DNA of 64,000 nucleotides from an uncultured Lachnospiraceae bacterium (GTDB lineage Bacteria > Bacillota > Clostridia > Lachnospirales > Lachnospiraceae), in the NCBI GenBank assembly GCA_902781655.1, contig CACZJZ010000003.1:62001-126000 (forward strand). The letters run 5' to 3'. A model generated the notes under the pieces. It made no database searches, was not told the DNA's origin, and saw only the letters and a list, made by a program, of their open reading frames with translations. A program made the position numbers and the translations under genes. Shown in pieces: positions 1 to 64,000 of the stretch (the first letter of the stretch is position 1; each line of letters starts with the position of its first letter).

Positions 1-1
1 G

Positions 2-190
2 TCCGTCGTATATGAGGCCCTGATGACCAAGGGGTATGACCCGGTGAATCAGATCGTCGGGTATATCATGTCGGGGGATCCCACATATATCACCAACTAT
101 ATGGGGGCAAGAAGCCTCATCATGAAGGTGGAACGCGACGAGCTGGTGGAAGAGATATTGAAGAGTTATATTAAAAATAATCGCTGGTAA
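2..190 (+). CDS. ireB: IreB family regulatory phosphoprotein (UPF0297), 3' part
   Basis: The window opens inside this gene; the last 62 codons are read in frame 2 up to a TAA stop. The segment with [18 protein letters not shown], then SGDPTYI and [18 protein letters not shown], is characteristic of the small IreB/YrzL family. In Enterococcus IreB is a substrate of the Ser/Thr kinase IreK and influences cephalosporin tolerance. The phosphorylated threonines lie in the N-terminal part, outside this window. The next genes, ruvX and a DUF1292 protein, are its usual Firmicutes neighbours, which supports the call. About one quarter of the usual protein is missing. Confidence 0.93.
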
Positions 191-295
191 CGGTTGATAA
201 TAGATGACCGCAGGGGATGCGGTCATCTATTATCAACGCCAGTTTCCTTCGGAGACTGGCGGGGTATCATTACCTTTTTGCTGTCGGAGCTGGCT

Positions 296-739
296 ATGAA
301 GATTATGGGACTCGATTACGGCGCGAAGACGGTCGGGGTGGCGCTCAGCGACGAGCTGTTCATGACGGCGCAGCCGAAGGAAACCATATATCGTGACAGG
401 GAGAGCAAGATTCGCAGGACGCTTTCGCGTATTGAGGAACTGATCGCGGAGAACGATGTGCGTCTGATCGTGCTGGGACTTCCGCTGAATATGAATGATT
501 CGGAGGGAGAGCGCGCCGCGGCGGTCCGGGAATTCATGGACAGGCTGGAGCGCCGGACCGGGCTTCCGGTCGTGCTGCAGGATGAGCGGCTGACGACGGT
601 GGAGTCGGATGAGATCATGAAGAAGCTGGGACTGGTGCCTGGCGATAAAAAATATGTCGATCAGATCGCGGCGAATATTATTTTGCAGGAATATATGGAA
701 AACCATGCAGATGTGATCGCAAAGCTGAAGAACCGCTGA
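296..739 (+). CDS. ruvX: RuvX/YqgF family putative Holliday junction resolvase
   Basis: This encodes 147 aa, the normal size for the RuvX (YqgF) RNase H-fold family, which is linked to Holliday junction resolution and, in some bacteria, to rRNA maturation. The N-terminal LDYGAKTVGVALSD carries the first catalytic Asp. VLGLPLNMNDSEG is the middle motif and LQDERLTT carries the DER signature. I chose ATG 296 because GGAG at 286-289 precedes it with a six-base gap and it gives the family N-terminus; an in-frame ATG at 194 would add 34 unconserved residues. It sits between ireB and the DUF1292 gene in the order yrzL-yrrK-yrzB known from Bacillus. Confidence 0.95.
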   Translation: MKIMGLDYGAKTVGVALSDELFMTAQPKETIYRDRESKIRRTLSRIEELIAENDVRLIVLGLPLNMNDSEGERAAAVREFMDRLERRTGLPVVLQDERLTTVESDEIMKKLGLVPGDKKYVDQIAANIILQEYMENHADVIAKLKNR

Positions 740-781
740 CTGACGGAACGGGCTGTGCAGGACAGCCGGAGGATAATACGG

Positions 782-1045
782 ATGGATAAAATTTACTTCA
801 CTCCGGCGGAAGCAGGGGAGCCGGCAGAGTTTTATGTGCTGGATCAGGCGGTTCTGCGCGGAGAGACATATATTCTTGTGACGGATTCTGAGGAAGGCGA
901 CGGAGAGGCGCTGATTTTGAAGGATACTGCGCAGCCGGATGCCGAGGATAGTGTGTACGAGATCGTCGAGGATGAAGTGGAGCTAAAGGCGGTGGCGGAG
1001 TTGTTCCGCGACGCGCTGGAAGATATGGGTATTTCTCTGGAATGA
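782..1045 (+). CDS. DUF1292 domain protein (YrzB-like)
   Basis: This is a small acidic protein of 87 aa. It matches the DUF1292 pattern: a short beta-rich domain beginning MDKIYFTP with a central segment (TYILVTDSEEGDGEALILK) and an acidic tail that includes YEIVEDEVELKAVAELF. The biochemical function of the family is unknown. ATG 782 is supported by GGAGG at 768-772. Gene order ireB-ruvX-DUF1292 is conserved in Firmicutes, so co-transcription is likely; spacing to ruvX is 42 bases. Confidence 0.88.
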   Translation: MDKIYFTPAEAGEPAEFYVLDQAVLRGETYILVTDSEEGDGEALILKDTAQPDAEDSVYEIVEDEVELKAVAELFRDALEDMGISLE

Positions 1046-1246
1046 GATTTCCAGAACATCGCGATGTCCGGGATCCGCAGTGGTTCAGGACAGACCGGGA
1101 AACAGGATAGTACGTTGACAGAGCCGGAGCAGGCAGAATGGGAGGTGCCGCTTTCCGGGGCAGGGGAGCGTTGCGCTCCGCGTGTCCGGGATAGAGGCAG
1201 CCTTATTCCTGTCTGCCCACGGGTTCCATGCAGACAAGGAGATTAT

Positions 1247-3175
1247 GTGAGCAGAGCAGAACAGAAGGAGACAATGGATAACAAAGAACAGAAGGAAGCA
1301 AGAAACAGACAGGAACAGAATGAATCTGTGGCCAGGAGAGGAAGAAAGGAATCCGGACATGGCAGCAGAACAGGTTCAAAAGCACAGAATCAAAGCCGGG
1401 GCGACAAGTCATCCAGACCGTCCGGAGATGCCCGGGCGCTGAAGGAGAGCCGGGTGCAGAAGGCGGTGCGTCAGCTCCGGGAACGGCGGGAACAGCCGGA
1501 AAAGAGCAGCGGGAAGGAGACACCGGGCGGAAAGCTGCGGATCATTCCGCTCGGCGGGCTGGAAGAGATCGGCATGAACATCACCGCGTTCGAATATGAG
1601 GACAGTATCGTGGTGGTGGATTGCGGCATGGCCTTCCCTTCCGAGGATATGTACGGCGTAGACTGCGTGATCCCGGACACCACCTATTTGCAGAACAATC
1701 TCGACAAGGTCAGGGGATTTGTGATCACCCATGGGCACGAGGATCATATTGGCGCGCTGCCGTATGTACTGCGGGATGTCAATGTCCCGATCTATGCAAC
1801 CCGCCTCACGATGGGCATCATCGAGGGCAAGCTGACCGAGCACGGGATGATGAATACCACGGAGAGACATGTGGTAAAATTCGGGCAGACCGTCACACTG
1901 GGCGCATTCCGGGTTGAGTTCATCAAGACCAATCACAGTATTGTGGATGCCGCGGCGCTGGCGATCACATCTCCGGTGGGCACGGTGATTCATACCGGTG
2001 ATTTCAAGGTCGATTTCACACCCGTCTATGGGGATGCCATCGACCTGCAGCGGTTCGCCGAGCTCGGCAGGAAGGGCGTGCTCGCGCTGCTGTGCGATTC
2101 GACCAACGCGGAACGGCCCGGATACACGCCGTCAGAGAAGACAGTCGGCAAGACGTTCGATATGCTTTTCTCAGAGCACCGCGACTCGAGGCTGCTGATC
2201 GCAACCTTCGCGTCCAATGTGGACCGTGTGCAGCAGATTATCAATTCGGCCTACAAGTTCGGCCGCAAGGTGGTGGTCGAGGGACGCAGCATGGTCAATA
2301 TCATTTCGATCGCGCAGCAGCTCGGATGCATCACTATCCCGGCAAACACGCTGATCGATATTGACGAGCTGAAAAATTATCCGGAAGAGAAGACGGTCAT
2401 TGTCACCACCGGCAGCCAGGGCGAGAGCATGGCGGCTCTTTCTCGCATCGCCGAGGGTACACACCGCAAGATCAAGGTGGGGCCCGGGGATACGGTCATC
2501 TTTTCCTCGAACCCGATACCGGGCAACGAGAAGGCGGTCACCAATACCATCAATCTGCTGCTGATGAAGGGCGCGAATGTCATTTCCTCCGATGTGCACG
2601 CCTCCGGACACCCCTGCCAGGAGGAAATAAAGCTGATCTATACCCTGGTGCAGCCAAAATTCTGCGTTCCGGTGCACGGCGAGTACAAGCACCTGAAGGC
2701 GCATGAGAGGATCTGTAAGGAACTCGGGTATGATGACAAGCATATCTTCCTGCTGCAGTCGGGCGATGTGCTGGAGTTTACGAAGAATTCCGCAAAGGTA
2801 ACCGGGCGCGTCCAGGTTGGAGAAATCATGGTCGACGGGCTTGGTGTGGGCGATGTCGGCAATGTTGTTCTGCGGGACCGGCAGCATCTGGCCGAGGACG
2901 GCGTGGTATTTGTCACCTTCGTGCTGGATCAGTACATGGGCGATCTTGTGTCTGGTCCTGAGATCGCCTCGCGCGGATTTGTCTATCTCAAAGAGGCGGA
3001 TGATATGATGGTGGAGGCGCAGACGGTTGCACGCGACGCCATCGAAACGAACCTGGCGAGAGGAATCTCTGACTGGAGCAAGCTCAAGTCTGCCGTGCGT
3101 GACGACCTGGGCGATTATTTCTGGAAGAAGACCAAGCGGCGCCCGATGATCATCGCCATGATCATGGAGGCGTGA
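1247..3175 (+). CDS. rnj: Ribonuclease J
   Basis: This is a metallo-beta-lactamase/beta-CASP nuclease with 5'-3' exo- and endoribonuclease activity in mRNA decay and RNA maturation. The metal-binding HGHEDH is at about residues 162-167. The fold continues through IHTGDFKVD, LLCDSTNAERPG and the beta-CASP part (GSQGESMAALSRIA, then SSNPIPGNEKAV and DVHASGHPCQEE), ending in a C-terminal domain. GTG 1247 follows AAGGAG at 1236-1241; ATG 1274, also preceded by AAGGAG, is the alternative. Either start leaves a basic, Gln/Lys/Arg-rich extension of roughly 85-95 residues before LRIIPLGGLEEIG, where ordinary RNase J begins. It is probably disordered and could be an RNA or protein contact region (inference). 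Confidence 0.95.
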   Translation: MSRAEQKETMDNKEQKEARNRQEQNESVARRGRKESGHGSRTGSKAQNQSRGDKSSRPSGDARALKESRVQKAVRQLRERREQPEKSSGKETPGGKLRIIPLGGLEEIGMNITAFEYEDSIVVVDCGMAFPSEDMYGVDCVIPDTTYLQNNLDKVRGFVITHGHEDHIGALPYVLRDVNVPIYATRLTMGIIEGKLTEHGMMNTTERHVVKFGQTVTLGAFRVEFIKTNHSIVDAAALAITSPVGTVIHTGDFKVDFTPVYGDAIDLQRFAELGRKGVLALLCDSTNAERPGYTPSEKTVGKTFDMLFSEHRDSRLLIATFASNVDRVQQIINSAYKFGRKVVVEGRSMVNIISIAQQLGCITIPANTLIDIDELKNYPEEKTVIVTTGSQGESMAALSRIAEGTHRKIKVGPGDTVIFSSNPIPGNEKAVTNTINLLLMKGANVISSDVHASGHPCQEEIKLIYTLVQPKFCVPVHGEYKHLKAHERICKELGYDDKHIFLLQSGDVLEFTKNSAKVTGRVQVGEIMVDGLGVGDVGNVVLRDRQHLAEDGVVFVTFVLDQYMGDLVSGPEIASRGFVYLKEADDMMVEAQTVARDAIETNLARGISDWSKLKSAVRDDLGDYFWKKTKRRPMIIAMIMEA

Positions 3176-3238
3176 CCGGCGGCGCGGCAGAAAATTCCGG
3201 TGCAGTGTTATTTTGCCGGAGATGCATTGGAGAGACAG

Positions 3239-3787
3239 ATGGCACCCAGAAGACGGAGAAGATCGGTAATCAGCGGCAGGCAGGCACCCTTTGACATGGT
3301 CCTGACTGTGGTGAAATATGTCATCATTGTGATCCTGGTGCTGTTCTTTATCACCAGGGCGCGCGAGGCGTATGAACTTGGATACAGCATCTTTCAGGAG
3401 AACTCACTGGATCCAGTGGGGCAGGGACAGTCAGCCACCATTACCACGACGGCAGAGATGTCGGAGAAGGACATTTCAAAATTACTGCAGAAGAGCGGCC
3501 TGATTAAAAGTGCCTTTGTCTTTCAGGTGCAGCTTCGTTTCTCTGATTATGAGGGTAAGCTTCAGCCGGGGACCTACACGCTCAGCTCGGATATGCTTCC
3601 CAGTGAAATCATGAAGGAGATGGCGGGCGCATCCGGAGAGAGCGACGCATCAGCTGGGCAGTCCTCTCCGTCCGCGGCGTCCGCATCGGACATTTCAGAG
3701 GCGGCGGAATCTTCGGAGACGACATCCACGGCCGCGGCGTCCGCCGATGCTGTGGAAACAGGCATGGGGACGGCAGACAACGAATGA
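3239..3787 (+). CDS. MltG-like protein lacking the lytic domain
   Basis: The predicted product is 182 aa: a basic N-terminus, one membrane helix (about residues 22-41) and an extracellular segment. The part with ISKLLQKSGLIKSA and GKLQPGTYTLSS resembles the LysM-like N-terminal subdomain of endolytic transglycosylase MltG (YceG). The catalytic transglycosylase domain is absent: after MKEMAGASG the protein becomes a low-complexity Ala/Ser tail. ATG 3239 has GGAG six bases upstream. The position fits, because in Bacillus yrrL (mltG) lies directly before yrrM, and here the next gene is the yrrM homologue, overlapping by ATGA. Expected role is at the cell wall, but an enzymatic activity is not supported. 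Confidence 0.78.
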   Translation: MAPRRRRRSVISGRQAPFDMVLTVVKYVIIVILVLFFITRAREAYELGYSIFQENSLDPVGQGQSATITTTAEMSEKDISKLLQKSGLIKSAFVFQVQLRFSDYEGKLQPGTYTLSSDMLPSEIMKEMAGASGESDASAGQSSPSAASASDISEAAESSETTSTAAASADAVETGMGTADNE

Positions 3788-4545
3788 GAAACGCAGAGGA
3801 TACAGAGCGTCTGACTGCTTTCATCGAATCGCTGAAAGTGGACCAGACGCCCTTTCTTATGAAATTGGAGCAGCAGGCGCTGCGGGAACAGATCCCGATC
3901 ATACGGCCGCAGACCCGCGCGCTGATCCGCTTTCTGCTGGATACTAAGAGACCGCGGCGCATTCTGGAGGTCGGGACGGCCATCGGGTATTCCACACTAT
4001 ATATGCGGGAATATGCGCCGGCGGACTGTGAGATTGTATCGATCGAAAAGGATTCCGAACGGGAGAAAAGAGCGGAGCAGAATGTCCTCACATATGCCGC
4101 GGAGAAGAAGGAGCAGTGTGATGGCAGTGCAGGGGGCAGGAAGGAAACGGCTGCTGGAGACAGTGGCAGAAGCCCGGTCTGCGGGATCACCCTGATCGAG
4201 GGGGAGGCGGCGGATGCGCTGAAGAACCTGGCGGAGCAGGACGGCAGAAGGTTCGATTTTATCTTTATGGATGCGGCGAAGGGACAGTACATCCATTTTC
4301 TGCCGATGGTGAAGGCGCTTCTGGCGCCGGGCGGCGTTCTTCTCTCCGACAATGTGCTGAAGGGCGGCGAGATTCTGGAACCGCGCTATGCGGTGACGCG
4401 GAGAAACCGCACGATTCACCGGCGGATGCGGGAGTATCTGGAGGCGCTGACCAGTGATCCGGAGCTGTCCACGGTCGTGCTCGCCACAGGAGACGGCGCG
4501 GCGATGTCGGTGCGGCGAGCGAACAAAACGCAGCATGGAGTATAA
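3784..4545 (+). CDS. trmR: O-methyltransferase, probable tRNA 5-hydroxyuridine methyltransferase TrmR
   Basis: This is a class I SAM-dependent O-methyltransferase of 253 aa. ILEVGTAIGYSTLYM is the SAM-binding motif, FIFMDAAKGQY carries the metal-binding Asp, and LLSDNVLKGG is the downstream metal/substrate motif of the YrrM/COMT-like family. Bacillus YrrM (TrmR) methylates 5-hydroxyuridine at the tRNA wobble position. The next gene here is a U32-family protein like those that make the hydroxyuridine, so the same role is inferred. The start overlaps the mltG-like stop (ATGA). An insertion rich in Gly, Lys and Glu at about residues 103-130 lengthens the protein compared with most homologues. 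Confidence 0.85.
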   Translation: MRNAEDTERLTAFIESLKVDQTPFLMKLEQQALREQIPIIRPQTRALIRFLLDTKRPRRILEVGTAIGYSTLYMREYAPADCEIVSIEKDSEREKRAEQNVLTYAAEKKEQCDGSAGGRKETAAGDSGRSPVCGITLIEGEAADALKNLAEQDGRRFDFIFMDAAKGQYIHFLPMVKALLAPGGVLLSDNVLKGGEILEPRYAVTRRNRTIHRRMREYLEALTSDPELSTVVLATGDGAAMSVRRANKTQHGV

Positions 4546-4546
4546 G

Positions 4547-5836
4547 ATGAGGAAAAGCCCAGAATTATTGATTCCGGCGGGAAGCCTGGAGGTACTGAAG
4601 ACGGCGGTGCATTTCGGCGCCGACGCAGTCTATATTGGCGGAGAGGCATACGGGCTTCGCGCAAATGCCAGAAATTTTTCCATGGAGGATATGAAGGCAG
4701 GGATACAGTATGCCCACCGGCACGGTGTATCGGTCCATGTCACGGTGAACGTTCTCGCGCACAGCCCGGAGTTGCCGGGCATTGAGCAGTATCTGAAAGA
4801 GCTGGCGGCTTTCGGGGAGGATGCGCCGGACGCGCTGATTATTGCGGATCCCGGTGTATTTCTGATGGCGAAGCGGCTGTGTCCGATGTGCGAACTCCAT
4901 GTTTCCACACAGGCAAACAGCCTGAATTATGCGGATTTCCAGTTCTGGCAGAGCATGGGAGCGAGGCGCGTGGTCTGCGCGAGAGAGCTGAGCCTGGCGG
5001 AAATCAGAGAGATCAGAGAGAAAACGCCGCCTGACCTGCAGATTGAAGCCTTCATTCACGGCGCGATGTGTATCAGCTATTCCGGGCGCTGCCTGCTGTC
5101 CAACTGGTTTGCCGGAAGGGATTCGAACCATGGGGACTGCACCAATCCCTGCCGCTGGCGCTATGCGGTCATGGAGGAGACGAGGCCGGGAGAATATCTT
5201 CCCGTGATGGAGAATGAACGCGGCACGTTCATATTCAATTCACGCGACCTGTGCATGATTGACCACATTCCGGAGATGGTAGACGCCGGCATCGATTCCT
5301 TCAAGGTGGAGGGGCGTATGAGAACCGCCCTGTATGTCGCGACGGTGGCGCGCGCTTACCGGCGGGCTGTCGACGCCTGGATGGAGAGCGCGGAGGCATA
5401 TCGGCAGATTCTGCCCTGGTGCCGGGAAGAAATCCGGAAGTGCACCTATCGCCCGTTTACCACAGGATTTTATTTTGGCAGACCTGACGCGGACTCCATG
5501 GTATACGAGAACAATGTGTACCGCCACGACGCGGTGTACCTCGGTCTGATCGACGCCGTCGATGCAGCGGGCCGCGCAAAATTCATGCAGCGCAATAAGT
5601 TTCTGGTGGGCGATTTCATTGAAATCATGAAGCCGGACGGACGCGATGTGGCGGCGCGGGTCACCGGGCTGTTCACAGAGAATGGTACCGCGGTGGACAG
5701 CGCGCCGCACCCGCAGCAGATTCTGTGGATGACGGTGGAGAGCGACGATCCGTCCTATGAAGGACTGAAGGTCGGCGATCTCTTCCGGAAGAATCCGGAA
5801 AGTGCCGGCATGGATGCAGCGCGAGTCACCGGCTGA
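4547..5836 (+). CDS. trhP: U32 family protein, probable tRNA uridine hydroxylation protein TrhP
   Basis: The protein has 429 aa and the hallmark U32 segment EAFIHGAMCISYSGRCLLS followed by GDCTNPCRWRY, whose cysteines are conserved in the family. Although named peptidase U32, relatives (YrrN/YrrO, TrhP) act in prephenate-dependent hydroxylation of tRNA uridine 34. The length is close to that of YrrO. ATG 4547 is chosen because GGAG at 4537-4540 lies six bases before it and the trmR stop is at 4545; the in-frame ATG at 4535 has no good ribosome binding site. Adjacency to trmR makes a complete wobble-uridine pathway likely (hydroxylation, then methylation). Confidence 0.87.
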   Translation: MRKSPELLIPAGSLEVLKTAVHFGADAVYIGGEAYGLRANARNFSMEDMKAGIQYAHRHGVSVHVTVNVLAHSPELPGIEQYLKELAAFGEDAPDALIIADPGVFLMAKRLCPMCELHVSTQANSLNYADFQFWQSMGARRVVCARELSLAEIREIREKTPPDLQIEAFIHGAMCISYSGRCLLSNWFAGRDSNHGDCTNPCRWRYAVMEETRPGEYLPVMENERGTFIFNSRDLCMIDHIPEMVDAGIDSFKVEGRMRTALYVATVARAYRRAVDAWMESAEAYRQILPWCREEIRKCTYRPFTTGFYFGRPDADSMVYENNVYRHDAVYLGLIDAVDAAGRAKFMQRNKFLVGDFIEIMKPDGRDVAARVTGLFTENGTAVDSAPHPQQILWMTVESDDPSYEGLKVGDLFRKNPESAGMDAARVTG

Positions 5837-5875
5837 GCGGGTCGGACGGTTGGACGCAATGTTCCGCCGGACTGC

Positions 5876-5904
5876 TTGCACGGCTTCATCCGTCGCGATA
5901 TACT
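5876..5904 (+). promoter_or_regulatory. Sigma-A-like promoter of fba
   Basis: TTGCAC (5876-5881), a 17-base spacer and TATACT (5899-5904) lie 41 bases before the aldolase start. The gene is followed by its own terminator, so aldolase appears to be a single-gene unit. Confidence 0.7.
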
Positions 5905-5945
5905 AGCAATGCAAGTTAATATTCCACAGAAAGGTGGTATTCATT

Positions 5946-6884
5946 ATGCCTATTGTAACTAGTACTGAACTGTTCAAGAAAGCATATGCCGGCGGATACG
6001 CCATCGGCGCTTTCAACATTAACAACATGGAAATTGTCCAGGGAATCACTGATGCAGCGGCAGAGCTGAAGAGCCCTGTTATTCTGCAGGCTTCCCAGGG
6101 TGCCAGAAAGTATGCCAACAGCGTCTATCTTGTGAAGCTGGTTGAGGCTGCTTCCGAGCTGCATCCGGAGGTCCCGATGGTTCTGCATCTGGATCACGGC
6201 GCGGATTTTGACGTCTGCAAGGACTGCGTCGACAACGGATTCACATCTGTCATGATCGACTATTCCGGCCATCCGTTCGAGGAGAACATCGCCGAGTCCA
6301 AGAAGGTTGCAGAGTATGCGCATGAGCATGGCGTTGTGGTCGAGGCTGAGCTCGGCACGCTGGCCGGCGTAGAGGATGCGGTTTCTGTGGAAGCGGACAA
6401 GGCATTCTACACCGATCCGGATCAGGTTGAGGAGTTCGTCAAGAGAACCGGCGTAGATTCCCTTGCGATCGCGATCGGCACCTCCCACGGCGCTTACAAG
6501 TTCAAGCCCGGCACGAAGCCGCAGCTTCGTCTCGACATCCTTGCCGAGGTTTCCCGCCGTCTGCCCGGATTCCCGATCGTTCTGCATGGCTCTTCCTCTG
6601 TTCCGCAGGAATACGTCAAGATCATCAACGAGAACGGCGGCAAACTGGTCGATGCGATCGGCGTTCCGGAGGATCAGCTGCGTGAGGCTGCCAGAGGCGC
6701 TGTCTGCAAGATCAACATCGACTCCGATCTGCGCCTGGGCATGACTGCCGGTATCCGCAAGCATTTTGTGGAGCATCCGGAGCACTTCGATCCTCGTCAG
6801 TATCTTGGCGACGGCCGTGCCAATGTCAAGGCAATCGTCGAGCACAAGATCAAGGACGTTCTTGGGTCTGACAACAAGATCTGA
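5946..6884 (+). CDS. fba: Class II fructose-1,6-bisphosphate aldolase
   Basis: This zinc-dependent aldolase cleaves fructose-1,6-bisphosphate to dihydroxyacetone phosphate and glyceraldehyde-3-phosphate in glycolysis. The 312-aa protein has the HLDHGADF metal site at about residues 81-88, the GFTSVMIDYSGHPFEENI segment, EAELG, the IGTSHGAYKF metal/phosphate motif, LHGSSSVP and KINIDSDLR. ATG 5946 follows AAGGTGG at 5931-5937. Transcription probably starts from the promoter at 5876-5904 and ends at the hairpin at 6913-6950. Codon choice looks more restricted than in the neighbours, as expected for a highly expressed gene. Confidence 0.97.
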   Translation: MPIVTSTELFKKAYAGGYAIGAFNINNMEIVQGITDAAAELKSPVILQASQGARKYANSVYLVKLVEAASELHPEVPMVLHLDHGADFDVCKDCVDNGFTSVMIDYSGHPFEENIAESKKVAEYAHEHGVVVEAELGTLAGVEDAVSVEADKAFYTDPDQVEEFVKRTGVDSLAIAIGTSHGAYKFKPGTKPQLRLDILAEVSRRLPGFPIVLHGSSSVPQEYVKIINENGGKLVDAIGVPEDQLREAARGAVCKINIDSDLRLGMTAGIRKHFVEHPEHFDPRQYLGDGRANVKAIVEHKIKDVLGSDNKI

Positions 6885-6912
6885 TCGTACCGGTTCAAGG
6901 CTGTATAGAAAG

Positions 6913-6950
6913 AGAGCCCTCTGCGAGCAAGCCCGCGGGTGGGCTCTTTT
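6913..6950 (+). terminator. Rho-independent terminator of fba
   Basis: AGAGCCC (6913-6919) pairs with GGGCTCT (6941-6947) and runs into a short T-tract. It lies 28 bases after the fba stop codon. Confidence 0.85.
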
Positions 6951-7026
6951 CGTATCGGCGCACCGGGTACCACATTCGGCAAAATCCGCGCATGCGGTTT
7001 TGCCTCAGCGAGGTATAAGCATAAAC

Positions 7027-7278
7027 ATGACATATTATACGCACGGGACCTGTTCGTCCCGGATTGATTTTGACATAGATGAGGATCATCTTGTGCATGG
7101 AGTGACGTTCACCGACGGCTGCAACGGCAATCTCAAGGCCATTGGCAAGCTGGTGGAGGGCAAGAAGGCCGAGGATGTCATCGCGCTGCTCAAGGGAAAT
7201 ACCTGCGGCTTCAAAACGACCTCCTGTGCGGATCAGCTGGCTCTTGCGCTGGAGCAGGCGCTTTCGGCCAGGGCCTGA
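7027..7278 (+). CDS. TSCPD domain protein (TIGR03905 type)
   Basis: This is a small protein of 83 aa with the cysteine pattern GTCSSRIDFDID, TDGCNGN, GNTCGFKTTSC of the free-standing TSCPD family. The same domain occurs at the C-terminus of some B12-dependent ribonucleotide reductases, where it is thought to bind metal. No reaction is established for the stand-alone proteins. ATG 7027 gives the conserved N-terminus; the Shine-Dalgarno (GAGG at 7010-7013) is weak and distant. It is 15 bases from murG and probably shares its transcript. Confidence 0.85.
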   Translation: MTYYTHGTCSSRIDFDIDEDHLVHGVTFTDGCNGNLKAIGKLVEGKKAEDVIALLKGNTCGFKTTSCADQLALALEQALSARA

Positions 7279-7293
7279 GAAAGGCAGCATTCC

Positions 7294-8382
7294 ATGGCGG
7301 ATACAGCAAAATCTGTAAAAAAGAAGATCGTTCTGACCGGCGGCGGCACGGCAGGCCATGTGACGCCGAACATCGCGCTGCTCCCTTCCCTGCGGAAGGA
7401 GGGCTACGACATTTATTACATCGGTTCTCTGAACGGTATTGAGAAAAAGCTGATGGAGGACTGCGGCGTTCCCTATCTCGGCATTGAGACGGGGAAGCTC
7501 CGCCGATATTTTGATCCGAAGAATTTCTCGGATCCATTCCGGGTGATGAAGGGCTACCGGCAGGCAAAGAAATTCCTGCGGGAGTATAGGCCGGATGTTC
7601 TGTTCTCCAAGGGCGGCTTCGTCAGCGTGCCGGTGGTCCGGGCGGCGGCATCGCTGAAAATTCCGTGCATCATTCATGAGTCTGACATGACGCCGGGGCT
7701 GGCCAACAGGCTGTGCATTCCGGTGGCGAAAAAGGTGTGCTGTAATTTTCCGGAGACCCTGGGCTGTCTTCCGACGGACAAGGCGGTCCTCACAGGAACG
7801 CCGATCCGGGAGGAGCTGCTGCAGGGAAACAGAGAAAAGGGGCTGGCTTTCTGCGGATTTGATGACAGTAAGCCGGTGCTGCTCGTGATCGGCGGGTCGC
7901 TCGGCGCCTCCTCGGTCAACAGGACGGTGCGGGACAATCTTGATGCGCTTCTCCGGGACTTTCAGATCATCCACATCTGCGGCAAGGACAAGGTGGACAA
8001 TCTGAAGCTCACGATTCCGGGATATCGGCAGTTTGAATTTGTGAAGGATGAACTCAAGGATTTGTTTGCGGCGGCGGATATAGTGATTTCCCGCGCCGGC
8101 GCCAATGCCATCTGCGAGCTGCTGGCGCTGCGCAAGCCCGCGATTCTGGTCCCGCTGCCGGCTGCCAGCAGCCGCGGCGACCAGATCCTCAATGCCCGAT
8201 CCTTCGGGAAACAGGGCTACAGCATGGTGGTGTCCGATGATGAGCTGCCAGACAAAATCTGCGATGCGGTGAAGGAACTGTACGGGAAACGGCAGACATA
8301 CATCGACGCGATGGCAAAGAGCAGCCAGATGAATGCGACGCCAATCATTATGAAACTGATCGGAGAAGCGGCGGGGAAATGA
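7294..8382 (+). CDS. murG: UDP-GlcNAc:lipid I N-acetylglucosaminyltransferase MurG
   Basis: The product (362 aa) is a GT28 glycosyltransferase that converts lipid I to lipid II at the inner face of the membrane in peptidoglycan synthesis. The N-terminal GGGTAGHVTPNIAL is the lipid I/phosphate loop (about residues 15-28). FSKGGFVSVPVV and IIHESDMTPGLANRL are typical of MurG, as are the C-terminal domain segments LVIGGSLGASSVN and ISRAGANAICELLALRKPAILVPLP, which bind UDP-GlcNAc. Unlike the common dcw-cluster location, it stands apart here from other mur or fts genes. Confidence 0.95.
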   Translation: MADTAKSVKKKIVLTGGGTAGHVTPNIALLPSLRKEGYDIYYIGSLNGIEKKLMEDCGVPYLGIETGKLRRYFDPKNFSDPFRVMKGYRQAKKFLREYRPDVLFSKGGFVSVPVVRAAASLKIPCIIHESDMTPGLANRLCIPVAKKVCCNFPETLGCLPTDKAVLTGTPIREELLQGNREKGLAFCGFDDSKPVLLVIGGSLGASSVNRTVRDNLDALLRDFQIIHICGKDKVDNLKLTIPGYRQFEFVKDELKDLFAAADIVISRAGANAICELLALRKPAILVPLPAASSRGDQILNARSFGKQGYSMVVSDDELPDKICDAVKELYGKRQTYIDAMAKSSQMNATPIIMKLIGEAAGK

Positions 8383-8430
8383 CCGGAACGGCAAAAATGT
8401 AGTCACCGCAGCGCAATACCTGCGGGAACG

Positions 8431-8504
8431 GCGGAAAAACCATCCGCGGTAGAACCATCCGCGGGAAAACCATCCGCGGAAAAACCATCCGCGGAAAAGG
8501 ATCC
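8431..8504. repeat. 15-bp tandem repeat, about five units
   Basis: Between murG and the terminator at 8521, four exact 15-base units of the form GCGGNANAACCATCC (starting at 8431, 8446, 8461 and 8476) are followed by a degenerate 14-base unit. Each junction forms ATCCGCGG, a partial palindrome. No gene overlaps it on either strand, and the reverse-strand RGWF-like repeat peptide it could encode lies in a shadow frame. Confidence 0.85.
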
Positions 8505-8520
8505 GTGGAAAATCGTCGAC

Positions 8521-8552
8521 AAAAAGTCCAGGGCGGATGCCCTGGACTTTTC
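8521..8552. terminator. Bidirectional terminator between murG and the flavodiiron gene
   Basis: GTCCAGGG (8526-8533) pairs with CCCTGGAC (8540-8547). The stem is flanked by an A-run on the left and a T-run on the right, so it can terminate transcription on both strands. This suits the convergent arrangement of murG and the flavodiiron gene. Confidence 0.88.
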
Positions 8553-8647
8553 TGTGGTGCGCCGATGTGTTTTTCCGTCTTATATGCGGCGCGAAACCTA
8601 TGGGACGTGAAACCGATGGGACGTGAAATGTATGCTCCGCACCTGTC

Positions 8648-9844
8648 TTATGCCTTCGCGATGGCATCGGTGAAGGCGTTCAGGGCATCGGCGTCCTTCG
8701 CGGAGAGAGCACTGCGGATGGTCAGGCCGTCCTCGAGGACGGTGCAGTTCTTCAGACCGGCGAGCTTTGCCCGGATCAGTTTGCCGGCGGCAGGGCACCA
8801 GGTTCCGTTCTCCGCAACGGCGAAGGTGCGGTTCTGCACGTTCAGCGCCAGCATATCGTTGAGGAAGGTCTCCATTTTCGGGTAAATGCCCATGTTGTAG
8901 GTGGGGCAGAAGAGGACGATTTTCGCGCAGCGCCAGACCTCAGAGATGAGGAAGCTGCAGTCTGTTTCGGACGCATCGTAGACAGCGACGTGTCTGCCGG
9001 ATTTTGCCGCGAGCTGGGTTGCGGCGGCCTGAGCGGCGGAGGCGGTGTGGCCGTAGAGGGAGCAGTAGACCACGAGAATGTCATCGGACTCCGGGATATA
9101 TCCGGACCATTTCTGGTACTTGTCGATGAACCAGCCGAGATCCTTTCTCCAGATCGGTCCGTGCAGCGGGCAGATCGCAGCGATGTCGAGCGTTGCGGCC
9201 TTTTTCAGAAGGGCCTGCGCCTGGCAGCCGTACTTGCCGACGATGTTGGCATAGTAACGGCGGGCCTCATCGAGATATTCGCGCTCAAAATCGTGCTCAT
9301 CGGCGAAGAGAGAACCCTCCACAGCGCCGAAGGTTCCGAAGGCGTCGGCGGAGAACAGAGTTTTGGTGAAATCGTCATAGGTGACCATGACTTCCGGCCA
9401 GTGCACCATCGGCGCCGCGACAAAGTGCAGGGTGTGCCGGCCGGTATTCAGCGTATCTCCCTCCCTGATCTCGACGTGGGATTTGACCGGAAGCGTCGGG
9501 AAGAACTGGCAGATCATCAGGAAGGCCTGCTTCGAGGAGTAGATGGTGACGTCCGGATATTCGCGGACAATCTCGCCGATCATGGAAGCGTGGTCCGGTT
9601 CCACGTGCTGCACGACGAGGATATCGAGCTTCCTGCCGCCGAGTGCCGCGGAGAGATTCTCAAGGAACTGATCGGCCACGGACACGTCCGAGGTATCCAT
9701 CAGGACGGTCTTGTCGTCGAGGATAACATAATTATTGTACGAAACGCCGTTCGGAAGCGGAAAGATGTTCTCGAAGCGGGAGAGACGGTGATCGCTCGCG
9801 CCGATGGCGAGAATGTCTTCGGCAACAGTGGTAATGTTCTGCAT
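8648..9844 (-). CDS. Flavodiiron protein (FprA family A-type flavoprotein)
   Basis: The predicted protein (398 aa) joins an N-terminal metallo-beta-lactamase-like diiron domain to a C-terminal flavodoxin domain starting near residue 255 (ILVVYCSLYGHTA). The diiron ligands are visible as H80-x-E82-x-D84-H85, then VHWPE, FSADAFGTFG and CPLHGPIW. Such enzymes reduce oxygen to water and/or nitric oxide to nitrous oxide and protect anaerobes. There is no rubredoxin or flavin-reductase extension, so a separate electron donor is needed. AAGGAG precedes the start. It has its own promoter at 9997-10024, and the divergent region is shared with a cupin-XRE regulator. Confidence 0.95.
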   Translation of the reverse strand: MQNITTVAEDILAIGASDHRLSRFENIFPLPNGVSYNNYVILDDKTVLMDTSDVSVADQFLENLSAALGGRKLDILVVQHVEPDHASMIGEIVREYPDVTIYSSKQAFLMICQFFPTLPVKSHVEIREGDTLNTGRHTLHFVAAPMVHWPEVMVTYDDFTKTLFSADAFGTFGAVEGSLFADEHDFEREYLDEARRYYANIVGKYGCQAQALLKKAATLDIAAICPLHGPIWRKDLGWFIDKYQKWSGYIPESDDILVVYCSLYGHTASAAQAAATQLAAKSGRHVAVYDASETDCSFLISEVWRCAKIVLFCPTYNMGIYPKMETFLNDMLALNVQNRTFAVAENGTWCPAAGKLIRAKLAGLKNCTVLEDGLTIRSALSAKDADALNAFTDAIAKA

Positions 9845-9996
9845 GATGCAAAACTCCTTTCTTACTTATGGACTGGTACAGCCCTGCTTTTGCTTTACTC
9901 TTCGATCATACGCGTACGCGTCAAATGGAAATCAGCGGCTCAAGCAATTCTGTGCACAGGCTCTTGCCTTTTTCTCTTGTTTTCAATGACATTTAT

Positions 9997-10024
9997 AGTA
10001 TAAGAGAAAAACGGGCTATTTCAA
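9997..10024 (-). promoter_or_regulatory. Sigma-A-like promoter of the flavodiiron gene
   Basis: On the minus strand TTGAAA (10024-10019), a 16-base spacer and TATACT (10002-9997) stand about 150 bases before the start codon, leaving a long leader. Confidence 0.6.
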
Positions 10025-10167
10025 GGAAAATCAGTGGGAATTGAGGCTCCAGGACGAAAGAGGCCTCCGCGGCACGTGGCCGGGCTCTGCAGGCGCCCGC
10101 AAACCGCGTCGGACGGAGCGGAGCTTTGCGGGACAAAGAGTCCAGGGAAGCCTGGAAATTTTAATAA

Positions 10168-10195
10168 TTGATTTTTTGTTTAGTCATAGTATAAT
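10168..10195 (+). promoter_or_regulatory. Sigma-A-like promoter of the XRE-potABCD region
   Basis: TTGATT (10168-10173), a 16-base spacer and a consensus TATAAT (10190-10195) lie in an AT-rich patch 69 bases before the regulator start. Confidence 0.7.
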
Positions 10196-10264
10196 TTTCT
10201 CCGGTTTGAAATGTTTAGTAATACCTGATTTCAGGTTTATAGCCATTGCAAGGGGAAGGTAGTT

Positions 10265-10822
10265 ATGGAGCAGGAGGAGGTTAATCAGGAAATCGGCAGG
10301 AAGCTCAAGGACCTGCGGCAGCGAAACGGTCTGACGCAGCAGGAACTCGCGGACCGGACGGAGCTGACAAAGGGATTTATCTCTCAGCTGGAGCGCGGGC
10401 AGGTGTCCCCGTCGGTGGTGACGCTGATGGACCTGATCGAGTGCCTTGGTTCGACGCCGGCGGAGTTCTTCAAGGAGAGCACGAAGGAGCAGATCGTGTT
10501 CGGGGAGAAGGATTATTTTGTCAAGGAGGATGGAAACAGCAGCCGCCGTGAATGGCTTGTGCCGCCGGCGCAGCGGTTTGAGATGGAACCGCTCCGGGTG
10601 GAGATCGGACCGTATCAGTCGCTGGAGGAGGATACGCCGCATCCGGGGGAGGAGTTCGGTTATGTGCTCAGCGGAAGGCTGAACATCCTGATCGGGGACA
10701 AGGAATATCACGCACGGGCAGGGGAGAGCTTTTATTACCGGACGACGAAGAATCACCGCATCGCCAATCCCGGAAGCCGCCCGGCAAGATTTCTGTGGAT
10801 TTCGACGCCGCCGGAATTCTGA
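10265..10822 (+). CDS. XRE family regulator with C-terminal cupin domain
   Basis: The 185-aa protein has an N-terminal helix-turn-helix (about residues 10-65, with LTQQELADRTELTKGFISQLERGQVSPS) and a C-terminal cupin_2 sensor fold (HPGEEFGYVLSGRLNILIG, then ARAGESFYYRTTKNHRIANPG). The architecture is that of PuuR-like regulators, which often control polyamine uptake or catabolism. It lies 118 bases upstream of potABCD in the same direction, so it is probably the local polyamine-responsive regulator (inference). AGGGGAAGG precedes ATG 10265. Confidence 0.9.
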   Translation: MEQEEVNQEIGRKLKDLRQRNGLTQQELADRTELTKGFISQLERGQVSPSVVTLMDLIECLGSTPAEFFKESTKEQIVFGEKDYFVKEDGNSSRREWLVPPAQRFEMEPLRVEIGPYQSLEEDTPHPGEEFGYVLSGRLNILIGDKEYHARAGESFYYRTTKNHRIANPGSRPARFLWISTPPEF

Positions 10823-10940
10823 TGAGCCGGTGCAGCGGGCGGATTTCTGTGCCCGGCGATGGGCAAATAGAGAGTTCCATTGCCGGACGGCACCGGAGAG
10901 AAGCGGATTTTGACGCGCAGAGCAGATATGAAGGAGAATC

Positions 10941-12383
10941 ATGAACAATAATATCATCGAACTGAAGCATGTCACAAAACAGTTCCAGGACAACGGATTC
11001 ATGGCCGTGCAGGATTTCAATCTGGAGGTGCGGCGCGGAGAATTTGTCACGTTTCTCGGGCCGTCTGGCTGCGGTAAGACCACCACATTGCGGATGATCG
11101 CGGGATTCGACATCCCGACGGCGGGGGAGATTCTGCTGAACGGGAAGGACATCACGAAGCTTCCGCCCTATGAGCGGCCGATCAACACCGTGTTTCAGCG
11201 GTATGCGCTGTTTCCGCATATGAATATCGAGGAAAACATCGCGTTCGGCCTGAAACTGAAGAAGACACCGAAAGAAGAGATCGCGCGCCGCGTGAAGAAG
11301 GTCCTGTCGCTTGTGGACCTGGAAGGGTTCGAGGGGCGCAGCGTCCAGACCCTGTCCGGCGGTCAGCAGCAGAGAATTGCGATTGCGAGAGCCCTTGTGA
11401 ACGAGCCGGAGATTTTACTGCTTGACGAGCCGCTCGGCGCACTCGATCTCAAGATGCGCCAGGAAATGCAGCTGGAGCTCAAGGAGATGCATGACCGGCT
11501 CGGAATCACGTTCATATATGTGACGCATGATCAGGAAGAGGCACTGACCATGTCCGACAAAATTGTTGTCATGAGCGAGGGACACATTCAGCAGATCGGC
11601 ACGCCGGAGGATATTTACAACGAGCCGAAGAATGCGTTTGTGGCCGATTTCATCGGGGAGTCGAACATTTTCTCCGGGATCATGACTGGGAAACGCAGGG
11701 CCAGATTTTGCGGCGGCGAGTTTGAGTGCGTGGACGACGTGCCCGAGGGAACGCACATCACCGCAGTTGTCCGTCCGGAGGACGTTCAGATCACGAGACC
11801 GGAGGATGGGATGATCCAGGGAACCGTCATCTCCGTCATTTTCAAGGGAATTCATTACGAGATCACCGTGCAGTCCGGCAAGAATGAGATGGTGATTCAG
11901 TCGGTGAAGGCCGCGAAGGTGGGCGACCGCGTTGGGATGGCGATTGAGCCGGACGGAATTCACATCATGATCGCCGAGGACCATACCAATACCTTCCTCG
12001 TCGATATCAACCGCGATTACCGGCTGGAATATAACGGACACCTGCTCGACGCGAGCCTGACGAAGCTCATCAGGGGGAGCAGGAGACTCGGGGACGGCCA
12101 GGTGGTCGACGCCGCCGGGGAGGTCATTGACATCGGCCGGACCAAAGTGCAGGCGTCCATCGGTCCGGAGGACATCCGCATGACAGACAACGAGGAGGAG
12201 GGCCTCATCCAGGGCAACATCAGCAACCTGATCTATCAGGGCAGCCATTATCTTTATGTCATCCATACCGATCTGGAACAGGATTTTGCCGTCTATGACG
12301 AGTACCTGTGGAACATGGGCGACCGCGTCGGCCTGATTATGCCGGTGGATAAGATGACATTCTCCCTGAAGAACAGGCATTGA
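10941..12383 (+). CDS. potA: Spermidine/putrescine ABC transporter ATP-binding protein PotA
   Basis: This is the ATPase of the polyamine importer. Walker A GPSGCGKTT is at about residues 40-48, the signature LSGGQ at 138-142, Walker B ILLLDEP near 158-164, and YVTHDQEEALTMSD holds the switch His. A TOBE domain follows from about 245 to 350. At 480 aa the protein is about 110-130 residues longer than usual PotA: a further region from near residue 355, with ASIGPEDIRMTDNEEEGLIQGNI, resembles the first TOBE segment and looks like a second copy. It heads potABCD. Confidence 0.95.
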   Translation: MNNNIIELKHVTKQFQDNGFMAVQDFNLEVRRGEFVTFLGPSGCGKTTTLRMIAGFDIPTAGEILLNGKDITKLPPYERPINTVFQRYALFPHMNIEENIAFGLKLKKTPKEEIARRVKKVLSLVDLEGFEGRSVQTLSGGQQQRIAIARALVNEPEILLLDEPLGALDLKMRQEMQLELKEMHDRLGITFIYVTHDQEEALTMSDKIVVMSEGHIQQIGTPEDIYNEPKNAFVADFIGESNIFSGIMTGKRRARFCGGEFECVDDVPEGTHITAVVRPEDVQITRPEDGMIQGTVISVIFKGIHYEITVQSGKNEMVIQSVKAAKVGDRVGMAIEPDGIHIMIAEDHTNTFLVDINRDYRLEYNGHLLDASLTKLIRGSRRLGDGQVVDAAGEVIDIGRTKVQASIGPEDIRMTDNEEEGLIQGNISNLIYQGSHYLYVIHTDLEQDFAVYDEYLWNMGDRVGLIMPVDKMTFSLKNRH

Positions 12384-12414
12384 CAGAATTGTCAGGGACA
12401 AAATGAGGGCGATC

Positions 12415-13200
12415 ATGAAATTTACGCGTAAGAGTCTCGGTATTCCGTATGCCGTTTATCTGGTTCTGTTTGTGGTTCTGCCGCTGGTGGTGTTGTTTTA
12501 TTATGCGTTCACAGACGGAACAGGGCGGTTGACGGCGGCGCATTTCATCGGTTTCTTCACGGATCCGAATGCGCTGGGAACGTTGTTTTACAGTTTTGCT
12601 GTGGCTATGGTGACGACGGCGGTGTGTCTGCTGCTGGCGTATCCGGTCGCCTATATTCTGGCGATGAGTCCGCTGAAGTATAAGTCGTCTGTGGTGATGG
12701 TTTTCGTGATGCCGATGTGGATCAATTTCTCTCTGCGGATCACGGCGCTGAAGGAGGTGCTGACGCTGCTTGAGGGAAATCTGGCACGGTTTCCGTTTCT
12801 GAACGCAGTGGTTGGTATGACGTATGATTTTCTGCCGTTTATGATTCTGCCGATTTTCACGACGATTTCGAAGCTGGACGGCGCACTGCGGGAAGCGGCG
12901 ATGGATCTGGGCGCGGATGAAAAGCAGACCTTTTTCAGGGTGACTTTGCCGCTGTCGATGCCGGGGATCATGAGCGGTGTTTCGATGGTGTTTCTGCCGG
13001 CCATGACGAACTATGTGGTGCTGGATATGCTGTATAACAGCACATATATTATGGGATCGCTCATCGGGTCGTATTTTGCCGCGTACGACTGGCACAGCGG
13101 ATCGATGATTGCGCTGATTCTGCTTGGGATCATCTGCGTATTCACGCTGCTCACGGACGACGAGGAGGCAGGTGCGCAGAGGGGAGGAGCGCTGCTGTGA
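12415..13200 (+). CDS. potB: Spermidine/putrescine ABC transporter permease PotB
   Basis: This 261-aa membrane protein has about six predicted helices and the EAA loop of ABC permeases (LREAAMDLGADEKQTFFRVTLPLSMPGI), which docks on PotA. ATG 12415 has GAGGG at 12405-12409; an in-frame ATG at 12403 is the alternative. The C-terminus is polar and short (TDDEEAGAQRGG). The stop overlaps the potC GTG start, showing translational coupling. Function is the first half of the polyamine channel. Confidence 0.94.
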   Translation: MKFTRKSLGIPYAVYLVLFVVLPLVVLFYYAFTDGTGRLTAAHFIGFFTDPNALGTLFYSFAVAMVTTAVCLLLAYPVAYILAMSPLKYKSSVVMVFVMPMWINFSLRITALKEVLTLLEGNLARFPFLNAVVGMTYDFLPFMILPIFTTISKLDGALREAAMDLGADEKQTFFRVTLPLSMPGIMSGVSMVFLPAMTNYVVLDMLYNSTYIMGSLIGSYFAAYDWHSGSMIALILLGIICVFTLLTDDEEAGAQRGGALL

Positions 13201-14027
13201 GAAAGAGAAGGGCATTTGGAAAGTGGATTTTTCTTGTGCTGATGCTGGTGGTGCTGTATCTGCCGATTCTGATTCTCGCGGTGTACAGCTTCACGGATGC
13301 GACGCAGATCGGACAGATCAGGGGGTTCTCTCTGCAAAATTATGTGACGCTGTTCACGACGGAGAGTCTGCGCAATATGATTGGCGGCACACTCCTTCTG
13401 GCGTTCGGATCGGCGGCGATTGCCACGGTTCTGGGCACGACAGGCGCCATCGGCGCTTTTTATTCGAAGGGACGGGTGGGACGCGCCATTTCGACGATGA
13501 ACCAGGTGCCGGTGGTCAACGCGGATGTCGTCACCGGCTTCTCCATCTGTATCCTGCTGGTTGTCGCCTTTCATATCAGCAAGGATACATATATTCCGCT
13601 GGTGATCGGACACGTGACGCTGTGTGCGCCGTTTGTGTTTCTTTCTGTCATGCCCAAAATCCGGCAGATGGATCCGAGTCTCTACGAGGCGGCGCTCGAT
13701 CTCGGCGCAACGCCGGCAAAGGCACTGCGGCAGGTCGTCATTCCGCAGCTGGTGCCGGGCATCGTCTCGGGCTTCGGGCTTGCGGTGACGCTCTCGCTGG
13801 ATGACTATTTTATTGCGACTTATACCAAGCCGGCGACCTTCGACACGATCAGCACCTATGTTGTGAACGCGACGAAGGGGGCGCAGACCACGATCAAGAC
13901 GGCACTCTGGGCGCTGTCGACGGTGATCTTCGCGGTGGTCATTCTGGTTGTGGCGGGCATGAATTATCACACCGCCCGCGCGGACCGGGCGAGAGAGAAG
14001 GCTGAGAAGGAGGGCAGAGCGGAATGA
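13197..14027 (+). CDS. potC: Spermidine/putrescine ABC transporter permease PotC
   Basis: The second permease of the polyamine importer is 276 aa with about six membrane helices. Its EAA loop reads LYEAALDLGATPAKALRQVVIPQLVPG, and LSLDDYFIATYTKPATFDTI is typical of PotC. It begins with GTG in a GTGA overlap with potB and ends in an ATGA overlap with potD, so the three genes are translationally coupled. Confidence 0.94.
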   Translation: MRKRRAFGKWIFLVLMLVVLYLPILILAVYSFTDATQIGQIRGFSLQNYVTLFTTESLRNMIGGTLLLAFGSAAIATVLGTTGAIGAFYSKGRVGRAISTMNQVPVVNADVVTGFSICILLVVAFHISKDTYIPLVIGHVTLCAPFVFLSVMPKIRQMDPSLYEAALDLGATPAKALRQVVIPQLVPGIVSGFGLAVTLSLDDYFIATYTKPATFDTISTYVVNATKGAQTTIKTALWALSTVIFAVVILVVAGMNYHTARADRAREKAEKEGRAE

Positions 14028-15571
14028 ATCGGGTAAAACAGGGTTTTCTGGCGTTCTCAGCACTGTTTTTCAGCCTGACTGCAGTGGCAGGAGCGGGCAT
14101 GCCGGTGCGCGCAGAGGAAACTGCGCCTGCAGCGCGGGATACCATGGCTGCAGGAACCGGAAAGACGGTCACACTCCGGGTCTGCAACTGGGAAGAGTAT
14201 ATTGATGAGGGAGACTGGGACCAGGAGGAAGCCATCGATCTGCCGGATGGCACGGTTTTCGGAGAAAATTCCCTGGTGCAGGATTTTGAGGACTGGTATG
14301 CGGAGACCTATGGCGTGAAGGTGAAGGTGCAGTATTCCACCTTCGGTACGAATGAGGATCTCTACAACATGCTGACGCTGGGGGACACGTATGATCTGGT
14401 GTGCCCGTCGGACTATATGATCATGAAGCTGATGAGCGAGGACCAGCTGGTGCCGCTCTCCGATCACTTCTTTGATCCGTCTGACGCGAACAATTTCTAC
14501 ATCCGCGGCGTGTCGCCCTACATTCAGAATGTCTTTGATTCCACCCGGATCGGAGACGAGCCGTGGTCAAAATATTCGGCGGGATATATGTGGGGCGTCA
14601 CGGGTTTTGTCTATAATCCGAATGTGCTGACGGAGGAGCAGGCTGCCACGTGGACGCTGGCGGACGACCCGGCCTACCGCCGGCAGATCACCATCAAGGA
14701 CAACGTGCGCGACAGCTATTTCATGGCGGTCGGCGCACTGAAGGGGGAGGAGCTGACGGCGCCGTCCCTGGTGAAGGATCCGGCGTATCATCAGAAGCTG
14801 GAGGATGCCATGAACGACACTTCTCCGGAGATGATCGCGAAGGTGCAGGACTATCTGCAGCAGGTGAAGGATAATGTTTACTCCTTTGAGACGGATTCCG
14901 GGAAGGCGGACATGATCACGGGCAAGGTCGTGGCTAATTACCAGTGGTCCGGCGATGCGGTCTACACGATGGACCAGGCCGACGAGGACGGATACATGCT
15001 GAATTTTGCCGTTCCGAGAGAAAGCACTAACATTTATTTTGATGGATGGTGTATGCTGAAGAACGGGATCGCGGGAGACCGGGCGAAGCAGCAGGCGGCG
15101 GAGGCATTTATCAACTTCCTGTCGCGGCCGGACAACGCCATCCGCAATATGTATTACATCGGGTACACATCGGTGATCTCAGGCGGCAGCGACCCGCGGA
15201 TTTTCGAATATCTTGACTGGAACTACGGGGCGGACGAGGGGGAGAGCGGCACGGTGCCGTACGACCTCGGCTACTTTTTCACCGGGGATACGGAGAAAGC
15301 GGATCCGGAACACACACTGACGGTTTCGGAGGAGCAGCTTCACCGCCAGCTCGCCGCCCAGTATCCGGGCACGGATGTCATCCGGCGCTCCAGTATCATG
15401 CGATATTTCACGCCGGAAGAGAACGCTGCGATCAACCAGATGTGGGTCAACGTCCGCTGCTATAACATCCGCAGAGTACCTGTATGGGGATGGCTGCTGA
15501 TGGGAGCGGCAATGGCCGGTATCGTCACGCTCTCTGTATACCAGAACCGTAGAAAACACATGGCGGGATGA
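14024..15571 (+). CDS. potD: Spermidine/putrescine-binding protein PotD with C-terminal membrane anchor
   Basis: This is the extracellular substrate-binding protein (515 aa) of the polyamine importer. A signal peptide (about residues 1-30, ending near VRAEE) lacks a lipobox cysteine. The mature part begins VTLRVCNWEEYID, a PotD-like start, and has YDLVCPSDYMIMKLM, WGVTGFVYNP and ANYQWSGDAVYTMDQA, which are typical of the family. The last 33 residues contain a hydrophobic helix (VWGWLLMGAAMAGIVTLSV) followed by basic QNRRKH, which suggests C-terminal membrane anchoring in place of lipidation. It is about 150 residues longer than E. coli PotD. The start overlaps the potC stop. Confidence 0.93.
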   Translation: MNRVKQGFLAFSALFFSLTAVAGAGMPVRAEETAPAARDTMAAGTGKTVTLRVCNWEEYIDEGDWDQEEAIDLPDGTVFGENSLVQDFEDWYAETYGVKVKVQYSTFGTNEDLYNMLTLGDTYDLVCPSDYMIMKLMSEDQLVPLSDHFFDPSDANNFYIRGVSPYIQNVFDSTRIGDEPWSKYSAGYMWGVTGFVYNPNVLTEEQAATWTLADDPAYRRQITIKDNVRDSYFMAVGALKGEELTAPSLVKDPAYHQKLEDAMNDTSPEMIAKVQDYLQQVKDNVYSFETDSGKADMITGKVVANYQWSGDAVYTMDQADEDGYMLNFAVPRESTNIYFDGWCMLKNGIAGDRAKQQAAEAFINFLSRPDNAIRNMYYIGYTSVISGGSDPRIFEYLDWNYGADEGESGTVPYDLGYFFTGDTEKADPEHTLTVSEEQLHRQLAAQYPGTDVIRRSSIMRYFTPEENAAINQMWVNVRCYNIRRVPVWGWLLMGAAMAGIVTLSVYQNRRKHMAG

Positions 15572-15572
15572 A

Positions 15573-15643
15573 ATTGTCCCTGACGAGTTTAGCTTGTTTG
15601 GGACAAAAATTGTCCCAAACAAGCTAAACTCGTCAGGGACAAT
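15573..15643. repeat. Long palindromic intergenic repeat, copy 1
   Basis: Two perfect 34-base inverted arms (15573-15606 and 15610-15643) are separated by AAA. Each arm starts ATTGTCCCTGAC, contains AGTTTAGC and ends GGGACAA, so an arm is itself bounded by a 7-base inverted repeat (TTGTCCC/GGGACAA). The element begins two bases after the potD stop and ends before the Shine-Dalgarno of the next gene. There is no T-run after the hairpin, so it is not a standard terminator. Related copies are at 19340, 29767 and 49555. Confidence 0.95.
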
Positions 15644-15666
15644 CTGGAACAGACAGGAGGAATATG

Positions 15667-16407
15667 ATGAGCAAACCGTTGATTTGGGCGCACCGGGGCG
15701 CAAGTGGATATTGCCCGGAGAATACGCTGCCGGCGTTTGCGATGGCGGCTTATATGAAGGCGGACGGGGTGGAACTGGATGTGCAGCTGACCCGGGACGG
15801 GGAGATTGTGGTCTGTCACGATGAAAAAATCGACCGCACGAGTAACGGCGCGGGGTATGTGAAGGATTTCACGCTGGAGGAGCTGAAGCAGTTTGACTTC
15901 TGCAACGGAAATCTGGCCTATGAGGGAACGCAGATTCCGACGATGCGGGAGGTGTTCGCGCAGCTGGAACCCACGAATCTGACGATCAACATTGAGCTGA
16001 AGACGGGGGAGATTTTCTATGAAAATCTGGAACAGATGATCGTGGATCTCACCCATGAGTGCGGCTTTGAGAAGCGGGTGATCTATTCCTCGTTCAACCA
16101 TTATTCCATCCGGAAGATTCAGCAGATCGACCCGGAGGCGCAGACGGCGTTTCTGTATGCGGACGGCGCGCTGGATATGCCCGCGTACGGCAAGAAAAAC
16201 GGCGTGATGGCGCTCCATCCGGCGTTCTGCAATCTGCAGTATCCGCATTTCATGGAGGAGTGCAGGGAGAACGGACTCGATGTGAATGTCTGGACGGTAA
16301 ACAGCAGAGCGGAGCTGGAGGCGTGCGCAAAATATGGCGTGCACGCGGTGATCACGAATTATCCGGACAAGGCCCGGGAAGTGTGCTGCGGTCAGAAAGA
16401 GGCTTGA
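15667..16407 (+). CDS. Glycerophosphodiester phosphodiesterase
   Basis: This 246-aa GDPD-family TIM barrel hydrolyses glycerophosphodiesters to glycerol-3-phosphate and an alcohol. Catalytic motif 1 WAHRGASGYCPENTLPAF (the HRG and the E of PEN) and motif 2 ELDVQLTRDGEIVVCHDEKIDRT supply the metal ligands and the second His. INIELKTG and the C-terminal VNVWTVN also fit. No signal peptide is seen, so it acts in the cytoplasm. ATG 15667 has AGGAGG six bases upstream; ATG 15664 is too close. It stands alone between repeat copy 1 and a minus-strand gene. Confidence 0.93.
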   Translation: MSKPLIWAHRGASGYCPENTLPAFAMAAYMKADGVELDVQLTRDGEIVVCHDEKIDRTSNGAGYVKDFTLEELKQFDFCNGNLAYEGTQIPTMREVFAQLEPTNLTINIELKTGEIFYENLEQMIVDLTHECGFEKRVIYSSFNHYSIRKIQQIDPEAQTAFLYADGALDMPAYGKKNGVMALHPAFCNLQYPHFMEECRENGLDVNVWTVNSRAELEACAKYGVHAVITNYPDKAREVCCGQKEA

Positions 16408-16432
16408 GAGGGACGGCCTGCCGCGGGATGCG

Positions 16433-16876
16433 TTATGGAAGGGTGACGCCTTCGGAGGAGAGGGAGCCGATGTATTTGCTGTAAAGGTCCTGCAGCTCCT
16501 GCATTTCTTCCGGGGTAAGGGTTTCCTTCGCATAGTCGTAGGCGCTGTTGTAGTCGCCGCTCGCCACGTAGGAACCGATCCTAGAGATGGTCGACGGATC
16601 GGCGTGGTCGTCGAGGATAGTCTCAAGCTTTTGCCGGTCCTCAGAGGACATGGAGTCGAGCGCCTGCTGGACCTGTTCCTCCGAGATATAGCCGCCGGAT
16701 GAGACGACGGCTTCCTGCGCCGCTTCCTTCACGACCTCGTTGACCACCGCCTTTTTGAGCGGGCGGACATAGCGGAAGGCTGCGAGGAGGCCTCCGCCGA
16801 TCAGCAGGATGACAAGTAAGGTTTTGACGAACACCCGGAGCGCCGGGTGTCCTTTTTTATTCCGGTATTGCGACAT
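16433..16876 (-). CDS. Hypothetical single-pass membrane protein
   Basis: The predicted product is 147 aa and I do not recognise it. It has a basic start (MSQYRNKKGHPALRVFVK), one hydrophobic helix (about residues 19-38, LLVILLIGGGLLAAF) and an acidic, Gln- and Ser-rich C-terminal part with helix-forming segments (EEQVQQALDSMSSEDRQKLETILDD; AYDYAKETLTPEEMQELQDLY). Orientation is probably short inside, long outside. AAGAGG precedes the ATG at 16876. An upstream in-frame start would add over 130 residues of composition unlike a protein, so it is rejected. It converges with the phosphodiesterase gene. Confidence 0.75.
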   Translation of the reverse strand: MSQYRNKKGHPALRVFVKTLLVILLIGGGLLAAFRYVRPLKKAVVNEVVKEAAQEAVVSSGGYISEEQVQQALDSMSSEDRQKLETILDDHADPSTISRIGSYVASGDYNSAYDYAKETLTPEEMQELQDLYSKYIGSLSSEGVTLP

Positions 16877-17112
16877 CGGGAACCTCTTTCTGGTTATGTG
16901 TGTAGTCGTCCGGCAGGCGCACATCGTGGCGGGGGGGACTTCCGGGACTTCTTTCGGCTGTATACGAAATGGTTCTGAGGTAGTGGTTATAGCATATTTT
17001 GATGTTGTGGTCAAAAGACCGTGGGCAGTGTACCTTGCCCGGGCATGCCGGGGATGGGAGGCAGTGGGCAGGAAATCGGCCACGGCATGAGGATGAAGCA
17101 GGAGGCGGCAGT

Positions 17113-17589
17113 ATGGATCAGAATGCAGAGCAGGTGGTGAACCTGCTGATTCAGAGGAAGTGGCATATTTCGTTTGCGGAGTCGTGCACGGGAGGGCTGG
17201 CGGCGGCTGCGCTGGTGGATGTGCCGAATGCTTCCCGGGTGCTGGATGTTTCCTTTGTGACCTATGCAAGCGAGGCGAAGGTGAGGGTCCTGGGAGTCCG
17301 GCAGGAGACGATCGACCGGTTCTCTGTGGTCAGCGAGCCGGTCGCGCGCGAGATGGCAGAGGGAGCCGCTCTTGCGGGGCAGGCAGAGGTCGGCGTCGGT
17401 ATCACCGGTGTGGCGGGACCGTCCGGCGGGACGGCGGAGTCGCCGGTCGGGACGGTATGTTTCGGCTTCTTTATGAATGGCAGGGAGCGGCAGGTGACGA
17501 AGCATTTTGGCAGCATCGGCAGGCAGGCGGTGCGCCGGGCCAGCGTGGTGTTTGTGTTTGAGACGCTGCGGGAGATGCTGGAGATATAA
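17113..17589 (+). CDS. CinA C-terminal domain protein (nicotinamide-nucleotide amidase family)
   Basis: This protein of 158 aa is the stand-alone PncC/CinA C-terminal domain. Motifs are ISFAESCTGGLAAAALVD (with the catalytic Ser/Thr region), SYASE-like TYASEAKVRVLGV and VGVGITGVAGPSGGTAESPVGTV. The family deamidates nicotinamide mononucleotide to nicotinate mononucleotide in pyridine nucleotide recycling. ATG 17113 follows GGAGG with seven bases between. There is no N-terminal CinA (MoaB-like) domain. The downstream pyridoxal kinase gene is 54 bases away. Confidence 0.92.
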   Translation: MDQNAEQVVNLLIQRKWHISFAESCTGGLAAAALVDVPNASRVLDVSFVTYASEAKVRVLGVRQETIDRFSVVSEPVAREMAEGAALAGQAEVGVGITGVAGPSGGTAESPVGTVCFGFFMNGRERQVTKHFGSIGRQAVRRASVVFVFETLREMLEI

Positions 17590-17643
17590 AGTTCACACGC
17601 AGTGGTCCAGATGTCCGTATTTTGTCTCAGCGGAGGTATCGGC

Positions 17644-18504
17644 ATGAAACGAATTTTATGCGTACAGGATATTTCCTGTCTCGGGCGGTGCTCGCAGACA
17701 ATCGCGCTGCCGGTTCTGTCCGCGATGGGGATGGAAGTCACGGTTCTGCCGACAGCGGTGCTGTCCACCCACACCGGATTTCCGAATCCGGCGGTGCGGG
17801 ACCTGTCGGATCTTATTGTCCCGGCGGCGGAGCACTGGAAGCGGGAAGGCGTCCGATTTGACGTCATTTATACCGGGTATCTGGGGTCGGCGGAAGTGGT
17901 GGACGCGGTGCAGGAGGCCATCCGCCTGCTGCGGGGAACGGACACGCGGATGTTTGTCGATCCGGTGATGGGAGATCATGGACGTCTGTATGCGCGGCTT
18001 GATGCGGATTATGTCCGTCTCAACGCGGCGTTCTGCGGGCAGGCGGATGTGATCGTTCCGAATCTCACGGAGGCCTGCCTTCTGACGGGAACGGCGTACC
18101 GGGAGGAATGGACGGAGACTGAACTAAGGGAATTGCTGCGCCGGCTTTCCAGCCTTGGCCCGGGGGAAACGGTGCTGACGGGAGTCTCTCTTTCGGCTGG
18201 CCGGACGGGTGTGCTGGGATACCGGAGGGGCGGCGGGACATATTTTGCCTGTCAGAGCAGGAGAATTCCGGCGGCATTTCACGGGACAGGGGATCTCTTC
18301 GCCAGTGTGGCGCTCGGCGCGCTGGTGCGCGGACTGCCGGATGAGAAAGCGTTTCAGCTGGCGGCGGATTACACGGCACTGACGATCGCGCGGACGGTCG
18401 GGGATGGGACAGAGGAGCGGTTCGGCGTGAATTTTGAGGAGACGCTGCCGGAGCTTCTCCGCATGCTCCAGACGGAGTTAAAACAGCAGAAAGATGCCGT
18501 ATAG
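17644..18504 (+). CDS. pdxY: Pyridoxal/pyridoxamine kinase
   Basis: This ribokinase-like kinase of 286 aa phosphorylates pyridoxal or pyridoxamine in the vitamin B6 salvage pathway. QDISCLGRCSQTIALPVL is the family start, LPTAVLSTHTGF contributes to substrate binding, and DPVMGDHGRLY and VPNLTEACLLTG are typical. FHGTGDLFASVALGAL holds the GTGD anion-hole/catalytic Asp. ATG 17644 has CGGAGG seven bases before it. Its 3' end overlaps the convergent acyltransferase gene by 27 bases. Confidence 0.93.
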   Translation: MKRILCVQDISCLGRCSQTIALPVLSAMGMEVTVLPTAVLSTHTGFPNPAVRDLSDLIVPAAEHWKREGVRFDVIYTGYLGSAEVVDAVQEAIRLLRGTDTRMFVDPVMGDHGRLYARLDADYVRLNAAFCGQADVIVPNLTEACLLTGTAYREEWTETELRELLRRLSSLGPGETVLTGVSLSAGRTGVLGYRRGGGTYFACQSRRIPAAFHGTGDLFASVALGALVRGLPDEKAFQLAADYTALTIARTVGDGTEERFGVNFEETLPELLRMLQTELKQQKDAV

Positions 18505-19308
18505 GACCGGCTGGTGGAGGAGATAGAGCAGCAGGGAATGCCTGCCGAGCCAGGAGACGGCGGGCAGGCCGATGTGCAGAATCCGGCGACCGCCGGAGAG
18601 AAGCCCGGCGGCGGAGAGCAGACGGTTCAGCCAGTATCCGGTCAGATAGAGGAAGTACCAGGGGAAGAAGGGAAAGTAGTCTGTCGACCAGAAAGAGGGA
18701 TCCCGGAGTCCGAAGAAGGTGGCAGGATAGCCATGATAAAGCCCGGCGGGCAGAGGCAGCCTGATACCGGGCAGAATTTGCAGCACTCCGCCGGGGACAT
18801 TCGAAAAGGCGAGAAAGAGCCAGAAGCTGAGGCAGAGCGCTGCGAGAGGGGCGGGCAGGCTGCCGCCGGGTGACTGCAGCTCGGCTTTGTGACGGATTTT
18901 GCGGAAGGCGGCGCGCAGGAGGGCGGTCACAATGCCGGCGCTGCCGAGAAACGTCAGGATGCCAAAGACGATCCGGTTCTCCGGAGTGAAGATGAGCGTC
19001 ACGGCGGTAACCAGCGCGCCAGCCAGAAACACAGACAGGCTGCGGCGGAACGCATGGCGGGAAAGCGGCGCGCAGAAGCCGGACAACAGAATGAAGGTCC
19101 AGCAGATGCTCTGCTGCCACAGAAAGGCCGGGCGGGACTGATACCAGAGGGCGAAGCGGTTTTCTGAGCCTTGAAGGTACACCAGATCCCAGCAGGCATG
19201 GTACAGGACCATGCTGATCAGCGTCAGTCCCCGGATCATGTCAAGAAGCTCCAGGCGGGGGGAAGGCTGACCGGACGGAATTATAGAATTGGAAATGGGA
19301 TGATCCAT
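18478..19308 (-). CDS. DUF1624/HGSNAT-like membrane acyltransferase
   Basis: The 276-aa protein has about seven hydrophobic helices. Its N-terminal segment RLELLDMIRGLTLISMVLYHACWDLVY matches the heparan-alpha-glucosaminide N-acetyltransferase catalytic (DUF1624) family, in which the His on helix 1 accepts an acetyl group. WLGRHSLLLYLLHQPVLYGI is the usual last helix. The bacterial substrate is unknown. The start is ATG at 19308, preceded by AAAGGA about 11 bases away. A longer reading frame runs into repeat copy 2 (starting MYGTIFVPY) and is an artefact of that palindrome. Confidence 0.88.
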   Translation of the reverse strand: MDHPISNSIIPSGQPSPRLELLDMIRGLTLISMVLYHACWDLVYLQGSENRFALWYQSRPAFLWQQSICWTFILLSGFCAPLSRHAFRRSLSVFLAGALVTAVTLIFTPENRIVFGILTFLGSAGIVTALLRAAFRKIRHKAELQSPGGSLPAPLAALCLSFWLFLAFSNVPGGVLQILPGIRLPLPAGLYHGYPATFFGLRDPSFWSTDYFPFFPWYFLYLTGYWLNRLLSAAGLLSGGRRILHIGLPAVSWLGRHSLLLYLLHQPVLYGIFLLF

Positions 19309-19339
19309 AGATTTTGCACATTCCTTTTGACACCGGGAA

Positions 19340-19410
19340 ATTGTCCCTGACCAGTTTAGCATGTACGGGACAAAAATTGTCCCGTACATGCTAAACTGGT
19401 CAGGGACAAT
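19340..19410. repeat. Long palindromic intergenic repeat, copy 2
   Basis: Perfect 34-base arms (19340-19373 and 19377-19410) flank AAA. Compared with copy 1, four positions per arm differ, and each change is matched in the opposite arm so the palindrome stays perfect. The element lies between the divergent acyltransferase and AlaX genes. Three bases separate it from AGGAG, the AlaX ribosome binding site. Confidence 0.95.
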
Positions 19411-19426
19411 TCAGGAGCAGATGAGT

Positions 19427-20611
19427 ATGGAAATGTCAGAGTGGTTTTATCAAGATGCGTATCGGCGGGAGTTCGACGCGCCAGTAGTGGAATGCGCAGA
19501 GAGCAGGCAGAAGCAGGGCACTTTCGAGGTTGTGCTGGAGAATACGGTGTTCTATCCGGAGGGCGGTGGACAGCCTGCGGACCAGGGAACGCTGGAGTCC
19601 GCGGAGGGTGGCGCGGTGCAGGTGATTGATGTGCAGCGGCGGGCGGACGGCAGTGTGGTGCATTATACGGACGGGGCGCTTCCTGTCGGCAGGATGGTGC
19701 ATGGCAGGATCGACTGGGCGCGCCGGTTTGATCTGATGCAGAATCATTCCGGGGAGCATATTATCTCCGGGCTGGTGCATCGGCATTATGGCTATGAGAA
19801 TGTCGGCTATCACATGGGGGAGGTGATCACAATCGATTTGTCCGGACCGCTGACCTGGGAAGAACTCATGGAGATCGAGCGGGAGGCAAACGGCGTGGTC
19901 TATGACAACCGGCCGATTGAGATTACTTATCCGGCGCCGGAGGAGTTAGAGAGGATTCCTTACCGCAGCAAGAAGGAGCTCGCCGGGACGGTGCGCATTG
20001 TGACAGTGCCGGGGGCGGATATCTGCGCGTGCTGCGGCACTCACGTGGCGCGCACCGGAGAGATCGGTATCATCAAGTGTCTGTCGATGATGCGGTACAA
20101 GGGCGGCGTCCGCATTGAGATGGCGAGCGGTGAAAGGGCGCTGCGGATTCTCGAGCGCCGCATGGACAGTCTGACGGCGCTTTCCCGGGAGATGGCAGTC
20201 TCACCGGATGAAGCGGAACCCGCTTTTGCCAAAATTCGTGCGGACAGCCTTGTAAAAAGTCAGAAAATTGCGGAGCGGACACAGATGTATTATGCCGCGA
20301 GAGCGGCGGCGATGCCGGAAGGAGCGCCGCTTGCATCGGTTTTTGAGGAGTCACTGGACCCTGTGGAAACCAGAAGGCTCTGTGAATTTCTGCTGGAGCA
20401 GAATCGGGGAACGGTATGTCTCGCGGTTTCCGGCGGAGAAGACAACTGGTACTATGTGATTGGCAGCAGGAGTGTGGATGTGCGGCCCGGTGGCAGAGAG
20501 CTGAATCAGAGACTGAACGGCCGGGGCGGAGGAAAGCCGGAGATGGTCCAGGGAACCTTCCATGCGTCGCGGGAGGAAATTCTGATGGCCGCGGAGGAAA
20601 TCTTCGGATAG
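19427..20611 (+). CDS. AlaX-type alanyl-tRNA editing protein
   Basis: This is a free-standing editing domain of 394 aa that deacylates mischarged Ser- or Gly-tRNA(Ala). The zinc ligands are visible as HSGEHIISGLVH (HxxxH) and CACCGTHVARTGEIG (CxxxH). The N-terminal part has the AlaRS-like TVFYPEGGGQPADQG. The C-terminal region after residue 240 (VKSQKIAERTQMYYAARAAA) resembles a DHHA1-like extension, making this the long AlaX form. In-frame ATGs occur at 19421, 19427 and 19433; 19427 gives the best spacing from AGGAG (19413-19417). Confidence 0.93.
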   Translation: MEMSEWFYQDAYRREFDAPVVECAESRQKQGTFEVVLENTVFYPEGGGQPADQGTLESAEGGAVQVIDVQRRADGSVVHYTDGALPVGRMVHGRIDWARRFDLMQNHSGEHIISGLVHRHYGYENVGYHMGEVITIDLSGPLTWEELMEIEREANGVVYDNRPIEITYPAPEELERIPYRSKKELAGTVRIVTVPGADICACCGTHVARTGEIGIIKCLSMMRYKGGVRIEMASGERALRILERRMDSLTALSREMAVSPDEAEPAFAKIRADSLVKSQKIAERTQMYYAARAAAMPEGAPLASVFEESLDPVETRRLCEFLLEQNRGTVCLAVSGGEDNWYYVIGSRSVDVRPGGRELNQRLNGRGGGKPEMVQGTFHASREEILMAAEEIFG

Positions 20612-20686
20612 GAAAACCCGCTCAGCGGGCGGAACGGAGCGGCCGGGGCTGTTGTGCGGCGCACGGAGAAAAGCGGAGGAGAGGCA

Positions 20687-21487
20687 ATGTACACATTTGA
20701 TGGGAGAATCCGGTACAGCGAGGTGGACAGCTCCGGTCTGCTGAGGCCGGAGGCACTGATCAATTATTTTCAGGATTGTTCGACGTTTCAGTCGGAGGAC
20801 GGCGGGGTCGGAATCGGATTCATGGAGGACCGGCATGTGGCGTGGATTGTCAATTACTGGCAGATTGCGGTGTATCGGTATCCGGCGCTGGGAGAACGGA
20901 TCCGGACGACCACGCAGCCATGCGGCTGGAAAGGAGCGTTCATCGGGCTGCGCAATTTCTGGATGGAGACGGCAGAAGGGGAGAGGCTGGCAGAGGCCTA
21001 TTCGGTCTGGTCGCTGATGGACCTCGCGCGCATGCTGCCGGTGCGGGCACCGGAGGAGATGAAGACGGTGTATACGATCGGCCCCGGGCTGGATCTTCCC
21101 ACGCGGTCCAGAAAGGTGTCGGTTCCGGAGGAGGGCGCCGCGGAAAAGGCGGTACTGACGGTCGGAGAGGAACACCTCGATTCCAATCACCATGTGAATA
21201 ACGGACAGTATGTCCGATTTCTGATGAGCATGGTCCCGGAGGAGGAGATTGTGACCGGCCTGCGGATTGAGTACAGGAGGCAGGCGCTGCTGGGAGATCG
21301 TGTGCATGTCTGCGAATATCCGGAGGAGGCGGTCGGCACAGCAGGGGCAGACGAAGCACGGATGGTACCCGCCGCGCTGCTGGGGGACGACGGCCAGCCT
21401 TATGTGACGGCGGAGCTGACTATCCGGGAGCGCCAGAAAACGGAGCGGGATGCCTGGATACGGCGGAGTGAGATCGTTCCGCAGTAG
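20687..21487 (+). CDS. Acyl-ACP thioesterase
   Basis: A double hot-dog thioesterase of 266 aa, this enzyme releases fatty acids from acyl carrier protein. The N-terminal hot-dog begins IRYSEVDSSGLLRPEALINYFQD; the second contains VGEEHLDSNHHVNNGQYVRF, the Asn/His catalytic region of the plant FatA/FatB-like family. ATG 20687 has GGAGGAGA just upstream. It lies 75 bases after AlaX. Short- to medium-chain acid release is usual for clostridial members, but chain length cannot be read from the sequence. Confidence 0.92.
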   Translation: MYTFDGRIRYSEVDSSGLLRPEALINYFQDCSTFQSEDGGVGIGFMEDRHVAWIVNYWQIAVYRYPALGERIRTTTQPCGWKGAFIGLRNFWMETAEGERLAEAYSVWSLMDLARMLPVRAPEEMKTVYTIGPGLDLPTRSRKVSVPEEGAAEKAVLTVGEEHLDSNHHVNNGQYVRFLMSMVPEEEIVTGLRIEYRRQALLGDRVHVCEYPEEAVGTAGADEARMVPAALLGDDGQPYVTAELTIRERQKTERDAWIRRSEIVPQ

Positions 21488-21571
21488 GCCGGACGGGCAG
21501 GCAGACGGGGCGCCTGCCCGTGAGGGCATGGACACTAAGAATCGACGATATGACGAAAGGACGGAAGTACT

Positions 21572-22540
21572 ATGTGGAAGCTGGGAGAATGGCAGAGACT
21601 GACGGTGGAGAAAAGGACGGATTTTGGCGTCTATCTGATGGAATCGCAGGAGGACAGCCGCGAAGAGACGGATGAGACTGCGGCGGCAGAAGAAAGAGAC
21701 AGCGCTGCCGCTGTAGGCGCGGCACAAGAAGGCGCGACCGACCGAGCCGGCGCTCCGGCGATGCCGGAACGGGTCCTTCTGCCAAAATCGCAGGTCCCGG
21801 AGGACACAAAGGAGGGAGATGTCCTGGAGGTATTTCTCTACAAGGATTCGGAGGATCGTCTGATTGCGACACGGAAGACTCCGAAGCTGAAGCTTCATGA
21901 GGTCGGGTGGCTCACGGTGTCTCAGGTAACAAGGACCGGCGCGTTCCTGGACTGGGGCCTCGACAAGGATCTGCTGCTTCCTTTCCATGAGCAGCCGCGG
22001 AATGGACATGTGATCGAGGGGCAGGAGTGCCTGGTGGCGGTGTATATCGACAAGAGCGGACGGCTCGCGGCGACGATGAATGTCTATCCCTATCTGGAGA
22101 AGAACAGCCCCTATCATACCGGAGACCGCGTGACCGGCGTGGTGTACGAAACCTCGGACAACTTCGGCGTGTTCGTGGCGGTGGACAGCCGTTATTCCGC
22201 CCTGATTCCAAAGCGGGAGGTGACGCGTCCGATGCGCGTGGGCGATGTCATCTCCGCCCGGGTGACCCGGGTGAAACCGGATGGGAAGCTCGATCTTGCT
22301 ATTCGGGAGAAAGCCGCGTTTCAGCTTGCGCCTGACTGTGAGGCATTGGAACAGTTGATCAGGCAGCGGGGCGGGAGTCTTCCCTTCACAGACCGCGCGG
22401 ATCCGGACAAAATCCGTGCCGAGGTCCATATGAGCAAGAATGAGTTTAAGCGTACCGTCGGGCATCTGCTGAAAGAGGGAAGGGTCAGAATCCTGTCGGA
22501 TTCGATTGTGCTGACGAAGAAGGAACCCAGGCAGGGCTGA
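21572..22540 (+). CDS. S1 RNA-binding protein, CvfB family
   Basis: The 322-aa protein has repeated S1-like OB folds: an N-terminal one (LTVEKRTDFGVYL), a second with GWLTVSQVTRTGAFLDWGLDKDLLLPF, and a third with GDRVTGVVYETSDNFGVFVAVDSRY then ALIPKREVTRPMRVGDVI. It ends in a winged-helix-like domain (FKRTVGHLLKEGRVRI). Relatives (CvfB, YitL) bind RNA and affect virulence gene expression in staphylococci. The first S1 domain is interrupted by an acidic, Ala-rich insertion of about 45 residues (residues 22-66) that homologues usually lack. Confidence 0.9.
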   Translation: MWKLGEWQRLTVEKRTDFGVYLMESQEDSREETDETAAAEERDSAAAVGAAQEGATDRAGAPAMPERVLLPKSQVPEDTKEGDVLEVFLYKDSEDRLIATRKTPKLKLHEVGWLTVSQVTRTGAFLDWGLDKDLLLPFHEQPRNGHVIEGQECLVAVYIDKSGRLAATMNVYPYLEKNSPYHTGDRVTGVVYETSDNFGVFVAVDSRYSALIPKREVTRPMRVGDVISARVTRVKPDGKLDLAIREKAAFQLAPDCEALEQLIRQRGGSLPFTDRADPDKIRAEVHMSKNEFKRTVGHLLKEGRVRILSDSIVLTKKEPRQG

Positions 22541-22639
22541 GCGATGCCACGAGTATCGGCGCCGTCTGCGCAGTGCCGAAGCGAATCAGCCGGGCATGGC
22601 TGAGGCCATCCGCGGCCCGAAGCTGGAAAGGAACAGGGC

Positions 22640-23653
22640 ATGAATACAAAAAAGGCAGGAAGCCTGTATTTTACATTGATCGCCGTTTCGGTCGGCGCCA
22701 CGCTGATCCTGTCGCTGCTGCAGGACAGGATCGCGGGATATGCGGCTCTCCTCAATACGCCGGCGGGCATGGCGGGAGCGCTACTCCTGCCGGAACTCCT
22801 GATTTTGATCCCGATGCTGATCTGGGCGCTGCGCACGCCGGCTCCGGTGCAGGAGATGTTCGGCTTTCATCTGGTTCATCTCCGCACGCTGCTGCTCTCA
22901 CTGTTGCTGCTTCTGGTCTCTTTCCCGGTGGTGATGGTGCTCAACCTGTTTTCCCAGTTCTGGACCGGGAATGTGGTGGAGGAGCTGAGCGGACAGCTGG
23001 TTTCGCTGCCTGCGTGGGAAAGTCTCCTGCTGATCGGCATCGCCGGACCGTGCATGGAGGAACTGGTCTTCCGCGGCTATCTGTTCCGGTCCCTGCGGAG
23101 TTCGGGCAGAGCGTCAGCTGCCGTGATCCTGAGCGGCGCACTCTTCGGGCTGATGCACCTGAATTTCAATCAGGCCTGCTACGCGGTGTTCCTGGGAATT
23201 GTCTTAGCGGCGGCGGTGGAGATGTCCGGCAGTATCGCAACCTCGCTAGTGATGCACATGGTCTTTAACTCCGTGGAGGTCGGGCTGATGTACGCCATTC
23301 CATCTGAGGCGGACTTCTCCGACCCGGCGCTGGAGAGCGGCATGACGATTGACGAGTACCGGAAAATTCTTCAGTCAATTCCTGGTGTGACGATTCAGGG
23401 AATCATGGCGGCTGCGGCACTTATCCTGGTGTTTATGATTGTGATATGCCTGATTCTGGCGGTTCTGATTCTGAACGCCATGGCCCGGATCGAGGGCAGG
23501 CCGGAGATGATGAACGTCCGCAGAAACCGCGTGTATGGCTGCATGGATGCGGCGCAGGGGGAGACGCGCCGCGGAAAACTTCTCTCCTTCTGGATGATTC
23601 TGGGCATCCTGCTCGCGGTTGTTTTTATCGCCCTGACGGATTTTGTTCTGTGA
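22640..23653 (+). CDS. CPBP family intramembrane glutamic protease
   Basis: This membrane protein of 337 aa has about eight hydrophobic helices. The CPBP/Abi signatures are present: CMEELVFRGYLFRSL (EExxxR), FGLMHLNFNQ (FxxxH) and HMVFNSVEV (HxxxN). The family includes CAAX prenyl endopeptidases and bacteriocin-immunity proteins; the substrate here is unknown. AAAGGAA precedes ATG 22640. The C-terminal part after the protease core adds two more hydrophobic segments joined by a basic loop (RIEGRPEMMNVRRNR). It is the last gene before a 236-base gap that holds the promoter of the next operon. Confidence 0.92.
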   Translation: MNTKKAGSLYFTLIAVSVGATLILSLLQDRIAGYAALLNTPAGMAGALLLPELLILIPMLIWALRTPAPVQEMFGFHLVHLRTLLLSLLLLLVSFPVVMVLNLFSQFWTGNVVEELSGQLVSLPAWESLLLIGIAGPCMEELVFRGYLFRSLRSSGRASAAVILSGALFGLMHLNFNQACYAVFLGIVLAAAVEMSGSIATSLVMHMVFNSVEVGLMYAIPSEADFSDPALESGMTIDEYRKILQSIPGVTIQGIMAAAALILVFMIVICLILAVLILNAMARIEGRPEMMNVRRNRVYGCMDAAQGETRRGKLLSFWMILGILLAVVFIALTDFVL

Positions 23654-23801
23654 AGCTCGAAACAGAAAAGTGTCGGTGCGTCGGTTACGGAATATGGGAA
23701 TACGGCCCGGACGGCTTCCGGCGCGTGCCGCAAAGGCACGTGCGGGCTGAATGAATATTGGTAATATCCAACAAAAAACGAGCGAAATTTTATAGATTAT
23801 T

Positions 23802-23829
23802 TTGCATGTATGAATTATGATGGTAATAT
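23802..23829 (+). promoter_or_regulatory. Probable promoter of the PucR regulator-ftsEX unit
   Basis: TTGCAT (23802-23807), a 16-base spacer and TAATAT (23824-23829) lie in an AT-rich patch 60 bases before the start. The ten-mer TGGTAATATC occurs at 23759-23768 and again across the -10 at 23821-23830. Confidence 0.55.
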
Positions 23830-23889
23830 CTGTTTGGGGAGCGGCAGCGGGGGCTGCAGTCAGAAATATGGCACATCAGGGGTGAGAAG

Positions 23890-24987
23890 ATGATTTCGAA
23901 TCAAATTTTGCAGGGCACGATCGACGGCATCCGGGATATTGCGAAGGTAGAACTCGCGGTGATGGATCCGGAGGGCAGGGAGCAGGCGGTGACGAGCTCG
24001 GAGTTTGACGAGGCATCGCAGTTTGTTCCGACGTTTTCGCAGTCACCGGCGGACACACAGAGCTGGAATGACTTCGCGTTTTTCAAAATTTTCGACGACC
24101 AGGTCCTGGAATTTGTCCTGGTGGTGCGGGGCGAGAAGGACAACAGCTTCGTGATCGGCAGAATGGCGGCATTTCAGATCCATGAGCTGATCGGCGCCAC
24201 GAAGGAGCGGTATGACCGGGACAGCTTCATCAAAAATCTGTTGCTGGACAATCTGCTTCTGGTGGATATTTACGGCCGGGCGAAGAAGCTGCATATCGCT
24301 GCCAGCGCGCCGCGGGTGGCGCTCATTATCGAGACGGGCGAGGACCGCGATATGAATGCACTGGAGACCATGCAGCAATATATTGGCCCCGGCAGCTCGG
24401 ATTTTGTCACGGCGGTCAATGAGAGCGGCGTGATTGTGGTCAGGGACCTGAGTGAGGGAAGCAGGCCGAAGGACATTCAGCAGACGGCCGAGGCGTATGC
24501 GGCTTTTCTGCGGAAAAACGGATTCGACAATGTGCATATCGCGTACGGCACTGCCGTGGGCGAACTGAAGGAAGTCAGCCGGTCCTACAAGGAAGCCAGG
24601 ATGGCGCTTGACGTCGGCAAAATTTTCTTCGAGGAACGGAATATTGTCTCTTACAGCGATCTGGGGATCGGCCGCCTGATTTACCAGCTTCCGATCCCTC
24701 TCTGCAAAATGTTCATTCATGAGGTATTCGGCGCCAGGGGACCGGAGGATTTTGACGAAGAGACGCTGACGACGATCAATAAGTTTTTCGAGAATAATCT
24801 GAATGTCTCGGAGACGAGCCGCCAGCTGTTTATACACCGCAACACGCTGGTTTATCGTCTCGATAAGCTCCAGAAGAGCACCGGACTCGATCTGCGCGTC
24901 TTCGATGATGCAATTACGTTCAAGATCGCGCTGATGGTGGTGCGGTATATGTCCTACATGGAGAAGATGGATACGTTTGAATATTGA
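23890..24987 (+). CDS. PucR/CdaR-type helix-turn-helix transcriptional regulator
   Basis: The 365-aa protein has a sensor-like N-terminal half with no motif I recognise, a GGDEF-like middle region (FDNVHIAYGTAVGELKEVSRSYKEARMAL) and a C-terminal PucR-type HTH (VSETSRQLFIHRNTLVYRLDKLQKSTGLDLR). This is the layout of CdaR/PucR regulators, which often respond to sugar acids or purines. Here it is followed 25 bases later by ftsE. It could control ftsEX or merely share its transcript. Effector and targets are unknown. ATG 23890 follows GGGGTGAGA. Confidence 0.88.
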   Translation: MISNQILQGTIDGIRDIAKVELAVMDPEGREQAVTSSEFDEASQFVPTFSQSPADTQSWNDFAFFKIFDDQVLEFVLVVRGEKDNSFVIGRMAAFQIHELIGATKERYDRDSFIKNLLLDNLLLVDIYGRAKKLHIAASAPRVALIIETGEDRDMNALETMQQYIGPGSSDFVTAVNESGVIVVRDLSEGSRPKDIQQTAEAYAAFLRKNGFDNVHIAYGTAVGELKEVSRSYKEARMALDVGKIFFEERNIVSYSDLGIGRLIYQLPIPLCKMFIHEVFGARGPEDFDEETLTTINKFFENNLNVSETSRQLFIHRNTLVYRLDKLQKSTGLDLRVFDDAITFKIALMVVRYMSYMEKMDTFEY

Positions 24988-25012
24988 TCACAGAAGTTCA
25001 AGAAAGGAACGC

Positions 25013-25993
25013 ATGGCGAAGAATCGCAGAACGGTTGACATCCCGGAGGGAAATGTCATCACCATACGAAACGTATATAAGGCGTACGACAAGCAGACCG
25101 CCGCGCTGAACGGCATCTCGCTCGATATCCGGCAGGGAGAGTTTGTCTTCATCGTGGGCGACTCGGGTTCCGGCAAGTCGACGCTGATCAAGCTTCTGCT
25201 CCGGGAGCTGCGGCCGACCCGCGGCTATATCAATGTGCTGGGCTATGATCTGAACCGCCTTCCGCATCGGAAGATTGCAAAATTCCGCCGGAATCTGGGT
25301 ATCGTGTTCCAGGACTTCCGTCTGCTGAAGGACCGGAATATCTATGAGAACGTGGCATTTGCCGAGCGTATCATTCAGATTCCGAATTCGAGCATCAAGA
25401 GGGATGTGCCGAATATTCTTGCCACGGTAGGACTCGCCAACAAGTATAAGAATTTTCCGGACCAGCTCTCCGGCGGCGAGCAGCAGAGGGTGGCGCTTGC
25501 GAGGGCGCTGATCAATCATCCATACATTCTGCTGGCGGATGAGCCGACCGGAAACCTCGATCCGCGGAATTCCTGGGAGATTATGAAGTTGCTTGAGCGG
25601 GTGAACGAGGAGGGCACGACGGTCGTCGTGGTCACGCACAACCGGGAGATCGTCAACGCCATGCACAAGCGCGTCATCACGATGCGGCAGGGCGTCATCA
25701 TGGGAGATGAGGAGCACGGCAACTATACGGCCTCTGAGAACATGGCCTATGAGGAGGAAATTTACCTCGAGGACGGCTATGAGGAGGAAGGCGTGTCGGA
25801 CGAGGAGACATACTATCTCGGGGAATACGGACTGGAGCAGGATTTGTATCCGGAGGGCAATTCCGTGGAAAGCGCGGGCGCTGACATGCAGGATTATGCG
25901 GGCGGGTTGACGGAGGATCTTTCTGTCACGCAGGAGCTTGCACAGGGATTCACACAGAGCATGGAGGATGACCGGAACGGGGCGGGACAGTAG
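25013..25993 (+). CDS. ftsE: Cell division ATP-binding protein FtsE with acidic C-terminal tail
   Basis: This ABC ATPase works with FtsX to activate peptidoglycan hydrolases at division. Walker A GDSGSGKST is at about residues 49-57, the signature LSGGEQQRVALARAL at 152-166, Walker B ILLADEPTGNLDP near 172-184, and the switch His in VVTHN. The ATPase ends near residue 230, the usual length. A further tail of about 95 residues follows, rich in Glu, Asp, Tyr and Gly (for example YEEEIYLEDGYEEEG), with no recognisable domain. ATG 25013 is preceded by AAAGGAA. It sits between the PucR regulator and ftsX. Confidence 0.94.
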   Translation: MAKNRRTVDIPEGNVITIRNVYKAYDKQTAALNGISLDIRQGEFVFIVGDSGSGKSTLIKLLLRELRPTRGYINVLGYDLNRLPHRKIAKFRRNLGIVFQDFRLLKDRNIYENVAFAERIIQIPNSSIKRDVPNILATVGLANKYKNFPDQLSGGEQQRVALARALINHPYILLADEPTGNLDPRNSWEIMKLLERVNEEGTTVVVVTHNREIVNAMHKRVITMRQGVIMGDEEHGNYTASENMAYEEEIYLEDGYEEEGVSDEETYYLGEYGLEQDLYPEGNSVESAGADMQDYAGGLTEDLSVTQELAQGFTQSMEDDRNGAGQ

Positions 25994-26062
25994 GCATTCC
26001 GCAAAGCGTCTGGCAGATAGAAATTTTGCTGCGCCACGGCCGGCCGCGGCAGTGAGGTATTC

Positions 26063-26965
26063 ATGAAAATCAGTTCATTTTTCTATTCCATCGGACAGGG
26101 ATTTCGAAATCTGCACCGCAACAAGCTGTTCACTCTGGCTTCGATTGCGACCATTTCGGCATGTCTTTTTCTGTTCGGCCTGTTTTATGCCATCCTGACG
26201 GATGCACAGCATGCGGTCCGCAGCGCGGAACAGGGGGTTTCCGTCACGGTGTTTTTCAATGAGGGGACCACGGAGGACCAGATCCAGCAGCTGAAGGTCG
26301 CCATTGAGGAGCGTCCGGAGGTGGCCAGCGTCACCTATGTCTCGGCGGAGGAGGCCTGGAATTCCTTCAAGCAGGAGTATCTCGGCGAGTATTCCGACGG
26401 CTTCACGGAAAATCCGCTGGAAAATTCGGAGAATCTGGAGATTTATCTGAATGATGTCTCCCAGCAGAATTCGCTGGTGAGTTATCTGGAGGGACTGGAT
26501 CAGGTCCGGATGGTCAACCGGTCTGAGCTGACCGCCACGACACTGACGGGATTCAACAGCCTGATTGCGTATATTTATATCGGCATCATTGTACTTCTGC
26601 TGGGTGTTTCCATCTTCCTGATCAGCAACACGGTCACCATCGGCATCAAGTTCCGGGAAGAGGAGATCAATATCATGAAGTACGTCGGAGCGACGGATTT
26701 CTTCATCCGGGCGCCCTTCGTCATCGAGGGTATGATCATCGGCTTCGCGGGCGCCGTGATTCCGCTGGTCCTGATTTATTACTTCTACGGCAAGGCGGTG
26801 GACTTCTTCGAGGGCAGATTTTCCATGCTGACCTCTCTGCTGAGTTTCCTGCCGGTCGTCGCCATCATGAAAACACTGATTCCGATCAGTCTGCTTCTCG
26901 GCATCGGCATCGGCTTTTTCGGGAGTCTGCTGACCGTCCGCAGGCAGCTGCGCGACAAGACGTGA
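26063..26965 (+). CDS. ftsX: Cell division protein FtsX
   Basis: The membrane partner of FtsE is 300 aa. It has a cytoplasmic start (SFFYSIGQGFRNLHRNKLFTLASIA), four membrane helices, and a large extracellular loop between helices 1 and 2 (about residues 50-165) that contacts the hydrolase. FREEEINIMKYVGATDFFIRAPFVIEG is the typical FtsX motif. GAGGT precedes ATG 26063. The gene after it encodes a coiled-coil M23 protein of the PcsB/EnvC type, the expected extracellular partner. Confidence 0.95.
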   Translation: MKISSFFYSIGQGFRNLHRNKLFTLASIATISACLFLFGLFYAILTDAQHAVRSAEQGVSVTVFFNEGTTEDQIQQLKVAIEERPEVASVTYVSAEEAWNSFKQEYLGEYSDGFTENPLENSENLEIYLNDVSQQNSLVSYLEGLDQVRMVNRSELTATTLTGFNSLIAYIYIGIIVLLLGVSIFLISNTVTIGIKFREEEINIMKYVGATDFFIRAPFVIEGMIIGFAGAVIPLVLIYYFYGKAVDFFEGRFSMLTSLLSFLPVVAIMKTLIPISLLLGIGIGFFGSLLTVRRQLRDKT

Positions 26966-27146
26966 GGAGTTTGAAACAGCGGATTTCCTGCCGGTCTCTT
27001 CGCATGCCCTCTGGAGCGGCGCGGCAGAGAAGCGATGGGTTCCAGAGAGGCGTCGGCTTCCAGAGAGGCCGTGATGAACGGGACATGATTCCGGGATAAG
27101 ATTCCCTGTATGCGCCGGGGCAGTGACGCCGGCAGGATGTATTTTG

Positions 27147-28382
27147 ATGAATCGAAGCAATCACAATCGAGGGCGGTTTCGTGCCCGGGCGATCGCGGCG
27201 GCAGCGGCCATTGCGGCAGCGGCCGCCATTTGGGCTGCACCGGCGGCGGTGCCTGTACAGGCAGCCGTGACGGAGGAATCCATCAAGGCGAAGGAGGACC
27301 AGATTTCGTCCGCAAAATCGGAACGGGAGAGTCTTCAGAGTTCTCTGAGCGATATCCAGTCCATCAAAAAGAGCCTGGAGGCGTCCAAGAGCGATCTGGA
27401 GACGTATGTCACGCAGCTTGACACCAACCTGACGGCCATTCAGACAAAGGTGGATCAGCTGAAGCAGGAGATCACGGATAAGGAATCGGAGATCGACAGG
27501 ACGGAGAAGGAGCTGGAGGAAGCGGAGCAGGTGCAGCAGGCGCAGTACGAGGCCATGAAGAAGCGGATTCAGTTCATGTATGAGCGGGGAAACACATACA
27601 TGCTGGAGGTGCTGCTGCAGGCCGGCAGTTTCAGCGAGATGCTGAACAGGGCGCAGTATATCGATGAGGTCTCCGCCTACGACCGGAAAAAGCTGGAGGA
27701 GTATAAGCAGCAGACTCGGCTGGTGGAGGCGACCCGGCAGGCGTTAAAGGAAGAGAAGGAAACGCTCGAGGCAGCGAAGAAGACGCAGGAAGAAGAGGAG
27801 GCCGGCATTCAGAGCCTGATTCAGGCGAAGGCGGCCCAGATCAGTTCTCTGGAGGGGCAGATCTCAGACCAGGAGTCGGAGATGGAGGAGACGCAGGCGG
27901 CGATCGATCAGTCCACCTCGGAGATTGCGGCGCTGGAGTCACAGGTCGCGGCGGACAAGGCTGCTCTGGCGGCACAGCAGAAGGCCTACAGCGGCGGGGT
28001 ATTCACCTGGCCGTGCCCGGGCTATACCTATATTTCCTCGGAGTTCGGGTACCGGGTGCATCCGATTTACGGGACGCGGAAATTCCACAGCGGACTTGAC
28101 ATGGCGGCGCCGTATGGTGCTCCGATTCTGGCGGCTGCGGATGGCACGGTGGTGTCCGCGGGCTACAGCGCCTCCATGGGAAATTATGTGATGATCAACC
28201 ATGGCGGCGGGCTGTTCACGATTTATATGCACGCCTCTTCCCTGGCTGTGTCGGCAGGACAGAGCGTTTCCGCCGGCCAACAGATCGCCTCGGTCGGAAG
28301 CACCGGAAATTCCACCGGCCCGCATCTGCATTTCAGTGTGCGGCTGAACGGGGAGTATGTGAATCCGAGAAATTATCTGTGA
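27147..28382 (+). CDS. Coiled-coil M23 murein hydrolase (PcsB/EnvC-like)
   Basis: The 411-aa product has a signal peptide (about residues 1-40, Ala-rich, ending near VQAAVT), a long coiled coil (about 45-275, Glu/Gln/Lys-rich) and a C-terminal M23 LytM domain. Zinc ligands appear in FGYRVHPIYGTRKFHSGLDMA (H and D) and in PHLHFSV (HxH). The architecture matches FtsEX-controlled hydrolases, and ftsEX lies directly upstream, so a role in septal peptidoglycan cleavage is likely. Both zinc motifs are intact, so the domain may be an active endopeptidase. ATG 27147 is chosen over GTG 27123 because it opens with a proper signal peptide. Confidence 0.92.
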   Translation: MNRSNHNRGRFRARAIAAAAAIAAAAAIWAAPAAVPVQAAVTEESIKAKEDQISSAKSERESLQSSLSDIQSIKKSLEASKSDLETYVTQLDTNLTAIQTKVDQLKQEITDKESEIDRTEKELEEAEQVQQAQYEAMKKRIQFMYERGNTYMLEVLLQAGSFSEMLNRAQYIDEVSAYDRKKLEEYKQQTRLVEATRQALKEEKETLEAAKKTQEEEEAGIQSLIQAKAAQISSLEGQISDQESEMEETQAAIDQSTSEIAALESQVAADKAALAAQQKAYSGGVFTWPCPGYTYISSEFGYRVHPIYGTRKFHSGLDMAAPYGAPILAAADGTVVSAGYSASMGNYVMINHGGGLFTIYMHASSLAVSAGQSVSAGQQIASVGSTGNSTGPHLHFSVRLNGEYVNPRNYL

Positions 28383-28427
28383 CCGAAGGCTGGATGGAAT
28401 GGAGGACATCCGCGCCAGTGCGGCGCG

Positions 28428-29759
28428 ATGGAAGAGAAGAACAGCATCATGGATGAGGAAAAGAACGAAAAAGAGAACGGGATGAAGAGGAATGAGGCCG
28501 CACCGGCAAGATGCGCGGGAGAAACGGCGGAACGCAGCGGCAGGAAGAGACCGGCGCGCGGTTTTCTGGCGGGGCTTGCCGCAGGACTGCTCACCGGCAT
28601 CGCGATCACGGGCGCCATCGCCGCGTATTTTGTCCTGGCTGACGGCATTCGGATCGGCGGCGCGGGCAGCAATTCAGCACTCAACGCAGCATCCGTCTCC
28701 AAGCTGGAGGCGCTGGAGCAGAGAATCGCGCAGAACTATTACTACGCGGACGACGTGACGGCGGAACAGAAGGAAACAGGCCTGTACAAGGGGCTGGTCG
28801 CATCGCTGGGGGACCCTTATTCCGAGTATTACGACGCGGAGGAGCGCAAGGCGCTCGAGGAATCGACGGAGGGGTCCTATTATGGGATCGGCGCTTATGT
28901 CGCGTCAGATGAGAAGACGGGGTACCCGGTGCTGTATAAGGTGATTGAGGATTCTCCCGCGCAGAAGGCGGGCCTCGAGGACGGAGATCTCCTGGTCCGC
29001 GTGAACGGAGAGAGCGTCCGGAGCCTCGACCTCGATGAAGTGGTCTCGAAGATCCGCGGCGAGGAGGGCACTACGGTTGACCTCACCATCTACCGCGACG
29101 GGCAGGACGGGTATCTGAATATCACCGTCACGCGGGGAAAGGTTGACACCACCACCGCGGCGGGGAGAATTCTGGAGGACACGGATCACATCGGATATAT
29201 CGCCATCTCCGAGTTTGACGAGGTGACGGCGGAGCAGTTCAGCAAGGCACTGTCGGATCTGAACGGCGAGGGAATGAAGGGACTTATTCTGGATCTGCGC
29301 GATAATCCGGGAGGGAATGTCTCGACGGTCGTCAAGATTGCCGAGCAGCTCCTTCCGCAGGGACTGGTCTTCTATTATGAAGAGAAGGACGGAACGCGCA
29401 CGGAATTCAAGGCCACCGGGAAGCACGCATTCACGAAGCCGCTCGTGGTGCTTGTAAACGGGTATTCCGCCAGCGCCTCGGAGATTCTCTCCGGCGCCAT
29501 TCAGGACGCTGGCATCGGCACCATCCTGGGGACACAGACCTACGGCAAGGGAGTCGTCCAGTCCATTTATGACCTGAAGGACGGCACAGCGCTCAAGATC
29601 ACCACGGCGGCCTACTTTACGCGGAACGGACACGATATCAACCACAAGGGAATCACCCCGGATGTAGAGTTGACCTTCGACACGGACGCCTATCGAAAGG
29701 ACGGCACGGACAACCAGCTCGAGAAGGCGGAAAGCCTGATTCAGGAAGAGGTGAAGTGA
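28428..29759 (+). CDS. S41 family C-terminal processing peptidase
   Basis: This is a membrane-anchored CtpA-like serine protease of 443 aa. A basic cytoplasmic segment is followed by one membrane helix (about residues 46-70), a PDZ domain (near 140-230; VIEDSPAQKAGLEDGDLLVRVNGE) and the peptidase core. GYSASASEILSGAIQD carries the catalytic Ser and GTQTYGKGVVQ the catalytic Lys. It follows the M23 hydrolase and could process envelope proteins. Starts at 28449 and 28482 are possible alternatives, because the Shine-Dalgarno for 28428 is not clear. Confidence 0.93.
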   Translation: MEEKNSIMDEEKNEKENGMKRNEAAPARCAGETAERSGRKRPARGFLAGLAAGLLTGIAITGAIAAYFVLADGIRIGGAGSNSALNAASVSKLEALEQRIAQNYYYADDVTAEQKETGLYKGLVASLGDPYSEYYDAEERKALEESTEGSYYGIGAYVASDEKTGYPVLYKVIEDSPAQKAGLEDGDLLVRVNGESVRSLDLDEVVSKIRGEEGTTVDLTIYRDGQDGYLNITVTRGKVDTTTAAGRILEDTDHIGYIAISEFDEVTAEQFSKALSDLNGEGMKGLILDLRDNPGGNVSTVVKIAEQLLPQGLVFYYEEKDGTRTEFKATGKHAFTKPLVVLVNGYSASASEILSGAIQDAGIGTILGTQTYGKGVVQSIYDLKDGTALKITTAAYFTRNGHDINHKGITPDVELTFDTDAYRKDGTDNQLEKAESLIQEEVK

Positions 29760-29766
29760 CGGGCAG

Positions 29767-29841
29767 ATTTTGTCCCTGACGAGTTTAGCTTGTTTGGGAC
29801 AATTTTTGTCCCAAACAAGCTAAACTCGTCAGGGACAAAAT
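29767..29841. repeat. Long palindromic intergenic repeat, copy 3
   Basis: Arms of 36 bases (29767-29802 and 29806-29841) flank TTT, where copies 1 and 2 have AAA, so this copy is in the opposite orientation. The inner 33 bases of each arm are identical to copy 1. The element ends one base before the uvrB ATG at 29843. The only Shine-Dalgarno-like sequence for uvrB, AGGGA at 29831-29835, lies inside the right arm and would be paired if the RNA hairpin forms. Confidence 0.95.
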
Positions 29842-29842
29842 T

Positions 29843-31837
29843 ATGGATCATTTTGAATTGGTATCTTCATATCAGCCGACGGGGGATCAGCCGGAGGCGA
29901 TTCAGAAGCTTGTGGAGGGGTTCCGGGCAGGGAATCAGTTTGAGACGCTGCTTGGGGTCACCGGGTCGGGCAAGACGTTCACGATGGCGAATGTGATCGC
30001 GGCGATGAACAAGCCAACGCTGGTGATTTCGCACAATAAGACGCTGGCAGCTCAGCTGTATAGTGAGTTTCGGGAGTTTTTTCCGCACAATGCGGTGGAG
30101 TATTTCGTCTCCTATTACGATTATTATCAGCCGGAGGCGTATGTGCCGCAGAGTGACACGTATATTGCCAAGGATTCTTCGGTGAATGATGAGATCGACC
30201 GGATGCGGCTGTCGGCGACGGCGGCGCTGACGGAGCGGCGGGATGTGATTGTGGTGGCGTCTGTGTCGTGTATTTATGGTCTGGGTTCGCCGGATGATTA
30301 TGAGAAGATGTCTATTTCGCTCAGGCCGGGGATGGAGAAGAGTCCGCAGGAGGTCTGCGACGCGCTGACGCAAATCCATTATGATCGGAGTGACGATCTG
30401 CAGCGGGGGTGTTTCCGGCTGCACGGGGATGTGCTGGAGGTGAATCCGGCGGAGGGGTCGGATTATGTGCTGCGCATCGAGTTTTTCGGGGATGAGGTAG
30501 ACCGGATCACGCAGGTCGAACCGGTGACGGGAAGGCCGCACGCGGAGCTTCGGCACGTCGACATTTTTCCGGCCTCGCATTATGTGGTGCCGAAGGAGAA
30601 GATCGACAGGGCATGCGATGAGATCGAGGCGGAGCTGAAGGAGCGGGTGCGGTATTTCAAGAGCGAGGGAAAGCTTCTTGAGGCGCAGCGCATCGCGGAA
30701 CGGACGAATTTTGACATCGAGATGATGCGGGAGACGGGGTTCTGCAGCGGAATTGAGAATTATTCGCGTCCGCTGTCAGGCCGGGCGCCGGGGTCGGCGC
30801 CGATGTGTCTCATGGATTTCTTCCGCGGCGATTATATGATCATGGTGGATGAGTCGCACATCACGATTCCGCAGATCGGCGCGATGTACCACGGCGACCA
30901 GAGCCGGAAGAAGACGCTGGTGGACTATGGGTTCCGCCTGCCGTCCGCGATGGATAACCGGCCGCTGTCGTTCGAGGAGTTTGAGCAGCGCATCGATCAG
31001 ATGCTGTTTGTCTCCGCGACGCCGGGGCAGTATGAGGCGGAGCACGAGCTGCTCCGGGCGGAGCAGATTATCCGTCCGACCGGTCTTCTGGATCCGGAGA
31101 TCACGGTGCGTCCGACCGCCGGGCAGATCGACGATCTCATTTCGGAGATTCATAAGGAAACGGAGAAGAAGAACAAAATTCTTGTCACCACGCTGACGAA
31201 GAAGATGGCGGAGGATCTGACGGAATATCTGGCTGAGACGGGCATCCGGGTCAAGTATCTCCACTCCGATATCGACACACTGGAGCGGGCGCAGATCATC
31301 CGCGATATGCGGCTTGATGTCTTTGATGTGCTGGTCGGCATCAATCTTCTCCGGGAGGGACTGGATATTCCGGAGATCTCGCTGGTGGCGATTCTGGATG
31401 CGGACAAGGAGGGCTTTCTCCGGAACGAGACCTCTCTCATTCAGACGATCGGCCGCGCTTCCCGCAACGCGGAGGGACATGTCATTATGTACGCGGATAC
31501 GGTCACGGAGTCGATGCACCGCGCCATCGAGGAGACAGCGCGGCGCCGCCGGATTCAGACGCGCTACAATGAAGAGCATCACATCACGCCGCAGACAATC
31601 AGGAAGGCGGTTCGCGATCTGATCACGGTGTCTCAGGAGATCACGAAGGAAAATGCGGCCTTTGAGAAGGATCCGGAATCGATGAGCGCGGAGGAACTGA
31701 AGAAACTCATCGGCAAGACGGAGAAACAGATGCGGCGGGCGGCCACGGATCTCAATTTTGAGGCGGCGGCGGAGCTGCGCGATCAGCTCGTCGAGCTGAA
31801 AAAGCACTACAATATCGTGACCGGCGGGAAGGGTTGA
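29843..31837 (+). CDS. uvrB: Excinuclease ABC subunit B
   Basis: UvrB (664 aa) is the DNA-damage-verifying helicase-like subunit of nucleotide excision repair. Walker [11 protein letters not shown] is near residues 34-43. [12 protein letters not shown] is the beta-hairpin that inserts between DNA strands. [11 protein letters not shown] is the Walker B region, VSATPGQYE motif III, and [14 protein letters not shown] motif VI. The C-terminal UVR domain ([19 protein letters not shown]) contacts UvrC. Length is normal. It abuts palindrome copy 3 and precedes uvrA; no uvrC is visible in the window. Confidence 0.97.
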
Positions 31838-31980
31838 GTGCGGCGCGGTGGAATGGTGTGCGTACGACAGGATGTGACGGCAACAGATCAGGCGCGGCGG
31901 AGAGCGCAGCGCAGGCCGGGCGGGACCGGAATGCACCGGAATCGGACCGGCAGGACAGAAATGCTTTGGAAAGGAAAAAT

Positions 31981-34911
31981 ATGGCAGTAAAGATGCGCCC
32001 GGACTATTGGCCGGCGTTACAGGCGGAGGAGCTAAAATTCGCGGCAGACGGCAGGCAGGATGAGGCGCGCCGCAAGGTTCTGAACAAGAACGATGTCATC
32101 CGCATCCGCGGCGCACGGGAGCATAATCTCAAGGATATCAGTCTCGATATTCCGCGCAACGAGCTGGTGGTCATGACCGGACTGTCCGGCTCCGGAAAGA
32201 GTTCGCTGGCTTTTGATACCATTTATGCCGAGGGACAGCGCCGCTACATGCAGTCGTTGTCCTCCTACGCGCGGCAGTTTCTGGGGCAGATGGAGAAGCC
32301 GGACATCGATGACATTTCCGGCCTCTCTCCGGCTATCTCGATCGATCAGAAATCGACAAACCGGAACCCGCGTTCCACGGTCGGTACCGTGACGGAGATC
32401 TATGATCATCTCCGGCTGCTCTATGCCCGCATCGGCATCCCGCATTGCCCGAACTGCGGGCGCGTCATCGCGAAGCAGACGGTGGATCAGATGGTGGACC
32501 AGATCATGGCGCTCGAGCAGGGAACGAAACTCCAGATCATCGCGCCGGTGGTCCGCGGACGGAAGGGCATGCACGAGAAGGTATTTGAGCGCGCCCGCCG
32601 TGCCGGCTACGTGCGTGTGCTCGTGGACGGCAATCAGTATGGCCTTGATGAGGAGATTCGGCTCGACAAGAATGTCAAACATACCATCGGAATCATTGTC
32701 GACCGCATTGCGGTAAAGCCCGGCATCGAGCGGCGTCTGAACGATTCTCTGGAAAATGCGCTGAAGCTGGCGGACGGCCTCGCGGAGGCGGCGGTCATCG
32801 GCGGGAAGGTTCTCGAATTCAGCCAGAATTTTGCCTGCCCGGACTGCGGTATCAGCATTCCGGAGATTGAACCGCGCAGCTTCTCCTTCAACAATCCCTT
32901 CGGCGCCTGCCCGGACTGCGCCGGACTCGGCTACAAGATGGAATTTGATCCGGCGCTGATCATTCCGGATGAGACGAGATCGATCAACCAGGGAGCGATC
33001 GCGGTCATGGGCTGGCAGAGCGCCTCAAAGGCGGGCAGCTTTTCCAATGCGCTGCTCCGCGCGCTCGCGCAGCGCTTTTCGTTCAGTCTCGACACACCCT
33101 GGCAGGATCTGCCGGAGAACATCCGTCATATTCTGATGTACGGCACCTCAGTCAGCGTCGATGTGCATTATACCGGACAGCGCGGAACCGGCGTGTACCC
33201 GACGGTCTTCGAGGGCCTGATCCGCAACACGGAACAGCGTTACCGGGAGACGTTTTCGGACTCCGCAAAGCAGATGTATGAGCAGTTTATGACGATCACA
33301 CCGTGCAGCACCTGTCATGGGCAGCGGCTCAGGAAGGAATCGCTCGCGGTCACAGTGGACGGCAAAAATATCTACGAGGTGACGACACTGCCCATTGCGA
33401 AGCTGCAGGAATTTTTCCGGAATCTCGCGCTCACCGGAACGCAGGCGGTGATCGGGCAGCAGATTCTGAAGGAGATCCGCGCGCGGGTCGGATTTCTGGC
33501 GGACGTCGGGTTGAATTATCTGACGCTATCCCGCGCTACCGCGACGCTGTCCGGCGGCGAGGCGCAGCGGATCCGTCTCGCGACGCAGATCGGATCCGGC
33601 CTTGTCGGGGTATGCTATATCCTTGACGAGCCGAGCATCGGCCTGCATCAGCGGGACAACTATAAGCTGCTCAACACGATGAAACGGCTCCGCAACCTCG
33701 GAAACACCGTGATCGTCGTGGAGCATGACGAGGACACGATGCGGGCGGCAGACTACATTGTGGATATCGGACCCGGTGCCGGGTCGCACGGCGGCGAGGT
33801 CATCGCGACGGGCACAGCGGCAGAGATCATGCAAAATCCGGCCTCCCTCACAGGGCAGTATCTCTCCGGCGCGCGCCGGATCGAGATCCCGAAGGAGCGC
33901 AGGAAGCCGTCCGGCTGGCTCACGGTCCACGGCGCGGCGGTGAATAATCTGAAGCACGTCGACGTGTCCTTCCCGCTGGGGGTCATGACCGTGGTCACCG
34001 GCGTGTCCGGATCCGGCAAGAGCTCGCTGGTGAACGAGGTGCTCTATAAGACGCTCGCTAGAAAACTGAACCATGCGCAGGTCATTCCCGGAAAGTGCGA
34101 CGGCATAGACGGCATCGAACAGCTCGACAAGGTGATCGATATTGATCAGTCTCCGATCGGCCGGACGCCTCGGTCCAATCCGGCCACCTACACGGGCGTG
34201 TTCGACATGATCCGGGATCTTTTCGCGGGGACGCCGGACGCGAGGGCAAGAGGATTTACAAAGGGAAGGTTCAGCTTCAACGTGAAGGGCGGACGCTGCG
34301 AGGCATGCGGCGGCGATGGTATCATCAAGATTGAGATGCATTTTCTGTCCGATGTGTATGTTCCCTGCGAGGTCTGCCATGGAAAGCGCTATAACAGGGA
34401 GACGCTTGAGGTCCGGTACAAGGGAAAAAATATTTACGACGTTCTCAATATGACGGTGGAGGAAGCGCTGCCCTTCTTCGAGAATGTGCCTTCCATCCAT
34501 AATAAGATACAGACGCTCTACGATGTCGGTCTCGGCTATGTCAAGCTGGGACAGCCCTCGACGGAACTGTCCGGCGGCGAGGCACAGCGCATCAAGCTGG
34601 CGGCGGAGCTGTCCCGGCGGAGCACGGGCAGGACAATCTATATTCTGGATGAGCCGACCACCGGCCTGCATTTTGCGGATGTGGACAGGCTGGTGCAGAT
34701 TCTCCGCAGACTGGCGGAGGGAGGCAACACGGTGGTGGTCATTGAGCATAATCTCGATGTCATCAAGTGCGGCGACTACATCATCGACATGGGACCGGAG
34801 GGCGGAGACGGCGGCGGAACCGTCATCGCGCAGGGTACGCCGGAGGAAATCGCCAGGAGACATGACTCCTACACCGGCTACTACATCCACAAGATGCTGG
34901 AGAAGAGCTGA
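31981..34911 (+). CDS. uvrA: Excinuclease ABC subunit A
   Basis: UvrA (976 aa) is the damage-sensing ABC ATPase dimer of nucleotide excision repair. The first Walker A is [18 protein letters not shown] and the second [17 protein letters not shown]; signatures are [12 protein letters not shown] and [12 protein letters not shown]. Zinc-binding cysteines are seen in [24 protein letters not shown] and [11 protein letters not shown] 31981 follows AAAGGAA; an in-frame start at 31834 overlapping the uvrB stop would add 49 unconserved residues. Even so, about 40 residues precede the usual UvrA N-terminus ([12 protein letters not shown]). Confidence 0.97.
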
Positions 34912-34967
34912 TCGGGATAAATCATTTGAGCCGGTTTGTGCAGGAAGCATTCGGCGCGCTCGGCGCC

Positions 34968-34996
34968 TTGATTTTGCCATGGGCGCCTTTTATAAT
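34968..34996 (+). promoter_or_regulatory. Sigma-A promoter of mreB
   Basis: TTGATT (34968-34973), a 17-base spacer and consensus TATAAT (34991-34996) lie about 100 bases before mreB. GGCGCCTT occurs at 34962-34969 and 34982-34989. The two GGCGCC blocks can pair as a stem followed by T residues, so a weak uvrA terminator may overlap the promoter. Confidence 0.75.
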
Positions 34997-35097
34997 GAAT
35001 TCGCTGTCGGCTATCGAAAGACAGCGCGAGGAGACAAAATTCCCGGGATTCCCGGAGAGCAGCCGCGGCGTGGCGCGGCGGAAAATGTGGGTTTGCG

Positions 35098-36099
35098 ATG
35101 CAGTTTACGGATATCGGAATTGATCTTGGCACAGCCAGTGTCCTGGTTTACATCCGCGGCCGCGGCGTGGTTCTGAAGGAACCATCTGTCGTCGCGTTCG
35201 ACCGCGACAGCAACAAAATCAAGGCAATCGGCGAGGATGCCCGTCTGATGCTCGGACGCACGCCGGGCAATATTGTGGCGGTCCGTCCGCTCCGGCAGGG
35301 CGTCATCTCCGATTATACCGTGACCGAGAAGATGATGAAGTATTTCATCCAGAAGGCGGTCGGGAAAAGGACGTTCCGCAAGCCCCGCATCGCAGTCTGC
35401 GTGCCGAGCCAGGTGACCGAGGTTGAGAAGAAGGCGGTCGAGGACGCGACGTTCCAGGCAGGGGCGCGGGAGGTTTATATCATCGAGGAGCCGATCGCCG
35501 CAGCAATCGGCGCAGGGATTGACATCTCCAAGCCGTGCGGCAACATGATCGTCGATATCGGCGGCGGAACGACAGATATCGCGGTGATTTCCCTGGGCGG
35601 CACCGTGGTGTCCACCTCCATCAAGGTGGCAGGCGATGATTTTGACGACGCCATCGTCCGCTATATGAGAAAGAAATATAATCTGCTGGTCGGCGAGCGC
35701 TCCGCGGAGGATGTGAAGATCAAGATCGGCAGCTGCTACCCGCTGCCGGAGCCGGAGCATATGGAGGTCCGCGGGCGGAATCTGGTCACAGGTCTGCCGC
35801 GCATCATTGAGGTCTCCTCCGAGGAGACGGAGGAGGCACTCAAGGAGCCGACCAACCAGATTGTCGAAGCGATACACAGCGTTCTGGAGAAGACACCGCC
35901 GGAACTGGCGGCTGATATCTCCGACCGCGGCATTGTACTGACGGGCGGAGGTTCCCTGCTGCAGGGTCTTGAGGAGCTGATCTCTTCAAAGACCGGCATC
36001 AACACGGTGACGGCGGAGGATCCCATGACGGCGGTCGCGATCGGCACCGGCAAGTACGTGGAATTTCTGTCGGACAAGGGAGCATTGTCTGATTTCTAA
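35098..36099 (+). CDS. mreB: Rod-shape-determining protein MreB/Mbl family
   Basis: This is an actin-like filament protein of 333 aa that organises cell-wall synthesis along the membrane. DIGIDLGTASVLVYIRGRGVVLKEPSVVA is the phosphate-1 region, IVDIGGGTTDIAVISLGG the phosphate-2 region and IVLTGGGSLLQGLEELI the adenosine motif. No mreC or mreD follows. recD2 lies downstream beyond a terminator, so this is a stand-alone gene and may be an Mbl-type paralogue. The ATG 35098 ribosome binding site is poor, but the N-terminus matches the family exactly. Confidence 0.93.
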   Translation: MQFTDIGIDLGTASVLVYIRGRGVVLKEPSVVAFDRDSNKIKAIGEDARLMLGRTPGNIVAVRPLRQGVISDYTVTEKMMKYFIQKAVGKRTFRKPRIAVCVPSQVTEVEKKAVEDATFQAGAREVYIIEEPIAAAIGAGIDISKPCGNMIVDIGGGTTDIAVISLGGTVVSTSIKVAGDDFDDAIVRYMRKKYNLLVGERSAEDVKIKIGSCYPLPEPEHMEVRGRNLVTGLPRIIEVSSEETEEALKEPTNQIVEAIHSVLEKTPPELAADISDRGIVLTGGGSLLQGLEELISSKTGINTVTAEDPMTAVAIGTGKYVEFLSDKGALSDF

Positions 36100-36163
36100 T
36101 CCGACCTGCCCGCTCATACGGGGAGACAGGCCGGGCGGGGCCGGACGATACGGCGCGCGGAAG

Positions 36164-36202
36164 ACTGGCGGATGGAACACAGCGGTTCTGTCCGCCAGTT
36201 TT
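36164..36202 (+). terminator. Terminator after mreB
   Basis: ACTGGCGGA (36164-36172) pairs with TCCGCCAGT (36191-36199), followed by a short T-run. It overlaps the ATG at 36172, which argues against that ATG as the recD2 start. Confidence 0.7.
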
Positions 36203-36243
36203 GGTATATACGGATGCCGCGGCGTCCGGAGGGAGGAGTTCTG

Positions 36244-38496
36244 GTGGAGCAGGTCACGGGAAGCGTCATCGATATTGTGTACCGGAATGATGCCAACTAT
36301 TATACGGTGTTTGAGGTACAGACGGAGGACGGGACTCTGACCTGCACGGGAAGTCCGGCGTCGATCCGCGTCGGGGAGATCCTCGCCATGACCGGAGAGT
36401 ACCGGATGCATCCGACCTATGGCAGACAGTTTGCCATGGAACGCTTTGAGGTACAGAAGCCGGCCGGGGCGGCGGCAATTCTGCGCTACCTCGGCTCCGG
36501 CGCTGTGCGTGGAATCGGGGAGACCCTGGCGGGCAGGATCGTCAAAAAGTTCGGCGACGATACGCTGACCATCATGGAGGAACAGCCGGAGCGGCTTGCG
36601 GAGATCAAGGGCATCAGTCTCCGGAAGGCGCGGGAGATCGCCGCCGGCATGGAGGAACAGCGGGACAGCCGCGAGGTGTTCATGTACCTCGCGCAGTTCG
36701 GCCTCACCACGGCAATGGCCGGCAAAATATACCGTCGCTATGGGCAGAAGACCTATGAGATTCTTCGCCAGAATCCGTATCAGCTGGCGGAGGACATCGC
36801 CGGGATTGGATTTGCGCGGGCGGATGAAATTGCCACGCGCATGGGCGTGCGGGCGGACTCGGATTTCAGGGTACGCAGCGGCATTCTCTATATACTGTCC
36901 CAGGTGCTGGCGGAGGGCAGCACCTGGATCGCCCGCGGAGAACTGGTGCAGCGGACCGCAGAGATGCTGGGGGTGGAACCATCCTGCGTGGAGATTCAGA
37001 TCGGGAACCTCTCGGTGCAGAGAAAGCTTTTCCAGCGGATGCCGCAGGTATATCCCGCCGATGCCTGGTACCGGGAGCAGCAGATTGCGCGGATGCTGCT
37101 CGATCTGGACAGTGTGCCGCTCTCAGATGGGAGGAGTCCGGAGGAGGTGGAACACAGGATCCGGGAACTGGAGCAGAGCGAACAGATTGCACTCGACGAC
37201 CTGCAGCGCAGCGCCGCCTGCATGGCGGTCAGCCGCGCGGTGCTGCTGATTTCCGGCGGACCGGGCACCGGCAAGACGACGACAATCAACACAATCATCC
37301 GCTATTTTCAGTCGGAGGATATGGAAGTGCTCCTCTGCGCACCGACCGGCCGTGCGGCGCGGCGCATGACGGAGGCCACGGGATATGAGGCGCAGACCAT
37401 CCACCGCCTGCTCGGCGTGCATCCGGTCGGCGAGGAGCTGGATGCAGGCGCGGTGTTTGAGAAAAACCGCGAAAATCCGCTGGAGGCGGACGCCATTATC
37501 GTGGACGAGATGTCCATGGTGGATCTGTTTCTGTTCCATTCTCTGCTGAAGGCAGTGATGCCGGGAACAAGGCTGGTGTGCGTGGGCGATGTGGACCAGC
37601 TGCCGTCAGTGGGACCTGGACAGGTGCTGCGCGACCTGCTGGAGAGCGGCGTCTTTCACAGCGTCCGTCTGACGCGGATCTTCCGGCAGGCAGCGCAGAG
37701 CGACATCGTCATGAACGCGCATGCCATCAATGAGGGCAGACAGATCCGCCTCGACAATCACAGCCGCGATTTTTTCTTTCTGCCCAGGGATAATGCACCG
37801 GTGATTTACAAGCACATGGTACAGCTCATCCGGGACAAGCTGCCGTCCTATGTGCACTGCACTCCCGGAGAAATACAGGTTTTGACGCCGATGCGCAAGG
37901 GCATGCTCGGCGTGGAACAGCTGAACCGGATTCTGCAGGAGACGCTGAATCCGCCGGAGCCGGGGAAAAAAGAATGCCAGCGCGGCGATCTGCTCTTCCG
38001 GGAGGGGGACAAGGTGATGCAGATCCGCAATGATTACAATCTGACATGGGAGATACGCGGACACTATGGCATTCCGGTTGACAAGGGACAGGGCGTGTTC
38101 AACGGCGATTTCGGCATTATCCGGGAAATCAGCGCAGCGGAGCAGAAGGTGACGGTGGTATTTGATGAGAACCGGACCGTGGAATATCCGTTCTCCGCGC
38201 TGGAAGAGCTGGATCTCGCCTATGCGGCCACAGTGCATAAGTCGCAGGGTTCGGAATATCCTGCTGTAATTCTTCCACTGCTGTCGGGACCGCCGGCGCT
38301 GTTCACGCGGAACCTGCTCTATACCGCGGTGACCAGGGCGAAGAGCCTTGTCGTGATCCTCGGAAGCCGCGACACGGTGGAACAGATGATCCGCAATGCG
38401 GGGGACAACCGAAGACGGACGGGACTGGCGGACCGGATCCGCGAACTGGCAGCTGCAGATGCCGGGAACCGGGAGGAGACGCAGCCGGGAAGATGA
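36244..38496 (+). CDS. recD2: ATP-dependent DNA helicase RecD2
   Basis: This superfamily 1B 5'-3' helicase acts in DNA repair without RecBC. The 750-aa protein has an N-terminal OB-like region, tandem helix-hairpin-helix segments (GSGAVRGIGETLAGRIV; LAEIKGISLRKAREI; LAEDIAGIGFARADEIA), Walker A ISGGPGTGKTTTI, the IVDEMSMVD Walker B, VGDVDQLPSVGPG, and the C-terminal motif AATVHKSQGSEYPAV. GTG 36244 is preceded by GGGAGGAG five bases away and gives the normal length; the upstream ATG lies in the mreB terminator. Confidence 0.95.
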   Translation: MEQVTGSVIDIVYRNDANYYTVFEVQTEDGTLTCTGSPASIRVGEILAMTGEYRMHPTYGRQFAMERFEVQKPAGAAAILRYLGSGAVRGIGETLAGRIVKKFGDDTLTIMEEQPERLAEIKGISLRKAREIAAGMEEQRDSREVFMYLAQFGLTTAMAGKIYRRYGQKTYEILRQNPYQLAEDIAGIGFARADEIATRMGVRADSDFRVRSGILYILSQVLAEGSTWIARGELVQRTAEMLGVEPSCVEIQIGNLSVQRKLFQRMPQVYPADAWYREQQIARMLLDLDSVPLSDGRSPEEVEHRIRELEQSEQIALDDLQRSAACMAVSRAVLLISGGPGTGKTTTINTIIRYFQSEDMEVLLCAPTGRAARRMTEATGYEAQTIHRLLGVHPVGEELDAGAVFEKNRENPLEADAIIVDEMSMVDLFLFHSLLKAVMPGTRLVCVGDVDQLPSVGPGQVLRDLLESGVFHSVRLTRIFRQAAQSDIVMNAHAINEGRQIRLDNHSRDFFFLPRDNAPVIYKHMVQLIRDKLPSYVHCTPGEIQVLTPMRKGMLGVEQLNRILQETLNPPEPGKKECQRGDLLFREGDKVMQIRNDYNLTWEIRGHYGIPVDKGQGVFNGDFGIIREISAAEQKVTVVFDENRTVEYPFSALEELDLAYAATVHKSQGSEYPAVILPLLSGPPALFTRNLLYTAVTRAKSLVVILGSRDTVEQMIRNAGDNRRRTGLADRIRELAAADAGNREETQPGR

Positions 38497-38549
38497 GCCG
38501 CGGATCGCAGAGACGTGGCAGTCCGCGGGGCTGCCGGAGAGGGAATGCC

Positions 38550-39380
38550 ATGGGGGAGAAGCGACGGGGCGGAGAGAAAACAACGGATTGTGAGCAGGAA
38601 GCGCGGGGAAATGACACAGAGGGCCTCTGGGGCAGCGTGGGCAAAGGGTTCACGAAGAAGATGCGGCGCGTCGCAAGAGCGGCGGAGGATCTGCTCTATC
38701 CGCGGCGCTGCCCGCTCTGTGACAGACCGGTCAGGCCGTTCGGCAGCCTCATCTGCCGGGAATGTGAGAAGCTGCCGGTGCGGGTAACGGGCAGCACCTG
38801 CCGCCGGTGCGGGAAGGCGCTCGCAGATCCCGCTGCCGAGTACTGCGGCGACTGCCTCCGCACGAGGCACGTCTTTGAGAGCGGCGGAGCGGTCTTTGAA
38901 TATCACAGTATTCAGGGGGCAATCTATCGGTTCAAGTACGATGGCAGGGCGGAGTACGCCGACTGGTTCGGGAGGGAGATGGCCGAAAAGCTCTGCACCA
39001 TGATGCGCCAGGAACGGTGGCGCGCCGATGCGCTGATCCCGGTGCCGCTCTACGAGAAGCGCAGAAAGGAGCGCGGCTACAATCAGGCGGCGCTGCTGGC
39101 ACAGCAGGTCAGCCGCAGGACCGGAATCCCGGTGCGGGAGGATATTCTTGTCCGTGTCCGGGCCACAGCTCCGATGAAGAACAAGTCGCTCGACGACCGC
39201 AGAATCAGCCTGCAAGGCGCTTTTTTTGCCTGTAGTGTTGAAGATAATCGGAAATCCTTTATAATTGTAGATGATATTTTCACGACGGGAGCCACGGTGG
39301 ATGCCTGCGCGGAGGCGCTTTATCATGCCGGGGCTGTTTCTGTGCATTTTCTGACTCTGGCCATCGGCGGAGCCGGGTGA
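38550..39380 (+). CDS. comF: ComF family protein (phosphoribosyltransferase-like)
   Basis: A ComFC-like protein of 276 aa, it has an N-terminal zinc-binding region (YPRRCPLCDRPV, LICRECEKL, CRRCGKAL, YCGDCL) and a C-terminal phosphoribosyltransferase fold (IPVPLYEKRRKERGYNQAALLA; FIIVDDIFTTGATVDACAEAL, the PRPP loop). ComFC assists transformation in competent bacteria. I chose ATG 38550, which has GGAGAGGGA upstream; ATG 38493 overlaps the recD2 stop (ATGA) and is possible through coupling. The first 35 residues are polar and unconserved. It is coupled to the next gene by GTGA. Confidence 0.88.
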   Translation: MGEKRRGGEKTTDCEQEARGNDTEGLWGSVGKGFTKKMRRVARAAEDLLYPRRCPLCDRPVRPFGSLICRECEKLPVRVTGSTCRRCGKALADPAAEYCGDCLRTRHVFESGGAVFEYHSIQGAIYRFKYDGRAEYADWFGREMAEKLCTMMRQERWRADALIPVPLYEKRRKERGYNQAALLAQQVSRRTGIPVREDILVRVRATAPMKNKSLDDRRISLQGAFFACSVEDNRKSFIIVDDIFTTGATVDACAEALYHAGAVSVHFLTLAIGGAG

Positions 39381-39805
39381 ATCTGCTTTTATATCTAAAT
39401 TATATGCTGAATGAAGATAAAATCCGGCTGATGACCCAGCTGGCTTTCTACGAAAAGAAGGAAGGCAAACGGGGCGAGAAGGCCGAGCACTGGTTTCGGG
39501 CCGATTACATTTCGAGGCAGATGCTTGGCACCTTTCTCTGTTCGACGGTAGCGTTTGTCATTCTGTTTCTGGTGTATGCGCTCTATCATCTCGGGGATAT
39601 TCTCACCCGGATTTATACCGTGGATATCTGGTCGGTGGTGCGCAGTGTGCTCGCGGTATACCTGCTGTTTCTTGCAGGCATGCTCGTGATCACATGGTTC
39701 GTCTACTCATACCGCTATCGGAAGGCACAGAAGGGCCTTCGCCGGTATTACAAAATCCTGCGGAAGCTGTCGCAGGAATATGGAGAGGATTCGGAGAATC
39801 GATGA
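39377..39805 (+). CDS. Conserved membrane protein of unknown function (two helices)
   Basis: I do not recognise a named family. The 142-aa product starts with GTG in an overlap with the comF stop; ATG 39404 is an alternative. A polar, Lys/Glu-rich first third is followed by two hydrophobic helices (about residues 51-72 and 85-107) and a basic C-terminal segment (YRYRKAQKGLRRYYKILRKLSQEYGED). Its stop overlaps the next gene's ATG, so comF, this gene and the following membrane gene form a coupled series. Confidence 0.75.
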   Translation: MNLLLYLNYMLNEDKIRLMTQLAFYEKKEGKRGEKAEHWFRADYISRQMLGTFLCSTVAFVILFLVYALYHLGDILTRIYTVDIWSVVRSVLAVYLLFLAGMLVITWFVYSYRYRKAQKGLRRYYKILRKLSQEYGEDSENR

Positions 39806-40917
39806 CAACACTACTGGAAATCCGGGAATACATGAAGAGTATATACAGCAAGTACTCCCAGACGATGACGATGGCGGCAAAATTCTTTATTACCCTGATC
39901 GCCGTCACGCTGATCGGAAGCCGCATCGGCTACAATGAGGAAGTGTCGGGTGCCCTGGTTGCTGTCGTCGTGTCCCTCCTTTCCTCCCTCATTCCGTGGG
40001 GCGGAATCTGCGCGATTCTGGGGCTGGTCATTCTGCTGAATCTATGGGCTGTTTCGATGGAGGTCGCGGCAGTGGGAGCGGTGATCTTCCTGCTTATTTT
40101 CCTGCTGTATTTCCGTTTTTCTCCGGGTGACGGCGTGCTGCTGGTGCTGACGCCGATCTGCTGTGCGTGCGGGATTCCCTATGTGATGCCGCTGGCAGCG
40201 GGGCTGCTGTGTACGCCCGCGGCAGCGGTTCCTGTCTCTTTTGGGTATCTCCTTTACTACTTCATCCACTTTGTATCTGCCAACAGCGCGTCTCTCACGG
40301 GCGGCTCGGGGGACGAGGCGCTGAATTCCGTCACTTTCCTGGCGGATGGCGTTTTCCGCAATCCCACGATGATAGTGATGATTGTGGCGGGCATTGCGGC
40401 GGTGATTCTGGTGTACTATGTGCGCAGGCTGCGCATCGCCAACGCATGGCTGATCGCATCCGGCGCCGGCGCGCTGGTGGAGCTGGTGGTGCTGATCATC
40501 GGCGGTATCCGGTATGACACGGAAATCAACATCGGATTTGCGATTCTGGGCGAATTTATTTCCCTGGCTGTCTGTCTGGCGCTTACATTTATGTTCTTCA
40601 ATCTGGATTATTCCAGGACGGAGAGCCTCCAGTTTGAGGACGACGATTACTACTACTATGTGAAGGCCGTTCCGAAGGTATCCCTGCAGACGCGGGAGCG
40701 CACGGTGAAGAAAATCAACCAGACGAGACGCGTGCGGGAGGATGCGTATCCGGAGGACCTCTACGGGGACGGCTACCAGAGCGGAGAAGAATATCCGGAC
40801 GCGGGGAGCAGCTATGATCCTCCCATGGATGAGGAGAGAGACGGCGCGGATGGCAGATATGCCGACGATGCATCCGACGGATTTCTGGAGGATGGCCGCG
40901 GCGGGTACAGATACTGA
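39802..40917 (+). CDS. Polytopic membrane protein of unknown function
   Basis: The 371-aa protein has roughly eight to nine hydrophobic helices up to about residue 275. These are followed by an acidic, Tyr- and Asp-rich cytoplasmic tail of about 95 residues (FEDDDYYYYVKAVPKVS, then EDAYPEDLYGDGYQSGEEYPD). I do not recognise a transporter signature. It is translationally coupled to the preceding two-helix protein (ATGA) and lies 149 bases before cdaA. The position next to the c-di-AMP synthase locus is suggestive, but a shared role is not shown. Confidence 0.75.
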   Translation: MTTLLEIREYMKSIYSKYSQTMTMAAKFFITLIAVTLIGSRIGYNEEVSGALVAVVVSLLSSLIPWGGICAILGLVILLNLWAVSMEVAAVGAVIFLLIFLLYFRFSPGDGVLLVLTPICCACGIPYVMPLAAGLLCTPAAAVPVSFGYLLYYFIHFVSANSASLTGGSGDEALNSVTFLADGVFRNPTMIVMIVAGIAAVILVYYVRRLRIANAWLIASGAGALVELVVLIIGGIRYDTEINIGFAILGEFISLAVCLALTFMFFNLDYSRTESLQFEDDDYYYYVKAVPKVSLQTRERTVKKINQTRRVREDAYPEDLYGDGYQSGEEYPDAGSSYDPPMDEERDGADGRYADDASDGFLEDGRGGYRY

Positions 40918-41066
40918 TCCGGTCAGATCAGATCAGACCGCGTCCGGCGCCGGCATCCCGCCAGTGTGTCCTCTGGCAGCTGCCGGGCGGAAACAATTTA
41001 GGATGGATGCAGGAGATTACAGGATCGAACGGATTTTAAACATCATCACGGGGAACACAAGAACAG

Positions 41067-41951
41067 ATGATTCAGCTCGCAGCAGGCTCGATACAGAGCT
41101 TTCTTTCAAATACACACTGGCCGGTGATGCGGTGGACTGACATTGTCGAGATTCTGATCATCGCGTTCCTGCTGTATCATATTCTGCTCTGGTTTAAAAA
41201 CACCAGGGCATGGGCGCTTCTGCGGGGGATCATTGTCATTCTGATCTTTGTGTTCGTGGCCTATATTTTCAACATGACCACGATTCTCTGGATTGTGCAG
41301 AATGTCACGGGAATCGCCGTGATTGCGTTTGTCATTATTTTGCAGCCGGAGCTGCGCCGCGCCCTCGAGGAGCTGGGACAGAAGAATCTGCTCACATCTC
41401 TTCTGCCGTTTGACTCCGGCAGCAGGCATGGCTCGCCGGGACTGTTCACGGATCAGACGATCAACGAAATTCTCCGCGCTACGTTTGCCATGGCGCGCGT
41501 GAAGACCGGAGCGCTGATCGTGGTGGAACAGCGGACGCCGCTTCAGCAGTATGAGCGGACCGGCATCGATATCGACGGACTTGTCACAAGCCAGCTTCTC
41601 ATCAATATCTTCGAGAAAAATACGCCTCTGCATGACGGAGCCGTGATTATCCGCGGCGACCGCGTGGTATCTGCGACCTGCTATCTCCCTCTTTCTGAAA
41701 ATAAGCTGGACAAGGAGCTTGGAACCCGCCACCGGGCGGGACTCGGCATTTCCGAGGTGACGGATTCTCTGACGATCATCGTATCTGAGGAGACCGGAAA
41801 GGTGAGTCTTGCGTACAGGGGAAAGCTCACCCGGGATGTCACGGAGATTCAGGTGCGGGACAGTCTGAAGCAGCTGCAGAGCAAGACGCCCGCACCGGAG
41901 GAGAAGAGCCGGGGGCTGTTCGGACTCGGGAGAAGGGAGGACCATGAATAA
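41067..41951 (+). CDS. cdaA: Diadenylate cyclase CdaA
   Basis: This is the membrane-bound synthase of c-di-AMP (294 aa). Three N-terminal helices (about residues 25-90) precede the DAC domain, whose active-site motifs are intact: PLHDGAVIIRGD (DGA) and LGTRHRAGLG (RHR). c-di-AMP controls potassium and osmolyte balance and cell-wall homeostasis in Firmicutes. The downstream genes cdaR (YbbR) and glmM form the conserved cdaA-cdaR-glmM operon; GlmM can inhibit CdaA. The stop overlaps cdaR by eight bases. A short linker SGSRHGSPGLFTD precedes the catalytic core. Confidence 0.96.
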   Translation: MIQLAAGSIQSFLSNTHWPVMRWTDIVEILIIAFLLYHILLWFKNTRAWALLRGIIVILIFVFVAYIFNMTTILWIVQNVTGIAVIAFVIILQPELRRALEELGQKNLLTSLLPFDSGSRHGSPGLFTDQTINEILRATFAMARVKTGALIVVEQRTPLQQYERTGIDIDGLVTSQLLINIFEKNTPLHDGAVIIRGDRVVSATCYLPLSENKLDKELGTRHRAGLGISEVTDSLTIIVSEETGKVSLAYRGKLTRDVTEIQVRDSLKQLQSKTPAPEEKSRGLFGLGRREDHE

Positions 41952-43278
41952 GCACGGGAAGCACCTCCTAAACAATCTCGGACTCCGGATCTGGGCGCTC
42001 GTCATTGCCTGCTTCATGTGGTTCGCTGTGACGACGCAGTCCAATCCCACGACGCAGAAATCGTACAGTAATATTCCGGTCAAACTGACAAACACGGACA
42101 CGATCACCTCGGAAGGGAAAGTGGTGACGGTTCTCGACGGGACCGGTGTCATTTCGACAGTCACCATCCGGGCGCCGCGCTCGGTCACGGACACCCTCGA
42201 TACGGACAATATCAGCGCCACCGCGGATGTCCGTCAGGTACGGGACGACGGAACGGTTCCGGTGTCTTTCACCACAAACCGCTACAGCAGCCAGATCAGC
42301 AGCATCAAGGGGAGCAGCGACACCGTCAGGGTCAGCATTGAAAATCGGAAGACGGGCAACTTTATGCTCCACGCTTCTACGACCGGGACGCCTGCGGAGG
42401 GCTATGTGCAGGGAGACATCACGCTGGACCAGAACCAGATCCGTGTCTCCGGGCCGGAATCCGTGGTCTCGGCCATTGCCTCGGCGGAGGCGGTGGTGGA
42501 TATCGGCAACGCCACCGGTACGATTACGACAAATGTGGATATCCAACTGCTGGATTCCGACGGCAATGCGGTGGATACCAGTTCTCTCACGCTGAATATC
42601 AGTACGGTGAAGGTCACGGTCAGTATTCTGCCGACAAAGGAGGTGCCGGTTTCCGCGTCGGTACAGGGGACGCCGGCGGCCGGCTATATCCAGACAGGCC
42701 AGATCACGACGGAACCACAGACGGTGCTGATTGCGGGCCGGAGTACAGTGCTGAATGAAGTGAGCGCTATCGCCATTCCAGCGGCGGCATTGGATGTGAC
42801 GGGAGCATCGCAGGATGTGACGGTTCAGGTGGATCTGAATGATTATCTGCCGGAGGGAATCCGACTGGCGGACAGCTCCTTTGACGGCATGGTCACGGTC
42901 ACTGCCGCTGTCGGCAGGTCGCAGACGCGGGAGTATGTCGTTCATATGGCGGATATTCAGCTTGTCAACGTCCCTTCGGGGTATCAGGCATCTCTCGTCA
43001 CTGTATCTGACAGTGCCGGAGCAACGGCGTCTCAGGCAGACAGCGGAAAAAATCTGACCCTGCGTTTGTCGGGACTGGGAGATACGCTCGATCAGATCGG
43101 CAGCGGCGATCTGACGATGACTGTCGATGTCGCGGGGCTGATCAAAGACGCCGGGGATGAGGATCTGTCTGGCATGTATTCCGGTCCGGTCGCGGTGAAG
43201 GCGCCTTCCGGCGTCTCGGTGGAAAGCAGTCTTCGGGCAGCGGTCCGTCTGACGGCGGAAGGCAGAGATGGAAACTGA
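41944..43278 (+). CDS. cdaR: YbbR-domain regulator of CdaA
   Basis: The protein (444 aa) has a short cytoplasmic start, one membrane helix (about residues 11-29, LGLRIWALVIACFMWFAVT) and four extracellular YbbR-like repeats of about 85-100 residues. Repeats are seen around PVKLTNTDTITSEGK, GTPAEGYVQGDITLDQNQIRVSGPE, GTPAAGYIQTGQITTEPQTVLIAGR and IQLVNVPSGYQASLV. CdaR binds and modulates CdaA. AAGGGAGG precedes ATG 41944 inside the end of cdaA. The name CdaR here is unrelated to the sugar-diacid regulator at 23890. Confidence 0.93.
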   Translation: MNKHGKHLLNNLGLRIWALVIACFMWFAVTTQSNPTTQKSYSNIPVKLTNTDTITSEGKVVTVLDGTGVISTVTIRAPRSVTDTLDTDNISATADVRQVRDDGTVPVSFTTNRYSSQISSIKGSSDTVRVSIENRKTGNFMLHASTTGTPAEGYVQGDITLDQNQIRVSGPESVVSAIASAEAVVDIGNATGTITTNVDIQLLDSDGNAVDTSSLTLNISTVKVTVSILPTKEVPVSASVQGTPAAGYIQTGQITTEPQTVLIAGRSTVLNEVSAIAIPAAALDVTGASQDVTVQVDLNDYLPEGIRLADSSFDGMVTVTAAVGRSQTREYVVHMADIQLVNVPSGYQASLVTVSDSAGATASQADSGKNLTLRLSGLGDTLDQIGSGDLTMTVDVAGLIKDAGDEDLSGMYSGPVAVKAPSGVSVESSLRAAVRLTAEGRDGN

Positions 43279-43415
43279 CGGTATGGCCGGCATCGATGCC
43301 GCTGGCACAAATGCCCCGATGCGGGAGAAAGCCCATCCGGGTGTTCTCCTGCGGATGCTGCGAAGAAGGCGGCACAGGGGCTAAGGATGAGATATGGCGT
43401 AGTGAGGAGAAAAAT

Positions 43416-44768
43416 ATGGGCAGAATGTTTGGTACGGATGGTGTCAGAGGCGTTGCAAACAGGGAACTGACGCCGCAGTTAGCCATGCAGCTCGGCGAGG
43501 CAGGAGCACTCGTTCTAGCGGAGAATGAGGACGGGCACAGGCCGGTGATCCTGGTGGGATGTGACACGCGTCTGTCCGGGGATATGCTTGCAAACGCCCT
43601 GATGGCCGGCGCCTGTGCAGTCGGCGCCAATGTTGTCTATCTCGGCGTCCTTCCCACACCGGCGGTGGCGTTCCTTGCCAGAACACATCACGCAGATGCG
43701 GGAGTGGTGATCTCGGCCTCTCACAATCCGATGGAATTCAACGGTATTAAATTTTTCGACGGCCAGGGGTATAAGCTGCCGGATGCGAAGGAGGATGAGA
43801 TCCAGGCACTCATCGAATCCGGGATGAAGTCTGTCACATTCCCGACCGGAGAGGGCGTCGGCAGAATCACGTATGATTTTGACATGCGGGAGGAATACAT
43901 CCGGCATGCCATGGAGCTGATTCCGGTGGATCTGCGGGGCATAAAGCTTGTGATGGACTGCGCGGAGGGAGCTTCCTCCTACACGAATGTGGAGGCAGTC
44001 CGCCGGCTGGGCGCTGACCTTGTCACGATTCATACGAACCCGGACGGAACCAACATCAACCGCGCATGCGGCTCCACGCACATGGAGGAACTGCAGAAAC
44101 GTGTGGTGGAGGAAGGCGCGGCGGCCGGTCTTGCCTTTGACGGCGATGCGGACCGGTTTCTCGCAGTCGATGAGAAGGGCAACATCGTGAACGGCGATCA
44201 GATTATGGCGATCGTCGGGAAAAATATGAAGGAGCATGGCACACTGCAGAAGGATACCATTGTCGTGACCGTCATGAGCAATCTCGGATTCTTTCTTATG
44301 GGGAAACGGGAGGGCCTGACCATCGAGCGCACGAAGGTGGGCGACCGCTATGTTCTGGAATGCATGCGGGAGAAGGGCTATAATCTGGGAGGAGAGCAGT
44401 CGGGACATGTTATCTATCTCTCGGAGAACACCACGGGAGACGGCCTGCTGTCGGCGCTGCATCTGCTCCGGGTGATGAAGGAGACGAAAAAGCCGCTGAG
44501 CGAACTCGCCTCCATATGCGAAATGCTGCCGCAGGCGCTGATCAACGCCCATGTGCCGAACGACCGGAAGGAGCACTTCATGGAATATCCTGAGATCGCG
44601 GCAGCCTGCGATGCGCTGGAGAAGGAGTTCGCCGGAGAGGGGCGCGTGCTGATCCGCCCTTCCGGCACGGAGCCGCTGGTTCGTGTTATGATTGAGGGCC
44701 GGGATCAGGAGCGCATCCGGGAGGAGGCGCAGAAACTGGCGGATCTCATCGAGCGAACGATGGGGTAA
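43416..44768 (+). CDS. glmM: Phosphoglucosamine mutase
   Basis: GlmM (450 aa) converts glucosamine-6-phosphate to glucosamine-1-phosphate for UDP-GlcNAc and peptidoglycan synthesis. The start FGTDGVRGVAN, the phosphoserine loop ISASHNPMEFNGIKFF (Ser102), the metal loop FDGDADRFL (Asp242, 244, 246), GGEQSGHVIY and the C-terminal phosphate loop RPSGTEPLVRVMIEG are all intact. ATG 43416 has GAGGAGA five bases upstream; earlier in-frame starts lack support. Third gene of cdaA-cdaR-glmM. Confidence 0.97.
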   Translation: MGRMFGTDGVRGVANRELTPQLAMQLGEAGALVLAENEDGHRPVILVGCDTRLSGDMLANALMAGACAVGANVVYLGVLPTPAVAFLARTHHADAGVVISASHNPMEFNGIKFFDGQGYKLPDAKEDEIQALIESGMKSVTFPTGEGVGRITYDFDMREEYIRHAMELIPVDLRGIKLVMDCAEGASSYTNVEAVRRLGADLVTIHTNPDGTNINRACGSTHMEELQKRVVEEGAAAGLAFDGDADRFLAVDEKGNIVNGDQIMAIVGKNMKEHGTLQKDTIVVTVMSNLGFFLMGKREGLTIERTKVGDRYVLECMREKGYNLGGEQSGHVIYLSENTTGDGLLSALHLLRVMKETKKPLSELASICEMLPQALINAHVPNDRKEHFMEYPEIAAACDALEKEFAGEGRVLIRPSGTEPLVRVMIEGRDQERIREEAQKLADLIERTMG

Positions 44769-44826
44769 GGGCTTGAAAGTGGCGCCGCAAAGAACGCGGC
44801 ACGGGGAAGCAGCTTGAAAGTTTTAC

Positions 44827-44854
44827 TTTCCTTCCCGGGAAAACGGAGTATAAT
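44827..44854 (+). promoter_or_regulatory. Probable promoter of the HPr-like gene
   Basis: A consensus TATAAT (44849-44854) is preceded at 16 bases by a poor -35 (TTTCCT, 44827-44832). The ten-mer GCTTGAAAGT occurs upstream at 44771-44780, and GCTTGAAAGTT starts again at 44812. The leader is about 70 bases. Confidence 0.45.
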
Positions 44855-44933
44855 ACAGGAAACATATAGAAATCCAGACGAAAATGCTATGACGGCATGA
44901 AACCGCTATGCACGCGGCAGGGGTATATGTTCT

Positions 44934-45197
44934 ATGATCAGTCAGAAGGTAACCATTAAGAATCCAACCGGCCTGCACCTCGGGCCCGCCGGCACCCTAT
45001 GCAAGGATGCCATGCTATTCAGATCTCAGATCACGTTTCGCTTTCAAAATACGACTGCAAATGCGAAGAGTGTTCTGAGTGTTCTTGGCGCATGCGTGAA
45101 ATCCGGCGATGAGATCGAGCTGATCTGTAACGGAGAGGACGAGCAGGAGGCCATGGATTTCCTGGTGAAGGAAATCAACAGCGGCCTTGGCGAGTGA
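44934..45197 (+). CDS. HPr-like phosphocarrier with Arg17 replaced by Gly
   Basis: An HPr-fold protein of 87 aa. TGLHLGPAG places the phosphorylatable His at residue 15, but the residue at 17, normally Arg in HPr and important for phosphotransfer, is Gly (codon GGG, one change from CGG). The regulatory Ser region NAKSVLSVLGACVKSGDEIEL is intact. It stands alone, with no enzyme I or PTS permease nearby, and ends at a strong terminator. It may be a regulatory or degenerate HPr paralogue; general PTS phosphocarrier function is therefore uncertain. Confidence 0.88.
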   Translation: MISQKVTIKNPTGLHLGPAGTLCKDAMLFRSQITFRFQNTTANAKSVLSVLGACVKSGDEIELICNGEDEQEAMDFLVKEINSGLGE

Positions 45198-45210
45198 GAG
45201 AACGATCCGA

Positions 45211-45255
45211 CAGAAAAAGGGGCTGATCCGTTGACCGGGTCAGCCCCTTTTTCTG
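45211..45255 (+). terminator. Strong terminator/hairpin between the HPr-like gene and leuA
   Basis: A perfect 16-base stem (45211-45226 with 45240-45255; core GGGGCTGA/TCAGCCCC) has A-run and T-run flanks. It lies 13 bases after the HPr stop and only 37 bases before the leuA start, with no evident promoter in between. Confidence 0.9.
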
Positions 45256-45292
45256 CCGGAAATCAGTTTCTGCTGAAAAGAGAGGAGTCAGA

Positions 45293-46990
45293 ATGGGCAT
45301 GAATTATCAGAGATACGAGCGTGTTCCGGTGATGCATTACCCGGAGCGGGAATGGCCTGACAGGCAGATTGAACGGGCACCGATGTGGTGCAGCGTGGAC
45401 CTGCGCGATGGCAATCAGGCGCTGATTGATCCGATGCAGGTCGATGAGAAGATTGAGTTCTATAATCTGCTGATCAAGCTGGGATTTAAACAGATTGAGG
45501 TTGGATTTCCGGCCGCAAGCCAGATTGAATACGATTTCATCCGGAAACTGATTGAGGAGAACCGCGTGCCGGACGACGTGTATCTTCAGGTTCTTGCGCA
45601 GTGCAGGAAGGAACAGATCGACCGCACCTTCGAGTGCATACAGGGATGTAAAAACGTGATCTTCCACATCTATAATTCGACCTCGACGCTTCAGCGTGAC
45701 GTGGTGTTCCACAAGAACCGTGAGGAAGTGAAGGAGCTTGCCCTGCAGGGGACGGCCTGGGTGAAGGAGGGCGCGAAGAATTTTGACGGCGACCTGATCC
45801 TGGAGTATTCGCCGGAGAGCTACACCGGAACAGAGCCGGATTATGCGCTGGAGGTCTGCAACGCGGTGATCGATGCATGGAAGCCGGCAAAAGAGCATCC
45901 GATGATCATCAATCTGCCCTCCACGGTGGAGATGACGACACCGAATGTGTTCGCGGACCGCGTGGAGTGGACCAGCAGACGGCTGCACAGCCGCGAGGCA
46001 GTGATTTTGTCGGTGCATCCGCACAATGACCGCGGGACCGGAACGGCTGCCGCTGAGCTTGCCCTGCTGGGCGGAGCGGACCGCCTGGAAGGCACGCTGT
46101 TCGGCAACGGGGAGCGCACCGGGAATCTTGACCTTCTGAATGTTGCCTATAACATGTTCTCTCAGGGAGTCGATCCGGAGTTGAATATCGGCAATATCAA
46201 TGAAATCATCGAGGTCACGGAGCGCTGCAACAAGATGCCGCTCGACGCGAGGCACCCATATGGCGGCAAGCTGGTGTTCACATCCTTCTCCGGTTCGCAT
46301 CAGGATGCCATCAACAAGGGGATGCAGGCAATGCGGGAGCGGAATTCGCAGAAGTGGGCGGTCCCGTACCTCGCCATCGATCCGGCGGATATCGGACGGC
46401 AGTACGAGCCGATCGTGCGCATCAATTCTCAGTCCGGAAAGGGCGGCGTTGCCTTCGTCATGGACACGTATTTTGGCTTCAAGCTGCCGAAGGCGATGCA
46501 GCGTGAGTTCGCGGATGTGATTCAGGCCGAGTCCGAGAAGCAGGGCGAGGTTACGCCGGATCAGATCATGCAGGCGTTCCGGGAGAGCTACCTCGACAGA
46601 AAGGAACCGCTGCACTTCCGCAAGCTGCAGGTCATGGATCTCTCGAACGAGACGGACAGCAGCTTCGATACAAAGGTGCGCGTGACGTATACGGATAACG
46701 GAAGAGAGAAGGTTTTCGAGGCGGTCGGAAACGGACCGCTGGATGCGGTGAAGCGCGGTGTGCGGGAGAATCTGCACCGGGAGGTCCGCATTCTCGATTA
46801 TACCGAGCACGCGCTGACCTCCGGCTCGGATTCACAGGCTGCCGCATATATCCACATGCTGGATGAGAACAGCGGAAAGGTGACCTGGGGTGTCGGTGTG
46901 AGTTCGAACATCACCCGCGCCTCAGTGCGCGCGATGTTCTCCGCGATGAATCGTCTGGGCGTCGAGACGCCGGGCGTGGCGGACAACTGA
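45293..46990 (+). CDS. leuA: 2-isopropylmalate synthase
   Basis: LeuA (565 aa) condenses acetyl-CoA with 2-oxoisovalerate, the first committed step of leucine synthesis. WCSVDLRDGNQALIDPM, IEVGFPAASQIEYDF, SVHPHNDRGTGTAAAELALLGGADRLEGTL and GNGERTGNLDLL are the catalytic-barrel motifs. The C-terminal region from about residue 440 is the leucine-sensing domain (ENSGKVTWGVGVSSNITRAS). The length and RYERVPVMHYPEREWPDR start place it in the long LeuA2 branch. GAGGAG precedes ATG 45293. It is not clustered with other leu genes here. Confidence 0.96.
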   Translation: MGMNYQRYERVPVMHYPEREWPDRQIERAPMWCSVDLRDGNQALIDPMQVDEKIEFYNLLIKLGFKQIEVGFPAASQIEYDFIRKLIEENRVPDDVYLQVLAQCRKEQIDRTFECIQGCKNVIFHIYNSTSTLQRDVVFHKNREEVKELALQGTAWVKEGAKNFDGDLILEYSPESYTGTEPDYALEVCNAVIDAWKPAKEHPMIINLPSTVEMTTPNVFADRVEWTSRRLHSREAVILSVHPHNDRGTGTAAAELALLGGADRLEGTLFGNGERTGNLDLLNVAYNMFSQGVDPELNIGNINEIIEVTERCNKMPLDARHPYGGKLVFTSFSGSHQDAINKGMQAMRERNSQKWAVPYLAIDPADIGRQYEPIVRINSQSGKGGVAFVMDTYFGFKLPKAMQREFADVIQAESEKQGEVTPDQIMQAFRESYLDRKEPLHFRKLQVMDLSNETDSSFDTKVRVTYTDNGREKVFEAVGNGPLDAVKRGVRENLHREVRILDYTEHALTSGSDSQAAAYIHMLDENSGKVTWGVGVSSNITRASVRAMFSAMNRLGVETPGVADN

Positions 46991-47040
46991 ATTTCAGCCC
47001 GGACAGCGAGCGGGGGCGGACAGTCATTCTGGAGGAAGGG

Positions 47041-47676
47041 TCACAGCAGCTGCGGCGTATGAAACTGCTCCGGATCGTAGAAGATCTGATTGTCGCGGAG
47101 CAGGCGGACCCGTCCGCCCTGGATGTCGTAGGTGGTGACGCTGCAGTTCTTAGGGAATGCCGGCTTCCAGAAATCGGCGAGGGGCTTGTTCTCCAGCGCG
47201 CACTTCAGAGCCTGCCCGAGGGCGCCGTGGGAGACGACGAGGATGATCTGATACCTGCCTTCGGCCGGAAGGATGCGGCTCTTCACAAAATCGGAGGCAC
47301 GGCCGCAGAGATGCGGCAGGGACTCCGCGCCGGCCGGCGGTACATAGCGGGCCGGCGCGCTGCCGAAGCTTTGAAATTCCGGAGGAAGCGCCTGGACGCG
47401 GCAGCCCTCCCAGGGTCCGAAGTTGATTTCCCGGAGCCGGTCGTCCGCGATGACCGGGACAGGCGCCGCCTGGCCGGACAGCACCGCCCGGGCGGTATCC
47501 CGGGCGCGGGAGAGCGGACTGACATAACAGAGATCAAACGGAACTGAAGACAATGCTTTTCCAGTGGCCTCCGCCATGCGGAGGCCATTTTTGTTGAGCG
47601 GAATATCGCGCTGTCCCTGCAGACGCTTTTCATCGTTCCATTTGGTTTCTCCATGACGGATGAGATATACAATCAT
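47041..47676 (-). CDS. Histidine phosphatase family protein
   Basis: This is a phosphoglycerate-mutase-like phosphatase of 211 aa. The catalytic LIRHGETKWN is at residues 5-14, with CYVSPLSRARDTA, EINFGPWEG and the second His in LVVSHGALG. Substrates in this family range from sugar phosphates to alpha-ribazole phosphate, and nothing here settles which. It converges with leuA and is divergent from the radical SAM gene. Confidence 0.92.
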   Translation of the reverse strand: MIVYLIRHGETKWNDEKRLQGQRDIPLNKNGLRMAEATGKALSSVPFDLCYVSPLSRARDTARAVLSGQAAPVPVIADDRLREINFGPWEGCRVQALPPEFQSFGSAPARYVPPAGAESLPHLCGRASDFVKSRILPAEGRYQIILVVSHGALGQALKCALENKPLADFWKPAFPKNCSVTTYDIQGGRVRLLRDNQIFYDPEQFHTPQLL

Positions 47677-47988
47677 CTGGGCTTCTCACTTTCCTGTTTC
47701 TATAAGTGTTTTTTGGAAGCATCGGGGTGTCCGGCGCGATGTGCTGAGAGATGCCGGCGCGGCTCGCTCACAGTCCTCATCATAGCACAGGAACGGCGGC
47801 TGCCGACAGAATAGAAATGCGGGTTGCTCCGGGCTGCCGGTTTCTTCCTTATCAAAGTGCCGGAACGCCCGGGATCGGGCGATAGACACGACAGAAGTCC
47901 TGTTTTGTCCAATGACAAGATCAGGGGGGTGTCCTAGAATAAACCAGAGTTAAGGCTGAAGCTGACATTATTTTGGAGGTTTGAACAT
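47677..47988. other. Intergenic region between the phosphatase and radical SAM genes
   Basis: The 312-base gap between divergent genes contains the radical SAM promoter near its right end. Its left part is moderately GC-rich with no convincing ORF, RNA structure or repeat visible to me. Confidence 0.5.
47912..47940 (+). promoter_or_regulatory. Sigma-A-like promoter of the radical SAM gene
   Basis: ATGACA (47912-47917), a 17-base spacer and TAGAAT (47935-47940) lie 48 bases before the start. A very strong ribosome binding site, TTTTGGAGGT, follows. Confidence 0.65.
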
Positions 47989-49494
47989 ATGGCAAACGTA
48001 GTGCAGAATCTTTCGCAGGCCGCTGAGCGCAAGGCATTCAGCGTGCTGATTGATCAGTTCCTGAAGCATCGTGAGAAGGCGGAGGACCGCGAGAAATTTT
48101 ACCTGCAGGTTCTGGATTTTGCCCAGACATTTTATGGAAAGGCGGCGAAGCCGGAGACGCTTGAGGCAATCCGCAAGGCGATCGAGGACCCGAACAACCG
48201 CTGGTTCAAATATATCAACAAGGTGATTGACGAGACGGACCCGCATTATGCGAGAACGATGCTTCTGAACCTTGGCTATCAGGCATTCTACCGCGGCACA
48301 AAGGAAATTCGCGCGAACCGCGAGAAGTATCACTGCAACATCCCGTGGCTGATTTTGTTTGATCCCACGTCTGCCTGCAACATGCACTGCGTCGGCTGCT
48401 GGTCCGGCACTTATGGCGCAAAGCACAATCTGAGCTTTGAGGATATGGACCGTATCGTCACTCAGGGCAAACAGCTGGGCACTTACCTTTATCTGATGAC
48501 CGGCGGCGAGCCGATGGTCCGCTGGAACGACATCCGGAAGCTGGCGGAGAAGCACAACGACTGCTTCTTTGCGATGTTCTCCAATTCCACGCTGATCACC
48601 GAGGAGGTCTGCAAGGAGGTCGTCCGCCTCGGCAACATCACCTACTTCCTTTCCATCGAGGGAACGCCTGAGACAAATGATTCCCGCCGCGGCCAGGGAC
48701 ACTATGACGCCGTGATGAAGGCGATGGATCTGCTGAAGAAGTACGGCATCGTGTTCGGCACATCCATCTGCTACACCAAGGCTAATATCGAGGCGGTCAC
48801 GGACGAGAAGTTCCTGCGCTTCATTGCCTCCAAGGGTGCGCGCTACGGCTTCTACTTCCACTTTATGCCAGTCGGCAACAATGCTGTGCCGGAGCTGATG
48901 CCGACACCGGAGCAGCGCAAGATGATCATCGACAAGATTCGCTATTACAGAAGCCCGGAGTGCGATCTGGAGTTCTATCCGATGGACTTCCAGAACGACG
49001 GCGAGTATGTCGGCGGATGCATCGCCGGAGGCCGCAATTACTTCCACATCAACTCCAGCGGAGATGCGGAGCCGTGCGTGTTCATTCACTTCTCCAATGC
49101 GAATATCCATGAGAAGTCCATTCTGGAGTGCCTTCAGAGTCCGTTGTTCATGGCTTACCACGAGGGACAGCCGTTCAACCGCAATCAGCTGAGACCCTGC
49201 CCGATGCTGGAGAATCCGAAGCTGCTGCGCGAGATGGTCAAGGCGACCGGTGCGCACCAGACTAATGAGGAATCTCCGGAGGAGGTAGAGCATCTGTGCG
49301 CGAAGTGTGACGACTACGCGGCCAAATGGGCGCCGGTGGCGGATGAGATCTGGGCGTCCGAGACCCACAAGAAGCCGTCCTACTCCAACTACACGAAGGA
49401 GAAGAATGAGCATCCGGAGCTCGCGGGCTTTGAGCATGCGGACGGAACCGAGAAGGTCGATCTCGATCCCGAGTACATCAAGGCGGAATTCTGA
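47989..49494 (+). CDS. Radical SAM protein with SPASM-like C-terminus
   Basis: The 501-aa protein has an N-terminal helical region of about 110 residues, then a radical SAM core whose [4Fe-4S] motif is C130-x3-C134-x2-C137 (SACNMHCVGCW). MTGGEPMVRW is the SAM-binding GGE motif. Further cysteines (GGCIAGG near residue 345, EPCVFIH, RPCPML, CAKC) resemble a SPASM/twitch extension for additional clusters. I do not recognise the substrate. The near-consensus ribosome binding site and codon use suggest strong expression. It is monocistronic, with its own promoter and terminator and no peptide substrate gene beside it. Confidence 0.88.
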   Translation: MANVVQNLSQAAERKAFSVLIDQFLKHREKAEDREKFYLQVLDFAQTFYGKAAKPETLEAIRKAIEDPNNRWFKYINKVIDETDPHYARTMLLNLGYQAFYRGTKEIRANREKYHCNIPWLILFDPTSACNMHCVGCWSGTYGAKHNLSFEDMDRIVTQGKQLGTYLYLMTGGEPMVRWNDIRKLAEKHNDCFFAMFSNSTLITEEVCKEVVRLGNITYFLSIEGTPETNDSRRGQGHYDAVMKAMDLLKKYGIVFGTSICYTKANIEAVTDEKFLRFIASKGARYGFYFHFMPVGNNAVPELMPTPEQRKMIIDKIRYYRSPECDLEFYPMDFQNDGEYVGGCIAGGRNYFHINSSGDAEPCVFIHFSNANIHEKSILECLQSPLFMAYHEGQPFNRNQLRPCPMLENPKLLREMVKATGAHQTNEESPEEVEHLCAKCDDYAAKWAPVADEIWASETHKKPSYSNYTKEKNEHPELAGFEHADGTEKVDLDPEYIKAEF

Positions 49495-49523
49495 TCAGAA
49501 AACGGACAGCATCATGACGGCAT

Positions 49524-49558
49524 ACAAAAAGGACAGGCGCGAGGCCTGTCCTTTTTGT
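49524..49558. terminator. Bidirectional terminator after the radical SAM gene
   Basis: ACAAAAAGGACAGG (49524-49537) pairs perfectly with CCTGTCCTTTTTGT (49545-49558). A- and T-runs on the two sides serve both the radical SAM gene and the convergent degV gene. Confidence 0.9.
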
Positions 49559-49587
49559 CTCTGAGAAGTTTAGCTTGTTCGGGACAA
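49555..49587. repeat. Degenerate single arm of the long palindromic repeat
   Basis: These 33 bases match the copy 1 arm at 29 positions, including AGTTTAGCTTGTT and the GGGACAA end. There is no second arm. It begins in the T-run of the terminator and lies just after the degV stop on the opposite strand. Confidence 0.75.
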
Positions 49588-49590
49588 TTT

Positions 49591-50475
49591 CTATTGTTTC
49601 GAGAACCGGCAGATGCCGAGCAGACCCGGGCCGGTGTTGATGGCCATGGTGGGAACGATCTGGTGGTCGAGCAGGATGTCGGCCTTGGGATAGCGCTCGA
49701 GGATGCGGGCGCGGGCGGCAGCGGCAAGCTCGACTCCGTCTCCGTTCATCAGCATGAACCAGTCGTGCTCCGGATCGATGTTTTTCGCGGGATCGAGGAT
49801 GTTGTCCACGAGTCTGTCCACGGCCTTGCGGGAACCGCGGACCTTGGAGACGGTGATATAGCGGCCCTCGTCATTGCACTTGATGATGGGGCGGATGCCG
49901 AGGATGTTGCTGACAGTCTCCACGGCGGGCGTGATGCGTCCGCCGATGCGAAGGTATTTGAGTGTGTCCATGTAAAATTCAAGATCGGAATCGTGCAGTT
50001 TCTCCGGAAGACGGCTGGAGACCTCCTCGAAGGATGCGCCATCGTGATTCAGCCGGTCGCCGGCCCAGATGGCAAACGCGCCGGCGCCGATGGAAATGTT
50101 GCGCGTGTCAAAGGCGAAGGTCTTCACATCCGGGTGCGCCTCCATCAGTTCGTTCATGGCGCAGACCATGGTGTTATAAGTGCTGCTCATAGCGCTGGAA
50201 ATGGACACGGTAATGAAGTTCTGGAAGCCTTGTTCCAGCAGCCCTTCGCAGACTGTGACCACATCGTGAATATTGAGCGCGGAGGTCTTGGGGATCTCCT
50301 CGTCAAAATGCTTGTAGACATAGAGCGGGTCTTCCTCGAGCAGATCGAGATCTTTCACTGACCTGGACTTGTAATTGACAATGAGGTCGATAATGGTGAT
50401 GCCGAATGCGGCAGCGCAGCGCCGGCCGATGTCGCAGCCGGAATCGCAGACGACCGCAGTTCTGGATGGATTCAT
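49591..50475 (-). CDS. DegV family fatty-acid-binding protein
   Basis: A DegV/FakB-like protein (294 aa). The N-terminal VVCDSGCDIGRR has the Ser-containing loop that binds the fatty-acid carboxylate, KTSALNIHDV and ITVSISSAMSSTYNT follow the family, and DTLKYLRIGGRI is the DegV core signature. FakB proteins present exogenous fatty acids to the FakA kinase for phospholipid synthesis. GGGAGGA precedes the ATG at 50475; a longer frame adds 25 residues without support. A perfect palindrome lies 84 bases upstream, in the promoter region. Confidence 0.93.
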   Translation of the reverse strand: MNPSRTAVVCDSGCDIGRRCAAAFGITIIDLIVNYKSRSVKDLDLLEEDPLYVYKHFDEEIPKTSALNIHDVVTVCEGLLEQGFQNFITVSISSAMSSTYNTMVCAMNELMEAHPDVKTFAFDTRNISIGAGAFAIWAGDRLNHDGASFEEVSSRLPEKLHDSDLEFYMDTLKYLRIGGRITPAVETVSNILGIRPIIKCNDEGRYITVSKVRGSRKAVDRLVDNILDPAKNIDPEHDWFMLMNGDGVELAAAARARILERYPKADILLDHQIVPTMAINTGPGLLGICRFSKQ

Positions 50476-50558
50476 GATGATCCTCCCATGCTCTTTTACG
50501 CGTATGCACCTCGTTCTGATTTCAGGAGACGATACGGGGCGCTGAATCATTGTAAATT

Positions 50559-50579
50559 ATGTAGTTTTGAAAACTACAT
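50559..50579. promoter_or_regulatory. 21-bp perfect palindrome upstream of degV (candidate operator)
   Basis: ATGTAGTTTT and AAAACTACAT are perfect inverted arms around a central G. On the minus strand the palindrome covers the place where the -35 would lie for a -10-like TACAAT at 50554-50549. The site shares AGTTT/AAACT half-site features with MarR-type operators such as FabT boxes, which is only a resemblance. Confidence 0.6.
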
Positions 50580-50735
50580 TTCTGTCTAAGAATAACGCGA
50601 AGCGCGCGGAGAGTCCAGAGGGAAATGAGGATCGTCAGGTGGATGGCCTGGCGTGCCGGGAAGGAATCGTCGGGTGGGCAAAAGGAGAGGCGGATGAAGA
50701 ATTGCCAGGCGGGAGCCACGGAAGCTTCGCATAAA

Positions 50736-50765
50736 TTGTGTGAACCCGCTGGCCTGGTGTATAAT
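50736..50765 (+). promoter_or_regulatory. Probable promoter of pyk
   Basis: TTGTGT (50736-50741), an 18-base spacer and consensus TATAAT (50760-50765) precede pyk by 85 bases. The rest of the 50476-50850 gap, apart from the palindrome at 50559, shows no gene. Confidence 0.6.
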
Positions 50766-50850
50766 CGGATGACAGCCTGCACTGTCCGGGAAACGGGAAG
50801 CAGCGGAGTGAGAAGGAAGAAAAATACAAGAAGGAGAATGTAAAATATAT

Positions 50851-52269
50851 ATGCGGAAAACGAAAATCGTCTGTACGATCGGGCCTGCCAGTGAGAGCGG
50901 GGAGAAAATGCGCGAACTGATGCTGGCCGGCATGAACGTCGCCCGGTTCAATTTCTCTCACGGGTCTCATGACGAGCACAGGGCCAAATTTGAGCGTCTG
51001 GTTCATCTGCGGCAGGAGCTGAATCTGCCGATCGCCACGATGCTGGATACGAAGGGACCGGAGATACGTCTGCGCGATTTCCGGGACGGCGGCACAGAGC
51101 TGAAGCAGGGTCAGAAGTTCACGATGACTACAGAGGAAGTGCTGGGAGACAATGAGAGGGCGTCGATCACCTACAAGGGACTGGTCCACGATGTGAAGCC
51201 CGGCGCGACGATTCTGATCGACGACGGTCTCATCGGCCTCCGCGTCGATCATGTCACTGCGAAGGAAATCATCTGCACGGTGGAGAACGGCGGCCCGGTC
51301 TCCAATCACAAGGGCATCAATGTGCCGGGCACGGATCTGTCCATGCCCTTCATCAGCGATACGGACCGCAGCGATCTGATTTTCGGCTGCGAAATGGGAT
51401 TTGATTTTGTCGCGGCTTCCTTCACGAGAACGGCGCAGGATATTCGTGATATGCGCAAAATCCTGACAGACAACGGCAGCCGGGCAAAGATCATCGCGAA
51501 GATCGAGAGCACGCAGGGCGTTGCGCATATGGAAGAGATTCTGGACGAGGCTGACGGCGTCATGGTGGCGCGCGGCGATCTCGGCGTGGAGGTTCCGCTC
51601 GAGGAGGTTCCGGTCCTGCAGAAGCGCATGATCAAGCTCGCGGAGGAGAAGGGTAAAATCTGCATCACGGCGACGCAGATGCTGGATTCCATGATTCACA
51701 ATCCCCGCCCGACCCGCGCGGAGGCGACGGATGTCGCCAACGCCATTTACGACGGGACCGGCGCGATTATGCTCTCCGGCGAGACGGCGGCTGGCAAATA
51801 CCCGGTGGAAGCCGTGAGGACGATGGCCCGCATCGCGGAGCGCACCGAGCAGGACATCGATTATTACCATCGCATGGTGAGACGCGCGGTGGACGGCACC
51901 TGCTTTGATGTCACGACGGCTATTTCCCACTCGGCCTGCACGATCTCCGAGGATATCAAGGCAGACGCCATCATCGCGGTCACGATGTCGGGCTTCACAG
52001 CCGAACGGTTGTCCCGCTATAAGCCAAGCTGCCCGATTCTGGCCTGCTCCACGAAGAGCCGCGTGGCGTGCCAGACGAATCTGCTGTTTGACGTTTATCC
52101 GCTGATCATTCCGGAGGAAGAGAGAACGGAGCAGCTCTTCCGCACGGCGATTCACCAGGCCAAGCTCGGCGGCTATGTCAAGACCGGCGATACGGTCGTT
52201 CTCACGGCCGGCGTGCCGCTCGGCGAATCCGGGAAGACCAACATGGTGCGCGTGATAGAGGTGAAGTGA
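50851..52269 (+). CDS. pyk: Pyruvate kinase
   Basis: Pyruvate kinase (472 aa) makes pyruvate and ATP from phosphoenolpyruvate. KTKIVCTIGPAS, GMNVARFNFSHGSH, MLDTKGPEIRL, the catalytic Lys region IIAKIES, VMVARGDLGVEVP and CITATQMLDSMI are all present. The C-terminal domain is the normal allosteric one, without the extra PEP-utiliser-like domain found in Bacillus. AAGGAG lies 14 bases before ATG 50851, longer than usual. Its 3' end is 42 bases from the guanylate-kinase-like gene. Confidence 0.97.
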   Translation: MRKTKIVCTIGPASESGEKMRELMLAGMNVARFNFSHGSHDEHRAKFERLVHLRQELNLPIATMLDTKGPEIRLRDFRDGGTELKQGQKFTMTTEEVLGDNERASITYKGLVHDVKPGATILIDDGLIGLRVDHVTAKEIICTVENGGPVSNHKGINVPGTDLSMPFISDTDRSDLIFGCEMGFDFVAASFTRTAQDIRDMRKILTDNGSRAKIIAKIESTQGVAHMEEILDEADGVMVARGDLGVEVPLEEVPVLQKRMIKLAEEKGKICITATQMLDSMIHNPRPTRAEATDVANAIYDGTGAIMLSGETAAGKYPVEAVRTMARIAERTEQDIDYYHRMVRRAVDGTCFDVTTAISHSACTISEDIKADAIIAVTMSGFTAERLSRYKPSCPILACSTKSRVACQTNLLFDVYPLIIPEEERTEQLFRTAIHQAKLGGYVKTGDTVVLTAGVPLGESGKTNMVRVIEVK

Positions 52270-52311
52270 TCCGGTGCAGAAGCGCCGCAAATTGCTGCAT
52301 GGAGCGCAGCT

Positions 52312-52932
52312 ATGAGCAATCGTATTTTTTGTCTGCTCGGCAAGAGCAGCACAGGCAAGGACAAATTATATCAGAGCCTGATTTCGGATCCGGAACTCGG
52401 ACTGCACCGCCTCGTTCCTTATACCACAAGGCCGATCCGGACCGGAGAGCAGGAGGGCAGGGAGTACCACTTCGTGACGGAGGAGCAGTACGAAGCACTG
52501 CGCGATACGGGCAAAATTGCAGAGGAACGGAGCTATCCCTCCGTCTATGGAATCTGGCGGTATTTCACGGTGCTCACCGGGCATGTGGACCTGGATCGTT
52601 ACAGTTATCTTCTGATCGGGACGCTGGAATCGTACCTGTCCCTTCGCCGCCGGTGCGAGGAGACGTATGGCCCCGGCCGGATCGTTCCGCTCTATATTGA
52701 AGTGGAGGATGGTGAGCGGCTTGCCCGCGCGCTCGCACGGGAGAGAAAGCAGGAGAAGCCAAAATACGAAGAGCTTTGCCGACGGTTCCTTGCGGATACC
52801 GCGGATTTTGCGCCGGAGAAGGTAAGAGCGGCCGGAATCGGGGCAGAGGATACCTTTGAGAACCGTACGGGGCAGTTTGACCGGTGCGAGGCGGCAGTGC
52901 GGAAGAGAATCCTGCAGAAGATACGGGAATAA
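52312..52932 (+). CDS. Guanylate kinase-like protein
   Basis: A 206-aa P-loop protein. The nucleotide-binding loop is GKSSTGKD (about residues 10-17), unlike the GPSGSGKGT of true Gmk, but the GMP-binding motif LVPYTTRPIRTGEQEGREYHFV is well conserved. The lid and C-terminal part are atypical (RALARERKQEKPKYEELCRRF). It stands directly before holB, where many Firmicutes have tmk. It may be a guanylate kinase paralogue with regulatory or altered specificity; the exact substrate is uncertain. Confidence 0.8.
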   Translation: MSNRIFCLLGKSSTGKDKLYQSLISDPELGLHRLVPYTTRPIRTGEQEGREYHFVTEEQYEALRDTGKIAEERSYPSVYGIWRYFTVLTGHVDLDRYSYLLIGTLESYLSLRRRCEETYGPGRIVPLYIEVEDGERLARALARERKQEKPKYEELCRRFLADTADFAPEKVRAAGIGAEDTFENRTGQFDRCEAAVRKRILQKIRE

Positions 52933-52994
52933 AAAGGAAATCCCATTTGGTCTTTCTCCCGCGGATACCGCAGAAAATGCGGCACAGGTGTAGT

Positions 52995-54089
52995 ATGAAT
53001 CAGTTCAGCGATATCATCGGACAGGATCAGATCCGGGATCATCTTCAGGATGCCGTGAAGTCCGGGCACATCTCACATGCTTACATTCTGAGCGGACCGA
53101 AGGACGCGGGAAAACATTTTATCGCGAATATTTTTGCGTCGGCAATTTTGTGTACGGACCGGCAGATGGACAGCCGGGGGATGCCGGAACCGTGCGGCAG
53201 CTGCATTTCCTGTATCCAGGCGGCGGCAGGCAGCAACCCGGACATGATTTATGTCCGCCGGCAGCCAGACCGGAAGGGAATCGGTGTCGATGTGATCCGC
53301 GCCATGCGGGACGATGTAGTGACACTGCCGTATGCAGCATCTCACAAGATATATATTATCGAGGACGCGGAAACCATGAATGCGCAGGCGCAGAACGCGC
53401 TGCTGAAGACGATCGAGGAACCGCCCTCCTATGCAGTGATCATTCTTCTGGCGGATGGTACGGATCGCTTCCTGCCCACGGTGATGAGCCGGTGCGTTAC
53501 GCTGCAGATGCGTCAGGTGCCGGAGGAACGCATCGTCCGGTTTCTCACGGAGAAGCTTGGCACCGGGCCGGCGAGAGCGGCCGCCTGTGCGAATTTTGCG
53601 TCAGGGGTCCTCGGGCGGGCGGTAAAACTGGCCGCCGACGAGCAGTTTGATACGGAGCGGCGAGAGGCGGCAGATCTTCTCGCAGGCATCGGACAGAAAA
53701 GTTATGCGGATCTGGCTGCCGTCGCGGCGCGTTATGCGCCGGTGAAGAAAAAGAGCGCCGGGACGGGCGATGCAGCCGCGCAGACGGCGCCGAATGCGAC
53801 TGGGATCGGCAGCATCGCGGAGGTGTGTCCGCTGTGGTTCCGGGATGTCCTTGTGATGAAGGATAAGGAGCCTGCGATCTATCTGATCTTTTCAGACCGG
53901 GTTTCCGAGCTGAAACGTATGGCGGACGCGCTGTCTTATGAGGCGATCGGACGCATCTGGGACGCGATCACGGAGTATCGGAGACAGATCGCGCGGGGGA
54001 CCGCAGCGGACCAGGCAATGCTTGTGCTGCTCACGGAGATTCGGGATCAGGTGCGCGGGAGCCTGCAGAAAAATGTACCGGTGCAATGA
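52995..54089 (+). CDS. holB: DNA polymerase III subunit delta'
   Basis: The clamp-loader delta' subunit has 364 aa. The start FSDIIGQDQIRDHLQDAVKSG, the modified P-loop SGPKDAGKHF, the zinc-binding cysteines (LCTDRQM... PCGSCISC), IYIIEDAETMNAQAQNALLKTIEEPP and the SRC motif (VMSRCVTLQM) are typical. A variable Ala/Thr linker near residues 255-275 and the C-terminal collar domain follow. ATG 52995 is chosen because it gives the family N-terminus. It is followed by ricT, the order found in Bacillus (holB-yaaT). Confidence 0.93.
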   Translation: MNQFSDIIGQDQIRDHLQDAVKSGHISHAYILSGPKDAGKHFIANIFASAILCTDRQMDSRGMPEPCGSCISCIQAAAGSNPDMIYVRRQPDRKGIGVDVIRAMRDDVVTLPYAASHKIYIIEDAETMNAQAQNALLKTIEEPPSYAVIILLADGTDRFLPTVMSRCVTLQMRQVPEERIVRFLTEKLGTGPARAAACANFASGVLGRAVKLAADEQFDTERREAADLLAGIGQKSYADLAAVAARYAPVKKKSAGTGDAAAQTAPNATGIGSIAEVCPLWFRDVLVMKDKEPAIYLIFSDRVSELKRMADALSYEAIGRIWDAITEYRRQIARGTAADQAMLVLLTEIRDQVRGSLQKNVPVQ

Positions 54090-54102
54090 TGGAGGTTGAT
54101 AG

Positions 54103-55998
54103 ATGAACGAACAGGAAATTGAAATCCCGGGCTTCCGCGTGGAGTCCTGCGGCAGCGAGATGAAGGCTTCGGAGCCGCTTCCGGACGAGAACGCCGGGCG
54201 GCAGGGCGATGCGGCGGAGGCGGCAGCTGCGCCGGCGCCGGAGGAAATCGTGATCCCGGGCTTCCGCGTGGAAGCCCGCGAGGAGAAAAAGGTGATTATT
54301 GACGGCGGAGAGGTGCGCCTGTCTGCCGCTGTGGATATTGTGTCGGATGAGGCAGACGACGTTCCGGATGAGACGCCGGATGCATCGGATACCGTTCCGG
54401 ATGGGATGGACATCGTCGCGCAGAGTAAAATGCGCGACGACCGGGAAAATCCGGACGGAGGACTGCAAAGGCGCGGAGAATATGACCGCGGCACACACGG
54501 CAGTCACAGCGGACGGGAACGCAGCGAAGGCCGGAGCGACAGCGGCGCGGCAGAAAACGAGGAGAGCGGGAGCATCCCGGAGATTCCGTCGCAGGTGATC
54601 GGCGTCCGGTTCCGCAGCGCGGGGAAAGTCTATTATTTCTCCCCCGGTCCGTGGAAAATCCGCCGCGGAATGCATGTGATTGTGGAAACTGCCCGCGGCC
54701 TGGAGTATGGCACAGTGGCGGGCAATCCGCTTGTCGTGACAAGGAAGCAGTTCAGCAAGCCGCTTCGGACGGTGATCCGGGTGGCGACGCCGCAGGACGA
54801 CGCCAGAAATGCGGGAAACCGGGAGAAGGAGCGGGAGGCATACCGCATTGCCAGAGAGAAGATCGAAAAGCATGGCCTTGAGATGAAGCTGGTTTCTGCG
54901 GAATATACGTTTGACGGCAGCAAGATTATGTTCTACTTCACAGCGGACGGGCGCATTGATTTCCGAGACCTTGTCAAGGACCTTGCCTCTGTATTCCGAA
55001 CCCGTATCGAACTGCGTCAGATCGGCGTCCGAGATGAGACCCGCATGCTGGGCGGCTATGGACCGTGCGGCAGACCGCTCTGCTGCGCGACCTACCTGAA
55101 CGATTTTATTCCGGTTTCCATCCGGATGGCCAAGGAGCAGAACCTGTCCCTGAATCCGGGCAAAATATCCGGCGTATGCGGACGGCTGATGTGCTGTCTC
55201 AAGAATGAAGAGGAGACCTATGAGGATCTGAACAAGAATCTGCCGGGTCTCGGAGACGAGGTCCGCGGCGCCGACGGCTTTGTCGGCGAGGTGGAGAGTG
55301 TCAGCGTGCTGCGCCAGAGAATCCGTATTCTCTGCGATGTGGATGATGAAAAAGAACTGCATGAATATGGCGTAGGCGAATTTGAAATTCTGCGGAAGCG
55401 CCGCAGAGGCGATCGCCGGCACAAGCTGACAGAAGACAGGGATGGCGCTGGACAGAGCCGCGGCGGACGAAAGCCGCTTTCGACTGTCGCGGCAGCTGTG
55501 GCGGCCAGACAGAAGCAGGAAGAGGCGGAGCGGCAGGACCAGGAGGCAGGCGCGGATACGGCGCTGGACAGGCCACAGGCCGGCTCTGACAGAGTGGTAC
55601 GCGCGGGAAGGCCGGAAAGAAATGCGCCGGCTGGTATAAGCCGACCGGATCGCAGGGAACGGCAGGAACGTCGCGGCTATGCGGATGCGGCAGGCCGGCC
55701 GGCAAAGCCTGACAGACCGGACCGCGGCAGCCGTCCGGCAAGGCAGGAGCGCCCGGAGCGAAGCGGAGGGCGCAGAGACGGCAGAACGCATGGCGGTGAG
55801 AGAACAGACCTGCAGCAGGGGATGAACGCACAAGCCCCGATTCCGCAGAGACAGGACATAGATCTCTCCGGCGCGCCGCAGCAGGGGAATCCGGACCGGA
55901 AAGGAGAACGACCGCACCATGGCAGAAACCACCGGCGTGGACGCGGCGGCAGTACAGAAGGCGATGGAACCACTGGTAAGACCAGGAGAGCGGATTGA
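54103..55998 (+). CDS. ricT: PSP1 domain protein RicT (YaaT) with long disordered extensions
   Basis: The core (about residues 165-440) is a PSP1-domain protein like RicT, which with RicA and RicF binds iron-sulfur clusters and promotes RNase Y-dependent mRNA maturation. GVRFRSAGKVYYFSPG starts the core; GPCGRPLCCATYL and GVCGRLMCCLKNEEETYE hold the conserved cysteines. Ordinary RicT is about 270-310 aa, whereas this is 631. The N-terminal 165 residues are acidic and carry a repeated motif (EIPGFRVE at 7-14; VIPGFRVE at 50-57). The C-terminal 190 are Arg/Gly/Asp/Gln-rich and probably disordered. GGAGG precedes ATG 54103. The 3' end overlaps the next gene by 80 bases. Confidence 0.92.
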   Translation: MNEQEIEIPGFRVESCGSEMKASEPLPDENAGRQGDAAEAAAAPAPEEIVIPGFRVEAREEKKVIIDGGEVRLSAAVDIVSDEADDVPDETPDASDTVPDGMDIVAQSKMRDDRENPDGGLQRRGEYDRGTHGSHSGRERSEGRSDSGAAENEESGSIPEIPSQVIGVRFRSAGKVYYFSPGPWKIRRGMHVIVETARGLEYGTVAGNPLVVTRKQFSKPLRTVIRVATPQDDARNAGNREKEREAYRIAREKIEKHGLEMKLVSAEYTFDGSKIMFYFTADGRIDFRDLVKDLASVFRTRIELRQIGVRDETRMLGGYGPCGRPLCCATYLNDFIPVSIRMAKEQNLSLNPGKISGVCGRLMCCLKNEEETYEDLNKNLPGLGDEVRGADGFVGEVESVSVLRQRIRILCDVDDEKELHEYGVGEFEILRKRRRGDRRHKLTEDRDGAGQSRGGRKPLSTVAAAVAARQKQEEAERQDQEAGADTALDRPQAGSDRVVRAGRPERNAPAGISRPDRRERQERRGYADAAGRPAKPDRPDRGSRPARQERPERSGGRRDGRTHGGERTDLQQGMNAQAPIPQRQDIDLSGAPQQGNPDRKGERPHHGRNHRRGRGGSTEGDGTTGKTRRAD

Positions 55999-56701
55999 CG
56001 ACCTGCAGCGGAACCATCTCCGCATCATCCAGGATCCGGAGAGATTCTGCTTCGGCATGGATGCCGTGCTCCTGTCAGGCTTTGCCCATGCAGAATCCGG
56101 GAGCGTGTGTCTGGATCTTGGCACAGGAACCGGAATCATCCCGATCCTGATGTCGGCGAAGACGGAGGCGGCGCATCTCACAGGACTGGAGATACAGAGC
56201 GACAGCGCGGACATGGCGGCGCGCAGCGTGCGTCTGAATGGACTGGAGGAGCGGATCGACATCCGGGTGGGCGACATCCGCACGGCAGACAGGGATTTTG
56301 CACCGGCCTCGTTCGACGTCGTGACATCGAATCCGCCCTATATGATTGCGCATCACGGACTCGCCAACCCGGAGGGGCCGAGGGCGGTGGCGCGGCACGA
56401 GATTCTGTGTACGTTCGGGGACGTGGCGCGGAGCGCGGCCAAACTGCTGAAGCCGGGTGGTCATTTCTACCTTGTGCACCGGCCGTTCCGCCTGGCGGAG
56501 ATTATGGTCACGCTGCATGAATACGGCCTCGAACCTAAGCGTATGCGGATGGTCTATCCATACATCGACCGGGAACCGAATATGGTGCTGCTCGATGCAG
56601 TGCGCGGCGGACGTCCGCGTCTGGCGGTGGAAAAGCCGCTGATCGTATATGAGGCGCCGGGCCGGTATACGCAGGAAATTTACGATGTGTACGGGTATTG
56701 A
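55919..56701 (+). CDS. tRNA1(Val) adenine N6-methyltransferase family (TrmN6/YabB-like)
   Basis: This is a SAM-dependent N6-adenine methyltransferase of 260 aa. ERIDDLQRNHLRIIQDPERFCFGMDAVLLSGF is typical of the YabB/TrmN6 family; VCLDLGTGTGIIPILM binds SAM and VTSNPPYM is the catalytic NPPY. In E. coli the family member methylates A37 of tRNA(Val). The start at ATG 55919 lies inside the ricT tail in another frame, with AAGGAG 12 bases before it; ATG 55964 is a shorter alternative. It is followed by rsmI, as in Bacillus. Confidence 0.92.
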   Translation: MAETTGVDAAAVQKAMEPLVRPGERIDDLQRNHLRIIQDPERFCFGMDAVLLSGFAHAESGSVCLDLGTGTGIIPILMSAKTEAAHLTGLEIQSDSADMAARSVRLNGLEERIDIRVGDIRTADRDFAPASFDVVTSNPPYMIAHHGLANPEGPRAVARHEILCTFGDVARSAAKLLKPGGHFYLVHRPFRLAEIMVTLHEYGLEPKRMRMVYPYIDREPNMVLLDAVRGGRPRLAVEKPLIVYEAPGRYTQEIYDVYGY

Positions 56702-56753
56702 ATGCCACGGAAGAAGATGACGCGGCGTGGAAGATGGAAGGAAAGGTGGCAGC

Positions 56754-57614
56754 ATGTCGGGTACACTTTATCTCTGCGCGACTCCCATCGGGAATCTCGG
56801 GGACATCACGGAGCGGGTGCTCGAAACGCTCCGGTCCGTGGATGTCATCGCGGCGGAGGATACGCGCAACACGGTGCGGCTCCTGAATCACTTCGATATT
56901 CACACGCCGCTGACAAGCTACCATGAATTTAACAAGTACGACAAGGCGGAGGAGCTGATCCGTTCCCTTCTTGCCGGCAAAAATATCGCCTGCGTGACGG
57001 ATGCCGGCACGCCGGCCATATCGGATCCGGGAGAGATTCTGGTGCGCCGGTGTATTGAGGAGGGAATCCGGGTGACTTCTCTGCCCGGTGCGTGTGCGCT
57101 GATCACGGCACTGACGCTGTCCGGACGGAGGGCGCGGAGATTTTGCTTCGAGGGCTTTCTTCCGCAGGAGAAGAAAGAGAAGAAGCATGTGCTGGAGCAG
57201 CTCCGGACGGAGGAAAGGACGATTCTGCTCTATGAGGCGCCGCACCGGCTGAAGGAAACCCTGCGGGATCTCGCAGGCGTGCTGGGAAAGGAACGGGAGC
57301 TGACTATCTGCCGGGAACTCACTAAAATTTATGAGGAGGCGGTGCCGACCACCTTTGAAAAAGCCATGGCGTACTATGAAACGCAGGCGCCGCGGGGAGA
57401 ATATGTGCTCGTCGTGGCCGGCGCGGATCCGGATGCGGTCCGGCAGCAGGCGGCGGAGCAGTGGAATGCGATGAGCCTTGCGGATCACGTGGCCATGTAT
57501 GAGGAGCAGGGCTTTGACCGGAAAGCCGCGATGAAGAAGGCGGCTGACGATCGGGGCATGTCGAGACGCGATGTCTATCAGGACCTGATGAAAAAGGGCA
57601 CAAAGAAGGCGTGA
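56754..57614 (+). CDS. rsmI: 16S rRNA (cytidine1402-2'-O)-methyltransferase RsmI
   Basis: RsmI (286 aa) adds the 2'-O-methyl group to C1402 in the 16S rRNA decoding centre. LYLCATPIGNLGDITERVLETL, AAEDTRNTVRLLNHF, VTDAGTPAISDPGEILVRRC and the SAM-binding PGACALITALTLSG are the tetrapyrrole-methylase-fold signatures. ATG 56754 follows AAAGGTGG; a start at 56727 would add nine residues. It ends the holB-ricT-trmN6-rsmI run, since pckA has its own promoter. Confidence 0.96.
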   Translation: MSGTLYLCATPIGNLGDITERVLETLRSVDVIAAEDTRNTVRLLNHFDIHTPLTSYHEFNKYDKAEELIRSLLAGKNIACVTDAGTPAISDPGEILVRRCIEEGIRVTSLPGACALITALTLSGRRARRFCFEGFLPQEKKEKKHVLEQLRTEERTILLYEAPHRLKETLRDLAGVLGKERELTICRELTKIYEEAVPTTFEKAMAYYETQAPRGEYVLVVAGADPDAVRQQAAEQWNAMSLADHVAMYEEQGFDRKAAMKKAADDRGMSRRDVYQDLMKKGTKKA

Positions 57615-57640
57615 AATATTTGTAAATTGGCGAATTTCCG

Positions 57641-57669
57641 TTGTTTGCATTTTTTTTTTGTGGTATAAC
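57641..57669 (+). promoter_or_regulatory. Probable promoter of pckA
   Basis: TTGTTT (57641-57646), a 17-base spacer containing a ten-T run (57650-57659), and TATAAC (57664-57669) lie about 60 bases before the start. A short inverted repeat GTTAA-TTCA-TTAAC follows in the leader. Confidence 0.6.
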
Positions 57670-57727
57670 CATTGGCGTGGGTCACGCGTTAATTCATTAA
57701 CAATAGTTTGTTTTGGAGGTAGATACG

Positions 57728-59344
57728 ATGGCAAATATTGATTTAACTCAGTATGGCATTACCGGAACTACCGAGGTCGTCTACAATCCTTCCTACGAGC
57801 AGCTGTTCGAGGAAGAGACGAAGCCCGGTCTGGAAGGCTATGAGAAGGGCTATGTTTCCGATCTCGGCGCTGTAGATGTCTTCACGGGAGTCTATACCGG
57901 ACGTTCTCCCAAGGATAAGTTCATCGTCATGGACGAGAATTCCAAGGATACGGTCTGGTGGACTTCTGACGAGTATAAGAATGATAACCACCCGGCGAGC
58001 CAGGAAGCCTGGGCCGCGGTGAAGGATATCGCGAAGAAGGAGCTTTCCAATAAGAAGCTCTATGTGGTCGATGCATTCTGCGGCGCGAACGAGGATACCC
58101 GCATGGCGGTCCGCTTCATCATGGAAGTGGCATGGCAGGCACATTTTGTTCGCAACATGTTCATCAAGCCGACCGAGGAGGAGCAGGCAAACTTCAAGCC
58201 TGATTTTGTCGTTTACAACGCATCCAAGGCGAAGGTTGAGAATTACAAGGAACTCGGCCTCAATTCCGAGACTGCCGTTGTCTTCAACATCACGTCCCGT
58301 GAGCAGGTCATCATCAACACCTGGTACGGCGGAGAGATGAAGAAGGGCATGTTCTCCATGATGAACTACTACATGCCGCTGAAGGGCATTGCTTCCATGC
58401 ACTGCTCCGCAAACACCGATTACGAGGGCAAGCACACTTCCATCTTCTTCGGTCTGTCCGGCACCGGCAAGACCACGCTTTCCACCGATCCCAAGCGTCT
58501 GCTGATCGGCGATGACGAGCACGGCTGGGACGATAACGGCGTGTTCAACTATGAGGGCGGCTGCTATGCGAAGGTCATCAACCTCGACAAGGATGCAGAG
58601 CCGGATATTTATGGCGCAATCAGGAGAGACGCCCTTCTGGAGAATGTCACCATCGACGAGAAGACCGGCGCGCTGGATTTTGCCGATAAGAGCGTGACGG
58701 AGAATACCCGTGTCTCCTATCCGATCGATCATATTGAGAAGATCGTCAAAAAGGTCAACGGCAAGTCCTCCGGACCGGATGCCGAGAACGTGATCTTCCT
58801 TTCCGCGGATGCATTTGGTGTTCTGCCGCCTGTTTCTATCCTGGATGCGGAGCAGACCAAGTATTACTTCCTGTCCGGTTTCACCGCGAAGCTTGCGGGA
58901 ACTGAGCGCGGCATCACCGAGCCCACTCCTACCTTCTCCGCCTGCTTCGGACAGGCATTCCTTGAGCTTCATCCGACCAAGTATGCGGAGGAGCTTGTCA
59001 AGAAGATGAAGAAGTCCGGCGCAAAGGCATATCTTGTCAACACCGGCTGGAACGGAACCGGCAAGCGTATCTCCATCAAGGATACCCGCGGTATCATCAC
59101 GGCTATCCAGAACGGCGACGTGGACAAGGCTCCGACCAAGAAGATCCCTTACTTCGGATTCGAAGTTCCGACTGCTCTTCCGGGAGTGGATCCGGCTATC
59201 CTCGATCCCCGCGATACCTACAAGGATGCTTCCGAGTGGGATGCAAAGGCAAAGGATCTGGCAGCAAGATTCCAGAAGAACTTCAAGAAGTATGAGGGCA
59301 ACGATGCCGGCAAGGCTCTGGTAGCAGCTGGCCCGCAGCTCTGA
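57728..59344 (+). CDS. pckA: Phosphoenolpyruvate carboxykinase (ATP)
   Basis: The 538-aa enzyme interconverts oxaloacetate and phosphoenolpyruvate with ATP/ADP; in fermenting gut clostridia it may run toward CO2 fixation (inference). [13 protein letters not shown] binds [25 protein letters not shown] carries the metal-binding Lys, [19 protein letters not shown] is the kinase-1a P-loop, and [24 protein letters not shown] is the kinase-2 and metal region. TTTTGGAGGT precedes ATG 57728. Codon use is like that of fba and the radical SAM gene, suggesting high expression. Confidence 0.97.
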
Positions 59345-59362
59345 TACCTGAAGAACAGGTGA

Positions 59363-59399
59363 AAAGGAAGGAGGCGGATCAAACCGCTTCCTTCTTTTT
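59363..59399 (+). terminator. Terminator of pckA
   Basis: A stem of about 14 pairs (59364-59377 with 59384-59397; includes two G-U pairs) with a six-base loop ends in a T-run 20 bases after the stop codon. Confidence 0.88.
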
Positions 59400-59439
59400 G
59401 TCGGCAGTATAATATCGGCAAAGAGATATCAGATAGGAT

Positions 59440-59479
59440 GATAAAATCCCCGGCAGCGCTTGCTGTCGGGGATTTTATC
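59440..59479. terminator. Terminator-like hairpin between pckA and the arabinofuranosidase gene
   Basis: An 18-base stem (59440-59457 with 59462-59479) has one G-T mismatch, with A-rich left and T-rich right flanks. On the minus strand it is about 100 bases beyond the arabinofuranosidase stop, so it probably ends that transcript. Confidence 0.8.
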
Positions 59480-59508
59480 TCGAGAAATAGACAGGCAGGA
59501 GATGATGT

Positions 59509-59531
59509 GGGGCGCGGCAATGCCGCGCCCC
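59509..59531. repeat. GC-rich hairpin
   Basis: GGGGCGCGGC and GCCGCGCCCC are perfect ten-base arms around AAT. There is no T-run on either side. It lies 49 bases after the arabinofuranosidase stop on the minus strand and could protect the mRNA 3' end. Confidence 0.7.
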
Positions 59532-59580
59532 TTCCTGATAGATTTCCGCAAGACTGGAAGCCTCTTTATATCCTGCTGCC

Positions 59581-61176
<1,596 letters not shown>

Positions 61177-61208
61177 AATACCCTCTCTGGAAATATATTT
61201 GTCATGGG

Positions 61209-61230
61209 CGTGCCGGGACTTCCCGGCACG
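61209..61230. promoter_or_regulatory. Palindrome in the arabinofuranosidase leader (candidate operator)
   Basis: CGTGCCGGGA and TCCCGGCACG are perfect ten-base arms with a two-base centre. The site lies 33 bases before the minus-strand start codon and downstream of the proposed promoter at 61253-61281, a position suited to a repressor or an RNA hairpin. Confidence 0.6.
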
Positions 61231-61252
61231 GATGTCGTAGGTTTCGTACTCT

Positions 61253-61281
61253 ATTGTAAAATAGGGAGGCGGCGCTGTCTT
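61253..61281 (-). promoter_or_regulatory. Possible promoter of the arabinofuranosidase gene
   Basis: On the minus strand AAGACA (61281-61276), a 17-base spacer and TACAAT (61258-61253) precede the start by about 75 bases. The -35 matches the consensus at four of six positions. Confidence 0.4.
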
Positions 61282-61361
61282 GTAAAAATTCTGGTAAAAT
61301 CGGGTATTTTATACTCCGCGCCGCGCACTTTGCGGCACCCGCTCTTTTTTATGCGGACAAA

Positions 61362-61390
61362 TTGAAGCTGCTCCTTCGGTCGTGTACAAT
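61362..61390 (+). promoter_or_regulatory. Sigma-A-like promoter of the metallophosphatase pseudogene
   Basis: TTGAAG (61362-61367), a 17-base spacer and TACAAT (61385-61390). The -10 ends only seven bases before the ATG at 61398, so the transcript would be leaderless or nearly so. Confidence 0.6.
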
Positions 61391-61397
61391 AGAGCCA

Positions 61398-62464
61398 ATG
61401 GCGACTTATGTGATCAGCGACATTCACGGAGCCCTGACGGAGTTTCGGAATCTGCTGGAAAAAATTGATTTTCATGAGCGGATCCGATCGGGACACTGCA
61501 GCTGGTGAAGGAGATGGATGAGGAGTATCCTTTTGTGCACTGTCTGATCGGTAATCACGAGTGGATGTTCCTTGAGACGATTGCGGCCGAGGCGAGAGGC
61601 GCACGGGGGATGGACAGCGCAGAGGCCAACTGGTTTTTCAACAACCGGGGATTGGCCACATGGAATGCTTATATCCGGCTGCCACTGGAGGAGCAGAGGG
61701 AGATCTCCGTCTGGATGGCGGCGCTGCCTTACAGCGCGCAGGTTACGGTGAACGGCGTCTCCTATCTCCTGTCCCATGCATATCCGTATTTTGACGACGT
61801 CCAGTACAGCCCGGAGGAGGATGTCCGCCGTAAGACGGACGCCGTCTGGCGGCGCCTGATGATCCGGGAAAACCCGTTTGCCGGATACACGGGATCGGGA
61901 CACTACGACCGATTCATCTGCGGACACACGATCACAGAGTTCTATTTCTACAAGCTGCGGTTTGAGCGCGGCTGGCCGGTCCGGAAGCCGGATCCCTCTG
62001 TGCGGAATCGTATCTTCAAGGGCGAGCGGTTCATCGACATCGACTGCGGTGCGAAATGCATGAGCTGCGCGGAGGACCCGTCTGCGGCACTGCGGCGCGG
62101 CGCGGGAAGGGCGCAGCTCGCATGCCTTCGGCTGGATGATATGCACGAATTTTATCAGCACCCGGTGAAGCACCGAATGTCGCGGCTCGACCTGCAGGAT
62201 CCCACAAGACCGTTCGCTCGGCTGGCGGAGCTGGAGCCGAAGATGACGCTGCCAGGCGTCCGGCCGTCGGAAATGGCACTGCCGGAGATCGATCTGTCCG
62301 ATCTGAAATTTCCGGAGGCACATCTGCCGAAGGTGAAATTCCGCCAGATGACACTGGACGATCTCAGAACGATGATCGGGCTGCGGCCGGCGGACGCTGA
62401 GCCATGCGGCGAGAAGGACGATGAGACGGAGCAGCCGGAGACGAAGGCGGATGAGCAGGGATGA
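61398..62464 (+). pseudogene. Calcineurin-like metallophosphatase interrupted by an internal deletion
   Basis: The first 37 codons (MATYVISDIHGALTEFRNLL and on) are the N-terminus of a Ser/Thr protein phosphatase-like metallophosphatase with the metal motif DIHG, but they end at a TGA at 61506. The rest continues in another frame from about 61481 (ADPIGTLQLVKEMDEEYP, then CLIGNHEWMF). The segment that should lie between them, with the GDxxDRG metal motif, is missing. A loss of about 40 bases (length 1 mod 3) would explain both the frame change and the gap. Downstream, LSHAYPYFDD and FICGHTITEFYF are intact. The tail has regularly spaced Leu-Pro units (residues about 255-300 of the second frame). 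An assembly error is possible. Confidence 0.8.
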
Positions 62465-62913
62465 ATGAATATCAGATCGTGATTTTACTCCTGTCCATCG
62501 CAGTCTGTGCGCTGGCGCTTCTCCTGATCCGGCACATACTGCGGCGCCGGCGGGAGGAAGCCTTTGTCCCGATGGATGATCTGGAGGGACATGAGTTTGA
62601 GTATTACTGCGCCGATCTGCTTCGGAATCATGGCTTTCATGCTGTCGAGGTGACAAGAGGCAGTGGCGACTATGGCGCGGATATTCTGTGCGAGCGGGAG
62701 GGCGTCACCTATGCGGTGCAATGCAAAACATACTCCTCCGCGGTCGGCGTATCCGCGGTGCAGGAGGCGGCTGCCGGCCGGGATTTCTATGACCGGATGG
62801 TGGGCGCCGTCATGACAAACCAGTACTTCACCAGAAACGCACAGACCGCGGCGCGGAAGCTGAAGATCCTGCTCTGGGACAGGGATTACCTGGAATATCT
62901 GGAGCAGCGGTAA
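62461..62913 (+). CDS. Membrane-anchored Mrr-type restriction endonuclease domain protein
   Basis: A 150-aa protein with one N-terminal membrane helix (about residues 6-24), a basic stretch (RHILRRRREE) and an Mrr_cat nuclease fold. Catalytic residues appear as the Asp in GSGDYGADIL and the QCK of YAVQCKTYSS; LEGHEFEYYCADLLRNHGF is the family start. Such small membrane-tethered Mrr proteins are common in Firmicutes but their targets are unclear. The start overlaps the preceding phosphatase frame (ATGA), so the two are a transcriptional pair. Confidence 0.9.
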   Translation: MNEYQIVILLLSIAVCALALLLIRHILRRRREEAFVPMDDLEGHEFEYYCADLLRNHGFHAVEVTRGSGDYGADILCEREGVTYAVQCKTYSSAVGVSAVQEAAAGRDFYDRMVGAVMTNQYFTRNAQTAARKLKILLWDRDYLEYLEQR

Positions 62914-62937
62914 ACATGGCGTTGTACAGCCGCTGTA

Positions 62938-63914
62938 CTATACATGATAAAGACATCGCTTTGCGTAAGCGCTTCTATACTCGGTCGGTGTCAGGCCGGT
63001 GATCTTTTTATATGTCTTTGAAAAGTTATGAACATCGGAAAAACCTAAATTTTCCGCAATAACAGATATCTGTTTATCCCCGTCTGTGAGCATCATGTTT
63101 GCTGCATAAATTTTTTGATTCAGAATGAATTGCTTAAGCGGTATGCCGGACAACTCAGCAAACATATGTGAGAGATATTTTGAATTATAGTCAAACTGAT
63201 CTGCAATCTCAGATATCCGGATGTTTTTGTGTAAGTTTTTCTGGATGTAATCGACGATATCCAGATATACCTGCTTACGATCGCCGACATTTTTTGAACT
63301 GAATACATGGGCAGATAATTGCCCATACAGTTCAGCGATAATGTCGGTGCATGCAGCGTTCAGAGATATTGCCGGATAATTGTTCTTTACCAAATCCTGG
63401 AGCTGCTTCATTTTCACAACGGTACGTGATGCCAATGGAAGTTTTGCCTGCTGTGGGATTGAAAATCTGTCGGGTGTATCCATTTGACGAATGAGAGAGT
63501 GAATTCTGGTCTGCATATAAATGTCTGAATTCGTAAACTGTACATTGCTTCCCGATGGGATGCCACTGCTGTTCAGGCAAGAACGGGGGCTGTGGACGAT
63601 TCGACTGAACTGATGCTTTGATATGAGGTCTCTCCTGCGTTTTTGAATGAAAAGTGTAGCCAGTAGAAAGAGGAATATGCCCTTTTAAATCCACCTCGCA
63701 ATCCGTTTGAGGGTGGCAATAGAAGATATTCTCCGGGGTTGACAGTATACTTCTCGTTCATGTAGGTCATATACAATGTCCCCTCTGTCATGACAATCAA
63801 TTCATAATTGGTCAGAGGAAAGGCATCATGCTGCCACTGATCATCAAGAGCTTTGAATTTGCCTGTAAAATCATATTGAAACAATTGATTTTTGGGAAAG
63901 AACATCATTCGCAT
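62938..63914 (-). pseudogene. AraC family transcriptional regulator, frameshifted
   Basis: Two minus-strand frames form one AraC regulator. The upstream part (63914-63573, 113 aa) is the cupin-like ligand domain (MTEGTLYMTYMNEKYTVNPGEYLLLPP; SFYWLHFSF). The downstream part (from about 63516, 192 aa) ends in a double HTH (IRISEIADQFDYNSKYLSHMF; ISVIAENLGFSDVHNFSKTYKKITGLTP). The frames differ, and the change lies near 63573-63600, close to a G5 homopolymer at 63585-63589. The second frame is open upstream of its first ATG. Base composition is clearly more AT-rich than the rest of the window, which suggests transfer. It may be a real pseudogene or a sequencing error. Confidence 0.85.
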
Positions 63915-63937
63915 CTATAATCACTCCATATTGTGTG

Positions 63938-63959
63938 TACGGACATTGAAACGTCCGTA
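63938..63959. repeat. Short inverted repeat upstream of the AraC regulator
   Basis: TACGGAC (63938-63944) and GTCCGTA (63953-63959) are seven-base arms with an eight-base spacer, 24 bases before the regulator start on the minus strand. It could be a regulator binding site; the window ends shortly after. Confidence 0.45.
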
Positions 63960-64000
63960 AAAATGTGATAATGACACATAATATTGAATTTATACACCTA

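Follow-up and report, generated by a model that had tools for sequence, protein, structure and literature searches.

The palindrome at positions 15573-15643 is one copy of a family of inverted repeats dispersed through the genome of an uncultured Lachnospiraceae bacterium. With a probability of about 0.6, we take this family to be a REPIN-like, non-autonomous mobile palindrome that is now eroding and whose RAYT is undetected in either of the two genomes compared here, that of the window and RUG554. The window is the whole stretch of 64,000 nucleotides that was analysed (C3:62001-126000 of genome G000, which comprises 2.76 Mb in 53 contigs). All copies in it are built from a 33-bp repeat unit, TTGTCCCTRACRAGTTTAGCTTGTTYGGGACAA, as follows.

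15573..15643, strand (.): inverted pair, the element under study; units 15574-15606 (+) and 15610-15642 (-), centre AAA
19339..19411, strand (.): second inverted pair; units 19341-19373 and 19377-19409, centre AAA
29767..29841, strand (.): third inverted pair; units 29770-29802 and 29806-29838, centre TTT
49555..49587, strand (+): single unit with 2 mismatches to the R/Y consensus
12384..12401, strand (.): unit scar, TTGTC fused to AGGGACAA; the RUG554 locus L152 has a whole single unit there

A direct search for inverted repeats agrees with the original prediction of a perfect palindrome at 15573-15643, with 34-nt arms (15573-15606 and 15610-15643) around the centre AAA, and the symmetry of the flanks extends one base on each side of the pair. 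The element starts 2 bp past the stop codon of a gene for a solute-binding protein (SBP_bac_8, PotD-like), and ends 21 bp ahead of the start of a phosphodiesterase gene (GDPD), which bears out the predicted location between potD and a phosphodiesterase gene. The other two pairs are also perfect palindromes. That at 19339-19411 has 35-nt arms and sits between divergent predicted genes, and that at 29767-29841 has 36-nt arms and lies between a Peptidase_S41 gene and uvrB, the next start codon being at 29843. The single unit at 49555-49587 stands immediately behind a terminator-like inverted repeat (49524-49558). Allowing at most 2 mismatches, TTGTCCCTGAC occurs 39 times against 14.3 expected, the maximum over 100 shuffles being 23. 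The longest other perfect inverted repeat in the window has 20-nt arms (loops of up to 12 allowed). Two further inverted repeats, at 193-237 (perfect 20-nt arms) and 45206-45260 (25-nt arms, 92% complementary), are unrelated to the family and of terminator-like size.

Across the whole genome, one spelling of the pattern gave 96 units at up to 3 mismatches and two other spellings gave 100, and a reversed-pattern control over the same genome gave 0 matches. The predicted dispersed family is therefore real, although 'at least four in 64 kb' understated about 100 units per genome, and no feature marks the 15573-15643 copy as ancestral, as the word 'founder' had implied. The fetched stretches of G000 contain 64 recognised elements, namely 36 inverted pairs, 26 singles, and 2 triples. 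A few of the counted pairs contain a partner with 7 or 8 mismatches, and decayed copies are under-counted because elements were sought only around units with at most 3 mismatches. All 36 pairs have their units in '+-' order, so that the GGGACAA ends face each other, and the opposite order has 0 examples. Of the 60 pairs from G000 and the RUG554 set with at most 6 mismatches in each arm, 27 have the centre AAA, 26 have TTT, and 7 have another sequence there, and AAA or TTT stands on the 3' side of 14 of 44 singles.

Each unit alone forms an imperfect hairpin. Its stem positions are paired in 78-100% of 99 G000 units, except positions 8/26, a fixed mismatch that is paired in only 7% of them. The G-T pairs in the stem allow one strand to fold better than the other (-17.6 vs -10.8 kcal/mol for the window unit), whereas the pair folds as a single 34-bp stem at -60.8 kcal/mol, so that either one long hairpin or two small ones can form, as had been proposed. 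The loop AGTTTAGC and the unit ends are near-invariant. The base adjoining a pair is A or T in 71/72 flanks, an excess that is gone by the fourth base, and apart from this A/T excess in the first bases the flanks show nothing resembling a GTAG/CGTC tag, which is also absent from the consensus at the unit ends. Mismatches to the consensus average 0.88 in singles (n=26 units) vs 1.43 in pairs (n=72 units).

Only 3/62 genomes of the genus carry units, namely G000 (100), RUG554 (G006; 101), and SUG1538 (G004; 4, all on the single contig C14). A scan of named genomes, which may omit records of the window's own genome, returned 41 stretches, of which 38 came from RUG554, itself an uncultured Lachnospiraceae, and one each from RUG100, SUG1538, and the Bacteroidales bin UBA7258. 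The SUG1538 and UBA7258 contigs match contig C7 of G000 at 91-96%, yet SUG1538 matches the window locus at only 70%; for this reason, the unit-bearing contigs (G004:C14 and one of about 114 kb in UBA7258; loci L131 and L145) may reflect misbinning or a transferred replicon. Around C7:9793 in G000, no orthologue was found in G004 or G006, the matches being other copies of the unit only. The search of the genus turned up no relative with an identity between about 75 and 92%. Among 396 other genomes of the family Lachnospiraceae, one (G335) matched the 7-bp ends and their spacing with an unrelated interior, and there were no units in 24 genomes from other families of the order and no match in the viral contigs (exact pattern), plasmids, and phages searched.

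The copies lie between genes and mostly right behind them. According to a purpose-made codon-usage caller trained on 34 long window ORFs, whose gene predictions are approximate, 62/64 elements fall between predicted genes and the other 2 run into the end of one. The gaps are co-directional in 43 cases, convergent in 11, and divergent in 8. Within the co-directional gaps, 27/43 elements begin no more than 15 bp past the upstream stop codon, where 14.1 would be expected, and random placement in the same gaps put at most 22 there in 2000 draws. Singles have no preferred orientation towards co-directional genes (8 same, 9 opposite). Ten neighbouring proteins were tested and are ordinary ones (SBP_bac_8, GDPD, HGSNAT_cat, an alanyl-tRNA-synthetase-related protein, Peptidase_S41, UvrB, radical SAM, MatE, FmdA_AmdA, and type I phosphodiesterase), and there is no transposase among them, in line with the original prediction. 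An intrinsic terminator, which that prediction had already dismissed, is a poor description of the family: four T's directly follow the stem in only 9/72 pair flanks and are missing at 15573-15643. A search of Rfam with window 15400-15800 gave 16 matches, all below the gathering score and nearly all to eukaryotic microRNA models.

How the copies have changed can be read from the comparison of G000 with RUG554, which are 92.5% identical on average (range 66-99.9%, 67 aligned pieces >250 bp). Both flanks are colinear in RUG554 stretches for 28/64 G000 elements, and RUG554 has a unit at 27/28, a share that is biased upward since most of its stretches had been chosen because they contain a unit. 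At nine loci (L018, L023, L025, L086-0, L095-0, L100-1, L103-0, L108-0, and L108-1) a pair in one genome corresponds to a single in the other. The length difference is exactly 36 bp, the size of a unit plus the centre, at 6/9 of these loci, and 29 to 35 bp at the other three. TTGTCCC and GGGACAA each occur twice per pair as direct repeats 36 bp apart, and slippage between them can therefore explain the 36-bp differences. Elements that have vanished leave traces such as TTGTCCC (L011/L151), GGGACAA (L083/L140), or the TTGTC-AGGGACAA fusion already listed for the window.

Empty sites were sought with ten RUG554 copies that had no counterpart among the G000 loci fetched, their joined flanks serving as queries against G000. 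Nine of these queries matched; in seven the match covered both flanks, and in two (L150-1 and L151-0) only the left one. Five sites (L144-1, L141, L136, L135, and L150-1) keep a recognisable remnant in G000, while four (L129, L147, L151-0, and L162) have no element but show other changes in the flanks. As none of the nine is a clean pre-insertion site and only losses and scars are seen, we infer that most of the spread took place before the two genomes split and that loss has prevailed since. The original prediction had looked to target duplications as a check, and the flanks were compared accordingly. No copy has a convincing one, and the longest words shared between flanks match expectation. 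A flank-repeat excess at a 15-bp register reached a best z of 5.3 among 396 settings when the orthologues of both genomes were counted; it drops to 2.7 and 2.2 per genome and is carried by no copy, so it was rejected as a target duplication.

The two arms of a pair resemble each other far more than they resemble the arms of other pairs. Within G000 pairs (32, of which 18 are perfect) the arms differ at 0.56 of 33 positions, vs 3.25 between pairs, and the values for the RUG554 set (28 pairs, including the loci of three other bins) are 0.57 and 2.57; in both sets, 0/5000 permutations were as low. Thirteen pair-to-pair comparisons between orthologues contain 14 changes mirrored in both arms and 18 unmirrored ones, with 9/18 of the latter contributed by L022 alone, whose G000 copy is degenerate. 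Under a null of independent changes weighted by the variable positions of the family (eight comparisons with changes, L022 excluded), 5.6 mirrored changes are expected against the 14 observed, a value reached in 0/20,000 draws. In 3/13 comparisons, among them those of the first two palindromes of the window, the centre has flipped, AAA in one genome standing against TTT in the other. In its RUG554 orthologue, the 15573-15643 element has the same 2 positions changed in both arms and the centre TTT, and the 19339-19411 element has 5 positions changed, all of them mirrored, and again the centre TTT, while the arms of the 29767-29841 element show no differences.

In yeast, homogenisation of the arms and inversion of the spacer have been reported for template switching between inverted repeats (PMC8604942), and the same combination is seen here. 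The arms are probably homogenised by template switching during replication. Conversion by another copy is a possible alternative source of mirrored changes, above all at 19339-19411, where five changes and the flip came together. A separate observation concerns unit position 26, part of the mismatch, which is C in 44/99 G000 units vs 11/79 in the RUG554 set; where it differs between orthologues in mirrored fashion (window 19339, L001, and L038), both arms have C in G000 and T in RUG554, a directional change.

Most genomes of the genus have transposases of the Y1 type (Y1_Tnp, PF01797, in 43/61), but the sole match in G000 is a 56-aa C-terminal piece of the IS200 type, cut by a contig end (C31:36330-36452, L031), and there is none in G004 or G006, in the latter (93% complete) even at E values up to 10. 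The C31 piece has a different hairpin downstream, and no unit lies within its 1626-bp locus, the C31 units being at 26149-27201; we therefore rejected the idea that the units are solo ends of an IS200/IS605 element. P0001 from G036, a RAYT-like protein that occurs in the genus, scores 76.6 bits with the NCBIfam model for the REP-associated tyrosine transposase, just below the cut-off of 80. Nothing in G000, G006, or G004 matches it significantly, and the best E values, 0.13 (G006) and 0.165 (G000), are at chance level and do not indicate a RAYT remnant. The G036 gene (L081:1031-2129 on G036:C32; gene 1108-1869, minus strand) is flanked on both sides by the hairpin AACGACCYCNGRGGTCGTT, which, at up to 1 mismatch, is found 103 times in G036 and as many as 26 times in other species, in 16/62 genus genomes in all, and is absent from G000 and G006. 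This hairpin is dispersed like our family, but its sequence is unrelated, its stem is shorter, and its RAYT gene is present. Since RAYT/REP-like systems of different sequence exist in the genus, we infer that the present family looks like such a system that has lost its enzyme. Loss of RAYTs is mentioned for many E. coli strains (PMC3733652).

The family has much in common with REPINs as described by Bertels and Rainey in 2011 (PMC3116915), including inverted doublets of short imperfect palindromes, an extragenic location, about 100 copies, singles beside doublets, and the choice between one long hairpin and two small ones. REPs are also reported to lie mostly downstream of genes (PMC3116915, PMC3733652). 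In contrast to REPINs, the family has no RAYT in its genome and has arms that are identical over their full length. The REPIN spacer is described as diverse (PMC8049555), whereas the 3-nt centre here is constant, and Pseudomonas REP singlets are described as less conserved (PMC3116915), whereas the singles here are not decayed. GTAG/CGTC-tagged REPs are similar in being stem-loops of 20-40 bp with G-T pairs and stem mismatches, in lying mostly downstream of coding regions, and in forming head-to-head dimers (PMC3733652); our family is untagged, and the main text of that paper lists other phyla with Firmicutes unmentioned. The E. coli REP recognised by TnpA-REP likewise has a conserved stem mismatch and a strand-specific hairpin, but needs for its activity a GTAG tag (PMC8266576), of which this family has none. 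Because both the RAYT and the tag are lacking, the family is not filed as a REPIN. Also counting against the REPIN-like reading are the lack of a clean empty site, the 18 unmirrored changes, the possible origin of mirrored ones in conversion, the weak 15-bp register excess in the flanks, and singles that are not more decayed than pairs. Among the literature matches listed, which leave subscription papers mostly outside, none deals with REPINs or RAYTs in Firmicutes or with palindromic repeats of Lachnospiraceae.

In the REPIN-like reading, the propagating entity would most likely be the 69-bp inverted pair, consisting of a unit, AAA or TTT, and an inverted unit, which would have multiplied before G000 and RUG554 split. 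That the pair propagates and the singles derive from it is suggested by the centres, which are AAA or TTT in 53/60 pairs, while these triplets follow only 14/44 singles. Repeated fold-back copying of singles is disfavoured, as the centres would then resemble the flanks of singles, and the undecayed state of the singles suits recent slippage. The mover, which neither genome shows any longer, was probably a transposase that acts in trans on single strands and belongs to the HUH/Y1 (RAYT-like) class, and the copies of the pair would have come to rest mostly just behind stop codons. The missing target duplications fit movement of the IS200/IS605 type, elements that according to PMC2817692 produce no larger ones. 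After the split, the copies would have stayed at their sites and been passed on there. During replication, template switching from one arm to the other would restore the identity of the arms and could flip the centre, slippage between the direct repeats would turn a pair into a single, and larger deletions would leave scars. A different conception, which we consider quite unlikely, is a mobile fold-back element free of both RAYT and parent transposon. It would replicate as the hairpin itself, stay letter-perfect through template switching at replication, and be placed behind stop codons by a class of enzyme so far unconnected with such repeats.

MITEs of cut-and-paste (DDE) transposons, of which the Correia elements are an example, usually have target duplications and match the ends of a parent transposon. 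In the main rival to the REPIN-like reading, the units are terminal inverted repeats of this kind, and a transposase with matching ends moves them in trans; we judge this fairly unlikely. The inverted ends, the small size, and the many intergenic copies would suit it, as would the weak register excess in the flanks and one ambiguous locus, L147, where the RUG554 element stands between the near-repeats CCGGCATT and CCGCATT and G000 has one copy of the repeat and no element. Nevertheless, no flank holds a convincing target duplication, the ten neighbours include no transposase, and a DDE enzyme would have no need of the fixed mismatch and the strand asymmetry. Position behind stop codons, in operon-like gene pairs, and the very stable RNA stem could instead point to a host RNA element, kept because its hairpins stabilise, cut, or attenuate operon mRNAs. 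We hold this to be very unlikely for a family that is confined to one species cluster, with one of its three genomes carrying it on a single contig, that is freely lost or halved, whose singles are unoriented with respect to genes, and that has no Rfam match above the gathering score.

A candidate binding site for a chromosomal or regulatory protein would account for the near-invariant loop and ends, but the family is species-restricted and lies mostly behind genes and not at promoters, with 8/62 elements between divergent genes, and we regard this as most improbable. Of the three identities first proposed, the non-autonomous mobile palindrome fits best, then, while the protein-binding site and the mRNA-processing element are without positive evidence. 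We give hardly any weight to an artefact of assembly at contig joins. Among the many contigs of RUG554, an environmental assembly, one (G006:C59, 5231 bases) does end one base beyond a pair, but the same elements with the same flanks are found inside contigs of two separate assemblies. The refuting outcome foreseen in the original prediction, that copies are missing elsewhere or arise at contig joins, is contradicted by units at the same places in RUG554. An assembler would not easily create losses of exactly 36 bp; the orientation of the centre and the last mismatches between arms are the only features open to assembly error.

If the REPIN-like reading is true, REPIN-like repeats would extend to the Lachnospiraceae, where they would have identical arms around a constant 3-nt centre and lack a resident RAYT. 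RUG554 would then serve as a natural experiment, with the homogenisation of arms, the flipping of centres, and slippage readable locus by locus, which makes the persistence of perfect palindromes in bacterial chromosomes testable. Two other observations come from the comparison of the genomes. Beside the orthologue of 19339-19411, RUG554 contains about 2.5 kb that is extra relative to G000 (L165:1461-3473, contig G006:C123), encoding a 670-aa protein that matches the Schlafen group 3 helicase family. Elsewhere, 4.9 kb of L085 and L124 are 99.9% identical between G000 and RUG554, though most aligned pieces are near 92%, which may reflect a recent exchange or a shared contig.
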